A stretch of 64,000 nucleotides of DNA from Calothrix anomala FACHB-343 (GTDB taxonomy: Bacteria; Cyanobacteriota; Cyanobacteriia; Cyanobacteriales; Nostocaceae). This document shows positions 1 through 64,000 of this stretch, piece by piece (the stretch's first letter is position 1; every line of letters starts with the position of its first letter). Position numbers and translations under genes: made by a program. Location: contig NZ_JACJQG010000027.1 in assembly GCF_014696435.1 (NCBI RefSeq), forward strand, positions 1-64,000, written 5' to 3'. The notes under the pieces were generated by a model that saw nothing but the letters and a program-made list of their open reading frames with translations, made no database searches and had not been told where the DNA came from.

Positions 1-135
1 TTTGTTATTTTACCATTTTTTTGACTGCGACTGAAGTCGCGCGGGTCACTTTTCCGCCTCGCTCTAAAGAGACGAGGCTACCAAGTTTCCCGCTATTTTA
101 GGGTGTTTTTAACTTGCACAATCTATCGTCAGGGC

Positions 136-250
136 TGTTGACGGTTGACGGTTGACGGTTGACTGTTGACTGTTGACTGTTGACGGTTGACTGTTGACTG
201 TTGACTGTTGACTGTTGACGGTTGACTGTTGACGGTTGACTGTTAACAGT
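136..250. repeat. Heptameric STRR array (TTGACTG/TTGACGG)
   Basis: About fifteen consecutive 7-bp units alternate between TGTTGAC and GGTTGAC, ending in TGTTAACAG. This is a short tandemly repeated repetitive sequence of the kind known from heterocystous cyanobacteria. Same-type arrays recur at 11700-11747, 17398-17453 and 54084-54131. Bases 1-135 and 251-303 show no gene. Confidence 0.95.
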
Positions 251-312
251 CTTGATTAGTAGTTATGCAATTTAGACGCCTATTAGCTTACCTGTAGGGG
301 CGAATAGCCTTT

Positions 313-506
313 CATTGGTGTCAATTTAAGCTAAAAGCTATATACGGCGAGTGTTGTACAAAAACCCTCGCCCTCATCCCCTCACCCCTTCTCCCCCAGG
401 AGAAGGGGAATTAAATCTCTTGCTCCCCTCTCCCTCAGGGAGAGGGGCTGGGGGTGAGGACATAACCTTTTCACCAAGCGGGTTTCACATTAAGTTGACA
501 CCAATG
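313..506. mobile_element. 194-bp MITE-like element, family A copy 1
   Basis: The ends form terminal inverted repeats: left CATTGGTGTCAATTTAA and the reverse complement of the right end CATTGGTGTCAACTTAA. A perfect 9-bp direct repeat, ATAGCCTTT, flanks it at 304-312 and 507-515. Removing the element and one repeat restores a palindromic GGGGCGAATAGCC...GGCG-type repeat. The inside consists of two palindromic pieces rich in CTCCCC/GGGGAG and contains an open frame at 351-569 that is only repeat sequence. No transposase is present, so any movement must have been in trans. Confidence 0.85.
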
Positions 507-625
507 ATAGCCTTTCGCCTGTATCGCACAATTTCCCAAATAACCAGCGTCTTAGGGACTTCCAAATAAAAAAACATCCCAATCATTAACTTACCAAGCC
601 CGCAACTCGTAGGGGCGGGGTTACC

Positions 626-820
626 CATACGTGTCAACTTAACGCAAAACCCCCATTCCATCTAGCTCCCATGCTCTGCGTGGGATCTGAGATTTATGAG
701 GCTCTGCCTCAATTTATTAGAAGACGAGGCGGAGCCTCGCAATACGCATTTCCAGCCTCCGGCTGGAAACGAGATAGAAGCCTTGCAATCAGCCATCTGT
801 GACTTAAGTTGACACCAATG
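626..820. mobile_element. 195-bp MITE-like element, family A copy 2
   Basis: The termini match those of the element at 313-506: left CATACGTGTCAACTTAA, right end reverse complement CATTGGTGTCAACTTAA. The flanks GGGGTTACC (617-625) and GGGGTAACC (821-829) look like a 9-bp target duplication with one mismatch. The target is again the centre of a palindromic repeat (GTAGGGGCGGGGTTACC and its reverse complement). The interior is unrelated to copy 1 and carries other small palindromes (GAGGCGGAGCCTC, CCAGCCTCCGGCTGG). Confidence 0.75.
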
Positions 821-870
821 GGGGTAACCCCGCCCCTACAATTTGGGATAATTTATTTTCTGGAGTTCCC

Positions 871-1014
871 TTATTCCTCTTGGGTTTCATCTGATTCCAG
901 CAATTCCCAAATTAAAATGGCTAATTCAATCGCAATTCCTGAACCGGGGAACAATAAATCAGCAATTAGGGGAATCAGAAAAAATAAAACCGCCATTAAC
1001 TTCTTAGCTGTCAT
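871..1014 (-). CDS. Small membrane protein (47 aa)
   Basis: Reading the minus strand from ATG at 1014 gives a 47-residue protein beginning MTAKKLMAVLFFLIPLIADL and ending ESDETQEE. It has a short basic N-terminus, one or two hydrophobic stretches (about residues 6-22 and 27-38) and an acidic tail, typical of a small inner-membrane protein. A ribosome binding site TTGAGG lies 9-14 bases upstream. No family is recognised. The open frame on the opposite strand (809-1057) starts inside the mobile element and is judged to be its shadow. The gene points away from the STAND gene at 1185, so the two share a divergent upstream region of about 170 bp. Confidence 0.65.
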   Translation of the reverse strand: MTAKKLMAVLFFLIPLIADLLFPGSGIAIELAILIWELLESDETQEE

Positions 1015-1184
1015 TTGTTTTACCTCAAGCTTTGAAGCCAAGGTAAATTTGGGGTAATACTGGGAAGCAAAAACGGCTGTATATTGGCTGCGATCCGTGA
1101 ATCTGCCAAGATTTGAGTTTGGGGATGCTAAATTGAGTTTAGGGAATCCCTAAACTTTGTCGCAAATTTGGGTAAAAATCAGCG

Positions 1185-3719
1185 ATGGCGCGTGTTAGCT
1201 ATGGTGATGATGTCAAAACGCGGGTAAAAATACTGTTAGAAAGCTTTTTGGCTTATGCTAATTACGAGTTAGAAAACCGAGATCGCTTTAAAATTGACGA
1301 CAACTGGGAAACACCGCAGCAAGTAATAGTCAGAACACAGCTAAGAGTCTTAGGGGAACTTAGCGGTTTAACCACAGAACAAGTCCGAGACTCACTAAAT
1401 GCGCTTAAGGATTTTCTGAAGATTCTCGAAGATTTACGCGAACACAAGCAAGGTTCGGCAGACTGGCACTTTCGGCTGAAATTTTGGCATGATAAAAGCG
1501 ACAAATACGGGAATTTGCAGAAATTTGATGCTGAATGGCAAAGTAAACGAGAAGAATTACCCGGTGTACAGCGTGAGAAAGGTAGAAAAGCTCAACTTTC
1601 GCCTACCCGTTACGAGAATATTCCCTTGAGTGGGGTAACAAAGTTTGTCGGACGAGAAAGGGAATTGCAAGAACTCCATCGATTATTGCAGGAAAATCAA
1701 CAAGTAGCCCTCATTGCTGCTATTGCAGGAATGGGTGGAGTTGGGAAAACAGAATTAGCACTGCAATATGCGAATTCGCACCGCGTCACTTATCAAGGTG
1801 GAATTTGCTGGTTGTCTGCATTACAGAATGTGGGGGTGCAATTAGTGCAGTTTGCTAGAACTTATCTTAATTTGAACCTACCAGAAGATTTAACAGAAAA
1901 CCCTAACGAAAAATTACTCGCGCAAGTTAAATACTGTTGCCAAAACTGGTGTCAGGGTGAAGTTTTACTGGTAATTGATAACGTCACTAACTATCGAGAC
2001 GAAGTTGGGTATTATTTAGAGTCTGTTCCTTCCCGGTTTAAGCAGTTAATTACCACACGGGAAAAATTACATTCGCCAATAGTGCGATTAGATTTAGATG
2101 TGCTGACACCACTAGCGGCGATGCAGTTATTAAAATCTATTATTGGTGAGGAACGACTGCAACGTGAGGCTTTAATTGCAGAAGAACTTTGTCAATGGCT
2201 GGGATATTTACCCTTGGGTTTGGAATTAGTCGGGCGTTATTTGTTAGGTGATGAGGAATTAACCCTAGCAGAAATGCTGCAAGACTTGGAAAATGAGCGT
2301 TTAAAGCATCAGGCTTTAGAAGAAGTTCCCCAAGAAATGAAAATTGAATTGGGTGTTGCGGCTGCTTTTGAGTTAAGTTGGCGACGGTTGCGAGAAAATG
2401 CTCAACGTTTAGGCTGTCTTCTGAGTTTATTTGCTTTAGCTCCGATTCCTTGGGATTTGGTGGAGAGTGTAACAATAAATAATGCGGCTCAAGATTGGAA
2501 AAAAGCTAGACGAGAGTTGTTACAGTTGCATTTACTCCAGCCCAAAGGTGAGGGAATGTATCAACTACATCCCCTGCTGCGGGAGTTTTTTCAAGATAAG
2601 CTTACAGGTTTAGAGCAGAGAGAGGAATTTAAGCGAAGTTTTTGCAGGGTAATGGTAGCAGTTGCTAAAAATATTCCTTACGCTCCTACACTTCAGCAAA
2701 TTAAGGATGTTACCCCCACCATACCTCATATAGCTGAAGTGGCGAACAATCTCTTTCACTATGTCAGCGATGATGATTTAATTTGGCCTTTCATCGGTAA
2801 CGCTTGGTTTTACAGTGGTCAAGGTTTATATGATAGGGCTATAGCTTGGTGTAAGCAGTGTTTAGCAGTTACTCAAAAACTTCTGGGTGAAGAACATCTT
2901 CATGTTGCAACCAGCTTCCACAACTTAGGGAGAATGTACTTATCTCAAGGTCATTGCAACAAAGCAGAACGTTTATACCTGCAAGCTTTAAATCTCAGGA
3001 AACGTCTGCTGATAGAGGAAAATCTTGATCTTGCTCAAAATCTTAACGACCTAGCATTCCTCTACTTTTTTCAAGGTCGTTATAAAGAAGCTGAACCTTT
3101 AGACTTGGAAGCTTTAAATCTCAGGAAACGCTTGCTAGGTGAAGAAAATCTTGATGTTGCTCAAAGTCTCAATAACCTGGCATTACTTTACTCTTCTAAA
3201 GGTAGATACAAAAAGGCTGAACCTTTATACCTGCAAGCTTTAAATCTCAGGAAACGCTTGCTAGGCGAAGAAAATCTTGATGTTGCTCAAAGTCTCAATA
3301 ACCTAGCATTATTCTACAAATTACAAGAAAAATATAATAAAGCTGAATCTCTTTATCAGGAAGCTTTAAGAATCCAAATACACCTGTTGGGCGATCAACA
3401 TCATACTATTGCTACTACCCTCAATAACTTAGCTGGACTCTACGAATCTCAGGGCAAATACAGCGAAGCCGAACCCTTGTATAAACAAGCTTTAGAATTA
3501 CAGCAACACCGACTGGGTGAAGAACATCCTAATGTGGCACAAATCCTTAACAATCTTGCTGTACTTTACAATTTCCAAGGCAAATACAGCGAAGCTGAAA
3601 CCTTGTTTATCCAAGCTGTGGATATTTTTGAGCAACAATTAGGAGTGAATCATCCCAATACTGTAACTGTACATCAAAACTTAGCAGATTTACGCGATCG
3701 CCTTAACTCACAACAGTAA
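1185..3719 (+). CDS. NB-ARC STAND protein with kinesin-light-chain TPRs
   Basis: This 844-residue protein has the STAND layout: an N-terminal helical domain of about 140 residues that I do not recognise, an NB-ARC NTPase and a C-terminal sensor array. Walker A is GMGGVGKT at residues 182-189, Walker B is LLVIDN with Asp near 265, and a GYLPLGL motif (the GLPL box) sits near 340. From about residue 550 there are seven TPRs of exactly 42 residues of the kinesin-light-chain type (NNLALLY..GRY.EAEPLY..AL). STAND proteins act as ligand-triggered oligomerising switches; what this one senses and does is not evident. Repeats two to four are nearly identical in DNA (126-bp period at 2984, 3111 and 3237), a sign of recent internal duplication. 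ATG at 1185 has no strong Shine-Dalgarno. Confidence 0.88.
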   Translation: MARVSYGDDVKTRVKILLESFLAYANYELENRDRFKIDDNWETPQQVIVRTQLRVLGELSGLTTEQVRDSLNALKDFLKILEDLREHKQGSADWHFRLKFWHDKSDKYGNLQKFDAEWQSKREELPGVQREKGRKAQLSPTRYENIPLSGVTKFVGRERELQELHRLLQENQQVALIAAIAGMGGVGKTELALQYANSHRVTYQGGICWLSALQNVGVQLVQFARTYLNLNLPEDLTENPNEKLLAQVKYCCQNWCQGEVLLVIDNVTNYRDEVGYYLESVPSRFKQLITTREKLHSPIVRLDLDVLTPLAAMQLLKSIIGEERLQREALIAEELCQWLGYLPLGLELVGRYLLGDEELTLAEMLQDLENERLKHQALEEVPQEMKIELGVAAAFELSWRRLRENAQRLGCLLSLFALAPIPWDLVESVTINNAAQDWKKARRELLQLHLLQPKGEGMYQLHPLLREFFQDKLTGLEQREEFKRSFCRVMVAVAKNIPYAPTLQQIKDVTPTIPHIAEVANNLFHYVSDDDLIWPFIGNAWFYSGQGLYDRAIAWCKQCLAVTQKLLGEEHLHVATSFHNLGRMYLSQGHCNKAERLYLQALNLRKRLLIEENLDLAQNLNDLAFLYFFQGRYKEAEPLDLEALNLRKRLLGEENLDVAQSLNNLALLYSSKGRYKKAEPLYLQALNLRKRLLGEENLDVAQSLNNLALFYKLQEKYNKAESLYQEALRIQIHLLGDQHHTIATTLNNLAGLYESQGKYSEAEPLYKQALELQQHRLGEEHPNVAQILNNLAVLYNFQGKYSEAETLFIQAVDIFEQQLGVNHPNTVTVHQNLADLRDRLNSQQ

Positions 3720-4342
3720 AATTCAAGTTCCCAACCTCATCAATCAAGCTTTTATCTCCAAGTTCCAAGTTCCGAACTCGAAGTTTCATGTTCCAAACAC
3801 GAATGTTCCTGTTTCAAACGAGAACGTTCTTGTTCTGAGGAGGAATGATGGTGTTTACAAGGCGAAAGTTCGTGTTCTGTGAGGGAATGATGGTGTTCAC
3901 AGTGCGATCGCTCCTATTCTGAGGGGGAATGATGGTGTTCAGAGTGCGATCGCTTTTGTTCTAAGGTGAAATTATAGTGTTCAGAGTGCGATCGCTTTTG
4001 TTCTGAGGGGGAATGATGGTGTTCAGAGTGCGATCGCTTTTGTTCTCAGGGAGAATTATGGTGTTCAAAGTGCGATCGCTTTTGTTCTGAGGTGGAATCA
4101 TGGTGTTCACAGTGCGATCGCTTTTGTTTTGTGGTGGAATCATGGTGTTCACAGTGCGATCGCTTTTGTTTTGAGGTGGAATCATGGTGTTCACAGTGCG
4201 ATCGCTTTTGTTTTGAGGTGGAATCATGGTGTTCAGAGTGCGATCGCTTTTGTTTTAGGGTGGAATGATGGTGTTCAGAGTGCGATCGCTTTTGTTTTAG
4301 GGTGGAATGATGGTGTTCAGAGTGCGATCGCTTTTGTTGTGA

Positions 4343-4439
4343 TACCAATTTCAATAATCTGCGACACATCAAAATATTCTAGAGGGCATGGCAGTGCCAG
4401 TGCCCCTACAATCTGTCGCATTCTTTTTTCCAATTGGTA
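4343..4439. mobile_element. 97-bp dispersed element, family E, inserted in the 42-bp array
   Basis: The element begins TACCAATT and ends AATTGGTA. Its core is the palindrome AGAGGGCATGGCAGTGCC followed by AGTGCCCCTAC, and it carries ATCTGTCGCATTC on its right arm. It splits one 42-bp unit: the left flank ends TTGTGA and the right flank resumes TGAGGTGG, so TGA is duplicated. Related copies lie at 9700-9768, 12644-12720, 28105-28177, 51689-51788 and, as core only, 42104-42138. Confidence 0.85.
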
Positions 4440-4846
4440 TGAGGTGGAATGATGGCGTTCATAGTGCGATCGCTTTTGTTTTGAGAGGGAATCATGGTGT
4501 TCACAGTGCGATCGCTTTTGTTGTGAGGTTAAATGATGGTGTTCAGAGTGCGATCGCTTTTGTTTTGAGTTGAAATGATGGTGTTCAGAGTGCAATCGCT
4601 TTTGTTTTAGGGTGGAATGATGGTGTTCATAGTGCGATCGCTTTTATTCTGAGGTGAAATCATGGTGTTGAGAGTGCGATCGCTTTTGTTGTGAGGGGGA
4701 ATGATGGTGTTCACAGTGCGATCGCTTTTGTTTTGTGGTGAAATCATGGTGTTCACAGTGCGATCGCTTTTATTTTGAGGTGGAATGATGGTGTTCATAG
4801 TGCGATCGCTTTTGTTTTGTGGTGAAATCATGGTGTTCACAGTGCG

Positions 4847-4867
4847 TAGGCGTAGCCCGTCGAAGAC
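4847..4867. repeat. 21-bp insertion splitting a HIP1 site
   Basis: The last unit of the 42-bp array reads GCG, then 21 bases starting TAGGCGTAGCCCGTC, then ATCGC. Removing the 21 bases restores GCGATCGC exactly, so a small repeat appears to have entered the HIP1 palindrome itself. The inserted sequence is of the GCGTAGGCGTAGCCC type that is common in Nostocales genomes. Confidence 0.75.
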
Positions 4868-4969
4868 ATCGCTCGACTTAAATTGTAGAATGATGAGCGC
4901 TCTAGTAAAACATTACTCAACTAAATCCGGTATCATAAGTTGCACATCTTGAGTGCATCTGTAATTTCC

Positions 4970-5797
4970 ATGTCAAAACCTGCTGATATCAGCACCAAAC
5001 GCTTAATTAGCCTCGCACCTAACAATTGGGTAAAATGGGTAACACAAATTCCTGATATTGTTGCTGGAGAAATTCTTAATTCTGAATTTCAGTGGATCAG
5101 TAGAGAAAGCGATGTACTGATCCGCGCCGAAAGTCAAGAGTATGGGAAATTTCTCGTCCTTAATGAATTGCAATTGCGCTACAATCCCGAAATGCCACGA
5201 CGAATGCGTGCCTATGCAGGGTTAGCAGAAGAAAAATATAAATTACCTACTTATCCTGTACTCATCAATATTCTCAAAACAAGTGATGTAGAAATACCCA
5301 CAAAATACGAGTCCAACATTGCTGGGTTACAAGTACGCCAAGATTACCGCGTTATTAACCTGTGGGAAGTAGATGTTAGCATTGCCTTTGAACAACCCTT
5401 ACCCTCGTTACTGCCATTTGTGCCAATTCTTAAAGGTGGTCAAAACGAGTCTACCATTCGAGAAGCATTGCGTTTATTACAAAGAGATGAACAATTAAAT
5501 CAACTTGAAACTGTCTTGGCATTTTTTGCTACGTTTGTAATAGATAGTGCCTTAGTCCAACAAATTATGAGGTGGGATATGACAGTATTACGCTCTTCGC
5601 CTTGGTATCAAGAAATTATGCGAGAAGATAGGCTATCCAGCATCGAATTAACTCTAGAAGTAAAATTTGGCAATGAAGGATTGAATTTCATGTCAAAAAT
5701 ATCTCAAATATCTGATATTGAAGAACTCAAAGCCATTCAACGTTCCATACTCGTTGCCCAGAATCTAGACGAATTAAAGCAATTACTCGAAAAATAA
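4970..5797 (+). CDS. Rpn-family (PD-(D/E)XK) nuclease-like protein
   Basis: The protein (275 aa from ATG 4970; a TTG at 4940 would add ten residues) resembles the Rpn recombination-promoting nuclease / PD-(D/E)XK transposase-like proteins abundant in cyanobacteria. The nuclease core is in the first 110 residues: ESDVLIRAE with the metal-binding Asp near residue 48, followed by the E-x-Q signature in VLNELQLRY near residue 68. The C-terminus has the helical region usual for this family (LSSIELTLEVKFG, then a tail ending NLDELKQLLEK). Members are thought to cleave DNA, but a role here is inference. A small HTH protein follows after 47 bp and may be its partner. Confidence 0.75.
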   Translation: MSKPADISTKRLISLAPNNWVKWVTQIPDIVAGEILNSEFQWISRESDVLIRAESQEYGKFLVLNELQLRYNPEMPRRMRAYAGLAEEKYKLPTYPVLINILKTSDVEIPTKYESNIAGLQVRQDYRVINLWEVDVSIAFEQPLPSLLPFVPILKGGQNESTIREALRLLQRDEQLNQLETVLAFFATFVIDSALVQQIMRWDMTVLRSSPWYQEIMREDRLSSIELTLEVKFGNEGLNFMSKISQISDIEELKAIQRSILVAQNLDELKQLLEK

Positions 5798-5844
5798 GGA
5801 AATGACAATTAAATTTATTAATATGAATTAGTGAAAACCTAACG

Positions 5845-6081
5845 ATGAATCCAGAACTGACTCAAGCGATCGCTTCGGAAATTCAGTTATTTCAGAATAT
5901 CGAACAGAAAGAAAACTTTCTTTTTTTACTCGGTGCTTTAACTGCTAAAGTAATTAGCTTAAAAAAAGCTGCGGAAGTTATGCAGCTAGAACCAGCAGAA
6001 TTACTCAAAATTCTAGACTTGATGGGAATTGAGTTTTCCTATCTCAGTGAAGAAGATGTTGCTTTGAATTTTGAATTTTGA
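5845..6081 (+). CDS. Small HTH protein, UPF0175-like
   Basis: The 78-residue protein has a helical N-terminus and a helix-turn-helix-like segment at residues 36-60 (ISLKKAAEVMQLEPAELLKI), the pattern of UPF0175 antitoxin-type proteins, which bind DNA and usually accompany a toxin. No PIN or DUF3368 toxin is adjacent; the only neighbour in the same orientation is the Rpn-like nuclease upstream, so an operon with it is possible. The last residues and the stop codon (LNFEF-stop) are written by a heptameric TTTTGAA repeat, so the C-terminus may have been rewritten by repeat expansion. Confidence 0.65.
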   Translation: MNPELTQAIASEIQLFQNIEQKENFLFLLGALTAKVISLKKAAEVMQLEPAELLKILDLMGIEFSYLSEEDVALNFEF

Positions 6082-6098
6082 ATTTTGAATTTTGAATT
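6064..6098. repeat. Heptameric STRR TTTTGAA overlapping a stop codon
   Basis: Five head-to-tail TTTTGAA units fill the gap between two convergent genes and extend into the 3' end of the small HTH gene, supplying its stop. The cyclase gene on the other strand stops at 6100, directly beside the array. Confidence 0.9.
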
Positions 6099-6099
6099 G

Positions 6100-7716
6100 T
6101 TAATGATGCATAGTAGTTTGATAAACTTTAATCAACCGATTAATACCCTTAAAACTATAGCTTCCCATTTCTTGAAAATCTGAGGGTTGTGAAAGCATAT
6201 TGTAAGTCACTTCACTAATTACACATTCACCAGGAGGACAAACTGCTTCCATCCTTGCAGCTAAGTTAATCGTACCGCCTAAAGCTGTATATTCAACCCG
6301 TTGGGAGCTTCCCACATCGCCAACAACAGCTTTACCGCTATTAATTGCAATGCGTAGTTGTAAAGGTTCTTGCCAAAAACTATTCATATTCAGGCGTTCT
6401 AGGCGAGTTAGCATCCCTTTAGCAGCAGCTGTGGCGCGTTGGGCGTGGTCTGCTTGTGGTTCTGGTGCGCCAAAAAACGCCATAATACAATCACCGATAT
6501 ATTTATCTAAAGTGCCACCATAGGCGAACACTTCTTGCAACATTTCTTCAAATAAATTATTGAGTAATTGCGCGATCGCAGTTGGTGTTACCCTTTCAGA
6601 AATAGCCGTAAAACCCACTAAATCTGCAAATAAAATGCTAATTTCACTTTCTTCCGGTGGTAAACGTCCATCTGGTAACCTACCTACAGATATTAACTGC
6701 TGCACTACAGCCGGAGAGTGATAGCGTTCAAGTCGGTGACGAATTACCTCTTCTTGTTTCAATCTATCTAATAATAACCAGCGTTGCACGCTGGAAGCGA
6801 CAAGATTAGCTAAAGCCGAAAAAAAGCTGAGTTCTTCTTCACCTTCATTTGCCCAATGGTAAGAAGATAAATGTGCATCTGCATACAGTACACCTACAAC
6901 TTTATTTTCATCCCATAATGGCACAGCCATGACGCTGCGAATTCCCTTAACTAAAACGCTGTGTTCGGAAGAAAAGCGTTCATCTTTATGAGTATCAGCC
7001 GATTGAATCACAACTTGTTCGTCAAATACCTTTTGACAAATACTCCGACTAATCCAACTACCATCAGGCGCTAAATATTGTTGTTGCGCAGCATTTCTCG
7101 TAGCTGCATTCATTAATTCTAAATTACCATTACTACTCACATCAATTAATAATGCCAAGCGGTCAATACTATCAAGATAGCGAAATACTACTTCTTGCAC
7201 TTGCGAAAAAATCGCTTCTATGGATGTAGCGGCGCACAGATTTTTAGCGATATTTACTAAGTCTTTTAATCTCGCAATAGTTGTATCTTTATTACTAACT
7301 TCACCATCTTTACTATCAGCAGCTATCCATTGCTGTTGCAGTTGTTGAACGTTGCGTAAAATTGTTTTTTGTTCGCTATTATCTATTTCATTCTGCTGAT
7401 TTGTTAGCTGTTTAGCAGGGTCGATAATAAACACCATTAAACTCACATTGCCTAACCAAACAATGTCACCGTGATGTAGCTGTTGGGGTTTTGTCAGTAT
7501 GCGTTCATTAACCTGCGTGCCATTTTTACTCCCCATATCCTCAATATTCCACACCCCATCGGCTGTCTTGACAATTTTGGCATGGTTACGAGAAACACCA
7601 CCAAAAGGTAAGTATAAGTTACATTCTGGTAACCTACCGATAGTAAATACATCTCGATCTACTGAAACAACGCTTTCAGTATCTCCATCTTGTAGACGTA
7701 GTTTAAGTTCAGTCAT
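6100..7716 (-). CDS. FHA-GAF class III adenylate/guanylate cyclase
   Basis: This 538-residue signalling enzyme has an N-terminal FHA phosphothreonine-binding domain (GRLPECNL near residue 28, SRNHAKI near 43, GSKNGTQVN near 61), a GAF domain (about 155-315) and a class III nucleotide cyclase domain (about 353-535). The cyclase keeps a metal-binding Asp in ILFADLVGFT, the second in YIGDC, the substrate Lys just before it (LDKYIGD), and GGTINLAAR. Thr in VEYTALGG sits where many adenylate cyclases have Asp, as reported for some cyanobacterial adenylate cyclases, so cAMP is the likelier product. It is divergent from a Ser/Thr kinase whose phosphorylated products could be FHA ligands. The layout resembles Anabaena CyaD, but I do not assign the symbol. 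Confidence 0.9.
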   Translation of the reverse strand: MTELKLRLQDGDTESVVSVDRDVFTIGRLPECNLYLPFGGVSRNHAKIVKTADGVWNIEDMGSKNGTQVNERILTKPQQLHHGDIVWLGNVSLMVFIIDPAKQLTNQQNEIDNSEQKTILRNVQQLQQQWIAADSKDGEVSNKDTTIARLKDLVNIAKNLCAATSIEAIFSQVQEVVFRYLDSIDRLALLIDVSSNGNLELMNAATRNAAQQQYLAPDGSWISRSICQKVFDEQVVIQSADTHKDERFSSEHSVLVKGIRSVMAVPLWDENKVVGVLYADAHLSSYHWANEGEEELSFFSALANLVASSVQRWLLLDRLKQEEVIRHRLERYHSPAVVQQLISVGRLPDGRLPPEESEISILFADLVGFTAISERVTPTAIAQLLNNLFEEMLQEVFAYGGTLDKYIGDCIMAFFGAPEPQADHAQRATAAAKGMLTRLERLNMNSFWQEPLQLRIAINSGKAVVGDVGSSQRVEYTALGGTINLAARMEAVCPPGECVISEVTYNMLSQPSDFQEMGSYSFKGINRLIKVYQTTMHH

Positions 7717-7787
7717 GAGTGTGAATTATCTGTCCTGGGATCTGGCGGTTCAACCATGTTTAAGCTGGGAACTACTCAAAGGATAAT

Positions 7788-7927
7788 AGGACTTACGCAG
7801 TGTCAGATATTTTTCATGCTTTTTGTCAATGGTCAATAGTCCATAGTCCAAAAACTTGAATTTTGACCATTGACTTTTGACTTTTGACCACCCTTGTGAG
7901 GGTTTTTGTGTTCGGTGCGTAAATCCT
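7788..7927. mobile_element. 140-bp MITE, family B copy 1
   Basis: The element runs from AGGACTTACGCA to TGCGTAAATCCT (12-bp inverted ends, one mismatch). The flanks GGATAAT (7781-7787) and GGATAAG (7928-7934) are a probable 7-bp target duplication. It differs at only two positions from the inverted copy at 16600-16739. It lies between the divergent cyclase and kinase genes; otherwise 7717-8080 shows no gene. Confidence 0.9.
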
Positions 7928-8080
7928 GGATAAGTCTTTGGCTTTATCTTTATGACATTATCAATCGCATTTCGACAACTAGGAGGTAGTAATTATTACG
8001 GAACAATTATATTTAGATATACATCAGCCTTCTTATGAAAAACCTAACAAACTTTTTCTTTCAGGAAAAAGTGTATTCTA

Positions 8081-9586
8081 GTGAACAGTGAACCTCAGTC
8101 CAGCTATAAAATGATCGGCAGATTACTAGACCAACGTTACCAAGTAGTCGAGCTATTAGGCAAAGGCGGATTTGGTCATACTTATATAGCTCAGGATACT
8201 CGCCGTCCTGGGAATCCTGCTTGTGTGGTGAAACACCTCAAGCCGATTACTAGCGATCCTGAATTTTTGCCTTTAGCGAGACGTTTATTTAATAGAGAAG
8301 CCGAAACTCTAGAAAACTTGGGGCATAATGACCAAATACCCCGACTTTTAGCTTACTTTGAGGAGAATGAAGAATTTTATTTAGTCCAAGAGTTAGTGGA
8401 AGGACATCCATTATCCTGGGAAATGGCTCCCGGAACTCGGTGGAGTGAGGAACAAGTAATTCAACTATTACAAGAAGTCTTACCAATTCTGGAATTTATT
8501 CACAGTCATGGGGTAATTCATCGGGATCTCAAGCCGGATAATTTAATTCGCCGTGCTAGCGACAATAAAATAGTCTTGGTTGATTTTGGCGCGGTTAAAC
8601 AAATTAAAAGCTACTCGCTGATGACTACAGAACAGCTAAAAAATGATACTTTGGCTGTAGGAACCCCCGGTTATATGCCAAGCGAACAAGGACAAGGTAG
8701 ACCAAGACCTTGTAGCGATATTTACGCACTAGGGATAACTTGTATCCAAGCAATTACTGGCTTAAATCCCAAACAGTTAGGAGAAGATGCTGTTACCGGG
8801 GAAATATTATGGCAACATCACGCGCAAGTGAGCAATCAACTGGCAGCTATTCTCAATAAGATGATCCGCCATTATTTTAAATATCGCTATCAAACAGCCA
8901 CAGAGGTACTGCAATCCCTCACTTCTATTACTAATGCCAGTACACCTGGGGTTGTAGCATCTGTTATGACTCAAATGGTAGGACACTATTTAAAAGATGG
9001 CTATGTGACAGCTACTAAAGTCATGCAATATCTGCAAGAATTAGCCAAGCCTTGTTATGTTCCCCCAGAGAATGGTACTAATTCTGATCCGACATTACCC
9101 CCATTAACTGCTGCTTCTACCCTACGCGCTTCTGAGGTAAAAAGTAGTATCTCAAATACTACAACTACAAATCCAATTGCTACGCGATCGCCTAGTAAGT
9201 TTCAAGTTTACATTCGTTCTATTCCCCAATCAAAACGCAAATCGCGATTACTCATTGGTGGGGGTGCAGCAATTGCGATCGCAGCTTTGGGAATTATGTC
9301 TGCGAATAACTCACAAAAACTTGCTTCTTCTTCTAGCACTCCGCAAAATGAAGTCAAGCCTGTAGCAACTACCCCAAGTCAACCCGAACAAAAAACAGGT
9401 TGTTTAACTGTTATTAGTTCCTCAAATTTACGTGCTGGATCTGGACAAAGAAGAACCGGAAAAGTAATTAAAGCCGGGACTCAGGTAACAACTACTGGTA
9501 GACTTGACGGTGGCTGGGTAGAAATTAGCGCTCCCGAAGTAGGTTGGATTTGGAAAAGTCGCACCAGAAATTCTTGTGCTAAGTAA
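8081..9586 (+). CDS. Membrane-anchored Ser/Thr protein kinase with SH3 domain
   Basis: This 501-residue Hanks-type kinase has a glycine loop LGKGGFGHTY near residue 24, the ATP-binding Lys in CVVKHLKP, catalytic HRDLKPDN at 147-154, DFGAVK near 168 and an activation segment GTPGYMPSEQ. After a low-complexity linker there is one transmembrane helix (about 390-410, LLIGGGAAIAIAALG), then a bacterial SH3-like domain (about 440-498) probably outside the cytoplasm. After the kinase fold a segment of about 35 residues is duplicated (MIRHYFKYRYQTATEVLQ and MVGHYLKDGYVTATKVMQ). The GTG start at 8081 was kept; ATG at 8111 would remove ten residues. It could feed phospho-signals to the divergent FHA-cyclase. 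Confidence 0.92.
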   Translation: MNSEPQSSYKMIGRLLDQRYQVVELLGKGGFGHTYIAQDTRRPGNPACVVKHLKPITSDPEFLPLARRLFNREAETLENLGHNDQIPRLLAYFEENEEFYLVQELVEGHPLSWEMAPGTRWSEEQVIQLLQEVLPILEFIHSHGVIHRDLKPDNLIRRASDNKIVLVDFGAVKQIKSYSLMTTEQLKNDTLAVGTPGYMPSEQGQGRPRPCSDIYALGITCIQAITGLNPKQLGEDAVTGEILWQHHAQVSNQLAAILNKMIRHYFKYRYQTATEVLQSLTSITNASTPGVVASVMTQMVGHYLKDGYVTATKVMQYLQELAKPCYVPPENGTNSDPTLPPLTAASTLRASEVKSSISNTTTTNPIATRSPSKFQVYIRSIPQSKRKSRLLIGGGAAIAIAALGIMSANNSQKLASSSSTPQNEVKPVATTPSQPEQKTGCLTVISSSNLRAGSGQRRTGKVIKAGTQVTTTGRLDGGWVEISAPEVGWIWKSRTRNSCAK

Positions 9587-9589
9587 TTT

Positions 9590-9655
9590 GTCATTGGTCA
9601 TTGGTCATTTGTCATTTGTCATTTGTCATTTGTCATTTGTCATTTGTTATTTGTC
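9590..9655. repeat. Heptameric STRR (GTCATTT/GTCATTG)
   Basis: About nine direct GTCATTK units directly follow the kinase stop codon. They are the same class of short tandem repeat as elsewhere but of different sequence. Confidence 0.9.
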
Positions 9656-9699
9656 AGGGTTTCAGACCGATGTAATCCCAATTAAAAAAATAATGCCAC

Positions 9700-9768
9700 A
9701 GATTGTAGGGGCATGGCAGTGCCATGCCCTCTAGAATATATTGATGTGTCGCAAACATTAATATAAGT
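9700..9768. repeat. Dispersed element, family E copy 2
   Basis: The core GATTGTAGGGGCATGGCAGT and its palindromic partner GCCATGCCCTCTAG are followed by ATATTGATGTGTCGC, matching the copy at 4343-4439 in the opposite orientation. The outer ends are degraded and no target duplication is visible. Confidence 0.8.
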
Positions 9769-9782
9769 AAAAAAAACGCTTC

Positions 9783-10015
9783 AACATCGTGTTGATTGTC
9801 GTCAAAGTTGTTTTGATTGTCGTCAAAGTTGTTTTGATTGTCGTCAAAGTTGTGTTGACTGTCGTCAGAGTTGTGTTGACTGTCGTCAGAGTTGTGTTGA
9901 TTGTCGTCAGAGTTGTGTTGATTGTCGTCAGAGTTGTGTTGATTGTCGTCAAAGTTGTGTTGATTGTCGTCAAAGTTGTGTTGATTGTCGTCAAAGTTGT
10001 GTTGATTGTCGTTCA
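9783..10015. repeat. 21-bp tandem array (~11 units)
   Basis: Eleven near-identical copies of GTTGTGTTGATTGTCGTCAA plus A follow each other; variants change TTGT to TTTT, ATTG to ACTG and CAAAG to CAGAG. As the period is a multiple of three, frames are open on both strands and predict seven-residue repeats (DDNQHNF on minus). No credible start, ribosome binding site or flanking domain supports a protein, so it is treated as a repeat. Together with the neighbouring repeats it fills 9587-10234; 10016-10234 itself holds nothing recognisable. Confidence 0.85.
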
Positions 10016-10234
10016 AGAATCAAGTTCATAGCCAGATTATCAGGGTTTTTGGGTAATAATTCCCTAGCGACATCTTGCAGATCATTACATCTGGCTAATT
10101 TTAATGCTGCTTCTTGCTCTTCCAATCTCCAGAGAATAACACCAGGCGCATTTAATCAAACACGCTTTAAAACCTGCATAATGGAGATTAACTTGTCAAC
10201 GCAGACAAATTAATTAGCAATTAAAAATAAAAAA

Positions 10235-10307
10235 CGAGCGCGGAGGGATTTGAACCCCCGACCCACAGAACCGGAATCTGTTGCTCTATCCACTGAGCCA
10301 CGCGCCC
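10235..10307 (-). tRNA. trnR-CCG: tRNA-Arg (anticodon CCG)
   Basis: Read on the minus strand, this 73-nt sequence folds as a tRNA: acceptor GGGCGCG pairs with CGCGCTC (one G-U), D stem GCTC/GAGC, anticodon stem ACAGA/TCTGT around loop TTCCGGT giving anticodon CCG, and a T arm GGGGG-TTCAAAT-CCCTC. G is the discriminator base and CCA is not encoded. Confidence 0.96.
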
Positions 10308-10337
10308 TTGATTTTTTGTATTATAGCACATTTTTTA

Positions 10338-10436
10338 TTGGGCATTGGGCATGGGGCATTGGGCATTGGGCATTGGGCATTGGGCAAAAGTCAAATAGAA
10401 TTCTTAATTTTGAATTTTGAATTTTGAATTTTGAAT
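10338..10436. repeat. STRRs GGGCATT and TTTTGAA
   Basis: Six units of GGGCATT/GGGGCAT type (10338-10385) are followed by AAAAGTC and then four TTTTGAA units (10407-10436). They lie between the tRNA and the peptidase gene. Confidence 0.9.
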
Positions 10437-10454
10437 TGTTTGTCTCCCTTGCCC

Positions 10455-11627
10455 CTACAAATAAGCCGCCGGATCTACAGGCGTACCATTGCGGCGGACT
10501 TCAAAATGCAGATGAGGCCCGGTAGATAAACCGGTGGAACCGACAGCCGCGATCGCTTGTCCGCGTTGTACTCCTTGTCCTTCAGAAACATATAATTCAC
10601 TGGTATGACCGTAAAGTGTGGTAATACCGTCGCCGTGATCGATGATCGCAGCTTTACCATATCCGCCATACCAGCCAGCAAAAATTACTGTTCCCGAATC
10701 AGCTGCGCGAATTGTACTACCATAGCTAGCCGCAAAATCTAGTCCGGCATGAAAGCGCCGATAGCCTAAAATTGGATGTATCCGCCAACCAAAGGGGCTG
10801 CTAGTCGCTGCATCGCTGGGATAGGCTAACATTCCAGTTCCGCGAATAATGACGCTTTTACTGTTGCTGTTGGTTTTGGCTTGGGCTTCGGCTATTTTTT
10901 GTTGAATTAAGGCTTCTACATTTTTAGAATCTTGCTCTAGCTGATTTTGTGCTGCGGCTAACGCCAAGCGATCGCTATTGAGGCGTTGAATTAACTCGGC
11001 TTGCGATTGCGCTTGTAATTGATAATCGGATTTTTGCGCTAGTAATTGCTCTCTAATTAAAGCAATTTGATTTTTTTGCTGTTCTACTGCGGTTTTTTGG
11101 GCAATAATCTCCTGTGCTTGTGCATTGAGTTGAGTTAAAATTTTCTGGTCTGCTTGATAAACTAACTTGAGTTGATAACGGCGACTGATAAAATCGCTGA
11201 TATTTTCACTTTGCAGTAAAATTGCCCAACCGCGATCGCCTGAAGATCGCTGCAAAAACCGCAACCTTGCAACGGTAGCTACCTGGCGTTGTTCATAAAA
11301 ACGTTCCGCAGCTTCCAAATTAGCCTGTAACTGCTGAAGATTTTCGGTAGCTAGCTTTAATTGCGATTCGCTGTATTGAATATTGTTATTAGTAATTTGC
11401 AGATTTTTGTTAATCCCCGTGAGGCGATTTTGCGCACCCTGTTGGAGATTATTTAGGCGATCGCTTTCTTGAACCACATTTTGACGTTGTTGCTGAATTT
11501 GTTGCTGTTGTTGTCGTAAATTATCAATAGTTGCTGTAGGCGTTGCACCCACAGGTAACCATACCAGCAGCCAGCAAAGTATCAACAGCCAGCCAAACTT
11601 AATATATTGAGAAAATGGCGCTTTCAT
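10455..11627 (-). CDS. EnvC-like murein hydrolase activator, M23 domain
   Basis: From ATG 11627 the protein has 390 residues; the upstream GTG/TTG-type extension to 11696 adds an implausible leader before the signal segment, so the internal ATG (MKAPFSQYIKFGWLLILCWL) was chosen. It has a signal peptide or anchor, a coiled-coil domain rich in Gln and Leu (about 35-250), and a C-terminal LytM/M23 domain. The zinc ligands appear intact: HAGLDF and PHLHFE, with a further His in YGHTSEL. It is exported to the periplasm, where such proteins cut peptidoglycan cross-links or activate amidases during division. The intact metal site suggests it could be an active endopeptidase, unlike E. coli EnvC. Confidence 0.9.
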   Translation of the reverse strand: MKAPFSQYIKFGWLLILCWLLVWLPVGATPTATIDNLRQQQQQIQQQRQNVVQESDRLNNLQQGAQNRLTGINKNLQITNNNIQYSESQLKLATENLQQLQANLEAAERFYEQRQVATVARLRFLQRSSGDRGWAILLQSENISDFISRRYQLKLVYQADQKILTQLNAQAQEIIAQKTAVEQQKNQIALIREQLLAQKSDYQLQAQSQAELIQRLNSDRLALAAAQNQLEQDSKNVEALIQQKIAEAQAKTNSNSKSVIIRGTGMLAYPSDAATSSPFGWRIHPILGYRRFHAGLDFAASYGSTIRAADSGTVIFAGWYGGYGKAAIIDHGDGITTLYGHTSELYVSEGQGVQRGQAIAAVGSTGLSTGPHLHFEVRRNGTPVDPAAYL

Positions 11628-11797
11628 GCCGTTTCCGCCCAAGAATTTCAAGCATAACCAGCATTGTTCCCAAAACTTCGGCAGAACTAACAACAAATTA
11701 GTTGACTGTTGACAGTTGACTGTTGACTATTGACTGTTGACTGTTGCCTAAGTGTATTGACTCATCCTCCATAGAGATATACAATTTTGAATGAATA

Positions 11798-11926
11798 GAA
11801 GGGGAGTAGCTGCTGGAAATAAAAACCAGCCCATCTGAATCAACATACTGGCGATAAGCCTGGTTCGGGTGACAAATATTTAATAATCAGAAAATATTTG
11901 CAAAAATATTTGGAAGCGAGACCTTC
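11798..11926 (+). promoter_or_regulatory. yybP-ykoY manganese riboswitch aptamer
   Basis: The conserved parts of the yybP-ykoY aptamer are present: GGGGAGTAGCTGCTGG at the 5' side (11801), TCAACATACTGGC in the middle, CCTGGTTCGGGTGACAAATA, and AAGCGAGACCTTCACT at the 3' side. The closing stem P1 pairs GAAGG (11798-11802) with CCTTC (11922-11926). This class binds Mn2+ and usually activates Mn export genes; here it stands directly before a UPF0016 transporter, which fits. Confidence 0.85.
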
Positions 11927-11966
11927 ACTAAGTTCACACAAAAAAGTGTGGAGCTTGGTGAGGTCT
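11919..11966 (+). terminator. Alternative hairpin of the Mn riboswitch expression platform
   Basis: AGACCTTCACTAAGTTCACA(C) can pair, with G-U pairs, to GTGTGGAGCTTGGTGAGGTC(T), closing a six-base A loop. The left arm includes the P1 strand CCTTC, so this hairpin and the closed aptamer exclude each other. The tail TTTGTGCTTTC is only weakly U-rich, so whether it terminates transcription or acts otherwise is open. Confidence 0.65.
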
Positions 11967-12020
11967 TTGTGCTTTCATCGAGCTTCACATCGGTAAACGA
12001 TTCTTCAGGAGCTTGAGAGA

Positions 12021-12641
12021 GTGCTAACAGCTTTCACCGCAGGTTTGTTATTAATTACAGTTTCCGAATTAGGTGATAAAACATTTTTTATCGCCGTCAT
12101 TTTAGCAATGCACCACTCACGGCGGTTGGTATTTACCGGGGTGGTAGCGGCTTTAGCGGCGATGACAATTCTTTCGGTAATTTTGGGACAAACGGTATCT
12201 TTGTTGCCCAAGGTGTATATTCACTATGCGGAAATTGCTTTGTTTATTGCCTTTGGTCTTAAGCTCCTGTATCAAGGTAGTAAGATGTCTGCTGCTAGTT
12301 GCGACAAAGAAGTAGTAGAAGAAGCGGAAGCGGCGGTAAAGCAAGCCGATTTAGAGTTACCCAAACGCAGAACACCACTGTCAATTTTAATTGAAGCCTT
12401 TGTTTTAACATTTATGGCAGAGTGGGGCGATCGCACGCAAATTGCTACCATTGCCCTAGCAGCCGGGAATAATCCCATCGGTGTGACTGTAGGTGCAGTT
12501 TTAGGACATGCTATTTGTGCCGCGATCGCAGTCATTGGTGGCAAAATGATTGCGGGTAGAATCTCCGAGCGTCAGCTAACTTTAATAGGTGGATGCTTGT
12601 TTTTGGTTTTTGGTATTGTTGCCGCAATTGAAGGAGCCTGA
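12021..12641 (+). CDS. mnx: UPF0016/GDT1-family manganese exporter
   Basis: The 206-residue membrane protein contains two copies of the UPF0016 signature, SELGDKTF near residue 15 and AEWGDRTQ near residue 134, in an inverted-repeat layout with about six transmembrane helices and an acidic loop (EEAEAAVKQADLE) between halves. The family (yeast Gdt1, human TMEM165) moves Mn2+ or Ca2+; the cyanobacterial member Mnx exports Mn2+ to the thylakoid lumen or periplasm. The GTG start at 12021 is set by AGGAG at 12007-12011. The Mn riboswitch in its leader independently supports a manganese role. Confidence 0.88.
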   Translation: MLTAFTAGLLLITVSELGDKTFFIAVILAMHHSRRLVFTGVVAALAAMTILSVILGQTVSLLPKVYIHYAEIALFIAFGLKLLYQGSKMSAASCDKEVVEEAEAAVKQADLELPKRRTPLSILIEAFVLTFMAEWGDRTQIATIALAAGNNPIGVTVGAVLGHAICAAIAVIGGKMIAGRISERQLTLIGGCLFLVFGIVAAIEGA

Positions 12642-12643
12642 TC

Positions 12644-12720
12644 GGTATCACAATTTCAGTATTCTAGAGGGCATGGCATTGCCATGCCCCTACAATCTGT
12701 CGCATTCTTTTTTCAAATTG
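12644..12720. repeat. Dispersed element, family E copy 3
   Basis: It begins GGTATCACAATTTCAGTATT, carries AGAGGGCATGGCATTGCCAT and CCCCTACAATCTGTCGCATT, and ends TTCAAATTG. It starts three bases after the mnx stop codon, so it may form the 3' hairpin of that transcript. Confidence 0.8.
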
Positions 12721-12781
12721 CGATCGCAAGCAAACATGAAAATCCCTCTTCCCTCATCCCTAATCCCTAGCCTAAGCGCCC

Positions 12782-13657
12782 CTATTTCCCACTTTCCGGT
12801 GAAGGTGTAGCAGATGTCGCCGGACTAGGACTTGGGGAAGCTTGAGCAGCTTTATTAATTTCGTCTCTGTACTGAGCAGGTGCTAAAGCTGAGGCATTAT
12901 TAAACAAAGTTTTCGCTTCTGCAACTTTACCTTGTTGCTTAAATAGCATCGCCTTAGCCAAAACGGGACGAAAATCTTTAGGATCTTTTTTCGCTGCTTG
13001 GTCGTATACAGAAATAGCTTGGGTATAACTTTTCTGAGTGGCGTGAACTGTGCCTAAAAGCACCTGTACACCCACCGTATCTACACTTCCAGGCTGGATT
13101 TTATTGACTTGGGATGCAGCCGTCAAAGTATCTTGTAATAAACCAATAGCGGCTTCTGGGCGTTTTTGGCTTAAAAGCAAAGATACCATACCTTGTAAAG
13201 CCTTGAGGTCACCAGGTTTTGTGGCTAAAACAGAACGGTAAGCTTGGGCTGCACCTTCCTTATCGCCCAGTTGTTGCTTGGCTTGCGCCAGCAGAACCGC
13301 ATATTCTGTTTGATCGGGGTTGAGCTTGGCTAGCTTTTCTAGAGGTTCAATGACTCCCTGAATATCACCTTCTTTGATACTTAACAATTCTAACCTTGCC
13401 TGGAGCAAGCCTTTAAGGGCAGTTTGATTTTCTGGTTCCCGTTGCAAAACCAGCTGATAACCTCTAACTTCATCCTGCAATTTTGATTTCTGGTCAGGGG
13501 AAGCTGAATTACCCTGAGTACTGGCATTATTCTGGGGTGGGGTTTGTGTATTATTATTATTAAGTGCAGAAATTAAGGGAACCAGAGAAATTCCCACAAA
13601 GGTAAGAACTGCCAAAGCTAAGATGACCTTAACTATCCAGCTGCGCTGTTGAGACAC
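12782..13657 (-). CDS. Membrane-anchored TPR protein
   Basis: The GTG at 13657 is taken as start because AGGAG lies eleven bases upstream and the product then begins MSQQRSWIVKVILALAVLTF, a short cytoplasmic tail and a single membrane helix; a TTG at 13735 would add 26 residues without support. The 291-residue protein continues with an Asn/Gln-rich linker and four to five TPRs (about residues 60-250), ending in a Ser/Pro/Ala-rich tail (SPSPSPATSATPSP). Such proteins scaffold complexes at the membrane; no partner can be named. Confidence 0.82.
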   Translation of the reverse strand: MSQQRSWIVKVILALAVLTFVGISLVPLISALNNNNTQTPPQNNASTQGNSASPDQKSKLQDEVRGYQLVLQREPENQTALKGLLQARLELLSIKEGDIQGVIEPLEKLAKLNPDQTEYAVLLAQAKQQLGDKEGAAQAYRSVLATKPGDLKALQGMVSLLLSQKRPEAAIGLLQDTLTAASQVNKIQPGSVDTVGVQVLLGTVHATQKSYTQAISVYDQAAKKDPKDFRPVLAKAMLFKQQGKVAEAKTLFNNASALAPAQYRDEINKAAQASPSPSPATSATPSPESGK

Positions 13658-14035
13658 AAGACTAATTTCTCCTGAACTTGAATTGACATTATCATCTACA
13701 TAAATCTGATAAATCCGAAAGTTAAAAATTTCCAAAACTTTGCGGAATACTCTCGATTGCCTGTGAATTTTATAACAAATAACTATACACGCTGCTAAAG
13801 TAAGTGATGACTTTAGGAGGAGCCGTCAAGATTTAACCTATGATATGCTTCCCGAAACTAGTCTAAAGACGCTAAATTACACATTTAGTGTACAACTGTG
13901 TCTTGAGAATGCTTGAGAGCGCTCAGTCGTGGTGGGTTGAAAGCAAATATACTTTCATCAGCCGCACAAACGCTCTTTTCAGCTGCCTTCGTAAAATCCC
14001 ACAATGGGATGTGTCTCCGCCGCAAGGAGTTTTTT

Positions 14036-15061
14036 ATGAATTCCGACCTGATGCCGTCGCCCGAATCTTCCAATTCTTCTGCCTCTAACCAAGGCCAAAT
14101 TACAGCAGAGTCAATCGCTAGTGTTCCTACAGTAGCAGCCCAGGACTCTGAACCAGAAAATTCCTCTGTTAACCCTAGCGAAACTGCCTCAAATGGGAAC
14201 TTAGCTAATCGGCAACAACCGATTCCGCCTCCCAGCGAGCCGATGCAGTACCGTGCCATTGGGTTAGTCCGAGGTCGTTACCTTGCTAGCGATGAACAAT
14301 TCACTCAAGGTAATCTGCTAACTAGTGATGGTGTAGAACTCAATGCCGTCCTGCTAGGCCGGATTATGAGTTTAGTTAAGAATCATTTAGATTTGCAACA
14401 AGAACATCTGTGGGTAGTTTATCCACGTACAAGACAAGAAAATGACACTTTGCACCTCCAAATTGTCGGGGTTTGGGAGCCAGAAAAACTGGCTAAACAG
14501 TTGACAGAGGAGGACGATCAAGATTCGGGATTAGAAGAAGTAGATATCCCGGATAATACTGTGTCTGACAGTGCCAAAGAATCTCTAAGCACCCTCAAAC
14601 CCTCATCAGAAATTCCTGATGGTGGTTTTTCGGTGCGTGGTGAAGTAGTTTATCAGTCTTTTGATGCTAAGAGCTTAGTAGTCAAAATCAAACAGGCTCC
14701 GCGCAAACCAACAGACAAGCCCAAGTATTTTAAATTAAAACTGACAGGTGTGCTGACGACCAAAGCAGTAGGCAAGTTTTGGGACTTTCAAGTAAAGCGA
14801 CAAGCTGACCTATTACTGATCGAAAGTGCAGAAGCGATCGCGGACTTACCCAAAAAGCGCAAACCGCCATTCAGAGGTGGCGGGCCTCGTGGTGCTGGCG
14901 GTGGTGGTGGTAGAAGACCATTCCCCCCCAGACGCGGCAGCGATACCCCACGCCCAGTCAAGAAAATCGGCGGTGGCGGCGATCCCTCAGCTGTATCAAA
15001 GCCTGTACCAAAAACGGCTCCTCCTAAGCCAATTAAGCGTCCGAAACCGACTCAGGAGTAG
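14036..15061 (+). CDS. Conserved cyanobacterial protein with basic Gly/Arg/Pro-rich tail
   Basis: ATG 14036 follows AAGGAG by nine bases and gives 341 residues; the longer frame from 13913 has no such support. Residues 1-70 are Ser/Pro/Gln-rich. Two moderately conserved blocks follow (YRAIGLVRGRYLASDEQFTQ near 75 and FSVRGEVVYQSFDAKSLVVK near 195), then a strongly basic tail with GGG, RRPFPPRRG and PPKPIKRPKP. The tail resembles that of nucleic-acid-binding proteins, so RNA binding is a reasonable guess but not shown. 13658-14035 upstream contains only its promoter region; nothing else was seen. Confidence 0.8.
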   Translation: MNSDLMPSPESSNSSASNQGQITAESIASVPTVAAQDSEPENSSVNPSETASNGNLANRQQPIPPPSEPMQYRAIGLVRGRYLASDEQFTQGNLLTSDGVELNAVLLGRIMSLVKNHLDLQQEHLWVVYPRTRQENDTLHLQIVGVWEPEKLAKQLTEEDDQDSGLEEVDIPDNTVSDSAKESLSTLKPSSEIPDGGFSVRGEVVYQSFDAKSLVVKIKQAPRKPTDKPKYFKLKLTGVLTTKAVGKFWDFQVKRQADLLLIESAEAIADLPKKRKPPFRGGGPRGAGGGGGRRPFPPRRGSDTPRPVKKIGGGGDPSAVSKPVPKTAPPKPIKRPKPTQE

Positions 15062-15312
15062 GGCATGGGGCATGGGGCATGGGGCATTGGGCATTGGGCA
15101 TTGAAACAATTTTGGATTTTGGATTTTGGATTTTAAATTTTAGATTAGAATCCAAAATCGCAAATCTGTCTTGAAAAGTGACGCTCCTGCGTCGCTAACG
15201 CTGCGCTAACAGATCGCCGGAAGCCGGCGCTCCGACTTTTCGCAAAATCTAAAATTCCTTGTCTCCCTTGTCTCCCTTGTCCTCCTTGTCCCTCTTCCCT
15301 TGTCCTCTCAAA
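15062..15312. repeat. Mixed STRRs and dispersed palindromic repeat
   Basis: GGGGCAT/GGGCATT heptamers (15062-15101) are followed by TTTGGAT heptamers that can fold against ATCCAAAA (15113-15160), a palindromic repeat AGATCGCCGGAAGCCGGCGC (near 15211) and CCTTGTCTCC repeats (15260-15303). All lie between convergent gene ends. Confidence 0.85.
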
Positions 15313-16482
15313 TCAAAACTCTGTCCATCGGTCTTGAGGAAGAAATGAACGATCCATCGGAATTGGAGAAACTGGTTCAGTAAGGGTAAATTTCCCTGCT
15401 TCGATCCATTCTTTCAATTCCAAGGCGACTTGCCGCGAGAAAAACAAACTGGCTAGCGGTGCAACGCGCACTGTTCTGCCTTCAATGGTGACACGCCCAG
15501 ACTTGAGTTGGGCGTAGCTCACCAAACCAAATGTGGGGCGCACGCGCCGGGGAATAGAAAAGTCTACAATAGGCGCGACTAATTCTTTATCTTGCACTGC
15601 ACAATGTTCCACCACTTCGGCTGATAATACCGGTAGTGGTACGCCTACGCCCAGCATTAATGAAGGGCCATAGCTTTTGAAATAACATCCCCTCACCCAC
15701 CTAGCATCCATTTGCTTGGCATCACCAATTAAAGCTAAAGTTGCAGACGGGCCAATGGGTGTATTATTAGCTAGGCGTTTTTGTAAGGGGAAATGTTGAG
15801 TACCTTCCCAAGCAACATAACCAATTCCCCCACCTAAAAAAATTCGCGTACCAATGCCAACTAGTTGTAAATTGGGGTCGTTAAGTAATGGAGAAATTGC
15901 GCCAGGGTTTGAGTAAACTGCATTTCCTAAACGTGGTTGTAAAGGGCCGAGATAAGTAAAAAGCGGGCGATCGCCTCCATTTACCCCGACAATAAAATTT
16001 TGATAGAGATTACGGGGATTAAATAAATAAAACTGATTGATTGTTTCCCGCATAATTGTCGTTTCAAAGGTGGCTCTAGGGTAACAATCTGTTACTTGTC
16101 CTTGGGCGCGTACTTGTACAGCTTTACCTGCAATTAAATCTTCGATCACATGACCGCCACCCCGTTCCCGCACCTCTTCACCATCAATTACATCTACGGG
16201 ACAACTCGCACCCAAATATAAATCTACTGCGCCAAAACCAGAGTATGCGGGTACGCCATCTAACCAACAACGGCGAATTTTAATTGGTGGGTCAGTGTGT
16301 CCCAGATTAATAATTGCACCACTGGATTCCATTGGCTCAAAAGTTCCTGTAGTAATCACATCAACTTCTTGAGCAACGCGATCGACTCCAACTTCAGCAA
16401 CTCTTGCTTTTAATTCTTCAACTGTCAAAACTACTGCACGTTGGCTGCTGATTTTTTCGTTAATTTCCGCAATTGTTCGCAT
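15313..16482 (-). CDS. Homocysteine biosynthesis protein (DUF39/HcyBio)
   Basis: The 389-residue protein matches the DUF39 family over its length: TTGTFEPMESSGA near residue 45, the glycine-rich VPAYSGFGAVDLYLGASCP with a conserved Cys near 94, GGGHVIEDLIAG, and RIFLGGGIGYVAWEGTQH near 213. In methanogens and some anaerobes the family converts aspartate semialdehyde to homocysteine with a ferredoxin/NIL partner. Here it stands alone without the CBS or ferredoxin fusion seen elsewhere, so the electron donor is unknown. The start ATG 16482 fits the family N-terminus. Confidence 0.85.
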   Translation of the reverse strand: MRTIAEINEKISSQRAVVLTVEELKARVAEVGVDRVAQEVDVITTGTFEPMESSGAIINLGHTDPPIKIRRCWLDGVPAYSGFGAVDLYLGASCPVDVIDGEEVRERGGGHVIEDLIAGKAVQVRAQGQVTDCYPRATFETTIMRETINQFYLFNPRNLYQNFIVGVNGGDRPLFTYLGPLQPRLGNAVYSNPGAISPLLNDPNLQLVGIGTRIFLGGGIGYVAWEGTQHFPLQKRLANNTPIGPSATLALIGDAKQMDARWVRGCYFKSYGPSLMLGVGVPLPVLSAEVVEHCAVQDKELVAPIVDFSIPRRVRPTFGLVSYAQLKSGRVTIEGRTVRVAPLASLFFSRQVALELKEWIEAGKFTLTEPVSPIPMDRSFLPQDRWTEF

Positions 16483-16599
16483 ATTAAATGTAGCGAATTC
16501 CTATATTCATTGTGGAGCAAGGTGGAGCAAGATAGCTGCCACGTTAAATCATTATATTTATCTACATATTTGTCTACTTATCTGGGTTTTGAAAATAAT

Positions 16600-16739
16600 A
16601 GGACTTACGCACCGAACACAAAAACCCTCACAAGGGTGGTCAAAAGTCAAAAGTCAATGGTCAAAATTCAGGTTTTTGGACTATGGACTATTGACCATTG
16701 ACAAAAAGCATGAAAAATATCTGACACTGCGTAAGTCCT
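16600..16739. mobile_element. 140-bp MITE, family B copy 2 (inverted)
   Basis: It runs AGGACTTACGCA to TGCGTAAGTCCT, a perfect 12-bp inverted pair, flanked by a perfect 7-bp direct repeat AAATAAT (16593-16599 and 16740-16746). In reverse complement it equals the copy at 7788-7927 except for two positions. The interior contains TTTTGAC/CATTGAC heptamers and a short palindrome CACCCTTGTGAGGGT. Confidence 0.95.
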
Positions 16740-16746
16740 AAATAAT

Positions 16747-17084
16747 TAAGCGATCGCATTAATTCTACTGTCTAAATAATGGTATTAGAAATATTTAAGG
16801 CAACCGTACAATTACTTATTTATGGCTGCCCAAGTGCAAATATACTGACTTTTTATATTTTTAGGATTAAAGTTGATTAGACAACTATTGGCAAAAGTAA
16901 CTAATTATGAGAAAACTTTCTAATCAAGTTTATTCTCGCTATAATCTGCTACGAATAATTACGTATTAACGAGCAATTATATTTTTATAGTGGCGGTTTC
17001 CCAGTGTTAATGCGTATATTAAATTATTCAATAACCGTAGCAATGTTTAGTATGTTGAACTTTCAAAATTAGGGTGGTGAAGAA
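16747..17084. other. AT-rich intergenic region, no gene seen
   Basis: This stretch holds one HIP1 site and AT-rich sequence leading to the start of the next small gene. No convincing frame, RNA or repeat was found. Confidence 0.6.
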
Positions 17085-17381
17085 ATGATTTCATCAGGAG
17101 TGGAAGTTAAAATTGGGCGATTGGAATCTATAGTTGAGCAAATTGGGGAAGCAGTATTGTCTACTACAGAGACAATTGAGAGTCTAGCGCACCGACTAGA
17201 GACTTTGAGCGTGCAAGTCGAAGCCCAAGGAAAGCAGTTACAGCAGCAAGGTTATCAAATTTTTGCATTATGTGACGCTGTACAGACCCTTGCAGAATCT
17301 CAAGATGATTCTTTACAAAAACTCAGCCATCTGACAGAAACACTAGATAAGCTGATGATTTTGTTACAAGGGTCAGATTAG
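17085..17381 (+). CDS. Small coiled-coil protein (98 aa)
   Basis: The protein is almost entirely alpha-helical with heptad-spaced hydrophobics (IGRLESIVEQIGEAVLSTTE, then LETLSVQVEAQGKQLQQQGY) and is Gln-rich, so it should form a coiled coil. There is one Cys (ALCDAV). ATG 17085 has GGTGGTGAAG just upstream as a plausible ribosome binding site. No family is recognised. An STRR array follows its stop. Confidence 0.72.
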   Translation: MISSGVEVKIGRLESIVEQIGEAVLSTTETIESLAHRLETLSVQVEAQGKQLQQQGYQIFALCDAVQTLAESQDDSLQKLSHLTETLDKLMILLQGSD

Positions 17382-17397
17382 GAAGGATAGGGATGAT

Positions 17398-17453
17398 GTT
17401 GACTGTTGACTGTTGACTGTTGACTGTTGACTGTTGACTGTTGACTTTTGACT
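17398..17453. repeat. Heptameric STRR TTGACTG
   Basis: Seven TTGACTG units plus a TTTTGAC variant separate two convergent genes. Confidence 0.92.
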
Positions 17454-17474
17454 ACTAAGGGATTATCCCTGCAA

Positions 17475-18155
17475 TTACACTTTTAATTTGGTGACAGCAA
17501 TGTTACCAGAAAAACAGACATCCACATCGCTACCAGGAGTGCGATCGCGTTTGCCATATTCCCCAATATAATAAAAACCATCGCCATCAACTCGATAGTT
17601 AATTGGCAAGGCTTTGGTACAGGGTTGGCAAAACACAACTTCCGGATCTGGTTCTCCTGGTTGCAGATGTGGTAAATTGACGTTCCAGAAATGTCCTGGT
17701 TCCAGAGGACGCTGAAGTAAATCGGCTAAAACATCAGTTGTGAACTTAGCCGCAAGTTCCCAGTCAAAACTTTGCTTGGCTTTGCGATAGTGAGAAATAG
17801 CAATTCCGGCAATTCCATTCATTGCAGCTTCTCGCACCGCCGCTACAGTACCGGAAATATAAGCATCTACGCCTAAGTTACCGCCAGCATTTATCCCCGA
17901 TAACACGAGGTTGACATTTTGGCTAATTTGTGTTATGGCAATTCTGACACAATCAGCAGGAGTTCCCGCGATCGCATATTCAGTTTCTGAACGTCGCTCA
18001 AGAGTTATGGGGCGAGTTGTGGTAACTTGATGTCCACAGCCAGATTGATGATCTCTCGGCGCAGCGATAATTACATTTTTGTCTTTGACAGCATTGAGCA
18101 ATGCTTTAATTCCAGGTGCATCGATACCGTCGTCGTTAGTGAGGATGATAGTCAT
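17475..18155 (-). CDS. surE: 5'/3'-nucleotidase SurE
   Basis: The 226-residue protein shows all SurE landmarks: the metal-binding NDDG at residues 7-10, the loop APRDHQSGCGHQVT near residue 34 with the conserved Ser, TPADCVRIA near 64, and LSGINAGGNLG near 85 with the conserved Asn. SurE is a cytoplasmic, metal-dependent phosphatase acting on nucleoside monophosphates, linked to stationary-phase survival. It is divergent from the HEAT-repeat gene, with only 17 bp between start codons. Confidence 0.96.
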   Translation of the reverse strand: MTIILTNDDGIDAPGIKALLNAVKDKNVIIAAPRDHQSGCGHQVTTTRPITLERRSETEYAIAGTPADCVRIAITQISQNVNLVLSGINAGGNLGVDAYISGTVAAVREAAMNGIAGIAISHYRKAKQSFDWELAAKFTTDVLADLLQRPLEPGHFWNVNLPHLQPGEPDPEVVFCQPCTKALPINYRVDGDGFYYIGEYGKRDRTPGSDVDVCFSGNIAVTKLKV

Positions 18156-18172
18156 ATATTTGAGGAAAGCCA

Positions 18173-19948
18173 GTGGAATTCTATCGTCAACCGTCGCCAG
18201 AGTCTAGCAATCTCTTGTCACAGCTACCCCAGCTAAGTGATGAGCAATTGCAACGAGATTACCTCAATTACCTGCAATGGACAGAACCCATAGCGCAGAT
18301 GTTAGCACAGTTAGAAGATGAGGCTCAGGCATTAAGAATCGTGAGATTAGCCTTAGAGGTAGATTTGCAATTGGGGGCAAAGTTAGCAGGAGCAGTAAAA
18401 CCAAGGTTTCAAGTGCAAACTGTGGGTTTGATAACTACATTACCAGTCCCTGAAGTATTGAAAGTTCAACTTTTGGGCATTACAGGTTCTGACTATGGGA
18501 TTCCATATCTGGTAGAAGCATTGAATGACGAGGAAAGCTATATTCCTGGGAGTGCTACCTTTGCCCTTGGTGAAATTAAATCTGAAGTAGCAGTAAGAGC
18601 ATTGATTCAAGCCTTAAATCATCAAAACTCAGATGTCTATTGGCTAGCTCCTCACATCTTGGCGCGAATTTGCTCTGAGTTAGCTGAAGCAGGATTAATT
18701 CATGCTTTGAACCATGAAAATCCTTGGGTTCGTGGTAATGCTGCTGAAGCATTAGCAGAAATAGGTAGAGAAGAAATTGTATACTTATTGATTCCATGTC
18801 TGAGCGATCAAGACCCTTATGTTGTAAAAATGGCTGCGTCTACCTTGGGAAAAATTGGTCATGAGGTCGCTGTACCAGCATTAATTGAAGTATTGCAGCA
18901 TAAAAATCCTAAAGTTCGCATAAAAGCTGCTTCTGCGCTAGGGAAAATTAAATCTGAGGCAGCTGTTCCTTCATTAATTCAAGCCTTAAATGATGAATCT
19001 CCTTCGGTTGATTGGTATGTTGCTGATGCATTAGGAAAAATTGGGTCTCAAGCAGCAGTTACAGCACTGATTCAAGCCTTACAACATGACAACTATCTAA
19101 TTAGATATAGTGCTACTTCTGCCTTAGGAGAAATCAAATCTCAACAAGTAGAGGAAGCATTAATTCCATTGCTTTTAGATGAAAACTGGATGGTTCAGGA
19201 TCGTACTGTTGCTGCCTTGGGAAATATCGGCTCTGATAAAGCACAAGCAACTTTAATAGAAGCTTTTAATAGCGGATATCTTTATCTAAACGCTATTTGT
19301 TCTTTAGGAATGACTGCACCCCTATTAGCAGAGAGACTACTAATTCAGTTGTTGAATAATCAATCTCATCAGCTTGATGCTATCCGTGCTTTAGGGCAAA
19401 TTGGTTCTCAGGCTGCGATTCCGCTACTAATTCAAGCTCTCAACCATGTAGATTTTCAAGTTAGTCAAGCTGCTGCTTTTGCTTTAGGCAACATTGGCTC
19501 TGATGCAGCTGTTCCATTTCTCATCGAAGCTATGAACAATAAGAATGAATTTGTTCAGGAGAGTGCTGCTATGATTTTGGGAGAACTTGGCTCAGAAGAA
19601 GCAATTCCGGCACTCACTCATGCGTTAAAGTACGGATGTCCTTTAATTAAATCAACAGCAGTAAAAGCATTAGGAAAGATTACTTCTCAAGCAGCTATAG
19701 CAGCATTGATAGAAGCTTTGAATAACTATTTAACCTATGATGATATTGATGATAGTGATGATATTTCTATAATATTTGCTGCGGAAGCATTAGAAAAAGA
19801 AGGTACTCCGGAAGCGCTACCTTATTTAGCGAAAATACTACTAAAACTAACTGGGTACAAATCTACGTTTATTGAAACTGTATTTAATACGATCGCTGCC
19901 ATTCAGCATCGCTGTGGTTACTATAACTATGCGATCGCTCATTCGTAA
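18173..19948 (+). CDS. HEAT-repeat (PBS-lyase type) protein
   Basis: The 591-residue protein consists of about fourteen HEAT-like repeats of roughly 31 residues (ALGKIGSEAAVPALIQALNHE pattern), the type found in phycobilin lyases CpcE/F and in many cyanobacterial scaffolds. The N-terminal 100 residues lack repeats. The length and lack of a recognisable lyase partner favour a generic protein-binding scaffold over a bilin lyase. The GTG start at 18173 is supported by GAGGAAAG six bases upstream. The start region overlaps the promoter space of divergent surE. Confidence 0.85.
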   Translation: MEFYRQPSPESSNLLSQLPQLSDEQLQRDYLNYLQWTEPIAQMLAQLEDEAQALRIVRLALEVDLQLGAKLAGAVKPRFQVQTVGLITTLPVPEVLKVQLLGITGSDYGIPYLVEALNDEESYIPGSATFALGEIKSEVAVRALIQALNHQNSDVYWLAPHILARICSELAEAGLIHALNHENPWVRGNAAEALAEIGREEIVYLLIPCLSDQDPYVVKMAASTLGKIGHEVAVPALIEVLQHKNPKVRIKAASALGKIKSEAAVPSLIQALNDESPSVDWYVADALGKIGSQAAVTALIQALQHDNYLIRYSATSALGEIKSQQVEEALIPLLLDENWMVQDRTVAALGNIGSDKAQATLIEAFNSGYLYLNAICSLGMTAPLLAERLLIQLLNNQSHQLDAIRALGQIGSQAAIPLLIQALNHVDFQVSQAAAFALGNIGSDAAVPFLIEAMNNKNEFVQESAAMILGELGSEEAIPALTHALKYGCPLIKSTAVKALGKITSQAAIAALIEALNNYLTYDDIDDSDDISIIFAAEALEKEGTPEALPYLAKILLKLTGYKSTFIETVFNTIAAIQHRCGYYNYAIAHS

Positions 19949-19997
19949 AACTTTAGTATTCAAAAATCCTCACAAGTCTATCAGTCTTATCGCCTAG

Positions 19998-20561
19998 CTA
20001 AACTTGCAATTCAAATCCAGGTAATACATCTTCGCCAGAAAGAATCACTGACATTTGCACAACTTCTACAGCTTGATTAATTCGATAAATTTCTACTGTG
20101 GCATCTTGAGGATTAATCAACCAACCCAAATGCAAACCATTCTCTATATATTCTTGCATTTTCTGTTGCAAAGCTTTGAGTGAATCTGTTTCCGAACGCA
20201 GTTCAATAACAAAATCTGGTACAAGGGGCGGAAATTTTTTGCGCTGTTCTACTGTTAAAGTTTCCCAACGTTCCAACTTTACCCAAGCTGCATCAGGAGA
20301 ACGTTTGGCACCATTGGGTAATGTAAAAATAGTTGAAGAACTGAAAACTTTTCCTAATTTAGCTTGACGATTCCAGATTTCTAAATCAGTAATTAGCCCG
20401 GCTTCTTGATTGCCGCTTTCTCCTCCTACTGGTGGCACAATTATTAATTCTCCTGCTGCATTCATTTCTAAGCTTAAGTCTTTATTGGCAAGACACAATT
20501 GATAAAATTGCTCATCGGTTAAATGAGCGATTGGTTCAAGATTTAAAACAACAGTATTCAT
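19998..20561 (-). CDS. Uma2-family endonuclease-like protein (DUF820)
   Basis: This 187-residue protein has the Uma2/DUF820 fold pattern of the PD-(D/E)XK superfamily: GELIIVPPVGG near residue 38, the Asp in SPDAAWVKLERW near 93, and PDFVIELRSETD near 120 with the E-x-x core. Uma2 proteins occur in many copies in cyanobacteria; nuclease activity is predicted but the role is unknown. A second family member lies divergently downstream at 20867. Confidence 0.88.
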   Translation of the reverse strand: MNTVVLNLEPIAHLTDEQFYQLCLANKDLSLEMNAAGELIIVPPVGGESGNQEAGLITDLEIWNRQAKLGKVFSSSTIFTLPNGAKRSPDAAWVKLERWETLTVEQRKKFPPLVPDFVIELRSETDSLKALQQKMQEYIENGLHLGWLINPQDATVEIYRINQAVEVVQMSVILSGEDVLPGFELQV

Positions 20562-20673
20562 TGAACTTTTCTCAGTGCCTTTTTAGCTAACAATAGTTGC
20601 CTTTATTTACAAGTTTAGCAGTGTAAATTAATCTGCACTTTTCACAGACACAGGTTTGCTACATTGATCGTAA

Positions 20674-20834
20674 GGGAGCATCCCAAATGTGCAAAAACGC
20701 CCTCACCCTATAAGGGTGGGGCTAGAAATACGAAGCCTGCCTTCGCAGGCTAAAAGTTTGATAGCCTGCGAAGGCAGGCTTTGTTGGTATAGCAATACCC
20801 TAGAAGGGTATTGCGTCAAAATTGGGATGCTCCC
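20674..20834. mobile_element. 161-bp MITE, family C
   Basis: The ends are GGGAGCATCCCAA and its exact reverse complement TTGGGATGCTCCC, and a perfect 8-bp direct repeat GATCGTAA flanks them (20666-20673 and 20835-20842). The inside is a string of small palindromes (GCCTGCCTTCGCAGGC, its inverse, and ATACCCTAGAAGGGTAT). It sits between the divergent Uma2 genes and fills most of 20562-20866. Confidence 0.95.
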
Positions 20835-20866
20835 GATCGTAATCCGGCAACTTTGAGGATGAAAAA

Positions 20867-21541
20867 ATGCTTAGAGAGTACTCACCCCCGCTTCAAAGTG
20901 GCGATCGCTTAACTCGTCCAGAATTTGAACGACGTTATGCGGCTGCACCCCACATCAAGAAAGCTGAATTAATTGAAGGAATCGTTTACGTGGCATCTCC
21001 ATTAAGACATGAACAACATGGCAAACCCCACAGCAGAATCATGACTTGGTTAGGAATCTACCAAGCAATGACTCCTGGTGTTGACTTGAGTGATGCACCC
21101 ACGGTACGCCTGGATTTAGATAACGAACCCCAACCCGATGCAGTATTGTTTCTTGAATCTGCGGTAGGTGGGCAAACACGTGTGAGTAGTGATGATTATA
21201 TCGAAGGCGCGCCTGAGTTAATTGTGGAAATTGCCGCCAGTAGCGCCGCAATTGATAGGGGTAGCAAAAAGCAGGTTTATCGCCGTAACGGGGTATTAGA
21301 GTATGTAATCTGGCAAACCTATGACAATCAAATTGAATGGTTTTACCTCACCGATGGCGACTATCAATTGCTATCACCTGGCGCAGATGGGATTATTCGC
21401 TCTCAGGTATTTCCGGGTTTGTGGTTAGCGGTAGAAGCGCTGTTAAATAATCAAATGGCACAGGTGTTGGAGGTAGTGCAAGCGGGGTTGAATTCAGCCG
21501 AACATACAACGTTTGTACAACGGTTGAGTCAAAGAACGTGA
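20867..21541 (+). CDS. Uma2-family endonuclease-like protein (DUF820)
   Basis: The 224-residue protein is a second Uma2/DUF820 member: FERRYAAAPHIKKAELIEGI near residue 25, the Asp in EPQPDAVLFLE near 90, and APELIVEIAASS near 116 with VYRRNGVLEYVIW after it. These match the PD-(D/E)XK core. It is only distantly similar to the divergent neighbour at 19998-20561, so a recent local duplication is unlikely. The ATG at 20867 is preceded by TTTGAGGATGAAAAA, giving a usable GAGG ribosome binding site. Confidence 0.88.
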   Translation: MLREYSPPLQSGDRLTRPEFERRYAAAPHIKKAELIEGIVYVASPLRHEQHGKPHSRIMTWLGIYQAMTPGVDLSDAPTVRLDLDNEPQPDAVLFLESAVGGQTRVSSDDYIEGAPELIVEIAASSAAIDRGSKKQVYRRNGVLEYVIWQTYDNQIEWFYLTDGDYQLLSPGADGIIRSQVFPGLWLAVEALLNNQMAQVLEVVQAGLNSAEHTTFVQRLSQRT

Positions 21542-21904
21542 AAGGGCGATCGCTAATTCATCAAACTTGTATCTATGCTCAATAGCCAACAAAAGTTTAA
21601 GATTTTCTACCAAAAATAGTATAAACGTTTAATTGTATGGTATCATCCGCGAATGGTTTGCAAAATCCGCCCAATTAAAGAATTTATCTGTAAATGGGCG
21701 GAATTCCTCGAAAATATTGCCTACACAACTGAAAATTGTACAGACAAGGGTTATCGCGTCTCTAACAACTGATAAGCAAAGCTCAATAAAATCTATCTTT
21801 GGGATGTAGCGAAAAACTTTCAGCAGAAAAAAGCTATCAACCAGGTGATTTTGACATGGGTTGTGTAGTATTTTTGGTGCAAGTCTCTCTGTTGAGTTTA
21901 TCAA
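21542..21904. other. Intergenic region upstream of psb32
   Basis: It contains a degraded copy of the TACAGACGCGAT..ATCGCGTCTCT repeat (near 21737-21765) and one HIP1 site. An open frame on the minus strand (21629-21925) overlaps the psb32 start and lacks family features, so it was not called. Confidence 0.55.
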
Positions 21905-22642
21905 ATGAAACAGCTCCTCAACCAAGCAATTATCATTCCCAAATACTTAATTAAGCTAATTTTGCCATTAGTGGCGATCGCTCTAGTTTCCTTTTTCGTT
22001 GTGCCTTCCGCCTTAGCTACTGGTGTATATCAAATACCCAACCTAGCAGCAGATAACAGCACCTGGGTGGTAGATGAAGCCGACGCAATTAGTCGGGTGA
22101 ATGAAGGTAAGATTAGCAGCACCTTGTCAGATTTGGCAAAGCAAACTGGCTATGAAACCAGAATTGTCACCATTCACCGACTTGACTATGGAGAAACACC
22201 AGAAAGTTTCGCCAAAGCGCTGTTTGAAAAGTGGTTTCCCACCAAAGAAGCACAAGCTAATCAAACCCTCTTGGTAATTGATACAGTCACCAACGGTACT
22301 GCCATTGTTACCGGAGATAAAGTCAAGTCCTTGCTGACAGATTCTATAGCCGAAAGCGTAGCCTCGGAAACTGTCATGGCTCCCCTAAGAAATGGTAACA
22401 AATATAACCAAGCCTTCTTAGATGCGAGCGATCGCCTAGTTGCAGTCCTCTCTGGACAAACCGATCCCGGCCCGCCAAAAGTTGTAGAGAAAGTACAGGT
22501 AGAAGGCACATTCAAAAAAGCCTCTGAAACCGACCAAAGTAATGCTACAGCTTGGGTAGTAGGACTGTTAATTGCTGCCACTATTATCCCAATGGCAACC
22601 TATTATCTCTATCAAGTTAATCAACCATCTAACAATGGTTAA
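21905..22642 (+). CDS. psb32: Photosystem II repair protein Psb32 (TPM domain)
   Basis: The 245-residue protein has an N-terminal signal segment (LIKLILPLVAIALVSFFVV, cleavage after SALA), a TPM domain (about residues 40-195: WVVDEADAISRVNEG, TGYETRIVTIHRLDYG, NQTLLVIDTVTNG) and a C-terminal membrane helix (AWVVGLLIAATIIPMATYY). This is the layout of Psb32, the homologue of plant TLP18.3, which sits on the lumen side of the thylakoid and helps repair photosystem II after light damage. The ATG 21905 has no strong Shine-Dalgarno. Confidence 0.88.
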   Translation: MKQLLNQAIIIPKYLIKLILPLVAIALVSFFVVPSALATGVYQIPNLAADNSTWVVDEADAISRVNEGKISSTLSDLAKQTGYETRIVTIHRLDYGETPESFAKALFEKWFPTKEAQANQTLLVIDTVTNGTAIVTGDKVKSLLTDSIAESVASETVMAPLRNGNKYNQAFLDASDRLVAVLSGQTDPGPPKVVEKVQVEGTFKKASETDQSNATAWVVGLLIAATIIPMATYYLYQVNQPSNNG

Positions 22643-22644
22643 TA

Positions 22645-22860
22645 GCTAAGGGCATTGGGCATTGGGCATGGATGAGCCACTGCGGCTCAGTACAAGTTTT
22701 GGATTTTGGATTGTCATCTAAAATCCAAAATCCAAAATCTAAAATTCCTTGTCTTTATTGTCCTGCTACTGTCTTCAGAGTATGTCTTTAAATCGACACC
22801 ATACAATAATTGGTCATTCATATTGACAAATGACCAATGACAAATGACAAATGACAAAAT
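22645..22860. repeat. STRRs with a perfect 16-bp hairpin
   Basis: GGGCATT heptamers (22651-22671) are followed by TTTTGGATTTTGGATT (22697-22712), which pairs exactly with AATCCAAAATCCAAAA (22722-22737), and by AATGACA heptamers (22822-22856). They lie between convergent ends of psb32 and the DUF4346 gene, where the hairpin could act as a terminator. Confidence 0.85.
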
Positions 22861-22891
22861 TTAATCTTTTATTGCCTATGTGCAATAAATT

Positions 22892-23281
22892 TTAATCTTG
22901 AATATACTCTTGCCCTGTCACTAAAGCCGCCTCAGCCCGGACAAATTCTCTGCCCAAATAAGCTGCATGGTCTAAAAGACTCACTGGACAGGGCTGAGTT
23001 TCTTCAAATATTTTGACGCAGAGTTCCTTAGCAGTTCTCCCACTAAATACAGTTGTGTGAGTTCGTTGCACTTTTCCTTTAGCAGGTATTACTTCTCCCG
23101 TTTCTGGATCTACAGCTAAACCGCGCTCATCAATTACATTTGTAAAATGCTTGGCATAAATTAATCTTGCCTCTCGATCCAAGTAGATAATAAAATATCC
23201 ACTAGGGTCAAGGTCAATATGTCTTGCAGAAAGCTGTTCATCAATCGCGGCCAAATCTTCTACCATCAAATCCATAGTCAT
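22892..23281 (-). CDS. DUF4346 family protein
   Basis: This 129-residue soluble protein resembles the cyanobacterial DUF4346 family: LDPSGYFIIYLDREARLIYA near residue 25, YAKHFTN.IDERGLAVDPETG, GRTAKELCVKIFE near 80, and LLDHAAYLGREFVRAEAAL near 102. Function is unknown; the domain also occurs linked to pterin-related proteins. ATG 23281 was kept, although ATG at 23275 or 23266 would also serve. Confidence 0.75.
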   Translation of the reverse strand: MTMDLMVEDLAAIDEQLSARHIDLDPSGYFIIYLDREARLIYAKHFTNVIDERGLAVDPETGEVIPAKGKVQRTHTTVFSGRTAKELCVKIFEETQPCPVSLLDHAAYLGREFVRAEAALVTGQEYIQD

Positions 23282-23349
23282 TTTTTAAAGCAAATTTTTG
23301 CCAAGTTTATACATGCTATTTCTAGTGTAATTTATTGTACTTAAATATC

Positions 23350-24522
23350 TCATTTACTAAAGGGCAATTCGGCATTAATCCCTTCAATTTCTTGTTGTTC
23401 GAGTTGATTGACTTCCTGGATATAAGGCAACAAAATTTGTCCTAAACGGTTATTGTAAAAGCGGTGCAAACTGTGATTAGGTTTAGCCGGAAACCCGCGC
23501 CGTTTTTTGTGTCTTCCACCAGCACCAGGGTCAAAAATTTGGATATTGTTAGCGATCGCCCATTCAATCGGTGCATAATAGCAAGCATCAAAATGCAAGC
23601 AATCGATTTCTTGAAAGCTTCCCCAATAGCGCCCGTATAGTCTATCGCCCTTAAATAAACAAAACGACATTCCTATTGGGTGACGGTTATCTTGCTCGCT
23701 ATAAGCAGCAAAAAACAGCACCCGATGGCGGTAATTACCATGTAACTGTTCAAAAAACCGTTTTGTCAGGTATTTACTACCCCACCAGCCAAACTTATCA
23801 CAAGTATCTGCGTAGAACTGATACATCAAAGGAAATAAAGAATGGGGAATTTCCTCGCCAGTCAAAGGTTGTAGCCGTAAACCCGCCTTTTCTACCGCTT
23901 TGCGTTCCCGCTTAATATTACGGCGCTGATTGGCGTTGAATACAGCTAAATAATCATCAAAATTCTGAAATGCGCTATTGTCCCAAATGTAACTATGATG
24001 CAGCCAACTGGTAAAGCCTTGTCTTTCTAACACTGGACGCCATTCGGGATCGACATATAGAAAATGACAGCCAGAAATGCGATGCTGATTGCAGAAAGAG
24101 TCAATTTCATGCAGCATCAAACCTGTAATTTCATCCTCATCTTCCCCAGGCGCAATTAAAAACCGATAGCCTTCAGCCGGAGTAAACGGCGTCATTCCCA
24201 ATAATTTCGGGTAATAATCCACCCCAATCCGTTCAGCTAAACTTGCCCATTGGTGATCGAAGACAAATTCGCCAGCACTATGTCCTTTAAGATAAAGAGG
24301 AGCCGCCGCAATCAGCGTTTTATCGCGCCATACAGTCAAGTGATTGGGTAACCAGCCAGTTCTTCTAGTAGCACTGTGGGAGATTTCCAAATTATTCAAC
24401 CACTCCCACTCTAAAAAAGGAGTTTTCAGAGGTAAAGCCAAAGCATCCCAAGCTTCTTGCGGGATTTCAGCAATTTTATCGCTCCAAACGATAGAATAGC
24501 GGGGTTTTAGTTTTTCTATCAT
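23350..24522 (-). CDS. FemAB-like GNAT-fold protein (DUF482/COG3146)
   Basis: The 390-residue protein matches the PF04339-type family annotated as peptidoglycan biosynthesis/recognition and related to FemAB transferases: PFLEWEWLNNLE near residue 35, TPAEGYRFLIAPGED, NFDDYLAVFNANQRRNIKRE near 190, KFGWWGSKYL and GRYWGSF..IDCLHFDACYY near 295. The C-terminal motif FDPGAGGRHKKRRGF is typical. The family has a duplicated acetyltransferase fold and may transfer amino acids from tRNA or acyl groups; the substrate is unknown. Confidence 0.85.
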   Translation of the reverse strand: MIEKLKPRYSIVWSDKIAEIPQEAWDALALPLKTPFLEWEWLNNLEISHSATRRTGWLPNHLTVWRDKTLIAAAPLYLKGHSAGEFVFDHQWASLAERIGVDYYPKLLGMTPFTPAEGYRFLIAPGEDEDEITGLMLHEIDSFCNQHRISGCHFLYVDPEWRPVLERQGFTSWLHHSYIWDNSAFQNFDDYLAVFNANQRRNIKRERKAVEKAGLRLQPLTGEEIPHSLFPLMYQFYADTCDKFGWWGSKYLTKRFFEQLHGNYRHRVLFFAAYSEQDNRHPIGMSFCLFKGDRLYGRYWGSFQEIDCLHFDACYYAPIEWAIANNIQIFDPGAGGRHKKRRGFPAKPNHSLHRFYNNRLGQILLPYIQEVNQLEQQEIEGINAELPFSK

Positions 24523-24534
24523 CCTGTGGTTTTT

Positions 24535-24720
24535 GGTGAGGGACTAGGGGTTAGGGACTAGAGGCTAGGGGCTAGGGGTTAGGGAGAGGGACAAGGGAGA
24601 CAAGGGGGACAAGGAGGACAAGGAGGAAAATAAATGATTATTAACCATTGACTATTGACCATTGACCATTGACTATTGACCAATGCCCAATGCCTAATGC
24701 CCCATGCCCAACCCCTAATA
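24535..24720. repeat. Mixed STRRs
   Basis: GGGACTAGGGG/GGGGCTA units (24539-24590), GGACAAGGA units (24592-24627) and CATTGAC/CAATGCC heptamers (24645-24712) occupy the gap between two minus-strand genes. Confidence 0.88.
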
Positions 24721-24727
24721 GAGTAAT

Positions 24728-25468
24728 CTAATCTACAGTTTGTTGCAGCTTATAGTGTAAAAACACTTCTTGATCGACTTGGCGGACTTCTAAAAGTTGT
24801 AGGTGGGGGGCGAGATTTGCCAAAAATCCTTCACCTTGTACGGGTGTAGGCGCACTAGCACCACCTAAAATCAAAGGACACACAGTCAGCCATAATTCAT
24901 CGATTAAACCTAATTCCAGCATTGAAGCTACTAATTCCCCACCCCCTAATATTGCTAGGCGTGTTATATGTAGATATGCCAGGTGTTTTAGCGCGGCAAG
25001 TATGTCAATCTTGCCCGTCGGGGTTTCAAAAACCAAAATTTGCTCGAATTTTGCCGCACATTTCAGTGTGGGAGTAGTTTCTGGCTGCGGAAGTTGATCT
25101 TCCCGTCTTTTCCAGAAAAGTTTCCCAGCTGTAGTTGTGAGCAACCACCTTTGAATTGGTTGTTGAAAAAAGTGAAGTTCCGGATTGAGGTTAGCAGAAT
25201 GTGTAATGACTATATGAAGTGGCTGGGCAGATTTACCCTCCTGCAATCGATGTTGCAGCAGTGTTGGATGTGATACGGTAAGTGTCGTACCGTAAGCACG
25301 GAGAGTGCCAGCACCAAATAAAACGGCGTCAGAGGCAGCAATTTGTGTTTCCAGGTGTGCTTTATCAGCCTTTGAGCCAAACCGAGCAGGCGATCGCCTG
25401 AAATCTGCAATTTTGCCATCTGCACTCATTGCCAAAACTACTGTGGTATGAGGACGATGTTGCACCAT
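24728..25468 (-). CDS. RibD C-terminal-domain reductase
   Basis: The 246-residue protein corresponds to the reductase half of RibD and has a dihydrofolate-reductase-like fold: VVLAMSADGKIA near residue 10, DAVLFGAGTLRAYGTTL near 48, ILGGGELVASMLELGLIDEL near 174 and ICPLILGG-type VCPLILGGASAP near 200. It lacks the N-terminal deaminase. It would reduce 5-amino-6-(5-phosphoribosylamino)uracil with NADPH in riboflavin synthesis, or be a related pyrimidine reductase; a separate deaminase would then be encoded elsewhere. Confidence 0.85.
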   Translation of the reverse strand: MVQHRPHTTVVLAMSADGKIADFRRSPARFGSKADKAHLETQIAASDAVLFGAGTLRAYGTTLTVSHPTLLQHRLQEGKSAQPLHIVITHSANLNPELHFFQQPIQRWLLTTTAGKLFWKRREDQLPQPETTPTLKCAAKFEQILVFETPTGKIDILAALKHLAYLHITRLAILGGGELVASMLELGLIDELWLTVCPLILGGASAPTPVQGEGFLANLAPHLQLLEVRQVDQEVFLHYKLQQTVD

Positions 25469-25762
25469 TGATTTGCTTTGATAGTTTTAATATTTTGCTT
25501 GCTGGTGTGTTGAATTAACAAAAATCCATGCTTGCAAGTTCCTGTGTACTAATTTCCCAACCCTATGCATATACAACACCAGTCTTTTTTACATTTAACC
25601 TTAAGAGGTTTTGGTATACCATGTTTCATTTTGCAGATACCAGCTTTGATATGTTTAAAATTTGCTAATAAAGTAGACATAACTTCATAAAATGTCTCAT
25701 TTGGCTGGATTAATTCCATATCTTTGGCTATTGTGGTTTGCAGATGCGAAGTGAGACATGCG

Positions 25763-27808
25763 ATGGCAAAGCCTCGTCAATCATCCTTTAGACGTATATT
25801 ATTAACAAGAATATTACTGGTGTTTGTGCCAGTATTATTAATAGGAGAAATAGTGGCCTTGAATAAGGCACGTACTAGCCTATTAAAAAATGCACGGCAG
25901 AACTTAACAGAAAGTGCTGTGATTAAAGGGGAAAAAATTCGCGATGCGATCGCTACCCTGAAAACTACTTTACTCATTATCAGTCGCACCAAAATAATCG
26001 AGTCGCCTTTGCCCATCGAGACGGAAGACTTTCTCACGGAGATTTCGCAACAACTGCCAACCCAAGTAGACTGTATTCAATTAACAGATGTCAAAACTGA
26101 GAAAATAGTTGCCAGTAGTTGTGGCGATCGCGAAATAGCAGAACCTAGTACCTCATTTCCTAGTCCAGGTGTTGACATCAAAGCTATATTACCGCCAAAA
26201 GCCGGCACCACAGGTTCTAGAGACGCGCAAAACCAACTGCAATTATTATTATCTGCCCCAGTCTACAATCAGAAAGGTGAATTGGCTTATAGTTTAAGCA
26301 TTAAGTCAGCATTATATCAACAAACTAAAAATAATCCAGGCTCTTTATCAGGCTCGCTCCTAGCCTTCACTGAAGATGGCACAATCTTGGCACATCCCAT
26401 ACCAGAAAGATTGGGAACAAAAATTCAAGATTATTTGACTAACGAGCAATTTCAAAACTTAATTCAAAATGCCATTATTGAGCAACCAGGAGCGATGGAT
26501 TTGTCCTTAAAACAAGGACAAGAACTGTTAGCTGGATATACGGTAATTGTCGATCCCACCAATCAAGAATCGCCGCAAAAATTGATTGTTTTAGCTGTGA
26601 GCAGTGTTGAGAATGCTCTATTTGGTTTGGAAGAAATCAAACTAATTATCATAGTATTAACAGTTGGCTTAATCGGTGCTAGCTTATTAGCATCTTTATA
26701 CTTAGCGCCTTATCTAGCAGGGCCTGTAGAAGAATTGCGAGATTATGCTCTCAATATCGACAGTCGCAACAAAGCCCAACCAATACCCCACAATTTTAAA
26801 ATTAGAGAATTTAATCAATTAGCACAAGCCCTAGACCAAATGGTTGAAAGGTTGAGAGCTTGGGCGGAAGAATTAGAACTAGCTTGGAAAGAAGCAAAAA
26901 CTGCAAATCAAGTTAAAAGTCAGTTTTTAGCCACAACTTCCCATGAATTGCGCAATCCATTAAATATTATTATTAATTGTGTACGTTTAGTTCACGATGG
27001 TTTGTGTGATAGTCGGGAAGAAGAAATAGAATTTCTCAAGCGTGCCGATGAAACCGCAATTCATTTATTAGGAATTATCAATGAATTGCTGGATATTTCT
27101 AAAATCGAAGCAGGTAAACTTTCAGTAGTCACCGAACCACTAGACTTGCGACAATTACTTTTAGAAGTAATTAATATACAGTCAGTCAACGTTCAACAAA
27201 GACAGTTGCAGTTAAAAACTGATTTGGGTAGCGAAGCCATTCCCGTTGAAGCTGATGCAGCAAAACTCAAGCAGGTATTAATTAATGTAATTGGTAATGC
27301 GACTAAATTCACAGAACAAGGCAGTATTACCATAGCTTGTGAAATTGAACAAAGCAGCGATCGCTCCCAAGTATTAATTCATGTCACAGATACAGGCATA
27401 GGCATCGATCCTGCCCAACAGCATAAACTATTTCGCCCGTTTATGATGGTAGATGGTGCCAGCAGACGCAAAATTGAGGGTACAGGCTTAGGATTGGCGA
27501 TTTCGCGCAACTTAATCGAACTCATGAAAGGTAGCATTACCCTCAAAAGTGCCGGACTTTATCAAGGTACAACAGTAACTATAGCCTTACCTTTAATTGA
27601 TATTGCCCTGTTATCTCCTCCAGAAGCAGAAGAAAAGTTACAAGATATTGAAGTCCCCGTTACAGATGAAACAAAAAGGGGAATAAACGACTACCCTAAG
27701 TTACTGGAAGAATCTCTAGTCAATAGTACGGCAAAAACTGTGATAGATGAGCCGCAAGATACATCCATTTTAGATGAGACACGTGAAGTTACTAGTTCTG
27801 TAGGGTAA
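25763..27808 (+). CDS. Membrane sensor histidine kinase (Cache-HAMP-HisKA-HATPase)
   Basis: ATG 25763 (MAKPRQSSFRRILLTRILLV) was chosen over the TTG at 25724 because it starts just before the first membrane helix. The 681-residue protein has TM1 (about 14-32), a periplasmic sensor of dCache type (35-290), TM2 (294-315), HAMP (to about 370), HisKA with the phospho-His in TSHELRNP near 393, and an ATPase domain with INVIGNATKF, DTGIGID and GTGLGLAI boxes. A 70-residue acidic tail without a receiver domain follows. No response regulator is adjacent, so the partner is encoded elsewhere. Confidence 0.93.
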   Translation: MAKPRQSSFRRILLTRILLVFVPVLLIGEIVALNKARTSLLKNARQNLTESAVIKGEKIRDAIATLKTTLLIISRTKIIESPLPIETEDFLTEISQQLPTQVDCIQLTDVKTEKIVASSCGDREIAEPSTSFPSPGVDIKAILPPKAGTTGSRDAQNQLQLLLSAPVYNQKGELAYSLSIKSALYQQTKNNPGSLSGSLLAFTEDGTILAHPIPERLGTKIQDYLTNEQFQNLIQNAIIEQPGAMDLSLKQGQELLAGYTVIVDPTNQESPQKLIVLAVSSVENALFGLEEIKLIIIVLTVGLIGASLLASLYLAPYLAGPVEELRDYALNIDSRNKAQPIPHNFKIREFNQLAQALDQMVERLRAWAEELELAWKEAKTANQVKSQFLATTSHELRNPLNIIINCVRLVHDGLCDSREEEIEFLKRADETAIHLLGIINELLDISKIEAGKLSVVTEPLDLRQLLLEVINIQSVNVQQRQLQLKTDLGSEAIPVEADAAKLKQVLINVIGNATKFTEQGSITIACEIEQSSDRSQVLIHVTDTGIGIDPAQQHKLFRPFMMVDGASRRKIEGTGLGLAISRNLIELMKGSITLKSAGLYQGTTVTIALPLIDIALLSPPEAEEKLQDIEVPVTDETKRGINDYPKLLEESLVNSTAKTVIDEPQDTSILDETREVTSSVG

Positions 27809-27915
27809 ATTCGCGATCAAAATGAGAAACTTCTCGTTGTAAATCCCAGCCTTGAGGTTTTGAAGTCAAGCGATCGCCTTTATCACTTCATTATTACACC
27901 TCAGAACGCAAAACT

Positions 27916-28083
27916 TTGAGCCGGGAACAGGAAATATCGAGCTTCAAACACGGAACTTCGAGTTCAGAACATGGAATGTCGAGTTCAGAACATGGAATGT
28001 CGAGTTCAAAACACGGAATGTCGAGTTCAAAACACGGAATGTCGAGTTCAAAACACGGAATGTCGAGTTCAGAAAAAAATGCT
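27916..28083. repeat. 21-bp tandem array (8 units)
   Basis: Eight head-to-tail 21-bp units of the form TCGAGTTCAGAACATGGAAT plus G, with the first ones diverged (TTGAGCCGGGAACAGGAAAT plus A). The open frame it creates encodes SSSEHGM repeats and has no support as a gene. The same unit type appears at 31945-32089 and at 3768-3850. Confidence 0.92.
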
Positions 28084-28104
28084 TTAACATTCCATCATGG
28101 TAAT

Positions 28105-28177
28105 TGACAGATTGTAGGGGCATGGCAGTGCCATGCCCTCCATCATATATTGATGTATCGCCAAAATTATTGAAATC
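28105..28177. repeat. Dispersed element, family E copy 4
   Basis: GACAGATTGTAGGGGCATGG, the palindromic partner TGCCATGCCCTC and ATATTGATGTATCGCC identify it as the same family as 4343-4439. It ends near ATTGAAATCG. It directly follows the 21-bp array. Confidence 0.8.
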
Positions 28178-28209
28178 GCGCTGAGTCTAACCAAAACAAA
28201 AGCAACCTC

Positions 28210-30000
28210 TCACCGCAGCGAAGAAAGGCGATCGCTAATATCTGCTAAACTTCCCCTAACAGTCACAGTATGAGGATGATTTACACCCCATACTTGCTGA
28301 CAAATATCTAAAGCTTGCTGATAAAGTGGCTGTGCTTCACTATAACGCCCCGTTAATCGATAAATTTCGGCTAAATTATTGAGACTTTCAGCAACATAAG
28401 GATGATTATCTCCTAAAAGTTGCTTATCTAGTTCCAACGCCTTTACACACAAAGGTTCTGCTTCTGGAAAACGCCCTTGTTCTCGATACATATAACCTAA
28501 AGCATAAATTGTATCTGCTAACAGAGGATGCGCCTTTTGCAGTAAACGCTGCTTAATTTCCAAAGATTGCAAAAACAAACTCTCCGCTTCTTGATAACGT
28601 CCTTGAGCGCGATATATTAATGCTAAATTGTGTAAATCTGTTGCGACTTCAGAATTCTCATCTCCTAAAAATCGCTTATCTAATTCTATAGCTTGCAGCG
28701 ATAATGGCTCCGCTTCTCCATAGCGTTTTTGATGATAATAAAGTAATGCTAAATTATTGAGAATAATGGCGATAGAAGGATGATTTTCACCAAGCAGATG
28801 CTTTCTAATTTCTAATGACTGTAGATAAAGCGGTTCAGCTTCGTGATAACGTTCTTGTTGATCGTATAGTAGCGCCAAATTATTGAGACTAGCAGCAACA
28901 TCAGGGTGATGATCTCCTAGCAGGCGTTTTCGCAATTCCAAAGCTTGTTGATATAAAAGTTCTGCTTTACTATATTGTCCCGTAGATTTATAAAGACCGG
29001 CAAGATTATTCAGACTAGTAGCAAAAGATGGATGATTATCGCCTAAAAGATTTTGAGTCAATTCCAAAGCTTGTTGATATAAAGGTTCTGCTTCCTGATA
29101 ACGTCCAATTGCGCGGTAAAATCCTGCTAAATTATTCAGATTAGCAGCTAAATCCATCTGCAAATCTAATTCCCTATTCAAATCTATCGCCTGACGCCAA
29201 TACTTAATTGCTAATTCCTGTTCTTTTTGATAATTCTGAGATTCACCCCGATCTAACCGACTACGGTAAATATCACCCAACCTAGAATATAAAGTAGCCA
29301 AGCTGGGATCTTTGCTTCCTTTTTGCTGTTCAACTTTCTCGATTAACCTTTGTAAATCTTGGATAGGTAAACAAAAAGAGTAATTTTCATTAGTATCAAT
29401 GCTAGCTAACTCCGTATCTCGAAAAACAAAGCGGATTGGCTCTAATTCCTTACCTGCGATCGCATTCGTTTTTTTAGACACAAATCGGAATACACCATTG
29501 CGCCAACTCCAAAAATCAGGGGCTTTTTTAATTAAATTAAATAAGATTTGATTCGTTACCCAAAGTACAATTGCAAAAGGAAATTCCCGCAATCCTTCCC
29601 TAGTCCATTGTAAATAACCAAAAAACTTTTCTTGCTCTGATTGCTCATCACCCAATTTGAGAAAATAAAGTTGTTCAGCACCCATCATCGTTATGACTGC
29701 TGGATTTCTTTGACGTAGATATTCTTCTTGTTGAACTAATTGATTGAGAGCAGATTTTAAACTCGGTTCCTGTCGTGCTAATATCACCCGATATGGACGA
29801 AAATTTGGTTGTAGTTCTGCTTCATATTTATCAATAATATCATCACGAAAACTTGCATCATCACATACAGCAATTAGCAAATTTAATCCTTGCTTTTCCG
29901 ATTCTATAGAAACAATCAAATCATCATAAGCATCTTGATTTTCTTGCTCATCATCTAACTCTCCATCATCGCTAAATCCTTCATTCAACATGGATAACAC
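28210..30000 (-). CDS. TPR protein with degenerate NTPase-like N-terminus, partner of the upstream ATPase
   Basis: The 596-residue protein has an acidic start, then about 170 residues laid out like a P-loop NTPase but lacking Walker A: a hydrophobic strand LNLLIAVCDD near residue 37, PAVITMMGAEQLYFLKL near 100 in the Walker B position, and REFPFAIVLWVT near 138. From about 230 there are seven 42-residue kinesin-light-chain TPRs (NNLAGLY..TGQYSKAELLY). The end, GVNHPHTVTVRGSLADISDR, mirrors that of the STAND protein at 1185 (GVNHPNTVTVHQNLADLRDR). Its start overlaps the end of the ATPase gene by 20 bp, so the two are translationally coupled and probably form one complex. I infer a split STAND-like switch. 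Confidence 0.82.
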   Translation of the reverse strand: MLSMLNEGFSDDGELDDEQENQDAYDDLIVSIESEKQGLNLLIAVCDDASFRDDIIDKYEAELQPNFRPYRVILARQEPSLKSALNQLVQQEEYLRQRNPAVITMMGAEQLYFLKLGDEQSEQEKFFGYLQWTREGLREFPFAIVLWVTNQILFNLIKKAPDFWSWRNGVFRFVSKKTNAIAGKELEPIRFVFRDTELASIDTNENYSFCLPIQDLQRLIEKVEQQKGSKDPSLATLYSRLGDIYRSRLDRGESQNYQKEQELAIKYWRQAIDLNRELDLQMDLAANLNNLAGFYRAIGRYQEAEPLYQQALELTQNLLGDNHPSFATSLNNLAGLYKSTGQYSKAELLYQQALELRKRLLGDHHPDVAASLNNLALLYDQQERYHEAEPLYLQSLEIRKHLLGENHPSIAIILNNLALLYYHQKRYGEAEPLSLQAIELDKRFLGDENSEVATDLHNLALIYRAQGRYQEAESLFLQSLEIKQRLLQKAHPLLADTIYALGYMYREQGRFPEAEPLCVKALELDKQLLGDNHPYVAESLNNLAEIYRLTGRYSEAQPLYQQALDICQQVWGVNHPHTVTVRGSLADISDRLSSLR

Positions 30001-31273
30001 CTTTATTCTTCAAACTTTCTATCAGGATTGGATGCACATCATACCAAGTTTCATCAGTGCGATATTCCAAAACATATAACCCATGTAGTAAATCTAAAAA
30101 TTCCGGTTGTTTGGGGTCATTAGGTATAAATTGTTTATATACGTTTTGGAGAATGTCTATGTCAATTCTTCCTAGACGTATAGAAAAATCATTCCGAATT
30201 TTATTAATAGCTTGAAATAAAATATTATCGTCAATTATAATAGATTCTGCTGAATTTCTCCGAATTAAACGCAAACAAATGCGACAGCATTCTTTTGCAA
30301 TACGGATTAATTCTCGTAATACTCCACCACTGTAAATCACAATTTTTTCAGCAGTTTGTTCGGCTATTAATTCACTAGCAATCCGCTTCTGTAAAACCTC
30401 ACCGAGAATCTTAATTGTCTCAGGACGAGGTTGAGCATGAGGGAGACGATTTTTACCCTTCTCGAAGATTTTTAAAACAGGCATGACTACAATCTGGTCA
30501 TTAGTTTCTGTAGTCAGAATCGTGCTAATAAATGTTTCCCTTAATACAGCAATAGGGATAGTATAAATTATGCGGAAATTCGGCTGACAAAGAGCTTTGA
30601 TATTATCTTTATAAATTTCATTAACTCTGCCTAAATCGAGTTTATCTAAATCATCAATAATCACTAAAACATCTTGTTTGGTCGCAGTTTGAATCAGCGC
30701 AGCAATTTCGTTAATTCTCGCCACTAAATCTGATATTTTTCTTTCAAATTCTTGTTTAATTTCATCTCTTACCGCGGCATCAGCTTTTAATTTAGAACTA
30801 ATCAGCTTGAGTAAATCAAAACCAATTTCGGCTTCCGCTTTCAAATTTAATTCTTCAGTGCGAGTGCGGGTAGCAAACCATTGATAAAGAGCCTCTTTAG
30901 TCGATTGGGGAATTTCCACCTGACGCGCTTCCGCTTCCGACATTAAATTAACTGCGATCGCAAACAGGATATTAATATGATTAACGGCTGACATTTCAAT
31001 TTTGTCAGCAATAGAGAACAAGACTACAAAATACTTATTTTGAATTTGTCTGCTAAACTCAGCTAACAAAGTTGACTTACCACATCCGCGATGTCCCGTA
31101 AAGATAATTTTACTATCACCATTGGGACTATCTTCAACCAATTGGTTTAGATCTGCAATCAAATCATCACCATATTCTACTCGAAACTTTTCCATTTCAT
31201 TCTTTTCCATCAATGGAAATAGTTCGAGATTGCTATATGCTTCCTGAAACAATTCTAATAATTCTTTAGACAT
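29981..31273 (-). CDS. STAND/AAA-type P-loop ATPase
   Basis: The 430-residue protein is a P-loop NTPase with Walker A GHRGCGKS at residues 60-67, Walker B VLVIIDDLDKLD near 205, a sensor-like strand RIIYTIPIAV near 230 and a winged-helix-like segment (YSGGVLRELIRIAKECCRI near 315). A charged coiled-coil (about 125-195) interrupts the ATPase core. It lacks a visible effector domain and lacks a repeat sensor, both of which STAND proteins usually carry; the TPR array is in the next gene, which overlaps by 20 bp. The closest described relatives I can name are KAP/NACHT-like ATPases; substrate and trigger are unknown. Confidence 0.85.
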   Translation of the reverse strand: MSKELLELFQEAYSNLELFPLMEKNEMEKFRVEYGDDLIADLNQLVEDSPNGDSKIIFTGHRGCGKSTLLAEFSRQIQNKYFVVLFSIADKIEMSAVNHINILFAIAVNLMSEAEARQVEIPQSTKEALYQWFATRTRTEELNLKAEAEIGFDLLKLISSKLKADAAVRDEIKQEFERKISDLVARINEIAALIQTATKQDVLVIIDDLDKLDLGRVNEIYKDNIKALCQPNFRIIYTIPIAVLRETFISTILTTETNDQIVVMPVLKIFEKGKNRLPHAQPRPETIKILGEVLQKRIASELIAEQTAEKIVIYSGGVLRELIRIAKECCRICLRLIRRNSAESIIIDDNILFQAINKIRNDFSIRLGRIDIDILQNVYKQFIPNDPKQPEFLDLLHGLYVLEYRTDETWYDVHPILIESLKNKGVIHVE

Positions 31274-31449
31274 TCCCTATCCCCGTAAAAGTGCCAACTA
31301 TTCATATCATGGCTTATTTTCTTTTACGGTAAAACAACAGTTTATTGGACTGCCCAAGCTATACCAAATAATATTTACTAAGTAATCAATAGCTTAGGTA
31401 ATTAAAATCAAACTTTGACTTCCAGAATTACAACAGATAGATTAGGAAT

Positions 31450-31585
31450 CAATACAGTTCACTTAGCGCTAAAAACCTTAACCTATGTAGGTTGGGTTGA
31501 GGAACGAAACCCAACATTTCCAGGGTTTTGTTGGGTTTACACACGGTAAGCCCAACCTACAATTATCCTTAAGTGAACCGTATTG
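31450..31585. mobile_element. 136-bp MITE, family D
   Basis: The ends are CAATACAGTTCACTTA and the reverse complement of the right end CAATACGGTTCACTTA. A perfect 10-bp direct repeat GATTAGGAAT flanks it (31440-31449 and 31586-31595). The interior is a palindromic GTAGGTTGGGTTGAGGAACG/AAGCCCAACCTAC repeat that also occurs at 32189-32263. The rest of 31274-31833 is AT-rich and shows no gene. Confidence 0.95.
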
Positions 31586-31833
31586 GATTAGGAATAGATG
31601 AGAAAAGTAAATAAAAATTGATAATGAATTATACATCTAGTAAATAGGCATAAATTTTAGTTTATACATTTACAATAGTGAAAGCTACTTAACAAATAAA
31701 TAAAATAAATTTTATCGCTAAAAAATTTATTTTCAATATCCTTTACATCTGTACAAATTTCTTAGCCTTGAAAGGTTAAGTGTTTCTATGTATCTATGCG
31801 ATTCAGTGCTAGGCTTTGTTAGTAAAATTATCA

Positions 31834-32089
31834 TGCGATCGCATTTACAACCCCATCATTCCACCTCAGAACAGGAAATTTCTCGTTCCACAGTCAAGCG
31901 ATCGCATTTCCAACCCCATCATTCCACCTCATAACACAAAACGCCGCACTTGAAACAGAAACGTTCTCACTTGAAACAGGAACATTCTCGTTTAGAACAA
32001 GAACGTTCTCGTTCAAAACAGGAACATTCTCCTTTGAAACCGGAAACGTCGAGTTTAGAACTGGGAATATCGAGTTTAGGCGATCGCGC
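31834..32089. repeat. Mixed 42-bp-type and 21-bp-type repeats
   Basis: Two inverted copies of the HIP1-bearing unit (GCGATCGCATTTACAACC...ATCATTCCACCTCAGAAC) lie at 31834-31933, alternating with 21-bp units (TTTCTCGTTCCACAGTCAAG). From 31945 about seven 21-bp units follow (TCTCGTTCAAAACAGGAACA plus T and variants). The open frame on the minus strand (31894-32157) is a product of this periodicity. Confidence 0.85.
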
Positions 32090-32188
32090 TTGAGAATTTC
32101 CTCATAAATGTTACTTTTCTGAGGAGAGGCGATCGCGAAGAAATACAAAACTTTCACTAACAGTGGCGCTGAAATGTTGCATTAGGTG

Positions 32189-32263
32189 TAGGTTGGGTTT
32201 CGTTCCTCAACCCAACGCCAGATAAATGTTGGGTTTCGCAAAGCCTCAACCCAACCTACAATT
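32189..32263. repeat. Dispersed palindromic repeat GTAGGTTGGGTT
   Basis: TGTAGGTTGGGTTTCGTTCC and CTCAACCCAACCTACAA form a long imperfect palindrome, sharing its arms with the interior of the element at 31450-31585. No target duplication was found. Confidence 0.85.
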
Positions 32264-32311
32264 TTTTTGCTGAACGTGAAGAAAATTAATATTTTTTAAA
32301 TTATTTGCTGT

Positions 32312-33649
32312 TTAGCTCTGATTAGTTGATAGCAGAGAAGATAATGAATTACTTTGCAGCCATACGCACAGTTTTATGTTTTTTGAATCATCTGCTTTTG
32401 GTTTATATTCACCGCTTTTAATTTCTTCTATAAGTTTGGCATTAAATCTTGAATCGAGGTTACCTCTCATCAGGTCTTCAAACATAGCTAGTGGTAGCAT
32501 TATACTTTCAATTTCTATCTCATCTTCGTTGAATACAACAGTCTCAAATCTAAATTTATAACCGCACCATCGGATAGTGGGTAGCCTATCTACCATTCTT
32601 TTTAAATTTTCTACCACGCAATTGTACTTTGGATCGGGATTTTTATTGTTATGTTCTATCCACCAATAAACATTGTGTCTAACAAAATGTTTCCCATTTT
32701 CACTAGTACACACCTCTATTTCTACATCATCCGCATATAAAAATTGACGAGTCATTATTCTAGATTCACTATCAGCCATTGGTTCTAATTCCTCCCAAGG
32801 TTCAACTTCAATTACATCTTGACGATTACTATTACTCTGACTTTTCTTATCAACAAGTTCTATGGGGATAGGATCATCTTCTAAAGCCTCTAAACCTGAA
32901 GCTTCTTCCTTAAACTCTGGTGTATTTTCCAGAATTATTTCTAGTTGTTCGCTGCTAAAAGCCATAAGTTCAACCCCGGCGATAGTGCGACGAGTTGAAT
33001 CATCCATAAAGTGAACTAAACCCTGAAACGGAGCTACATCTATTCGTATACCGTTGTATTCCGTCTCCCAATATCCGAATTTTCCTGCCGATTTCGGCTC
33101 TGTATGGTACTCTTTCCACTTCAGTGTGCTAGCTTTTTTGTTAATATTTTTTAGTGCAGATCTTATGCTTCCTGATAAACCCCGCCTATCGTAAACAGGA
33201 TAAACTAAATATATTGTTGGCGGTTCTTCATCAGCAATTGGATCGAACCCAAATATCATAGTGTTATACTTAGCTAATTGCTGAAGACTCTGCTGTAATG
33301 CTGTCTCGGCTGGAGTTATTTTTCTAATTGGTGCGACTACTTTCGACCAATTAAGCGGCGGCTTGTATAAATTTATTAACTCATTTTCGATAGTTGGCAG
33401 AGCATTTATCTGATGATTGCAATTGATCCAGCTAATACTAATAGTATCTTTGCGATTAAATCTTTTTAGCTGTTTAAATCGATGATGTTCTCGCCATCGT
33501 GTAACTAAGTTGATTGTTCTACCAATATAAAGAATTTGACCTTTGCTATCAGATACAAAGTAGATAGCTGCACAATTTGGCAGTTTGTCTTTGTCTAATA
33601 AATAAACTGATGGTAGTTCTGAGAGTTTGAGATTTGCTAATAAATCCAC
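32312..33649 (-). CDS. GIY-YIG nuclease-domain protein
   Basis: The first 100 of 445 residues form a GIY-YIG-like domain: AAIYFVSDSKGQILYIGRT (residues 28-46) supplies the two signature strands, NLVTRWREHH the conserved Arg and His, and TIENELINLYKPPLNW the catalytic-type Glu. The remaining 340 residues do not resemble a known domain; they contain an acidic linker (EVEPWEELEPMADSE) and a C-terminal block (YADDVEIEVCTSENGKHFVR). The start is GTG 33649 without a clear Shine-Dalgarno. Members cut or nick DNA; the C-terminal part may recognise the target. Confidence 0.78.
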   Translation of the reverse strand: MDLLANLKLSELPSVYLLDKDKLPNCAAIYFVSDSKGQILYIGRTINLVTRWREHHRFKQLKRFNRKDTISISWINCNHQINALPTIENELINLYKPPLNWSKVVAPIRKITPAETALQQSLQQLAKYNTMIFGFDPIADEEPPTIYLVYPVYDRRGLSGSIRSALKNINKKASTLKWKEYHTEPKSAGKFGYWETEYNGIRIDVAPFQGLVHFMDDSTRRTIAGVELMAFSSEQLEIILENTPEFKEEASGLEALEDDPIPIELVDKKSQSNSNRQDVIEVEPWEELEPMADSESRIMTRQFLYADDVEIEVCTSENGKHFVRHNVYWWIEHNNKNPDPKYNCVVENLKRMVDRLPTIRWCGYKFRFETVVFNEDEIEIESIMLPLAMFEDLMRGNLDSRFNAKLIEEIKSGEYKPKADDSKNIKLCVWLQSNSLSSLLSTNQS

Positions 33650-33834
33650 TGATTATTCAGAAAAATGTAACATTTAGATTTGAGACAATTTAGCTCTTGA
33701 CAAAGTAGATATAATCACTCTTATTTACTAATAAAAGTAGTGACATCATCTCATTATGTAAAAGCTATATTGATAGCTTTCCCTCAAATTCTCCCAAAGT
33801 AACATTTTTCAAATATCTGCAAAAGCTATGAATC

Positions 33835-34125
33835 CTATAAAAAGTTGGTCAACTTAAAATTAGATGTACCTTCCCAACAGTGATTTAAACAGACATTAAC
33901 CCTAGCATTGGGAGCATCAGCAGCTTCACTCACCGCATTAAACTGTACTGCTGTAACAATGTACTCAAAAATAATTACGCACTGCTTCATGGGGGACATC
34001 TTCTCAACAACAATTGTCTCCCCAATTCTGGGAATTTGCGGTAAATCCACAACAAAGGTTTCCATTTTAGGCTTTTCTAGCGGATTTTTAAAATTGAAGT
34101 ACTTACAGTAAACAAGAACTTTCAC
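33835..34125 (-). CDS. Hypothetical protein (96 aa)
   Basis: The frame from GTG 34125 gives 96 residues; ATG 34065 (METFVVDLPQIPRIGETIVV) would give 76 and begins where the sequence looks most protein-like. The core has alternating beta-strand hydrophobics (IGETIVVEKM, CVIIFEYIVTAVQF), suggesting a small beta-rich fold. No family is recognised and the start is uncertain. Confidence 0.5.
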   Translation of the reverse strand: MKVLVYCKYFNFKNPLEKPKMETFVVDLPQIPRIGETIVVEKMSPMKQCVIIFEYIVTAVQFNAVSEAADAPNARVNVCLNHCWEGTSNFKLTNFL

Positions 34126-34260
34126 TCAGAAACCCACCATTAACAACTCAAAATGCAAAATTCGCTTGTTTCAAAACTAAAAACTTTACGAGCGAGTTTA
34201 CAAATATTCTCGCTGCTTAACAACAATCTCAATCAACCCACCCCTACTGACAACTAACAG

Positions 34261-35814
34261 TTACTTAACTCCCAAAAAACCGCGTAAAAACATCATTATG
34301 TTGACAAATACTGTTTCTAACCAAACCATAATCCCATCTAGCAACTCTAAAATTCTTTGTAAGATGTGTTTTTCATAACTGACGAATGTGGCTGTTGTTT
34401 CTATCCAATCTGGCTTGGCTTCTACTTGATTGTTTGTTTTGCGATCGCTCTCAGTTTGAGATATGGAAGCAGAATTTTGGCTACTAGAGGTAACTTTAGC
34501 AGATTTTCGCTGATTGCGGGAGATATTCGGCGCTGTTTTCTTCTTTTGTACCAAATCAGAACTAGAGGCTGATGTTTGTCTAGATTTTTGCTGACTCTTA
34601 ACTAAATTTTGAGGAACAGTAGAAGTAATTGATAAACTTGATGGAGTTTTAACTGAAGGTTTGACAATTATCTCAGACTCGCCATACAAATCGCTCCAAG
34701 TTAACCAAGCATCTGCGCCTATATTTTGATTGACTAACTGGTTATTTGTTGATGTCACCTCAGAACTATCGGCTAATCTTTTACTTGGTGCTTTAATTTC
34801 TGCATCGCTAATATCTAGCTTTTTATAATTTCCCACACCCAAAAAGTAATTGAGTGCAGCTTCAATCAAGGCTGCAAAATTAACATTACTAGTCGCTGTA
34901 ATTTCACCTCTAGCGGCTAATTCCTCTTTCCCATAAAGAAATATCTGCAACTGAGTTTGAGCAATTTGCATCATTTCCTGGCTGCGTTGCTGTATGGGAA
35001 CTATAGCCTTAGTTTCTAAATTGGCTACTGCTGCATCGATAAAAGTTAAGGCTTTTTGATAATTTAATAAATCTTGAGTTTCGTTAAATTTACTTGCATT
35101 TAATACAGAAATTTCTGGCGGATTACTACCAGTAAGCTTTGCTAATAACCGCTCAATTTCTGGTAATGGGTTAGTTTCTTGCTTACTTGCCAATAATTTT
35201 TCCGAATTCCTGTAATTTCCAATTTCACTAATAATTTTTGCTTCTAATTTTGCTTGCTGTTGCGGTGTTAAAATATCCAGAATTTCATTATCCGCAGTAA
35301 TTAGTAATAAATTCCGCTTTTCTATATCTGTGGCAATTCCTCGTACCATTAAATACATAGGCGCAGGGTTGAGACTCTGAACCTGATTTTTTGGCGGAGT
35401 TGTTGATAAAACTAAGCTAGATTCAGTAGTTGATTGTTGCGGAGAAATTTTCTCCTTGAGAAATTTTAGGAAATCTAAAGAATTTGGCAATGATAATCTG
35501 TCGTTTGAGGGGGTGGCAGTATCATCGGTAAATGGTAAATTTTTGACAGTCTCTAATACATTTACAATGGGTTTGTCAACTTGTGGTTCTAACTGTGGTT
35601 TGGCTTGAGTTGGTTGACCATCTAAGGTTCTCTCTGATGATTGACTAGAATGCAACCACATATATACAGGATACAGTATGGCTTCAACACCCCATTTAGT
35701 AGCCACTTGTACGTAGCGAATGGTGTGTTCTAATTGTTCTGTCAACCGCCGAGATTGCTGGTGGACAAAGTTAAAGATTCTGCTTTGATAACGACCAGAG
35801 GAACCGAAAGACAT
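34261..35814 (-). CDS. Conserved cyanobacterial protein with C-terminal hydrophobic helix
   Basis: The 517-residue protein has a conserved N-terminus (YQSRIFNFVHQQSRRLTEQL, then WGVEAILYPVYMWLH), a long Ser/Thr/Gln-rich region with a central block that looks folded (YLMVRGIATDIEKRNLLLIT, PQQQAKLEAKIISEIGNY) and a C-terminal amphipathic to hydrophobic helix (ILELLDGIMVWLETVFVNIM). It may attach to membranes at both ends. I do not recognise its function. It is divergent from the alpha-mannosidase gene, with 105 bp between starts. Confidence 0.75.
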   Translation of the reverse strand: MSFGSSGRYQSRIFNFVHQQSRRLTEQLEHTIRYVQVATKWGVEAILYPVYMWLHSSQSSERTLDGQPTQAKPQLEPQVDKPIVNVLETVKNLPFTDDTATPSNDRLSLPNSLDFLKFLKEKISPQQSTTESSLVLSTTPPKNQVQSLNPAPMYLMVRGIATDIEKRNLLLITADNEILDILTPQQQAKLEAKIISEIGNYRNSEKLLASKQETNPLPEIERLLAKLTGSNPPEISVLNASKFNETQDLLNYQKALTFIDAAVANLETKAIVPIQQRSQEMMQIAQTQLQIFLYGKEELAARGEITATSNVNFAALIEAALNYFLGVGNYKKLDISDAEIKAPSKRLADSSEVTSTNNQLVNQNIGADAWLTWSDLYGESEIIVKPSVKTPSSLSITSTVPQNLVKSQQKSRQTSASSSDLVQKKKTAPNISRNQRKSAKVTSSSQNSASISQTESDRKTNNQVEAKPDWIETTATFVSYEKHILQRILELLDGIMVWLETVFVNIMMFLRGFLGVK

Positions 35815-35919
35815 GGTAGTGATTTGTTAGTTAGAACTTGATTGATCTGCGAGACTCCCACTGCACAGTCACAACGACAAATTTTTAATTATCGTAAGTG
35901 CCATAATCTTAGCCAAAAT

Positions 35920-38900
35920 ATGACCCCTTCTGTAAACCAATCTCATACTAAATTAATCTCTGAGGCAATTGAGCAATTACGTGCTTGTTGTCAAGTTAAT
36001 GTTCAGTTTCAGTGGTTATACTGTGAAAGTGACAGTAATATTGCTGGTGTAATGGCGGCTGATTTGTCGCAATGGGCACCTGTGAATCTCAATGAAAAAG
36101 GCAATATTGCTTGGAATGGAGGGAAAAAAGTTGTCTGGTTGCTGCAAAAGTTGGTGGTTCCTCAAGATTTACAGCGTTATCCTTTGGCGGGGTTAGCTTT
36201 GCGGTTGGCGTTGCTTTGGTGGGCTGATGTGGCTGAGGTTTATGTGAATGGGGAGTTGGTGCTGGAAGGAGATTTATTTGATTGTGCGCCTAGAGTTTTG
36301 TTGAGTCGGGGGGTAAAGCCAGGTGATGAGTTTACTGTGGCTTTACGGTTGGTGAGTCCGGGACACGATCGCGGTGCTTTGGTGCGATCGCTTTTAATTT
36401 ACGAGTCTCCTGATTATAATTATCCCGATGCGGGTTTTGTGGCTGATGAGTTGGCTTTGGTACAGCTTTATTTGGAAAGGTTTGCGCCGGAGAAGTTGAC
36501 TGTGTTGGCGGAGGTGGTAAAAGGGATAACGAACCGCAGAGGCGCAGAGAACACAGAGGAAGAGAGGGAAGAGAAGTTATTATCTATTCGCGATCGCTTA
36601 ATTAAATCTAAAATCCAAAATCCAAAATCTAAAATATATTTGTTGGGTCATGCGCATTTAGATTTAGCATGGTTATGGCCTGTAAGTGAAACTTGGAATG
36701 CAGCACAGCGCACTTTTGAGTCGGTGCTGAAGTTGCAAGCGGATTTTCCCGATTTAATTTATTGTCATTCTACGCCAGCTTTGTATGCTTGGATTGAAGA
36801 ACATCGCCCAGATTTATTTGCGCAAATTCAAGAAGCGGTAGCTGCTGGAAAATGGGAAGTTATCGGGGGTTTGTGGGTAGAACCGGATTTAAATTTGATT
36901 GCGGGAGAAGCGATCGCGCGTCAGTTATTATATGGTCAAAGATATACCCAGGAAAAATTTGGCAGAATTTCGCCTATAGCTTGGTTACCCGATAGTTTTG
37001 GTTTTTGTGCGACTTTACCGCAGTTTTTCGCGAATGCGGGAATTGAATATTTTGTCACCCAAAAGTTGCGCTGGAACGATACTACTAAATTTGATTATCA
37101 GACTTTTTGGTGGCGATCGCCTGATGGTAGTCAAGTATTTAGTTATATGTCTGCACTCATCGGTCAAGGTATCGACCCCATGCAGATGGCAAGTTACGCC
37201 TATGAATGGCAAACTCAAACTAGTATACCTGATGCGCTGTGGTTACCGGGAATTGGCGATCATGGCGGCGGCCCTACCCGTGATATGTTAGAAATTGCCC
37301 AACGCTGGCAAAATTCGCCCTTTTTCCCCAATTTAGAATTTACCACCGCCGAAACCTATCTCCAACACCTCCTCAACTCTCCCCCATCCCCTCACCCTGT
37401 CTGGGATGATGAACTTTATCTAGAATTCCATCGTGGTTGTTATACTACTCACGGCGACCAAAAACGTTGGAATCGTCGTTGTGAAAATTTATTGTATCAA
37501 GCGGAATTGTTTGCAAGTTTAGCCAGCGTCAGTTTTGGTGAAGAATACCCGAAAGCAGAGATAGAAAAAGCTTGGAAACAGCTATTATTTGAGCAATTCC
37601 ACGATATTTTACCCGGTTCTGCCATTACTCAAGTTTATGTAGATGCTTTACCGGAATGGCAAGAAATAGAGCGAGTCGGCACAAAGATATTAAATGAATC
37701 ACTTTTAGCGATCGCATCTTATATCAACTTACCACAACCACCACAACCAGATAGTTTACCTGTTGTCGTCTTTAATTCCCTTAATTGGCAACGTTCAGAA
37801 GTAGTTGCTGTTAACTTACCCACACCAGTAACTTCTCACCAACAATGGCAAGTTTACGATAGTTCGGGAAATAAGGTCATATCTCAGCTAAAAGACTCAT
37901 CAACCTTATTATTTTCCGCCACAGCTATTCCCTCCGTCGGATATCGGCTATTTTGGCTCGTTCCTACTGCTACTGTCTCCCCTTCTTCCCCACCTTCCGC
38001 AGACTGGGTTCTCGAAAATGAATACCTGCGCGTTGAGGTGAATCCCCAAACCGGAGATTTAGCCAGTGTCTTTGATAAAACTCATCAACGAGAAGTATTA
38101 AGCGGTGCGGGTAATCAACTCCAAGCTTTTCAAGATAGCGGTCAATATTGGGATGCTTGGAATATTGACCCCAATTATGCGCAACATCCTTTACCGCCAA
38201 CTACCCTCAAATCAATTGAATGGCTAGAACAAGGCGCAGTCCAAAGTCGTTTGCGAGTGATCCGCCAATTAGGTAAATCGGAATTTTGCCAAGATTATAT
38301 ATTATCTGTCAGCGTACCTGTACTCAAAATTGCCACCACTGTTGATTGGCAAGAAAGTCATGTATTGGTGAAAGCTGCTTTTCCTCTCAACATCGAAGCA
38401 GACTTTGCTACCTATGAAATACCTTGCGGTGCGATTCGCCGTTCCACTAAACCGCAAACCCCCGCCGAAAAAGCTAAGTGGGAAGTTCCCGCCCTGCGTT
38501 GGGCTGATTTGACAGGAGAAACCCTTGGATTATTTTACGGTATCAGTTTACTAAACGATTGTAAATATGGTTATGACGCTCAACCTAACCAATTACGCCT
38601 AACTTTACTACGCAGTCCCCACTGGCCGAATCCTGAAGCTGACCGAGGTTTTCACGAATTTACCTATGCTTTATATCCCCACGCCGAGAGTTGGGAATCA
38701 GCCCAGACAGTGAAGCGCGGTTATGAGTTAAATATCCCATTGCAAGTAATTGTTAATCTGCCAAATCATCCTAATTCAGCTTCAAAGACTCCCGAAACCA
38801 GAAGTTTCCTCAATTTATCGGCTGATAACTTAATCTTAATGGCACTCAAACAATCTGAAGACAACCCACAGCAATTAATTCTGCGTTGTTATGAATGTCA

Positions 38901-39072
38901 CGGCGATACCGCTCAGTTATCTTTGCAAAATGATATGGGCTTCATTCTTGGCGATGCTGTAGATTTATTGGAGCATTCTCAAACCAAAGAATTCTCATCT
39001 GGGCAACAAATCTTCACGATTAGCCCTTGGAAAATTAACACTTTCCAGATTATACCAGAAACCAACCCTTGA
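35920..39072 (+). CDS. Alpha-mannosidase, glycoside hydrolase family 38
   Basis: ATG 35920 gives 1050 residues; a TTG at 35842 would add 26 without support. After a non-catalytic N-terminal beta domain (about 1-200), the GH38 catalytic domain starts at LLGHAHLDLAWLWP (241-254), holding the zinc His and Asp. The nucleophile is the Asp of WLPDSFGF near 357, and GDHGGGPTRDM near 447 and HRGCYTTHGDQK near 510 are typical. The C-terminal beta-sandwich part is complete. The enzyme removes alpha-mannosyl residues and has no signal peptide, so it is probably cytoplasmic. Between the N-terminal and catalytic domains two dispersed genomic repeats are translated in frame (residues about 204-239). Confidence 0.95.
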   Translation: MTPSVNQSHTKLISEAIEQLRACCQVNVQFQWLYCESDSNIAGVMAADLSQWAPVNLNEKGNIAWNGGKKVVWLLQKLVVPQDLQRYPLAGLALRLALLWWADVAEVYVNGELVLEGDLFDCAPRVLLSRGVKPGDEFTVALRLVSPGHDRGALVRSLLIYESPDYNYPDAGFVADELALVQLYLERFAPEKLTVLAEVVKGITNRRGAENTEEEREEKLLSIRDRLIKSKIQNPKSKIYLLGHAHLDLAWLWPVSETWNAAQRTFESVLKLQADFPDLIYCHSTPALYAWIEEHRPDLFAQIQEAVAAGKWEVIGGLWVEPDLNLIAGEAIARQLLYGQRYTQEKFGRISPIAWLPDSFGFCATLPQFFANAGIEYFVTQKLRWNDTTKFDYQTFWWRSPDGSQVFSYMSALIGQGIDPMQMASYAYEWQTQTSIPDALWLPGIGDHGGGPTRDMLEIAQRWQNSPFFPNLEFTTAETYLQHLLNSPPSPHPVWDDELYLEFHRGCYTTHGDQKRWNRRCENLLYQAELFASLASVSFGEEYPKAEIEKAWKQLLFEQFHDILPGSAITQVYVDALPEWQEIERVGTKILNESLLAIASYINLPQPPQPDSLPVVVFNSLNWQRSEVVAVNLPTPVTSHQQWQVYDSSGNKVISQLKDSSTLLFSATAIPSVGYRLFWLVPTATVSPSSPPSADWVLENEYLRVEVNPQTGDLASVFDKTHQREVLSGAGNQLQAFQDSGQYWDAWNIDPNYAQHPLPPTTLKSIEWLEQGAVQSRLRVIRQLGKSEFCQDYILSVSVPVLKIATTVDWQESHVLVKAAFPLNIEADFATYEIPCGAIRRSTKPQTPAEKAKWEVPALRWADLTGETLGLFYGISLLNDCKYGYDAQPNQLRLTLLRSPHWPNPEADRGFHEFTYALYPHAESWESAQTVKRGYELNIPLQVIVNLPNHPNSASKTPETRSFLNLSADNLILMALKQSEDNPQQLILRCYECHGDTAQLSLQNDMGFILGDAVDLLEHSQTKEFSSGQQIFTISPWKINTFQIIPETNP
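36530..36639. repeat. Two dispersed repeats inside the alpha-mannosidase gene
   Basis: CGAACCGCAGAGGCGCAGAG and the following ACACAGAGGAAGAGAGGG (36530-36570) belong to the AACGCAGAGGCGCAGAGG repeat family; an inverted relative lies at 45500-45527. A HIP1 site (36592) and an STRR of AATCCAA/AATCTAA units (36605-36636) follow. All stay in frame and encode NRRGAENTEEEREEK and SKIQNPKSKI. Confidence 0.85.
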
Positions 39073-39114
39073 ATTTACAGACGCGACGATTTGCGTCTGT
39101 AACCTAAGCTAGCT

Positions 39115-39246
39115 TTAGTCTTCGTGATCTTCAAAGGGATCTGACAATTCCCTGCTGGGAGGGCCAAAGGAGATATAGATTCCCCAGCCAGTAATGCCGA
39201 TAACAGCAACGGCGACAGAAATGATAAGAACTATTGCGGGTTCCAT
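39115..39246 (-). CDS. psbN: Photosystem II assembly protein PsbN
   Basis: Minus-strand translation from ATG 39246 gives 43 residues: MEPAIVLIISVAVAVIGITG, then a segment ending SFGPPSRELSDPFEDHED. The hydrophobic helix followed by FGPPS.EL.DPFE.HED is the PsbN signature. PsbN is a thylakoid protein needed for assembly or repair of the photosystem II reaction centre and is not a stable subunit. It is divergent from psbH, 85 bp apart, the usual cyanobacterial arrangement. Confidence 0.97.
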   Translation of the reverse strand: MEPAIVLIISVAVAVIGITGWGIYISFGPPSRELSDPFEDHED

Positions 39247-39331
39247 AATTGAAAGATTTATTATGAGTGCTATTCTTATAGAATATTACAGAAGATTAAA
39301 AAAAGCTTTGGCAAGTAATCTTAGGTGAACT

Positions 39332-39535
39332 ATGGCACAAAGGACAAGGTTGGGAGATATACTGAGACCCCTAAACTCTGAGTATGGTAAAGTTGCTCCT
39401 GGTTGGGGAACTACACCAGTAATGGCTGTTTTTATGCTATTATTTTTCGTTTTCTTGCTGATTATTCTCCAAGTCTATAACAAGACCATCCTCATTCAGG
39501 ATGTATTGGTTGATTGGCGCAGTCTAGGCCGTTAA
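39332..39535 (+). CDS. psbH: Photosystem II subunit PsbH
   Basis: The 67-residue protein has a soluble N-terminus ([20 protein letters not shown]), one thylakoid membrane helix (about 28-50, [19 protein letters not shown]) and the conserved end [16 protein letters not shown]. PsbH is a small intrinsic subunit near CP47 that stabilises the quinone site. A clear rho-independent terminator follows at 39577. Confidence 0.98.
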
Positions 39536-39576
39536 TCTAGACAAAGCTCAATAGCTTAAAGAATAAGCGTAGTGAC

Positions 39577-39599
39577 ACCCGGCTCATCCGGGTTTTTTT
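39577..39599 (+). terminator. Rho-independent terminator of psbH
   Basis: ACCCGG and CCGGGT pair around the loop CTCAT and are followed by seven T residues. Confidence 0.93.
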
Positions 39600-39702
39600 G
39601 TAGATTTGATAAACAAAAGTTAATCAAAAACAAGTCAACATATATATAGGAAGACTGCATTCTTCTTGTTTAATTCAACTGTCAATTTAGCGGAACAACA
39701 CC

Positions 39703-39957
39703 ATGAATATCTTTGGTATTGGCTTGCCAGAAATGGCTGTAATTTTGGTAGTAGCACTACTAGTATTCGGGCCGAAAAAGCTACCAGAAATTGGGCGTAG
39801 CTTAGGTAAAGCTATTCGCGGCTTCCAAGAAGCTTCTAACGAATTTCAAACCGAGTTCAAGCGCGAAGCCGAACAACTAGAGCAAGCGGTGAAAACCACT
39901 GCGGAACTCGAACCCAAGCAAATCGAAGCCGCTCCATCAGAACAGCCGAAAAGCTAA
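39703..39957 (+). CDS. tatA: Sec-independent translocase TatA/E
   Basis: The 84-residue protein has the TatA layout: a short N-terminal membrane helix ([20 protein letters not shown]), the hinge FGPKKLPE near residue 23, an amphipathic helix ([19 protein letters not shown]) and a charged tail. TatA forms the pore for folded proteins with twin-arginine signals, in plasma and thylakoid membranes. No tatC is adjacent, as is common in cyanobacteria. Confidence 0.95.
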
Positions 39958-40068
39958 CTAAAAGCTAAAATGGGTAGTTGGCAATTTTAGATTTTAGATT
40001 GCCGATTTTAGATTGTTATCAAATCTCAAATCCTCAAGCTTCAATTATTACTGGCGTCGCGCCAAACC

Positions 40069-40104
40069 TCAAATCCAAAATCCAAAATCCAAAATCCAAA
40101 ATTG
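40069..40104. repeat. STRR AAATCCA abutting the pth start codon
   Basis: Five AAATCCA units end two bases before the ATG of pth at 40106, so the leader has no Shine-Dalgarno sequence. Palindromic AATTTTAGATTTTAGATT/AATC repeats precede it from 39980. Confidence 0.9.
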
Positions 40105-40105
40105 A

Positions 40106-40753
40106 ATGACAGAGGCTGTTACAAAACCAGCTTTGGTAATTCCCCAGCTAATTGTCGGGTTGGGGAATCCAGAGCCAAAATACGACCAAACCCGCCACAA
40201 TATTGGCTTTGCGGCTATTGACGCCATAGCACGGGCGTGGAAAATTCCCTTAGCAGAAAATAAGAAGTTTCAAGGCGAGTACGGTGAAGGTGTTGCGCCT
40301 GTTGGCGGTAAAATCCGCTTACTCAAGCCCTTAACTTACATGAATCGTTCCGGACAATCTATTCAAGCAGTGACTAGCTGGTATAAATTGCCGCCAGAGT
40401 CAGTGTTAGTGATTTATGATGAGATGGATTTACCTTTAGGTAAGACTCGTCTGCGCATGTCTGGTTCTGCTGGGGGGCATAATGGAATGAAAAGTGCGAT
40501 CGCACATTTAAGTTCACAAAATTTCCCCAGATTGCGTATTGGTATCGGTAAACCCAAAAATTCAGCTAATGATGATTCTGGCGCTGTTTCTCATGTATTG
40601 GGACGTTTCTCGGCTAACGAAAATCAAGTCATGTCTCTAGTACTGCAGTTTGTGGTTGAGTGTGTAGAACTCAGCCTCAAACAAGGTGTAGAAAAAGCAA
40701 TGAACCGTTGTAACAGCCGCAGCATTGAAATTCCTGAATCTGAGTCAGCTTAA
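40106..40753 (+). CDS. pth: Peptidyl-tRNA hydrolase
   Basis: The 215-residue protein contains IVGLGNPEPKYDQTRHNIGF with the catalytic His at residue 31, NKKFQGEYGEG, LKPLTYMNRSGQSI near 75, VIYDEMDLPLGKTRLR near 103 with the catalytic Asp, and GSAGGHNGMKSAIAHLS. It releases stalled peptidyl-tRNAs by cutting the ester bond. ATG 40106 directly follows an STRR and has no ribosome binding site, so translation may start by another route or depend on the A-rich leader. Confidence 0.97.
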   Translation: MTEAVTKPALVIPQLIVGLGNPEPKYDQTRHNIGFAAIDAIARAWKIPLAENKKFQGEYGEGVAPVGGKIRLLKPLTYMNRSGQSIQAVTSWYKLPPESVLVIYDEMDLPLGKTRLRMSGSAGGHNGMKSAIAHLSSQNFPRLRIGIGKPKNSANDDSGAVSHVLGRFSANENQVMSLVLQFVVECVELSLKQGVEKAMNRCNSRSIEIPESESA

Positions 40754-40998
40754 ACACAGGCTGTTCAACGGTTGTTCTGGTTATTTTCCCATTCTTGTGG
40801 TTGATGGACAGCGATTGTCGCTGTCTCCATCTAACCGTAATTCAGGCATTTCACCCGCCCCACATTTGGGTAAAAGAATTCACTCACGCCCCAAATCAGG
40901 AGTGCGATAAATCTTTGTTAATTTTCGTCAGCATCATGACAACGTCTTGTTGCTTGTTTAAGAGCTTGTCTTCAAACAGCGCTACTACCAAAATAGGT

Positions 40999-41178
40999 TT
41001 ATTTAAAACGTCTCTTGCGTCTAGCTGCCACTGCTTTACGTTTACGCTTTTCCAATGGTGTTTCAAAGTGCCGATGATACTTTACGTCAGCTAATATACC
41101 AGCTTTGGAAACCTGGCGCTTAAAGCGACGTAGTGCTGAGTCTATTCCTTCGTTCTCTCCTAAAACCACTTGGGTCAT
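40999..41178 (-). CDS. rpsU: Ribosomal protein S21, copy 1
   Basis: ATG 41178 ([20 protein letters not shown]) gives 59 residues, the usual S21 length; an upstream frame to 41223 adds an unconserved leader. The protein is highly basic ([16 protein letters not shown] at the end). S21 binds the 30S platform and takes part in initiation. A second, divergent copy lies at 50319-50513. 40754-40998 on its downstream side shows no gene. Confidence 0.95.
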
Positions 41179-41442
41179 TCTTGCTGTATCCTCACGATCG
41201 ATTAGTTTCCATTGTAATAGCACCCCCTAACTTAGCAAAACTCCCCTAGCCAATAACGATGCAAAAATATAGTTTTTCACATTGGGCTAGGTTGTTTGTT
41301 ACTGGAGCGTGCAAAATTTTACTACATTAGCATAATTTTTGCGCTCTTTGAGAAAATGAAGCGATCGCATCTTCACATTCCCCAACTAAAAAACAGGGAT
41401 TAGGGACTAGGAGCTAGGTGTGAGGAGATAGAGAGGTGAAAT

Positions 41443-41787
41443 TTAGAAATTGATTCTCCCCTGAGTCAACATTTTATAGCCAGCAACCAAGGCTGCAAAA
41501 GCTACAAAAAAATTCCACAAACTAGTTGGTTTTAAAATCACTCCACCACTGAAAACAACTAAGACTATTCCTACACCTAAAAGAATCCATCCCAAATTCT
41601 CCGTTTCTTTACGGAAAAAGATTAACGTCATAACACCAGCCATGATGGCCAAAAATGAACCAATAGCAGGTATCTTGCTATAAAAGTACGGATAATAACC
41701 AGTAGCAAATATAATATTTTGTCCCAAAAAGTATATACCGAGAAACAATAAGTCTAAACCTAAGAGTTTGATTAACAGCCTGCTCAT
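41443..41787 (-). CDS. Small integral membrane protein (114 aa)
   Basis: Four hydrophobic segments can be placed (about residues 4-27, 37-60, 66-85 and 90-108), with positively charged loops (FFRKETENLG). No domain is recognised. ATG 41787 has a weak AAGAG upstream. It may have no operon partner. Confidence 0.7.
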   Translation of the reverse strand: MSRLLIKLLGLDLLFLGIYFLGQNIIFATGYYPYFYSKIPAIGSFLAIMAGVMTLIFFRKETENLGWILLGVGIVLVVFSGGVILKPTSLWNFFVAFAALVAGYKMLTQGRINF

Positions 41788-42441
41788 ATTTTTCTCTTAA
41801 TAGTAATTCGATTATATATTGAGCTTTTCAGTTGTTACAAAAACTTCAGTTAAGTCCGTATAAAAATATATTAATTTTTTCTAAAATTTTCTAAAATTAG
41901 CTAACTTTATTTAAGAAAATATTTATAACGTAAATATTAAGTACGGTGAGTTACAGCTATGCAAGGATTGGGTAACTCAAGAGAGTGAAAATTACCCGTA
42001 ATGCAACTTCCTTTTTGGTGCGTTAAGCGTTGTTATAACACAACCTACAATTTAAGGTTTATTTTAGAAATTATCACAAAGTTGGTGAGGTACAGATAAT
42101 CGTTGATTGTAGGGGCATTGGCACTGCCATGCCCCGAAGCGCGTACCTCATTTACCTGAAATATGCTGTAAATAAATTCCTAGTCGGCTAATCACCAAAA
42201 AATCTCTTGTCTCTAGCCCCTAGTCACTAGCCTCTAGCCCCTTATTTTCCGAGAATTCTGTGCAGAAGATATCAAGTCTATCAGTTCGGTAAACCTCATC
42301 ATTGATCTGACCATCAGCCCTCAAAGTCAATCTATCTCAAGAGCAGTCCGGAAAATAGCTGGAGTACGGTAAACTACAATACTAAACTGAGATAGTAACC
42401 GTTACAATCAAAGCAATAAAGCAAGTGGAGGAGCCACCAGG
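41788..42441. other. Intergenic region with family E core and STRR
   Basis: GATTGTAGGGGCATTGGCAC and TGCCATGCCCC (42104-42138) form a core-only copy of family E. CTAGCCCCTAGTCACTAGCC-type units lie at 42212-42242. The last 150 bp are the leader of the DUF4870 gene. No gene was seen. Confidence 0.7.
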
Positions 42442-42816
42442 ATGCAAATTACATACGATTCTGATAAGCGTAAATTGCTATCCTCTCTATGTCATGGGGC
42501 GATTTTCTTTAGTACAACATTATTGTCGGTGGGAGTGCCAATAGTCATTAACATCATTTCCGACGACCCAGTTGTTAAAAGCAACGCCAAAGAATCGATT
42601 AATTTTCACTTCAATGTTTGGTTTTGGGCAACTGTAATTGGCGTACCTATTGGAATTTTAACTTGGTTAACCTTTGGTATCGCCGGATTTTTACTATTTC
42701 CCATTATCGCTTTAGGCTTTTTACTGCATTGGGGACTGACAATTTGGGCGCTATTTCACTGTCTAACTAATCCAGATGAGCCGTTCCGTTATCCGTTCAT
42801 TTTTAGACTGTTGTAA
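42442..42816 (+). CDS. DUF4870 membrane protein
   Basis: The 124-residue protein fits DUF4870 (Tic20-like small membrane proteins): an N-terminal LLSSLCHGAIFFSTTLLS segment, NAKESINFHFNVWFW near residue 48 (the family's AL.F.. N.Q-like motif), and two further helices ending GLTIWALFHCL. GGAGGAG and CACCAGG upstream of ATG 42442 give a strong ribosome binding site. Confidence 0.85.
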   Translation: MQITYDSDKRKLLSSLCHGAIFFSTTLLSVGVPIVINIISDDPVVKSNAKESINFHFNVWFWATVIGVPIGILTWLTFGIAGFLLFPIIALGFLLHWGLTIWALFHCLTNPDEPFRYPFIFRLL

Positions 42817-43000
42817 TCACCAAATTAATTTGAAAATCCCCAGAAATAGATTAGTTAAATTTTAAATAATGAGGGTGCGTCAGTTCTAGAAATTGAACAT
42901 ACAGCGATGTCTGTATTTCCGACACACCCTTAAATTTTATATAGACTTGAGATCCTTACCAATGACCAATGACCAATGACCAATGACAAATAACCAATTC

Positions 43001-43615
43001 CTAAGCCAACGGAACTTCGATATTTTCTACTTTGAGTAAAATTTTCAGTAAAGCGACGACACCAATTTGGGTGGACACTTCATCAGCATCCCATTTACCA
43101 TCGCTTTTATATTTACCTTGAGTGTAATGATTAGTAGCTGACCAAAGGTAAGGACTAAAGACTTCTGGATGGTACATTCTATAGCCAAAACCGTTAAATC
43201 TTTCTAGCTGCCAAAGCTGTGCTGCTAAACTCCAGTCTTTTACTTTATCAAAATCTTTTAAAGTTAAAGCATCAATTGCACTTTCTTCCCAAGTATATCC
43301 TGATTCCCAGCCATTGATAGGTTCGGCTAAGGGTCTACCCGGAGGGGTGTTAACAGTACGTTTTTTTAGCGAATCGCCATTATGCAGGTGTCTGGTGAAC
43401 TTGAGAGAAGATTCCATATTGTGGATAACTGCGATAAAGTACCAGGGAACATTAATTTGTCGCTGTATTGCTCTGTAGCGTCGGCGATATGAGGAGATTT
43501 GCGTCACTATATCTTGAACCAGGTTCAATTTCTCTGGCTTAATTTCGCAAGTACTCCAAAGTCTTTGATATTCCGGTTTGAGGTCGCGCAGTCTAACTGA
43601 TATTTCTGTTGTCAT
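43001..43615 (-). CDS. Putative peptidoglycan hydrolase, lysozyme-like
   Basis: ATG 43615 (MTTEISVRLRDLKPEY) is preferred to ATG 43627, giving 204 residues. The region YFIAVIHNMESSLKFTRHLH near residue 60 followed by NGDSLKKRTVNTPPGRPLAE has a Glu placed as in lysozyme-fold muramidases, and GWSESAIDAL-like and FNGFGYRMYHPEVFSPYLWS blocks follow. There is no signal peptide. Its class is judged from motif resemblance only. Two other envelope-type proteins without signal peptides lie nearby at 44269 and 53582. Confidence 0.55.
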   Translation of the reverse strand: MTTEISVRLRDLKPEYQRLWSTCEIKPEKLNLVQDIVTQISSYRRRYRAIQRQINVPWYFIAVIHNMESSLKFTRHLHNGDSLKKRTVNTPPGRPLAEPINGWESGYTWEESAIDALTLKDFDKVKDWSLAAQLWQLERFNGFGYRMYHPEVFSPYLWSATNHYTQGKYKSDGKWDADEVSTQIGVVALLKILLKVENIEVPLA

Positions 43616-44268
43616 GTTGTTATGCACTAAGTATTAGCACTAGTTTTTTGGTGCCATAAAGTTAACTTATTTTTTCCGAATTTCAGTTTTTTGATACAAA
43701 AAATTAAATTTTTCTTATTTATCGGCTAGTCGCTAATGTTACCATCGACAAAACATGAGCGCTAGTTTAAAACTGTTAAGCAGACAGAAGTAAATTCGCT
43801 AAATAACTTCAGGGAAAATCATAAATCAATCTAGATGATTCCATCGGGACGCAGTAATTTTGCGGCTACAAGTCTCAAAATAAATACTTTTTGCTTTTCA
43901 TATATAAGCTGGGGGGTTAGACCCTTTTTATAGCTTCTGTCCTCTAGCTTCTGGCTTTCTGTGGTCAACATATCTAGATAGCAATTAGTTTTATTGACAG
44001 TAATCAGCTTTAGTTATGACTTAGGTTTATAGCGATAGTTAAATTTACATTATGTAACTGCTGCAATCTTGTATTTAATAAGATCCTTCTCATACACTAT
44101 ATAAGTGCTTTTTCAGCATAAAATATATACTTGTATATACTGATAGCGTATATGATAGGTAATAATTTTGACGAGAATTCCTATCTCAGGTATGTTCTCA
44201 CACAGAATTAATCGATACAAGCATATTTGTAGCTACTTAGTAAGTAGAACAAGGGAGGAAAGTAAAAA
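43616..44268. other. Long AT-rich intergenic region, nothing recognised
   Basis: Between divergent envelope genes lies 650 bp of AT-rich DNA. It includes the palindromic AAGCTGGGGGGTTAGACCC segment (43908) but no frame with a ribosome binding site, no tandem repeat and no recognisable RNA. GAACAAGGGAGGAAAGT at 44247 is the ribosome binding site of the next gene. Confidence 0.55.
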
Positions 44269-45174
44269 ATGAAACTACAAGATTTTTTAGGAACGCAAGA
44301 GAAATGGAACTTTGAAGCGATCGCAGACGATATAGATCTCACTCGTCAAATTCAGGTACTGTTAATAGGCTTGGATTTATTAGAACCACCAGCCGATGGT
44401 AAATTTGGGCCAGTTTCTGCGGCGGCGCTAAGAGAATTTCAGGAATTAACTAAGTCGGGAGAAAAAGATTATTTAGGCTCAGTCACAGCCAAAAATTTAA
44501 TCGAAACTAAACCAGGAGATTTACCGCAACCTCCCTTAAAACTTAGCAGCAACATTGCCAGCAGAATTATCAAATATTTGCAGATTCAAAACTATCAAAT
44601 ATTCACTGGCGCTAAACAATACAACATTGTTTATATCGAAGGAATGAATGAAGATTGGACTCTCAATAGCGATACACCCAATCAATTCAACGACCGTCGA
44701 ATTGTGATTGAAATTGTCGAAGGTGTTCCCAAAATTGTCAACCACTGGCAAGCCACTACCGAGCCAGGTAGCTATTATACATACAATCCCATGAATCCGA
44801 AAGGTGCTGCCAGAATTAAGTTTGGACAGTATAAAGCTTGGGCGGTTGGCTTTCATGGTAATGCAGATCGTCACGAAGCTTTAATTCAAGTTGCACCAAT
44901 TACCGTTCACCGCGATTTCGACAAAAACTTTAAACGTACCAACGATAAAGTAGACACAGGACTGTTTGCAGTTAATCAACATTGGGGCTATGATGCACCA
45001 GTCAACGATATCAAAAACGCCAGTGCAGGTTGTTTAGTCGGACGTAGGCGAGACGGACATCGCGAATTTATGGCAATCATTAAACAAGACCGTCGCTATC
45101 TAGCTAATAAAGACTATGTCTTCTATACTAGTATTATTCCTGGGGATGATTTAGTGAAAACTGTTCCTGGGTGA
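44269..45174 (+). CDS. Peptidoglycan-binding protein with possible L,D-transpeptidase-like domain
   Basis: The 301-residue protein starts with a PG_binding_1-like domain (about 25-82: IQVLLIGLDLLEPPADGKFG and AALREFQEL). The C-terminal 180 residues include HWQATTEPGSYYTYN, a possible catalytic area VGFHGNADRHEALIQ, VNQHWGYDAP and NASAGCLVGRRRDGHREFM, where His..SAGC resembles the H..S.GC pattern of YkuD enzymes. This is a weak resemblance. No signal peptide is seen. The ribosome binding site GGGAGGAAAG is strong. Confidence 0.65.
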   Translation: MKLQDFLGTQEKWNFEAIADDIDLTRQIQVLLIGLDLLEPPADGKFGPVSAAALREFQELTKSGEKDYLGSVTAKNLIETKPGDLPQPPLKLSSNIASRIIKYLQIQNYQIFTGAKQYNIVYIEGMNEDWTLNSDTPNQFNDRRIVIEIVEGVPKIVNHWQATTEPGSYYTYNPMNPKGAARIKFGQYKAWAVGFHGNADRHEALIQVAPITVHRDFDKNFKRTNDKVDTGLFAVNQHWGYDAPVNDIKNASAGCLVGRRRDGHREFMAIIKQDRRYLANKDYVFYTSIIPGDDLVKTVPG

Positions 45175-45214
45175 AATTAAATTAATTTTGCCCAAATTGC
45201 ATTAACAATTATTT

Positions 45215-45250
45215 AACCACCTCAATCCTGTGAACTCGATTGAGGTGGTT
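45215..45250 (+). terminator. Terminator-like hairpin
   Basis: AACCACCTCAATC pairs perfectly over 13 bp with GATTGAGGTGGTT around a ten-base loop, 40 bp past the stop codon. The downstream tail TATTAG is not a T-run, so termination strength is uncertain. Confidence 0.75.
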
Positions 45251-45615
45251 ATTAGTCATTAGTCAATAGTCATTAGTCAATAGTCATTGGTAAGGGTTGA
45301 TAGTTAGTCAATCACGAGAAAATCTCACAACCAAATATGAAAATCTTTTTCTCCTAGCCCCTAACCCCTATTTTCAAGCTATTTTGCATTTCTTCCCATA
45401 GTTGTGTTTAATTCTACTGACTTACTTAGTACAACATTTCATTAATTCCTAGCTGATTTCCGCGTACCTACCCTGTGGGAACGCCTAACGGCAAATGCGC
45501 TTACCTCTGCGCCCCTTTGCGTTTAAATTTCAACTCTCAATGAATCACGATTATATGCAAAGCTGTACTGAGAATATATTTTTGTAAAACTAACGGAACG
45601 CCCATTAAACTAACC
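45251..45615. other. Intergenic region with STRR and dispersed repeat
   Basis: TAGTCAT/AGTCAAT heptamers (45253-45291), CTAGCCCCTAACCCC (45355) and an inverted relative of the GCAGAGGCGCAGAGG family (45500-45527, CCTCTGCGCCCCTTTGCGTT) lie here. No gene was seen. Confidence 0.7.
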
Positions 45616-46296
45616 TCATCCTCCTAAATCTCTCAGTAATGCTTCTACTCTAGCGACACCATCAAAATCATTGCGTCGCTGGTATAAGTCACGGGCTTTA
45701 TTGAGGACGTTTACAGCTTGTTTAGCTTGTCGTCTTTGCTTATACATTGAACCCATTAACTCATAAGTTTGGGCATTATTCCGATCTAAATTAATTGCTT
45801 GTTCATAAGCCCAGTTAGCTGCTTCGTAGTCACCCAAACGCGCTTGGGTGACAGCTAATCCTAAATAAGCATTCACATTATTGCGATTTAGTTGAATCGC
45901 ACGCCGATAAGCTTCTTTTGCTCCGGCTGTATCGCCCATATTACCTTTAATGTAACCGACAGCGTAGTAAAAATCGCCGTTGTTAGGACTAATAGCCAAT
46001 GCTCGACGGTAAGCGGCTAATGCTGCGGGAAAATTTCCTTGTTGGGCATATAAATAGCCAATACCTGAATGAATTTTTGCGTTCTTAGGTTCGAGAGTTG
46101 CGGCTTGTTGGTAAACGGAGATTGCTCCATTATAATCACCAGCATCAACTAATCTGCGCCCCTCTTCTAGCATTTGCTTTACTTCGGGAGTTCTCGCTTG
46201 TGCGAACAAAACTTGAGCTTGAGCTGCTGGCGATATAGTTGCAGCAAAACTACCTAATAACAAAATGCTTACTATAAATGTAATCGGTTTGTACAC
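45616..46296 (-). CDS. Exported TPR protein
   Basis: The GTG start at 46296 is preceded by AGGAAAT at six bases. The 226-residue product has a signal peptide (ITFIVSILLLGSFAATISPA, cleavage after AQA) followed by about five TPRs (AISVYQQAATLEPKNAKIHS, AALAAYRRALAISPNNGDFY and so on). It would be a periplasmic or lumenal scaffold. No partner is evident. Confidence 0.85.
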   Translation of the reverse strand: MYKPITFIVSILLLGSFAATISPAAQAQVLFAQARTPEVKQMLEEGRRLVDAGDYNGAISVYQQAATLEPKNAKIHSGIGYLYAQQGNFPAALAAYRRALAISPNNGDFYYAVGYIKGNMGDTAGAKEAYRRAIQLNRNNVNAYLGLAVTQARLGDYEAANWAYEQAINLDRNNAQTYELMGSMYKQRRQAKQAVNVLNKARDLYQRRNDFDGVARVEALLRDLGG

Positions 46297-46842
46297 AGTA
46301 AATTTCCTGAGTTTCTAGGGAACTTTTTTCTTGTACATTAAAACAGAAATATTGAGTTTTGCAAACTGTATTTATTCTGGTTTATAAAATTTTAATAATG
46401 TTTTATCTACATTGTCAGTACTGATGGAGAAAAATCAGAGTTTTTACGTAATTGTTCAGCAAGACATAGTCAATCGAAGGTATATTCCACAGTATTGTTA
46501 AAGGACAGTCTTTGAGTCCAGCAATCCTGTTAAATTTATACTATGATTATCATCATTCATCCTTGATGAAATCAAATATTTATACAGTTACAAAGTTAAA
46601 TATTAGACATTATAAAACTCACTCAAATCATCTCTTGAAGAGGGATATTATATTGATGATGACAGCAATTAGGAGCGATTGTCAGCCAATTTAGTCTCGG
46701 AATGCAAAAGGTTTTACATGTAATCAATATTCTGGAGTATGTGTTGATTATTTTCATATTTTCCAGGAAATTGGCAACACACTTAGTAATAAATAACAAC
46801 TGAGCCAAAGCTGTACGATATAACGCTTGGTGAATGAGGCAA
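46297..46842. other. AT-rich intergenic region, no supported gene
   Basis: Open frames at 46512-46694 (+) and 46623-46868 (-) are short, lack ribosome binding sites and protein-like composition, and overlap each other. Nothing else was recognised. Confidence 0.55.
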
Positions 46843-47706
46843 CTATTGTGAATCAGAATCAAGCACAATAGAGAGAGCTAATTGATAGATTTGCCGCCGG
46901 GGTAGGGAAGTAAACTTGGCTAATTGACGGCTAGCTTGCGATCGCGAAATTCCCTGACGCATAATTTGTTCTAATTCAGCTTTGAGTTCGGCTTCTGTTA
47001 GTTGGGGTTGACTAGCTGGCATTCCCGCTACCACTAGAGTATATTCTCCTTGGGGTTCGCGCTGGCTGTAATGACTGATGGCTTCGGCAATTGTTCCCCG
47101 CCAAAATTCCTCGTAAAATTTGGTTAGTTCTCTAGCTAAAACAATTTGGCGATCGCTTCCTAAGCTTTCTCCTAAGTCTTGTAAAGTATCGCGTAATCGG
47201 TGGGGCGATTCGTAGAAAATTAAAGTGCGAGATTCTGTCTGCAGAGATTCTAAATATTCTCGCCGTTGTTGCGTCTTGGCGGCAAGAAAACCTTCAAACA
47301 CAAATCGATCCGTTGGTAACCCAGAAGCACTTAAAGCCGCAATTGCAGCACTCGCACCGGGAATGGGTACCACTGTTATCCCCGCTTCCACACATGCTTT
47401 CACCAATTCATAACCCGGATCGGAAATTCCTGGCATACCTGCATCGCTAACCAAGGCAATGGCCTTACCATTAGTTAAATGCTCTAACAATTCCGGGATG
47501 CGGCTACTACGGTTATGTTCGTGATAACTAATTTGCCCAGTCTGAATTTGAAAATGTTGTAATAGTTTCCCTGTATGGCGCGTATCCTCCGCCGCAATCA
47601 AATCCACATTTTGCAAAATCCGCACCGCCCGAAAAGTGATATCTTCGAGATTGCCAATTGGTGTACCGACAACGTAAAGTGTTCCTGGTTTGGGATCGGT
47701 TTGCAT
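46843..47706 (-). CDS. rsmI: 16S rRNA 2'-O-ribose C1402 methyltransferase RsmI
   Basis: The 287-residue protein has the tetrapyrrole-methylase-like fold of RsmI: LYVVGTPIGNLEDITFRAV near residue 10, AAEDTRHTGKLLQHF, ALVSDAGMPGISDPGYELV near 86, and IFYESPHRLRDTL near 165. RsmI methylates the 2'-O of C1402 in the 30S decoding centre using SAM. It is divergent from the PfkB kinase gene, 71 bp apart. Confidence 0.96.
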   Translation of the reverse strand: MQTDPKPGTLYVVGTPIGNLEDITFRAVRILQNVDLIAAEDTRHTGKLLQHFQIQTGQISYHEHNRSSRIPELLEHLTNGKAIALVSDAGMPGISDPGYELVKACVEAGITVVPIPGASAAIAALSASGLPTDRFVFEGFLAAKTQQRREYLESLQTESRTLIFYESPHRLRDTLQDLGESLGSDRQIVLARELTKFYEEFWRGTIAEAISHYSQREPQGEYTLVVAGMPASQPQLTEAELKAELEQIMRQGISRSQASRQLAKFTSLPRRQIYQLALSIVLDSDSQ

Positions 47707-47744
47707 GAGAGACTAGGGGCTAAGGGCTAGGGAAGAAATAACAA

Positions 47745-47775
47745 TTGTACAGACGCGATTCATCGCGTCTCTGAC
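47745..47775. repeat. Dispersed hairpin repeat GTACAGACGCGAT
   Basis: TGTACAGACGCGATTCATCG and CGTCTCTGAC form a short palindrome (GACGCGAT/ATCGCGTC). The same repeat occurs at 58973-59005 and, degraded, near 21737. Confidence 0.85.
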
Positions 47776-47777
47776 TA

Positions 47778-48638
47778 ATGACAACTGACAATTATGGTTT
47801 ATTTGTAGGTTTAGTTACCTTAGATTTAATTTATTTAGCTGAATCTGCTCCCCAAAATAATCAAAAGCTGGTAGCTATTGACTATACTGTAGCAGCAGGA
47901 GGCCCGGCAACAAATGCGGCGGTGACTTTTAGCTATTTAGGAAACCAGGCTAAAGTTTTGGGTGTGGTAGGTTCGCATCCAATGACGCAACTAATTCGTA
48001 CAGATTTAGATAATTATCAGGTAGCGATCGCGGATCTTCAACCTGACGCGACAACCTCTGTACCAGTATCTTCGATTATTGTCACCGAATCTACAGGCGA
48101 TCGCGCTGTAGTTTCCATTAATGCGGTAAAAACTCAAGCCAGTATTTCCGCCTTACCGTCAGATATTTTGCAAAATATTGATATATTGCTGATTGATGGA
48201 CATCAAATGGCAGTTAGTATTGCATTAGCGCAAATGGCTAAATCTCAGAATATCCCTATCGTCATCGATGGCGGGAGTTGGAAAGCTGGGTTTGAGGAAG
48301 TTTTACCTTTTGTCGATTACGCTATTTGTTCGAGTAATTTTCATCCTCCTAACACTCACTCTACAACAGAAGTTTTTGCTTACCTGAGTGATTTTGCCAT
48401 TCCCCACATCGCCATCACTCACGGAGAACAGCCAATTGAATATATAAGTTGTGGTAATAGAGGTGTAGTAGATGTGCCGCAGATATTAGTAGTTGATACA
48501 CTAGGGGCTGGAGATATTTTTCACGGGGCATTCTGCCATTATATTTTACAGGAAACTTTTACCGATGCTCTGGCGCAAGCCGCAAACGTGGCTGCTAAAG
48601 CTTGCCAATTTTTTGGTACTCGTCGGTGGATGGATTAG
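47778..48638 (+). CDS. PfkB-family carbohydrate kinase
   Basis: The 286-residue protein starts with GLFVGLVTLDLIYLAESAP, has VAAGGPATNAAVTFSYLGN near residue 36 (the N-terminal PfkB signature) and VVDTLGAGDIFHGAF near 240, whose Asp is the catalytic base. It phosphorylates a sugar or related substrate with ATP; the particular substrate cannot be told. It lies 67 bp upstream of cysQ in the same direction. Confidence 0.9.
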   Translation: MTTDNYGLFVGLVTLDLIYLAESAPQNNQKLVAIDYTVAAGGPATNAAVTFSYLGNQAKVLGVVGSHPMTQLIRTDLDNYQVAIADLQPDATTSVPVSSIIVTESTGDRAVVSINAVKTQASISALPSDILQNIDILLIDGHQMAVSIALAQMAKSQNIPIVIDGGSWKAGFEEVLPFVDYAICSSNFHPPNTHSTTEVFAYLSDFAIPHIAITHGEQPIEYISCGNRGVVDVPQILVVDTLGAGDIFHGAFCHYILQETFTDALAQAANVAAKACQFFGTRRWMD

Positions 48639-48705
48639 GGGCTAGAAAATAGAGATGTTTTGATAATTGGCTGATTAAAGAGTTAACTTAGACAAGGCAT
48701 AATTC

Positions 48706-49584
48706 ATGAAAGATTTATCAGAAATATTAGCGATCGCGCGTCAAGTAGGATGGGGTGCAGCAGATATACTCAAGTCTTATTATCATGGCACAATTAAAGA
48801 CGCTAATTTAGCAGTTCAATATAAACAAAATGAGCCTGTTACGGCTGCTGATATCGCTACTAGTCAATATATTTTAGAAAAATTACAAGCAGCTTTAGGT
48901 AATGAAGATTTCGCCTATATTAGCGAAGAAACTTATAAAGCACAACAAATTAAAAGTAATTCTACATGGGTATGGATTATCGATCCGTTAGATGGCACAA
49001 GAGATTTTATTGAAAAAACAGGCGAGTATGCAATTCACATTGCTTTAGTTAAAGAAAGACGCCCAGTACTAGCAGTTGTTGTTATTCCTGAAGCACAAAA
49101 ATTATACTTTGCTACTGCGGGTGGGGGTACATTTGTGGAAACAAGTAATGGTGCTATTCCCTTACGAATGTCTTTAGAAGGTAACAAAAAATCTTTAGAA
49201 GATTTAACTTTAGTTGTGAGTCGTTCCCACCGCAACCCAAAATTAAATTACTTACTAGAAAATCTTCCTTGTAAAAATCAAAAAGCTATTGGTAGTATAG
49301 GTTGTAAAATTGCCGCTATTGTTGAGCAACAAGCAGATATTTATATTTCTCTTTCTGGTAAATCTGCGCCTAAAGATTGGGATATCGCCGCACCAGAATT
49401 AATCTTAGCCGAAGCTGGCGGACAGTTTACCCATTTTGATGGCTCGCCATTACAGTACAATACCGATGATATTAATCAATGGGGTGGTTTATTGGCGAGT
49501 AATGGTCAATATCATCACTTACTTTGTACAGAAGCAGAAGCTATTTTATCGCAATTTTCTGAGTCAGAGTTTGATGGTAAATAA
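48706..49584 (+). CDS. cysQ: 3'(2'),5'-bisphosphate nucleotidase CysQ
   Basis: The 292-residue protein has the metal-dependent phosphatase signatures of the inositol monophosphatase superfamily: EPVTAADIATSQY near residue 45, ISEET near 87 and WIIDPLDGTRDFIEKTGEYA near 97, plus KDWDIAAPELILAEAGG near 220. The FI.KTGEYA and WDIAAP contexts favour CysQ, which hydrolyses PAP during sulfate assimilation, over an inositol phosphatase. It probably forms an operon with the PfkB kinase. Confidence 0.88.
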   Translation: MKDLSEILAIARQVGWGAADILKSYYHGTIKDANLAVQYKQNEPVTAADIATSQYILEKLQAALGNEDFAYISEETYKAQQIKSNSTWVWIIDPLDGTRDFIEKTGEYAIHIALVKERRPVLAVVVIPEAQKLYFATAGGGTFVETSNGAIPLRMSLEGNKKSLEDLTLVVSRSHRNPKLNYLLENLPCKNQKAIGSIGCKIAAIVEQQADIYISLSGKSAPKDWDIAAPELILAEAGGQFTHFDGSPLQYNTDDINQWGGLLASNGQYHHLLCTEAEAILSQFSESEFDGK

Positions 49585-49763
49585 GATTTTGCGGATAAAT
49601 TACGGCGATCGCCAGCTGATTTTGCAGTCGCAGTAGAATGCAATTGATCTTTTACGCTTGTTCAAAAAACCAGCAATTGTGTAATAATAGAGTAGGCTTA
49701 CAAATATGCATGTCATCAACTAACCTTCGTTGCTGACCTTCAAGTATATTGAGTTAGAAATCA

Positions 49764-49802
49764 GACTCCGTAGGAGTCAATTTTGAAATGCTGTGCTATA
49801 AT
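49764..49802 (+). promoter_or_regulatory. Palindrome and extended -10 promoter upstream of rbp
   Basis: GACTCC-GTA-GGAGTC is a perfect 6-bp hairpin (49764-49778), followed by TGCTATAAT (49794-49802), an extended -10 sequence. Transcripts from it would have a leader of about 95 nt before rbp, as is common for cold-regulated rbp genes. 49585-49763 shows no gene. Confidence 0.5.
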
Positions 49803-49904
49803 AGCGGATATAAAGATTATTTTCGGTTGAGTTATTCGTTTTGATTTCTCTAAAGCGTCTCTCCGAATCTAACTCTCTACAATTTCTGAATTCGGAGACA
49901 GAGC

Positions 49905-50207
49905 ATGTCAATTTATGTTGGGAATTTGTCCTATCAGGTTACTGAGGAAGACCTGAAGCTGGCATTTGCAGAATATGGGAAGGTTAATCGCGTTCAGTTA
50001 CCAACCGATCGGGAAACAGGCCGTCCTCGCGGATTCGCATTTGTAGAAATGGAATCGGATGCTCAAGAGCTAGCTGCCATTGAAGCACTTGACGGTGCGG
50101 AATGGATGGGAAGAGATCTCAAAGTTAACAAAGCCAAGCCACGTGAAGAAAGAAGCTCTCCTCGTGGTAGCTGGGGTAACAACAACCGTAATAATCGCCG
50201 TTACTAA
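49905..50207 (+). CDS. rbp: RNA-binding protein, RRM type
   Basis: The 100-residue protein has a single RRM with RNP2 IYVGNLS at residues 3-9 and RNP1 RGFAFVEM at 42-49, then a short Arg/Asn/Gly-rich tail (RGSWGNNNRNNRRY). It is the cyanobacterial Rbp family, single-RRM proteins often induced by cold, binding AU/U-rich RNA. The C-terminal glycine-rich part marks the Nostoc-type RbpA group. rpsU follows in the same orientation, a known pairing in this group. Confidence 0.95.
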   Translation: MSIYVGNLSYQVTEEDLKLAFAEYGKVNRVQLPTDRETGRPRGFAFVEMESDAQELAAIEALDGAEWMGRDLKVNKAKPREERSSPRGSWGNNNRNNRRY

Positions 50208-50239
50208 GTTTGGCATCAAAAACTTAAAAATCTAGAGTC

Positions 50240-50289
50240 TCCAGCAGTTAAAGCCAAAGGCTCGATGCTGCTGGAAAATTTTATTTTGT
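50240..50289 (+). terminator. Hairpin between rbp and rpsU
   Basis: TCCAGCAG pairs with CTGCTGGA (50240-50247 with 50268-50275), enclosing a smaller AGCC-AAA-GGCT hairpin, and AAAATTTTATTTTG follows. This may reduce read-through from rbp into rpsU. Confidence 0.8.
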
Positions 50290-50318
50290 CTATTCATCCA
50301 TATAGAGGAGGAATGAGA

Positions 50319-50513
50319 ATGACACAAGTCGTATTAGGAGAGAATGAAGGTATTGAATCAGCTTTACGTAGATTTAAACGGGAAGTTTCTAAAGCAGGAA
50401 TTTTCCAAGATATGCGCAAAAAACGTCATTTTGAGACGCCTTTAGAGAAAGAAAAGCGCAAAGCAGTAGCTAGACACAAGCAAAATCGTAGACAACATTC
50501 TCGCTACAGATAA
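50319..50513 (+). CDS. rpsU: Ribosomal protein S21, copy 2
   Basis: ATG 50319 ([20 protein letters not shown]) gives 64 residues, starting after GAGGAGG with an eight-base gap; ATG 50313 would add two residues. Compared with copy 1 it diverges from residue 28 ([20 protein letters not shown] against [20 protein letters not shown]) and has a longer basic tail ([11 protein letters not shown]). The operon with rbp suggests it is the conditionally expressed paralogue. Confidence 0.95.
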
Positions 50514-50616
50514 GATTCCTAAAAATTTGCTCTTCGACTTAATTACCGTGTTTTACTACCATGTTTGGTAGCATTAGTCTCGGGAAGCGCAAACGCAAAT
50601 AACTAGGCAGACATCC

Positions 50617-50674
50617 ATACATAACTATTGTAGTAGTAGCACTGTTTTAGCTTTCAGTGCTACTACAAATGTAT
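50617..50674. terminator. Large hairpin downstream of rpsU copy 2
   Basis: GTAGTAGCACTG (50633-50644) pairs perfectly with CAGTGCTACTAC (50655-50666), and CATACAT/ATGTATG extends the stem outward past a bulge. No T-run follows. It could end the rbp-rpsU transcript or be a processed RNA; the rest of 50514-50828 shows no gene. Confidence 0.7.
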
Positions 50675-50828
50675 GTAATCATAGATTATTGGCAGTATAG
50701 ATATTTTTGTCCGATTCATAGATTTTTGTTTGTGGAACTTATAGCTTAGTAGATATATCTTGTTTGTATACTGACAAATATTGTAGTTAGTTGCATAACG
50801 CAATCTCTGATTCTGGATTTTCAGACAA

Positions 50829-51563
50829 ATGTTGCGCCTTTATCATTTATTAATTGCTGCTATCTTAGTGGCACTAATCCCAGTAGGATTGAAATATGGT
50901 TCTAATTTTATTCCGAAAAATCAGACTGAGCAGCCCCCCGCAGTAGAACCATCAGCAAAGCCTAAACCCGTACCGACAGAGGGTAATATTTGGCGGAATA
51001 TTCTGGGTAACGCCTCAGCACCAACAGATTGGGAAGTTGCGCCTTGTGAAGGAAATGCGCCACTGTTATGTGTTTCAACGGAAGGCAAAGTTTTAGGTAC
51101 AGTTGAGATTGGTGTTTACCCCTTGGAAAAAAATTCAGCTTTTCAAAAGCAGCTAGAAGCAGCAGGTATTCCCGCCAAGAGTAAAATAGATTACCAAAAT
51201 CCTCAGTATCAAACCCAGCTATGGACAGCGTTAAAAGCTTGGGTGACAGATTATTATACTGCGATCGCCAAAGACCGTCAGGTAAGTTATGGAAAGGAGA
51301 CTATTTTTTCCAGCCATCCCCCACAACTAGTAACAATTGGTAAACTTCCAGGAATCCGCTACGGATTTACGGGACTTAAACGCGAGGGTGGAGTCAAAGA
51401 GCAACATATAGGTCATGTTACCTTTGATGGTAATGCATTGTATGTGATTACCAGTGCTTTCGATCCCAGTTCAGCAACAGGTAAATTTGACAAATTAGAA
51501 GATTTGGCAATTTTTCAACCATACCTTTATGCGATCGCAGCCGATATGAAGTTACCTAACTAA
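50829..51563 (+). CDS. Exported protein of unknown function (244 aa)
   Basis: The protein has an N-terminal signal or anchor (MLRLYHLLIAAILVALIPVG), a Pro-rich linker (EQPPAVEPSAKPKPVPTE) and a soluble domain with two Cys in APCEGNAPLLCVSTEG that may form a disulfide. Further blocks are VTDYYTAIAKDRQVSYG and GIRYGFTGLKREGG. No family is recognised; it is probably periplasmic. Confidence 0.72.
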   Translation: MLRLYHLLIAAILVALIPVGLKYGSNFIPKNQTEQPPAVEPSAKPKPVPTEGNIWRNILGNASAPTDWEVAPCEGNAPLLCVSTEGKVLGTVEIGVYPLEKNSAFQKQLEAAGIPAKSKIDYQNPQYQTQLWTALKAWVTDYYTAIAKDRQVSYGKETIFSSHPPQLVTIGKLPGIRYGFTGLKREGGVKEQHIGHVTFDGNALYVITSAFDPSSATGKFDKLEDLAIFQPYLYAIAADMKLPN

Positions 51564-51688
51564 TGCGGTTAGTATTTCTTGAAATAGATGCTCAAAAATC
51601 CTCCCAAACCATTGACTAATGACAGCCCTTGCCAGTTATATTTAATTACACCTACCTACTTATAGCAATCAGATTATTTGTCAGATAA

Positions 51689-51788
51689 TACCAATTTGAA
51701 AAAAGAATGCAACAGATTGTAGGGGCACTGGCACTGCCATGCCCTCTAGAATATATTCATATATCGCCAACATTATTTGAATTGTTAT
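51689..51788. repeat. Dispersed element, family E copy 5
   Basis: It begins TACCAATTTGAAAAAAGAAT, has GATTGTAGGGGCACTGGCAC and CCATGCCCTCTAGAATATAT, and ends ATTTGAATTG. This is a nearly full-length copy in the orientation opposite to 4343-4439. The rest of 51564-51879 holds no gene. Confidence 0.85.
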
Positions 51789-51879
51789 AAGTTATGGCAA
51801 CTCGCAGTTTTTGCTAATTGGTGTGAGTAATAGATAATTAAAAATATTACCCATTACTCATCACCAATTAACGCCAAAC

Positions 51880-52767
51880 TTAAATTTCAGCTATGGCTCT
51901 TTCAATCAGACGACGCGCTAGAGTTTGCGTACCAGTGTGTTCATAGTAATTGGTTGACACATCCAAAAACGCCGCTAAATAATCCAATTTGCTATCAGAA
52001 AATTCGACAAAACCTTGCAAATGGCTGACAACTTTTTGCGGTGTCAATCCATTGGATACAACAAGACCGTTCATCCAACCTTTGACAGAATCAAAGCTTT
52101 CACCAATAAAGTTCAGTTTCCCAGCAGAATTACCCCCAGGAATTGCATCTTTGATATTTTGAAAAGTTGTGTTTTGTTCTAATTCTTGTGGGCTGGTTTG
52201 ACTTAATCCAGATATAGCCTTACTGATAAAGTCAGGCCCTAATGGAATTAAACCATCAACGCAGACTAAAGCTACCAGACGGATTAAAGACTCACCACTA
52301 TACTCACCCAAAGATACGACAAAATCGCCAATGCTATCGCCAGGAATACCGTTAATTTGGCAGAAAGCTACTAATTCAGCCACTAACTTTAAGGTCAAGT
52401 CAATAGTTTGGGCTTTGTCAGGTTTGGGAGTAACACTATTTAAAAAACCCAACAAAGGAATCTTTTCACCCACCTTATTGGCTAAAGCTGCTGCGCCCAG
52501 AATTTTATCTGTATTATCAACAGTTTGATATAGCCACAAAGCTGTTTGGTAGCCTTGAGATTTATCATTAAAAAGATAAATCGCTCGTTCGCCAATTTGC
52601 TGAATTAAACCTTCGTCAGTTTCCCCTGTAACAGTCTTAATTGTGTTGACAAAACCTACAGTATTATGCCATTGACCTGGGGCGACAAAATCAAGGGCGT
52701 TCAACATATTAACAGTCAATCCACCTGTTGGTAGTTGATCCACCAACTCAAAAATCGATTTACTCAA
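51880..52767 (-). CDS. Hypothetical helical protein (295 aa)
   Basis: The TTG start at 52767 is supported by AAGGAG six bases upstream. The protein is largely helical with hydrophobic faces (LTLKLVAELVAFCQINGI, GESLIRLVALVCVDGLIPLG) and ends TLARRLIERAIAEI. No signal peptide or known domain is recognised. It is followed on the same strand, upstream, by the lipoprotein gene, with 48 bp between them, so the lipoprotein and this gene may be co-transcribed. Confidence 0.72.
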   Translation of the reverse strand: MSKSIFELVDQLPTGGLTVNMLNALDFVAPGQWHNTVGFVNTIKTVTGETDEGLIQQIGERAIYLFNDKSQGYQTALWLYQTVDNTDKILGAAALANKVGEKIPLLGFLNSVTPKPDKAQTIDLTLKLVAELVAFCQINGIPGDSIGDFVVSLGEYSGESLIRLVALVCVDGLIPLGPDFISKAISGLSQTSPQELEQNTTFQNIKDAIPGGNSAGKLNFIGESFDSVKGWMNGLVVSNGLTPQKVVSHLQGFVEFSDSKLDYLAAFLDVSTNYYEHTGTQTLARRLIERAIAEI

Positions 52768-52815
52768 AATAGTCTCCTTATTTTGGTGTAGTAAGTTTTA
52801 TTTCTGGATTACAGC

Positions 52816-53325
52816 TTATTTGAGTTTAGCTAGACCATCAAGATTGAATTTTTCTATCCAAGCTTCCCTGTCTGCTGAGGTAAATCCTGGATCTTTAGAA
52901 AGCACCTTGACTTGGTACTTACCCACCAAAACCGAAGTTTGAGTATTACCTAGTTTGACTGAGGGGTAACCGCCAACTTGTTTGGTGCTATTGGAGAATT
53001 TAGCCGCCGCACCAGGAATACTAGTGGTGTCGGAAATAGACAATTGGGCGACAACTTTGCCATCTTTTTTCAAATTCGCTTCGGAAAAGCCTTTTTTCTC
53101 TTGAGTGTAGACACGTTGGTAACCATCACCCCCAGCCGGGAAGAATTGGTTTAATTTGCTACCTTGAGTCGCATCTTTAGCAACTGCTTGTCCGCTTTTT
53201 TGCCGACTGCTTTCTTGCTGTGCTTGATCGAAACGTCCGGGAGTTTTTGGCGAACATGCTGTAGTCAGTAGTAATACTGAAAGTAATACAGCCGCTAAAA
53301 TCCTCCGCCCACGTGGGAAAGTCAT
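52816..53325 (-). CDS. Lipoprotein of unknown function
   Basis: The 169-residue protein has a basic start, a hydrophobic core and the lipobox LTTAC (Cys near residue 24), so it should be lipidated at the outer face of the plasma membrane. The mature part is basic and Gln/Lys-rich at first (RFDQAQQESSRQKSGQAVAK) and then likely beta-rich (VGGYPSVKLGNTQTSVLVGK). AGGAGGAG upstream of ATG 53325 is a very strong ribosome binding site. Function unknown. Confidence 0.82.
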   Translation of the reverse strand: MTFPRGRRILAAVLLSVLLLTTACSPKTPGRFDQAQQESSRQKSGQAVAKDATQGSKLNQFFPAGGDGYQRVYTQEKKGFSEANLKKDGKVVAQLSISDTTSIPGAAAKFSNSTKQVGGYPSVKLGNTQTSVLVGKYQVKVLSKDPGFTSADREAWIEKFNLDGLAKLK

Positions 53326-53581
53326 ATTTTGCTCCTCCTGATGCTTGAGCTTTGAGGCAATTATCAGCGCTTGTTTAGCTTTTAGCCAGAAAATTTATTT
53401 TTTGATAATGATTTGGTGAGTATTGAGTATTACAATCAAAGACAAAAAAGTAGGGGCGCATGAGGAGGATAAGGTAAGCGAGAGGAAATCAGTTATAAGA
53501 GGAAAATTTTTCCGAAATTACCGGATATTCTCTTGGAATCAATTTATGTAACTGCCAAGAGTACATCTACAGGTGATTCAA

Positions 53582-54043
53582 ATGTATTTTTTAACTTTTT
53601 CCCTCCATTTTGATAGAGAACCTGGCCTAGATCAGGGTCGTTTATGCTTGCGCCATTTAGAAAAAGGGACTTTACGAGTTTGGCAAGCTACGTCAGCTAC
53701 AGATAAAAAGCAATACAAAGACAATTTTCATGAGAGAGGAGGATTTATACCACCTGAGTATAGAGTGCCAGGTCTAAAATCTTGGACTGTGAATACCAAA
53801 CCTATCTCCATGCCAGATAACCCAGGTGTTGATGGAAACTTCTACAAAATCGATCCACACGAAGTCAAAACCGATGAAGGTGGTATTAGAGGCGATTTTG
53901 GCATCCATAAAGATGGTAATGTTCCTGGCTCAATGGGATGTATTGTCATGAGTCCCGACCGGTTCCAGCAATTTGAAAAAGAAATCACTGAACTAGCTAA
54001 AGATGGTGTTACTTCTTTACCACTCTTTGTAACTTACAGCTAG
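53582..54043 (+). CDS. YkuD-like L,D-transpeptidase-type protein
   Basis: ATG 53582 gives 153 residues; the GTG at 53573 would add three. The end of the domain reads FGIHKDGNVPGSMGCIVMSP near residue 120, the H-x(n)-S-x-GC arrangement of L,D-transpeptidases with a presumed catalytic Cys. No signal peptide or peptidoglycan-binding domain is present, so it is shorter than usual YkuD proteins. It may be a prophage-like or intracellular homologue. Its gene converges with the methyltransferase gene. Confidence 0.68.
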   Translation: MYFLTFSLHFDREPGLDQGRLCLRHLEKGTLRVWQATSATDKKQYKDNFHERGGFIPPEYRVPGLKSWTVNTKPISMPDNPGVDGNFYKIDPHEVKTDEGGIRGDFGIHKDGNVPGSMGCIVMSPDRFQQFEKEITELAKDGVTSLPLFVTYS

Positions 54044-54083
54044 AAACAATATATTTTTTAACAATCTCTGGCTAACTGCGTTG

Positions 54084-54131
54084 AAAGTTGACTGTTGACT
54101 GTTGACTGTTGACAGTCAACAGTCAACTGTG
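54084..54131. repeat. Inverted STRR TTGACTG / CAGTCAA
   Basis: GTTGACTGTTGACTGTTGAC is followed by the inverted form CAGTCAACAGTCAACTGT, so the array folds on itself between two convergent genes and may serve as their terminator. Confidence 0.85.
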
Positions 54132-54132
54132 A

Positions 54133-54786
54133 CTATTCTGCTTCAGTCCGATAAGCTATGACAGCATAAAACGGATCTCCCCCTGGCGCGCCTAACCATT
54201 GGAGAATAGATGGCATGGTTGATTTATGCACAATGACTTCTGGAGTAGAAAATCCGGGGACTGAGGCAAAGTAGTTTTTCACTAGTTCGACTCTGGTTTC
54301 TTCTGTACCATCTCGCCAAGCTTGAATCGCTTTTTGATAAAACATCCGGTTAGAAAAGCTCATAATCGCTACACCACCGGGTTTGAGAATGCGGTGAATC
54401 TCTGAAAATATTGCTTCTGGGTACTGAATATATTGCACAGAAACGCAATTGAGAACCGCGTCAAAATCTCCATCTGCTAAGGGTAGCTGGGGGTTATCGT
54501 TGAGATTTTGCACAAAATAATGATTTAATTGGGGATTACGTGCCAACTCTTCAGCATTTAATCCATGCCCTTCAACGTGGGAAAACTGCATTTCTGGCGG
54601 GAGGTGGGATACCCAACTACTCATCAGATCTAAGATGCGCGTGTTAGGTTTAAGTCGCTGACGATATACATCTGTTAGCTGTGTAATAAATGCTTCATCA
54701 ACATGAGTAACAAATCGAGGGTAATTATAAAACAAATTGTCATTTGTGTCATCTAGCTTCAAGCGTTGATCTGGTCGCAAAATCAT
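54133..54786 (-). CDS. Class I SAM-dependent methyltransferase (Methyltransf_11 type)
   Basis: The 217-residue protein shows RILDLMSSWVSHLPP near residue 50 in the motif I position (without the usual GxGxG), LPLADGDFDAVLNCVSVQYI near 102 and EIHRILKPGGVAIMSFSNRM near 130, the post-motif signature. The substrate is unknown. The missing glycine-rich loop makes it atypical. Confidence 0.85.
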   Translation of the reverse strand: MILRPDQRLKLDDTNDNLFYNYPRFVTHVDEAFITQLTDVYRQRLKPNTRILDLMSSWVSHLPPEMQFSHVEGHGLNAEELARNPQLNHYFVQNLNDNPQLPLADGDFDAVLNCVSVQYIQYPEAIFSEIHRILKPGGVAIMSFSNRMFYQKAIQAWRDGTEETRVELVKNYFASVPGFSTPEVIVHKSTMPSILQWLGAPGGDPFYAVIAYRTEAE

Positions 54787-54938
54787 AACTTAAATCTTTA
54801 TTTTGGAGGATTTTTTCGCGAACTGAATTAATTTCAGTTAGGATTTAAATCGAGTAATTGGTATGATGCCTTACATATTTTAAAGGCAGATTAACAATTA
54901 AATGCACTTAGCTCGCAACATTCAATTCGTACTAATTA

Positions 54939-56558
54939 ATGTTGTACAAAACCCGAGTATTTCCGAGTATATGGCGGTCAATCTATTTATTTGTTAGATT
55001 GCCCTATGTGAGTTTGTTAGTTTGGCTGATTCCTTTAATATTGTGCAATTCTGGGCAAAATAGCCTGATGGCTCATGATGAAGGCTTTTATGCAGGGCGC
55101 GCAAGGCAAATGTTTGAATCTGGCGACTGGATAGCGCCTTGGGGAACTGCCCATCATAAAACTCCTGGCTCTTATTGGTTAATTGCGACGGCTTATCAGT
55201 TGCTGGGAGTGAGCGAATTTAGTGCCCGACTTCCCAGTGCGATCGCGGGAATTTTTTGTCTATTTACAATCTACGAAATTGCCAAAATTATATTAAGTCA
55301 AAAAGTAGCATGGCTCACAGCTATTATTTTAAGTGTGGAATTTCTCTGGCTACAATCATGTCGGCTAGCCGCTCCTGATATTCCCACAATTTTATTGGTA
55401 CTTGTAGGGATTTTATCTTTTCTGAAAGCAGAATTATCTCCAGATAAAAGCTATTTTTGGCTGTTTATTACTGGCTTAAGTTTTAGTTTAGGTTTTTTAT
55501 TAAGAAGCTTTGTAATTTTTCTGCCAATGGTGGCTTTATTACCTTATTTAATTGGGGAACATCGCCGTCATCAGCATCTTTTTAACCCTATTTTTTATGT
55601 GGGTTTAGTTGTGGGTTCAATTCCTACATTAGTTTGGTTGGGGTTAAGTTGGTTGCGCTTTGGCAATGATACTATTGGACAATTACTAGGGTTTGTGGTA
55701 GAGCTAGGTTCGGAAGACCGCAACCATAATGGATTTTTCTTCTATTTCTGGAATATTCCTTTAAAATCATTTCCTTGGGTTTTTTTCAGCCTTTTAGGGA
55801 TGGCTGTAGTTATAAAACGTCCTATTCCTCGCTACCAGTTACTTGTAGTCGGTTTTCCTGTAGTTTTATTTACTGAACTGAGCATTTTCTCTACTCGTCT
55901 TTCTCACTACGCGCTTTGTCTATATCCTTTTATAGCTTTATTAGCGGCTGTTGGTTTAGATTGGCTGGGTAAGCTGTATCAGCAAGGATTTACACCTCAG
56001 ACTCAGGCGAAGAAATATCTTCCCCGAAATTTTAGTTACGCTTTTGGAGTTTTCAGTATTGTCTTGCTGTGCGCAGGAATATTGGCTCTGAATTACGGCG
56101 ATGCTTACCTTAAACAACGGGCAATTCCCTGTTTAATTTTAGGATTAGGCTGGTTAACAGTACCTTTGATATGGATTGCGCGTCACAGATTTGGGCAAAA
56201 GTTTTTGAGCGATCGCTATTGGTTAGCTAGTTGGTTAATTCCCTGTTGGCTAACTTTAGTTATGGCTGGTAATTTAGGGTTTTTAGGTGATTACAATCCA
56301 AATTTTAAGGCTTTTTTCCAACGGCCAGCGATCGCCTCTATTCTCCATTCTCATCCGGTTTATTTTGCTCAAGTCGAAGATAAAAACTCTGTATTGCTGA
56401 ATTTCTACACTCCCATACCTGCTGCTAGGGTTAGCGCTATTTCTCAAGTCCCTGTATTGAGCTATGCTTGGATATCTGCAAATAACCAGCAATTATCCAC
56501 GCCTTATCGCGTTATTGCTACACTACAAGAGTACCAGCTGATTCAAGTCCTACCTTAA
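54939..56558 (+). CDS. GT39/ArnT-like glycosyltransferase
   Basis: The 539-residue integral membrane protein has about 11-13 helices and the first-loop acidic signature AHDEGFYAGRARQMFESGDW near residue 46 followed by KTPGSYWLIA near 70, characteristic of PMT/ArnT family transferases that use polyprenyl-phosphate sugars. Acceptor and sugar are unknown. ATG 54939 lacks a strong Shine-Dalgarno. A MarR-led operon follows after 78 bp. Confidence 0.9.
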   Translation: MLYKTRVFPSIWRSIYLFVRLPYVSLLVWLIPLILCNSGQNSLMAHDEGFYAGRARQMFESGDWIAPWGTAHHKTPGSYWLIATAYQLLGVSEFSARLPSAIAGIFCLFTIYEIAKIILSQKVAWLTAIILSVEFLWLQSCRLAAPDIPTILLVLVGILSFLKAELSPDKSYFWLFITGLSFSLGFLLRSFVIFLPMVALLPYLIGEHRRHQHLFNPIFYVGLVVGSIPTLVWLGLSWLRFGNDTIGQLLGFVVELGSEDRNHNGFFFYFWNIPLKSFPWVFFSLLGMAVVIKRPIPRYQLLVVGFPVVLFTELSIFSTRLSHYALCLYPFIALLAAVGLDWLGKLYQQGFTPQTQAKKYLPRNFSYAFGVFSIVLLCAGILALNYGDAYLKQRAIPCLILGLGWLTVPLIWIARHRFGQKFLSDRYWLASWLIPCWLTLVMAGNLGFLGDYNPNFKAFFQRPAIASILHSHPVYFAQVEDKNSVLLNFYTPIPAARVSAISQVPVLSYAWISANNQQLSTPYRVIATLQEYQLIQVLP

Positions 56559-56608
56559 GGCGGATGGCGCTCGGTTGTTGCAAACTAAAATTTAGTTAGT
56601 TAAAATAA

Positions 56609-56625
56609 TAGTACGCGCACTAAAT
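56609..56625 (+). promoter_or_regulatory. Candidate MarR operator upstream of marR
   Basis: TAGTACGCGCACTA (56609-56622) is an imperfect palindrome just 14 bp before the MarR start. The 15-mer GTACGCGCACTAAAT matches a 15-mer before the hlyD gene at 12 of 15 positions, as expected of a shared operator. Confidence 0.55.
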
Positions 56626-56636
56626 AATTATTGGCT

Positions 56637-57104
56637 ATGGTGTCTATATCTAAGGATTCTGAAATATTGGAGTCGTGGCAGCAAGTTCTGGCACCATACA
56701 GCATCGGCTACAGAATTAAGCTACTCTCGCAGCTGCTGACTCGCAAGTTTACAGAAAAGCTAGAACCTTTTGGATTGACACCCTTTCATTGGTTAGTATT
56801 GTGCTGTTTGTGGCAAGAAGATGGCTTACCTACTTCCAGTATTGGCGATAAGCTCAAGCAAGTGGGCGGAACTTTAACAGGCGTATTAGATCGGATGGAA
56901 GAACGGGGTTTAGTGCGTCGCGAAAGAGATGCGCACGATCGCCGCATCTGGAGAATTTGGCTGACGGATGCGGGTAAGGAATTAGAAAAAGTTTTACCAC
57001 CCCTGGCGGCAGATTTGCGCGATCAAGCCATGATGGGGATTTCGGCTTCAGAACGAGAATTATTTTCCCAGTTATTAAATCGGGCGATCGCGAATTTGGG
57101 CTAG
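56637..57104 (+). CDS. MarR-family transcriptional regulator
   Basis: ATG 56637 gives 155 residues; a TTG at 56631 would add two. The winged helix-turn-helix is at about residues 35-100 with DGLPTSSIGDKLKQVGGTLT as recognition region and the wing RMEERGLVRRERDAHDRRIW. MarR dimers usually repress nearby efflux genes and release on binding a phenolic or other ligand. The next genes are an HlyD protein and two MFS pumps, so it probably represses them and itself. Confidence 0.93.
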   Translation: MVSISKDSEILESWQQVLAPYSIGYRIKLLSQLLTRKFTEKLEPFGLTPFHWLVLCCLWQEDGLPTSSIGDKLKQVGGTLTGVLDRMEERGLVRRERDAHDRRIWRIWLTDAGKELEKVLPPLAADLRDQAMMGISASERELFSQLLNRAIANLG

Positions 57105-57298
57105 GGGCTAGTTAAGAGTAAGCTAATGCGCATATCAATTGCATAAATACTAATAAGGGCTGTCAACAGTCAACAGTCAACAGTCCTCACAATGGATTTT
57201 GCAACTTAAAAGCAGAATAGCTTAGAGACTCTTACTTGAGAATCAGCAACAATCGCCCAATTGGGTGAAGTACTGTAAAGTTTTGTTTTGCATAATAA

Positions 57299-57360
57299 TA
57301 GTACGCACGCGAAGGGAACGCTATATAAAGGCTAGTAGTTAAATATTACGCATACTAAAT
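57299..57360 (+). promoter_or_regulatory. Candidate MarR operators upstream of hlyD
   Basis: TAGTACGCACGC (57299-57310) and TTACGCATACTAAAT (57346-57360) repeat the sequence seen before marR. The latter ends 39 bp before the hlyD start. Between them lies GGAACGCTATATAAAG, which may include a -10 box. The stretch 57105-57298 holds only STRR-like CAACAGT units (57163-57183). Confidence 0.5.
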
Positions 57361-57398
57361 AAAATTATTCAATCATTGAGTTAGGGGAGTTAACAATT

Positions 57399-58883
57399 AT
57401 GGGCGCTACTACTGGTAACGGATACAAAAAAAGCAGTATTTCTGTGATCGAGCCAGAATTAATTACTGATATTGAGAGTTTGGAAGCTGTTACCGCTAGT
57501 CCAGAAGCAACAGTTGTCACTCCCGAGGCTCCCACAGAACAGCAGCCAGAGTTAGAAACAGAGAAAAAAGCTGAGAAAAAACGCAAAAAACCAATCGGTT
57601 TGATTTTAGCTGGGTTAGGTGTAGGAGCGATCGCGGCTGGTGGTTTTGGATATAACTATTGGCAATATGCTTCGGCTCACGAATCCACAGATAACGCTAC
57701 AGTGGTGGGCAATATTCACCAAGTTGCTAGCCGCATTCCTGGAACTGTGAGCCAGGTACTAGTGAATGATAACCAGCTAGTGCAGCCAGGACAGTTATTA
57801 GTAAAACTCGATCCACAAGATTATCAAAGTAAAGTCCAGCAAGCGCAAGCGGCGCTACAAACTGCGCGCAGTCAAGCGGAAGCCGCACAAGCAAATATTT
57901 TATTAGCTTCGCAAACCTCTACTGGTAAAACAACTCAGGCGCAGGGAGATGTCAGCAGTGCAGTAGCTGCAATTTCCACAGCCCAAGCTGCAGTTAGAGA
58001 AGCACAAGCCGGGATACCCGCCGCCCAAGCGGAAGTACAATTAGCGCAAGCCGGAATACCCGCCGCCCAAGCCCAAGTCGCCCAGGCGAATGCGAATTTG
58101 GCAAAAGCCCAAACAGATTACAACCGTTACAGCAGCTTATTTAAAGAAGGCGCAATTGCGCGTCAGCAATTAGATACAGCCAGAGCCGCCTATGATGTGG
58201 CTGTAGCGCAGAAAAATGCGGCGGTTCAGGGAGTCGAACAAGCCCAAGCGAGGTTAGCTGCGGCGAAAGTGGGCGTAGCTAAAGCCCAATCCCAACTAGC
58301 GCAAGCACAAGAAGGCGTCACCAGCGCCCAAGCCAAACTCGCCGCGTCGAAAGGCGGATTGCAACAAGCCACCGCTACCGGACAGGATACCGCAGTTAAA
58401 CAAAGTCAGTACGAAGCAGCTAAAGCCGCGATCGCGCAGGCTGAAGCATCGTTAAAAGATGCGCAGTTACAACTTTCTTACACAAATATTACCGCTCCCA
58501 GTGCCGGACGAGTAGGCAGGAAAAATGTTGAAGTTGGTAACCGGGTACAAGTCGGGACACCATTAATGGCGATCGTTGATAACGGCTATTGGGTAGTAGC
58601 CAACTTTAAAGAAACCCAATTGAATAAAATGCAACCCGGACAGCCAGTAGAAGTCAAGCTCGATGCTTTTCCGAATCACCAGTTTACAGGTCGAGTTGAT
58701 AGTATTTCACCCGCTTCTGGTGCGCAATTTGCCTTATTACCGCCAGATAACGCCACTGGTAACTTTACCAAAATCGTCCAACGGATTCCTGTCAAAGTAA
58801 TTTTAGACCAAAAGAGTATTCAAGGATATGACTCGCGGATTACGCCAGGGATGTCTGCAGAAGTTACTGTAGAGGTTAAGTAA
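57399..58883 (+). CDS. HlyD/EmrA-type membrane fusion protein
   Basis: The 494-residue protein has an unusually long, acidic Ala/Thr/Glu N-terminal cytoplasmic region (about 65 residues, ending KKAEKKRKKP), one membrane helix (69-90, IGLILAGLGVGAIAAGGFGY), a lipoyl half near 100-140 (ASRIPGTVSQVLVNDNQLVQ), a very long Ala/Gln-rich coiled-coil hairpin with near-repeats (AQAGIPAAQAEVQLAQAGIP), and a second lipoyl half with beta barrel (APSAGRVGRKNVEVGNRVQV). This is an EmrA-type adaptor that would link an MFS pump to the cell exterior. Confidence 0.92.
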   Translation: MGATTGNGYKKSSISVIEPELITDIESLEAVTASPEATVVTPEAPTEQQPELETEKKAEKKRKKPIGLILAGLGVGAIAAGGFGYNYWQYASAHESTDNATVVGNIHQVASRIPGTVSQVLVNDNQLVQPGQLLVKLDPQDYQSKVQQAQAALQTARSQAEAAQANILLASQTSTGKTTQAQGDVSSAVAAISTAQAAVREAQAGIPAAQAEVQLAQAGIPAAQAQVAQANANLAKAQTDYNRYSSLFKEGAIARQQLDTARAAYDVAVAQKNAAVQGVEQAQARLAAAKVGVAKAQSQLAQAQEGVTSAQAKLAASKGGLQQATATGQDTAVKQSQYEAAKAAIAQAEASLKDAQLQLSYTNITAPSAGRVGRKNVEVGNRVQVGTPLMAIVDNGYWVVANFKETQLNKMQPGQPVEVKLDAFPNHQFTGRVDSISPASGAQFALLPPDNATGNFTKIVQRIPVKVILDQKSIQGYDSRITPGMSAEVTVEVK

Positions 58884-58972
58884 ATTATTGGTCAATAGTC
58901 CACAGTCAATAGTCCACAGTCTCAAAATTCATAATCCTGAACTATTGACCATTGATCCATAACCATTGACTC

Positions 58973-59005
58973 TTGTACAGACGCGATTAATCGCGTCTCT
59001 AACAA
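58973..59005. repeat. Dispersed hairpin repeat GTACAGACGCGAT
   Basis: TTGTACAGACGCGATTAATC and GCGTCTCTAAC form the same palindrome as at 47745-47775. It lies 15 bp before the start of the first MFS gene of the efflux operon, between STRR units (CCATTGA) and the coding region. Confidence 0.85.
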
Positions 59006-59019
59006 CTGACCCTTAAATA

Positions 59020-60291
59020 ATGCCTAAAATTCAGCTGCTTCTACCTGCATTAAAATCCAAAAATTACCGCTTGTTTTTTGCCGGACAAGGTATTTCTCTG
59101 ATTGGGACTTGGATGACTCAACTAGCTACAATTTGGCTAGTTTATAGCTTAACAAACTCACCATTACTCTTAGGAGTTGTGGGATTTACTAGCCAAATTC
59201 CTAGTTTCTTTCTTGCTCCCTTTGGGGGCGTTTTTGTAGATCGCTTTTCGCGCTATCGTACCTTAATTTTTACCCAAGTTATGGCGATGATTCAGTCCTT
59301 AGCATTGGCGGCGCTGGCGCTAACGGGTGTGATTCAGGTATGGCATATTATTGCTTTAAGCTTATTCCAGGGATTTATTAACGCCTTAGATGCACCAGCC
59401 AGACAAGCTTTTGTGCCAGAACTGGTGGAACGGCGCGAAGATTTAGCCAATGCGATCGCTATTAATTCAACTATGATTAACGGGGCGCGATTAATTGGCC
59501 CGGCGATTGGCGGTTTAATTATTGCTAGAATTGGCGCTGCTTACTGTTTCCTTATCGATGGTTTAAGCTATATTGCTGTGATTGCTGCCTTATTAGCAAT
59601 GACAATTAAACCTTGGCAAGTACCAGTAAATAATGGCAATCCCCTACAAAGAGTTAAAGAAGGATTTGTCTATGCTTTTAGCTTTCCACCAATCAGAGCA
59701 ATTTTATTACTATCAACTTTAGTCAGCTTAATGGGATTACAAAATACTATTTTAGTGCCCATTTTTGCAGAAGAAATTCTCAAAGGTGGTGCCGAAACAT
59801 TAGGATTTTTGATGGCTGCTTCTGGAGTTGGCGCATTATCAGGTGGAATTTATCTAGCTACGAGACAAACTATATTAGGTATTGGCAAATTAATAGCTAT
59901 AGCTCCAGCAATTCTCGGAGTCGGTTTAATAGCTTTTTCTGTTTCTCGATTTTTACCGCTTTCTTTATTCACAATGTTATTTGTTGGCTTAGGCACAATT
60001 CTCCAAATTGCTGCTAGCAACACATTTTTACAAACAATTGTAGAAGAAGACAAGCGCGGTAGATTAATGAGTTTGTATACCATGTCATTTCTAGGTATGA
60101 TTCCTCTAGGTAATTTATTAGGAGGTTTTTTAGCTAATCGCATTGGTGCTACTAATACATTAATTATTGATGGCATAGTTTGTATTATTGGCTCAATAAT
60201 TTTTGGTAAGCAACTCCCGGCATTAAGGGAATTAGTGATACCTGTTTATGAACAAAAAGGCATTTTAAAACCGTTAAAAAGTTCTAGATAA
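59020..60291 (+). CDS. MFS transporter, MFS_3/EntS type
   Basis: The 423-residue protein has 12 predicted helices, the opening ALKSKNYRLFFAGQGISLIG and GTWMTQLATIWLVYSLT, and the MFS motif A GGVFVDRFSRYRTLI near residue 68. The family exports enterobactin-like and other small molecules. A mid-protein block ALDAPARQAFVPELVERRED near 125 is typical for this subfamily. It is transcribed with the fusion protein upstream and the second pump downstream. Confidence 0.92.
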   Translation: MPKIQLLLPALKSKNYRLFFAGQGISLIGTWMTQLATIWLVYSLTNSPLLLGVVGFTSQIPSFFLAPFGGVFVDRFSRYRTLIFTQVMAMIQSLALAALALTGVIQVWHIIALSLFQGFINALDAPARQAFVPELVERREDLANAIAINSTMINGARLIGPAIGGLIIARIGAAYCFLIDGLSYIAVIAALLAMTIKPWQVPVNNGNPLQRVKEGFVYAFSFPPIRAILLLSTLVSLMGLQNTILVPIFAEEILKGGAETLGFLMAASGVGALSGGIYLATRQTILGIGKLIAIAPAILGVGLIAFSVSRFLPLSLFTMLFVGLGTILQIAASNTFLQTIVEEDKRGRLMSLYTMSFLGMIPLGNLLGGFLANRIGATNTLIIDGIVCIIGSIIFGKQLPALRELVIPVYEQKGILKPLKSSR

Positions 60292-60359
60292 ATATGCCTG
60301 CTACTGCCTAATTTAATAGAATTATTCCTGCGCCAAGCAACTAAAAACGGAGCAATTTT

Positions 60360-61946
60360 ATGGCTAATACTGGCACCATCCAGCAGCATACTTCCCGCCC
60401 CCCAGAAAATATCCCTCTCAGAACTTGGATTGGTGTATTAGCCAGTATGCTTGGTGCATTCATGGCGGTTTTGGATATTCAAATTACCAACGCTTCATTA
60501 CAAGAAATTCAAGCTAGTTTAGGTGCAACTTTAGAAGAAGGTTCCTGGATTTCTACGGCTTATCTAGTTGCAGAAATTGTAGTTATCCCTCTGACAGGTT
60601 GGCTTTCGCGGGTGTTTTCTTTACGACGTTATCTATTAGTTAATACAGTATTATTTATCTTCTTTTCTATATGTTGCGCTTGGGCGTGGAACCTCAACTC
60701 TATGATTGTCTTCCGCGCTTTACAAGGGTTTACAGGTGGGGTTTTAATTCCTTCAGCCATGACAGTTGTACTGACAACTTTACCCCCCTCTAAGCAAGCA
60801 GTAGGATTAGCTGCATTTGGGATTACCGCAGTTTTTGCACCCTCAATTGGCCCCACATTAGGCGGTTGGTTAACAGAAAATTTTAGTTGGCAATATAGCT
60901 TTTATATCAATTTATTTCCCGGTATATTAATGCTAACCGGCGTATGGTATGGCATTAAACAAGATCAACCGCAATTACAATTACTAAAACAAGGTGATTG
61001 GTGGGGAATTATTTCAATGGCGATTGGCTTAGGTTCCCTACAAGTTGTATTAGAAGAAGGTAGCCGGAAAGATTGGTTTAGTTCCGCTTTCATTGTCCGC
61101 TTAAGTGTAATTGCGGCAATTTTTATAACTTTATTTTTAATAATAGAATTAACTCGCAAACAACCGTTTATTAATTTAAGATTAGTGCTGAAGCGAAATT
61201 TTGGTTTAGCGAGTGTTATTAATATTTCCCTGGGTGTGGGATTATATGGTTCGATTTATATTTTACCTTTATATCTCGCCCAAATTCAGAAATATAATGC
61301 TCTACAAATTGGTGAAGTGTTAATTTGGGCAGGAATTCCCCAATTATTTATTATTCCGTTTATTCCTAAATTAATGCAACGCATTGATGTGCGGTTTATG
61401 GTGGCTGTAGGAGTTTCCCTATTTGCCCTCAGTGCTTTTATGAATGCAGGAATGACATATCAAACAGGATTAGATCAATTAAGATGGTCGCAATTAGTCA
61501 GAGCGATGGGACAACCATTAATTATGGTACCTCTAACTACTATCGCTACGGCGGGATTGAGTCCTAAAGAAGCGGGTTCGGCAAGTGGTTTATTTAATAT
61601 GATGCGGAATATGGGAGGTTCTTTAGGGATTGCGGCATTAGCAACTTTATTAACTAATCGAGAGCAATTTCACTCGAATCGATTAGGTGATAGCGTATCT
61701 TTATATAATCCTGAAACTCAACAGCGCATCGACCAAATGACCCAATATTTTATCAGTCGAGGAGCAGATTTAAGTACGGCGCAAAATCAGGCGATCGCAT
61801 CTATATCAAATATTGTCCGTCGCGAAGCCTTTGTGATGGCTTTTAATGATTGTTTTCACTTTATTGCCATTGCTTTATTATTAAGCGGCTTGGCGATTAT
61901 TTTTATTAAAAAAGTTAAGGCTACAGGTGCTACTGCTGCTCATTAA
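60360..61946 (+). CDS. DHA2-family MFS drug exporter (EmrB/QacA type)
   Basis: The 528-residue protein has about 14 helices with the DHA2 opening AVLDIQITNASLQEIQASLG and EEGSWISTAYLVAEIVVIPL near residue 36, motif A-like GWLSRVFSLRRYLL near 80, and the QGFTGGVLIPSAMTVVLTTL stretch near 120 (motif C region). Pairing with an EmrA-type protein suggests an EmrAB-like drug efflux pump. Regulation by the MarR protein at 56637 is likely. Confidence 0.94.
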   Translation: MANTGTIQQHTSRPPENIPLRTWIGVLASMLGAFMAVLDIQITNASLQEIQASLGATLEEGSWISTAYLVAEIVVIPLTGWLSRVFSLRRYLLVNTVLFIFFSICCAWAWNLNSMIVFRALQGFTGGVLIPSAMTVVLTTLPPSKQAVGLAAFGITAVFAPSIGPTLGGWLTENFSWQYSFYINLFPGILMLTGVWYGIKQDQPQLQLLKQGDWWGIISMAIGLGSLQVVLEEGSRKDWFSSAFIVRLSVIAAIFITLFLIIELTRKQPFINLRLVLKRNFGLASVINISLGVGLYGSIYILPLYLAQIQKYNALQIGEVLIWAGIPQLFIIPFIPKLMQRIDVRFMVAVGVSLFALSAFMNAGMTYQTGLDQLRWSQLVRAMGQPLIMVPLTTIATAGLSPKEAGSASGLFNMMRNMGGSLGIAALATLLTNREQFHSNRLGDSVSLYNPETQQRIDQMTQYFISRGADLSTAQNQAIASISNIVRREAFVMAFNDCFHFIAIALLLSGLAIIFIKKVKATGATAAH

Positions 61947-61952
61947 ATATTC

Positions 61953-61979
61953 AACCTCTCTCCCAAACGAAGAGAGGTT
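61953..61979. terminator. Hairpin between convergent MFS and fcl genes
   Basis: AACCTCTCT and AGAGAGGTT form a perfect nine-base stem with a nine-base loop. A T-run is lacking on the plus strand; it may work in both directions. Confidence 0.7.
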
Positions 61980-62019
61980 AATCAAAAAGTCAAAATCCTG
62001 TTCAACAACTCCCATTTAT

Positions 62020-62964
62020 TTAGACGGCATGTTGCCGATACCACTCAATAGTATTCTTTAGCCCCTGCTGAAAGCTAACCTGAGCAGTAAAATTAAAAGC
62101 TTGCTTTGCTCGTTCAGTATCCAAACAACGGCGAGGCTGTCCATTAGGTTTATCTGTTTCCCAGACAATTTCACCTTTAAATTCCATTAGTTCACAAATC
62201 AGATTGATTAAATCGCGAATGGAGATTTCAGAACCTGTTCCCAAATTCACCGGTGCAGCTTCGTTGTAAAACTGAGTACCCATGACAATTCCCCTAGCCG
62301 CATCTTCAGAATAGAGAAATTCACGGGTAGGACTACCATCACCCCATACTGGGAGTTGCTTGACGCCGTTGATTTGCGCTTCGTGAACTTTGCGAATTAG
62401 CGCCGGAATCACGTGAGAACTTTTGGGGTCAAAGTTATCTTCAGGCCCGTATAAATTTACAGGTAAAAGGTAAATACCGTTAAAGTTGTACTGCTGGCGA
62501 TAAGCTTCTAACTGCACTAACAGCGCTTTTTTAGCAATACCATAGGGCGCGTTAGTTTCTTCAGGATAACCATTCCACAGGTCATCTTCTTTAAAAGGCA
62601 CAGGGGTAAATTTGGGATAAGCGCAAATAGTCCCGACACAGACGAATTTTTCTACTCCAGCTTGATAAGCAGCATGGATGAGTTGAGTTCCCATGATCAA
62701 GTTGTCGTAGAACAACTCGGCTGGTTTTTCACGATTGAGTCCGATACCACCAACATGGGCGGCTAAATGAATGACTATATCTTGCTGATCGACTACAAGT
62801 TGGCAATTTTCCCAGACGCGCAAATCGCGATCGCGCGATCGCGGTACGGTAATTTTTTCGCGATCGGCTCCTGCTTGACAAAGCTGATCGATTACCTGAC
62901 GACCGAGAAAACCCGATCCACCAGTTACGAGAATTCGCTTATTTTTTAGTTCTAAGACAGCCAT
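62020..62964 (-). CDS. fcl: GDP-L-fucose synthase
   Basis: The 314-residue protein is a short-chain dehydrogenase with the NADP-binding VTGGSGFLGRQVI near residue 13, and active-site NAPYGIAKK near 137 (Tyr and Lys). LPVNLYGPEDNFDPKSSHVI near 166 and DGSPTREFLYSEDAARG near 207 are GDP-fucose-synthase signatures. It converts GDP-4-keto-6-deoxymannose to GDP-L-fucose. It lies 23 bp downstream of gmd, so the two form an operon. Products feed cell-surface glycans. Confidence 0.96.
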   Translation of the reverse strand: MAVLELKNKRILVTGGSGFLGRQVIDQLCQAGADREKITVPRSRDRDLRVWENCQLVVDQQDIVIHLAAHVGGIGLNREKPAELFYDNLIMGTQLIHAAYQAGVEKFVCVGTICAYPKFTPVPFKEDDLWNGYPEETNAPYGIAKKALLVQLEAYRQQYNFNGIYLLPVNLYGPEDNFDPKSSHVIPALIRKVHEAQINGVKQLPVWGDGSPTREFLYSEDAARGIVMGTQFYNEAAPVNLGTGSEISIRDLINLICELMEFKGEIVWETDKPNGQPRRCLDTERAKQAFNFTAQVSFQQGLKNTIEWYRQHAV

Positions 62965-62987
62965 ATTTTTATCCTCAGCCTTGGGTA

Positions 62988-64000
62988 TTAAAAGTGGAGA
63001 GCGCCTAATTGTTGGCGAACAGTCGCCATATCTTCCAACAGGGAAGAACCACTACCATTAGCTGCTGTCACGCCCAAGGCTTGTAAATCCGCTTCCACCA
63101 TTAGTGATACTAATTCCTTAAAGCTTACAGATGGTGCCCAACCTAGCTTTTGTCTGGCTTTAGTAGAATCCCCAATTAATAACTCTACTTCCGCCGGACG
63201 CAGATAGCGCTCATCAAACTCTACATAATCTTGCCAATCGAGGTTTACATAACTAAAAGCTAAATCTAAAAATTCCTTGACTGAATGGGTTTCACCAGTA
63301 GCAATTACATAATCATCTGGTTGCTCTTGCTGTAACATTAGCCACATGGCTTTGACATAATCCTTGGCATAACCCCAATCTCTTTTAGCATCTAGATTAC
63401 CCATGTATAATTTTTTCTGTTTACCCGCCACAATTTGCGCTACTGCTCGAGTAATTTTCCGTGTGACAAAAGTTTCACCACGACGCGGGGATTCATGGTT
63501 AAAAAGAATACCATTACAAGCAAATAAAGAATAAGATTCTCGATAATTTACTGTTTGCCAATGGGCATAAACTTTAGCACAAGCATAGGGGCTACGAGGA
63601 TAAAAAGGCGTTGTCTCGCTTTGAGGTACGGCTTGAACTAAACCATACATTTCTGAAGAACCAGCTTGATAGAAACGCACCTGAATTCCTGTGCGTTGCT
63701 GGTAATCGCGGATTGCTTCCAGCAAACGTAGTGTACCCATCCCAACAGCATCTACGGTGTATTCTGGCGAGTCAAAGCTAACTCTGACATGGGATTGAGC
63801 GCCCAGATTGTAAATTTCTATGGGCTTTACTTCTTCTAAAATTCTGCGCAGGGTTGTACCATCGGTCAAATCGCCGTAGTGAAGAAACAACCTTACCCCC
63901 TCTTTATGGGGATCTTCGTAAATATGATCGATACGGTCGGTGTTAAAGGTCGAAGTGCGACGGATAATACCATGAACCTCATAACCTTGCTCTAGCAAAA
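62988..64000 (-). CDS. gmd: GDP-mannose 4,6-dehydratase (5' end off window)
   Basis: The visible 336 residues start at [14 protein letters not shown]-type sequence; the N-terminal nucleotide-binding loop (about 20 residues) lies beyond the window edge, so the Met at 63998 is internal. [29 protein letters not shown] near 114, [20 protein letters not shown] with the catalytic Tyr and Lys, and [15 protein letters not shown] identify Gmd. It makes GDP-4-keto-6-deoxymannose, the substrate of the next gene. Confidence 0.96.

Follow-up and report, generated by a model that had tools for sequence, protein, structure and literature searches.

An overlapping gene pair in Calothrix anomala that may encode a two-part AAA+ switch, split between an active ATPase and a pseudo-AAA+/TPR partner

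Two genes follow each other with a short overlap in the window (the whole stretch of 64,000 nucleotides of Calothrix anomala DNA that was analysed): the first encodes an ATPase, and the second a TPR protein, hereafter the partner, with a distinct N-terminal domain (N-domain). Both open reading frames (ORFs) had been called in an earlier note made from the sequence alone, and were confirmed in position and strand (Table 1). The gene overlap of 20 bp described there holds with the GTG start at 30000, but is reduced to 11 bp with the preferred ATG at 29991, which is preceded by AAAGG (30004-30000) 8 nt upstream. An 11-bp overlap is also the commonest gene gap among the relatives of the pair (13 of 86 distinct gaps, followed by -4 bp with 12 of 86), the two genes overlapping in 46 of these 86 cases and lying 0-50 bp apart in a further 20.

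Table 1. Position of the two genes and of their main features in the window.
Feature	Position	Strand	Basis or remark
ATPase gene, 430 aa	29981..31273	-	ORC/TnsC/STAND-type AAA+ ATPase; winged-helix-like C-terminal part in the model
Walker A, GHRGCGKS, residues 60-67	31073..31096	-	K66 in 90/90 aligned ATPases
Walker B, VIIDDLDK, residues 204-211	30641..30664	-	D207 in 90/90 aligned ATPases
T255, helix end preceding beta5, non-basic	30509..30511	-	Model and alignment
SGGVLR, residues 315-320, sensor-2-like motif	30314..30331	-	R320 in 88/90
Partner gene, 593 aa from preferred ATG at 29991	28210..29991	-	596 aa if the GTG at 30000 is used
AAAGG, possible ribosome-binding site of partner, within ATPase gene	30000..30004	-	Read from the sequence
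AAA+-like pseudo-NTPase domain (predicted), residues 9-170 from ATG, without Walker A	29482..29967	-	Motif scan and predicted fold
R131 of partner	29599..29601	-	R in 39/39 rows of alignment A2 and in 85/87 distinct pairs (one H, one gap)
R164 of partner, first residue of beta5 in model, candidate in-trans arginine finger	29500..29502	-	Model and alignment
Kinesin-light-chain-type TPR array, seven 42-residue repeats, putative sensor	28237..29148 (limits approximate)	-	Pfam

The first product carries the Walker A (GHRGCGKS) and Walker B (VLVIIDDLD) motifs by which it had been recognised as a P-loop ATPase, and scores above the Pfam cut-offs for AAA_16, AAA_22 and KAP_NTPase, with a higher score for AAA_16 (37.6, cut-off 32.6) than for KAP_NTPase (PF07693; 26.4 bits, cut-off 20). 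KAP NTPases have membrane segments inserted into their P-loop domain; the insert of the present ATPase is helical and charged, as judged by reading the sequence and the model. The hhGRExE and GxP motifs are typical of STAND NTPases, and in the alignment the SGGxxR of the ATPase occupies the expected place of the sensor-2/GxP motif. Another arginine, R297, is present in all 90 aligned ATPases. With its AAA+ core, both Walker motifs and a predicted ORC/STAND-like fold, the protein belongs to the STAND/ORC type, yet the repeat sensor that STAND proteins carry in the same chain is absent from it: the ATPase matches no repeat family, and the TPRs are found in the partner. The family is widespread and often multiplied: seven copies of the ATPase occur in the C. 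anomala genome, and in the set of 59 related genomes, which includes this one, 48 are matched by the ATPase (P0002). With a threshold of E<=1e-20, matches to the ATPase profile occur in at least 67 of 292 genomes of the same phylum, at least 6 of 151 of the phylum to which an Ardenticatena genome belongs, and at least 2 of 23 of an archaeon's phylum, the starting genome being counted each time; these are lower bounds, as part of the scoring took five candidates per genome. All 67 cyanobacteria with a match are listed at 3.8 Mb or more.

The second product is a composite protein. Pfam finds seven TPR_10 stretches in it, as many repeats as had been claimed, while its first 201 residues give no Pfam match above cut-off and its N-terminus no convincing sequence relative in the PDB (best E 0.3). 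The Walker A motif noted as missing from this N-terminus is indeed absent from the partners of all 90 pairs collected, and after removal of duplicates GxxxxGK[ST] occurs in 0 of 87 partner N-domains versus 87 of 87 distinct ATPases. AlphaFold2 predicts a five-stranded alpha/beta core for the N-domain (pLDDT, averaged over 10 residues, of 68-97 between residues 11 and 170), followed by a low-confidence linker and then by the TPRs. When this model was compared with solved structures by VIA-align, which considers just the chains ranked by Foldseek, all 50 among the matches listed were AAA+ proteins by title. Sequence profiles detect no relation between the N-domain and the ATPase (hhalign probabilities of 0.4% and 0.7%), so that the AAA+ fold is claimed from AlphaFold2 and VIA-align only; these values, together with 0.1-0.2% against iSTAND domains, offer no proof by sequence that the N-domain is an NTPase. 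The degenerate NTPase domain proposed in the earlier note is thus upheld by the predicted fold and not by the profiles. An unrelated fold of the N-terminus had been named beforehand as an outcome that counts against a split switch; an AAA+ fold is predicted, and that reading survives.

The two genes are conserved neighbours, and their order is fixed, the ATPase gene coming first; the other outcome that the note had named as counting against the split switch, a lack of conserved adjacency in other genomes, is thus not borne out either. An N-domain gene lies directly downstream of 94 of the 108 distinct ATPase ORFs, and the pairing is therefore not due to chance. Before the removal of duplicates this was the case for 97 of 112 ATPase ORFs (107 loci, 1551 ORFs); the partner lies upstream in only one of the 112, where it is the neighbour in a tandem array, and no partner lies within 1.5 kb on the other strand in any of them. 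To be among the 90 pairs used for alignment, an ATPase ORF had to be 380-520 aa long and to have a partner scoring E < 1e-3. Three pairs and four ATPase ORFs were duplicate entries, leaving 87 pairs and 108 ORFs; two near-identical Ardenticatena loci (L164 and L192) are non-independent, and the genes of L164, L166 and L168/L190 are counted in both the GTDB and the non-cyanobacterial sets described below.

The same picture is obtained in the separate samples. With a model of 13 TPR-type partner N-domains, whose rows come from most of the ortholog loci and from no paralog locus, a downstream partner is detected at 41 of 44 loci (14/14 orthologous and 27/30 paralogous), the three misses being a diverged partner matched by a later, broader model (L065) and two fusions (L083, L085). 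Among GTDB genomes, the partner is found downstream at 43 of 50 loci (45 of 54 ORF pieces); three of the seven misses are at or near contig ends (L134, L151, L165), three concern broken or unrecognised genes (L157, L160, L167), and the last is an Aminicenantes locus (L168) with a similar-looking downstream TPR gene that gives no score with the N-domain model. Outside cyanobacteria, where the search relied on a model built from the C. anomala genome and relatives of the same order alone, the partner lies downstream of 12 of 16 ATPase ORFs, and of a 13th in another reading; these pairs come from Chloroflexota, an Aminicenantes metagenome-assembled genome (MAG) and two archaeal genomes of one phylum. 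Since the two genes are paired in archaea and in bacteria other than cyanobacteria, the ATPase and its partner are probably an ancient two-part molecular switch. In 20 genomes examined as a whole, 78 of 82 near-full-length ATPases come with a partner, a count that is not independent, as these genomes are the source of many model rows, and that omits ATPase fragments and N-domain matches weaker than about 1e-9; the four unpaired ATPases are a fusion (G003) and three without a recognisable partner in the stretch examined. Conversely, 39 of the 116 N-domain matches in these genomes have no near-full-length ATPase directly upstream, among them a 166-aa stand-alone form and the second copy in one tandem; some of these orphans may lie beside ATPase fragments dropped from the count. 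A further orphan is a 736-aa TPR-like form.

While the ATPase and the N-domain are the constant parts of the system, the C-terminal parts of the partners vary. TPR partners, as in the window, are also found by Pfam in archaea, Chloroflexota and Aminicenantes, and other partners end in nSTAND1-WD40 or NACHT-TPR. In Chloroflexota, some combine NACHT, TPR and cNMP-binding domains, with a weak guanylate cyclase match below the Pfam cut-off, and an Aminicenantes partner carries Roc-COR. The statement that no effector domain is visible thus stands for the window, but not for all relatives, given that some partners are fused to Roc-COR, to cNMP-binding domains and possibly to a cyclase. At one locus (L084), two tandem ATPases lie beside a single partner with two tandem N-domains.

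Several candidate fusions were checked and set aside. None of the long frames of G003, G008, G010, G019 and G133 joins an ATPase to an N-domain: that of G008 is interrupted by a stop codon, those of G003 and G019 join other parts, that of G010 joins a different STAND-like module, and the frame upstream of the ATPase in G133 does not look like a plausible protein. The G003 fusion looks CHAT-like by eye in its C-terminal half, but Pfam gives no CHAT match. An MBL-fold protein downstream of a broken ATPase (L191) has an N-terminus without a score with the N-domain model, and a protein ending in the ATPase (L116) gives no Pfam vWA match.

Both parts of the pair have diverged in concert. The distance matrices of ATPases and N-domains are correlated with r 0.946 over the 87 distinct pairs (0/5000 permutations), and the correlation also holds within single genomes, i.e., among the seven pairs of C. 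anomala (r 0.92, 3 of 5000 permutations as high) and among six Aminicenantes pairs (r 0.97, 21/5000 permutations). The within-genome correlation is not explained by species descent alone, and the pairs therefore seem to have kept company through duplication. In the ATPase tree, of which several deep branches are long and of unsure order, the window gene belongs to a cyanobacterial TPR-type clade (100/100) that spans many families.

The arginine fingers of AAA+ proteins are located just before beta5, a position that we take to be T255 in the ATPase. The residue preceding beta5 is basic in the partner and non-basic in the ATPase in 59 of the 87 distinct pairs, and the reverse is observed in 21, in the WD40-type clade. 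A basic residue is thus found at either partner position 164 or ATPase position 255, exclusively one of them, in 80 of 87 pairs, and at both in none; one of the seven remaining pairs is truncated, and in four a lysine stands at the next residue. This pattern, which was noticed before it was counted, amounts to about one switch on the tree, at the WD40-type clade, and two other of the 6486 column pairs score equally high, because two clades dominate the sample. It fits an arginine that would be donated in trans in most lineages sampled, and that the ATPase of the WD40 clade would have retained.

Clamp loaders and ORC are known to contain inactive AAA+ subunits by which the ATP site of a neighbour is completed. 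The two genes of the window would encode one split switch, in which the first product would be an active ORC/STAND-type AAA+ ATPase, and the second a TPR sensor fused to a pseudo-AAA+ domain. This domain would most likely dock beside the ATPase in a hetero-oligomer and, in the manner of those inactive subunits, insert R164 into the ATP site as its arginine finger. Binding of a ligand to the TPRs would alter the contact between ATPase and pseudo-AAA+ domain, upon which the ATPase would exchange or hydrolyse ATP and assemble, and the signal would be passed to an effector encoded elsewhere. We lean slightly towards this reading, which builds on the two predicted folds, the loss of Walker A, the pair and its order, the correlated divergence, the variable C-termini and the relatives in ternary loci (see below), all of them computed, and which would add to these a physical complex, the arginine in trans, ligand sensing, a role in conflict or stress signalling, and an output.

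The neighbours in the window are mostly housekeeping genes (RibD-like, FemAB-like, DUF4346, histidine kinase, GIY-YIG and mannosidase genes), no MoxR or vWA gene is found by Pfam among the seven window neighbours, and the nearby PADLOC matches are to candidate models only (the histidine kinase next to the pair matches PDC-M43B, E 2.6e-7, and a PDC-S03 match lies some 7 kb off). The note had suggested looking for the pair in defence islands; the window locus lies in no evident one. Phage records and viral contigs gave no match. The links to conflict systems are family membership and two ternary loci: in one (L085), a relative of the ATPase is part of the gene following EAD8-iSTAND, MoxR and vWA genes, and in the other (L116, on a Nostoc plasmid) it forms the end of a protein encoded beside MoxR and VMAP genes. 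These are two published types of MoxR-centred ternary conflict locus, and their ATPases belong to separate branches of the tree. With such links in the family and none evident at the window, the chances of a conflict or cell-death role for the pair are about even. It is also possible, though somewhat short of an even chance, that the operon has a regulatory role other than defence, such as in stress response or differentiation, sharing the domains of conflict systems by descent only. The housekeeping surroundings, the existence of the TPR-type pair as a clade of its own across many cyanobacterial families, and its presence in archaea and in the Aminicenantes MAG speak for such a regulator, whereas the relatives in the two ternary loci, the partners with NACHT, nSTAND1-WD40 or Roc-COR, and the relatives on cyanobacterial plasmids (8 records) point the other way.

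Another alternative concerns the mechanism: the ATPase could be a homo-oligomer using its own arginine finger, with the partner as an adaptor for a cargo or signal and its AAA+ fold as a relic binding surface outside the active site. The WD40-type clade, where it is the ATPase that has the basic finger residue and the partner that lacks it (21/87 pairs), and the invariance of ATPase R297 (90/90) agree with this. Nevertheless, 59/87 pairs have the finger residue in the partner and lack it in the ATPase, and the pairing and correlated divergence extend to the lineages with the partner-borne residue, which makes the adaptor unlikely.

The split switch has published counterparts. The nSTAND2 systems are two-gene operons encoding an active and an inactive STAND module, for which a hetero-multimer has been proposed, the eroded protein carrying variable fusions, most often GT4 or HEPN (Kaur et al. 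2021, PMC8195603). The present pair resembles them in having two genes, an active ATPase with an eroded partner (as judged from motif and predicted fold), and variable partner fusions; it differs in that the window ATPase has no PF20702 match at E<=0.1 and the partner domain no Pfam family. PF20702 has no match in the entire C. anomala genome, with its seven ATPases, and GT4 or HEPN are not among the Pfam matches listed for a small sample of 20 downstream partners. The iSTAND domains of MoxR-vWA ternary systems and of BREX (BrxB/BrxF) are depicted, in the available passages of PMC7159879 and PMC12839542, as a compact AAA+-type core with eroded Walker motifs, proposed as a sensor module and, in BREX, without a C-terminal helical bundle. 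As far as these passages go, the N-domain is similar in its predicted AAA+-like core, its eroded Walker A and the lack of such a bundle, and differs in having a dedicated active ATPase as companion, versus MoxR/vWA or PglZ, and sensor repeats directly fused to it. No Pfam match at E<=0.1 was obtained for the window N-domain, PF19995 is absent from the 24 families matched by 39 members, and a profile of 24 iSTAND domains shows no similarity by hhalign (0.1-0.2%). It is therefore highly unlikely that the pair is itself an nSTAND2 or iSTAND member, despite the shared principle of a two-gene operon with one eroded NTPase, variable fusions and a hetero-multimer (PMC8195603), in view of the lack of PF20702 in the window ATPase and in its genome, and of PF19995 or iSTAND profile similarity in the N-domain.

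The pair follows the published active/inactive STAND principle, and is set apart from nSTAND2 and iSTAND by Pfam and by profiles; to present it as a candidate for an undescribed system, as the earlier note did, overstated its novelty in kind, an active/inactive STAND operon having already been proposed as nSTAND2 (PMC8195603). The pair as such is not described in the open-access literature found, which includes PMC8195603 and passages of PMC7159879, PMC12839542, PMC10907252 and PMC13092281, and the Npun2340/2341 family of a 2004 STAND survey could overlap with the ATPase. In contrast to one-chain STAND proteins (of the NLR, CED-4 or Avs type), NTPase and sensor are here on two proteins, which a pseudo-AAA+ domain would link, and, unlike in ORC and clamp loaders, which also have inactive subunits, no role in DNA replication is indicated.

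Could this arrangement define a class of two-subunit AAA+ switches extending across domains of life, in which a pseudo-AAA+ plug would give the finger in trans and mount exchangeable sensors and outputs (TPR, NACHT-TPR, nSTAND1-WD40, NACHT-TPR-cNMP-binding with a possible cyclase, Roc-COR), the finger having moved to the ATPase in the WD40 lineage? Such a generalisation is tentative and, in our view, rather unlikely. If the split switch itself holds, sensing and ATP switching would be divisible over two proteins and rejoined via a dead AAA+ domain, and one type of ATPase would be served by many sensor and output modules. Loci of the family are numerous, a single genome often containing several paralogs, and both the need for the inactive partner and a possible swap of the arginine between subunits are directly testable in it. 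A function would also be suggested for a domain without Pfam family, and for large cyanobacterial WD40, TPR and NACHT proteins.

The N-domain, the predicted AAA+-like pseudo-NTPase domain at the N-terminus of the partner (the TPR protein encoded downstream of the AAA+ ATPase), is also found in proteins that lack an adjoining upstream ATPase. One is the stand-alone protein of L235, to which similar matches appear in other genomes: a search of 20 genomes gave N-domain matches in short open frames (156-215 aa) in 16 of them, and internal stops interrupt some of these frames. The longer orphan of L234 may represent a common cyanobacterial gene, since open frames of 724-771 aa with weak N-domain matches were recovered from 15 of these 20 genomes.

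Features of the window and of related loci
Feature	Position	Strand	Remarks
Stand-alone N-domain protein, 166 aa	L235 3157-3657	-	G000:C67; no ATPase or repeats
Orphan N-domain + TPR-like protein, 736 aa	L234 1471-3681	+	G000:C35
Tandem ATPase pair adjoining partner with two N-domains	L084 3223-11023	+	
VMAP and MoxR genes, then protein ending in ATPase relative	L116 4126-9299	+	Nostoc sp. C057 plasmid p057_J
Partners ending in cNMP-binding and guanylate-cyclase-like domains	L164 9296-12838; L194 6642-10622		Chloroflexota
MBL-fold protein directly downstream of broken ATPase, at partner's place	L191 7611-9143	-	Aminicenantes MAG
Short inverted-repeat elements (gtaggttggg...cccaacctac)	window about 31487-31560, 32188-32260		upstream of ATPase; by reading
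Protein matching PADLOC candidate PDC-S03	window 20867-21541	+	E 9.7e-17
Plastid-psbN 5'UTR RNA match	window 39373-39433	-	Rfam, 54.8 bits (cut-off 50)

Within the window, the inverted-repeat elements look, from their sequence, like small mobile repeats.

In L084, another STAND-like module and TPRs precede the first of the two tandem ATPases in one fused protein. A single Aminicenantes genome (MAG G061) holds 13 matches to the ATPase profile, part of them broken pieces. At the plasmid locus L116, an ATPase relative has apparently been recruited into a ternary conflict system.

The N-domain model gives no score on the N-terminus of the MBL-fold protein of L191. The cNMP-binding and cyclase-like ends of the Chloroflexota partners, whose guanylate-cyclase matches are weak and below cut-off (E 8.9e-4 and 2.5e-4), could possibly provide a built-in signal output.
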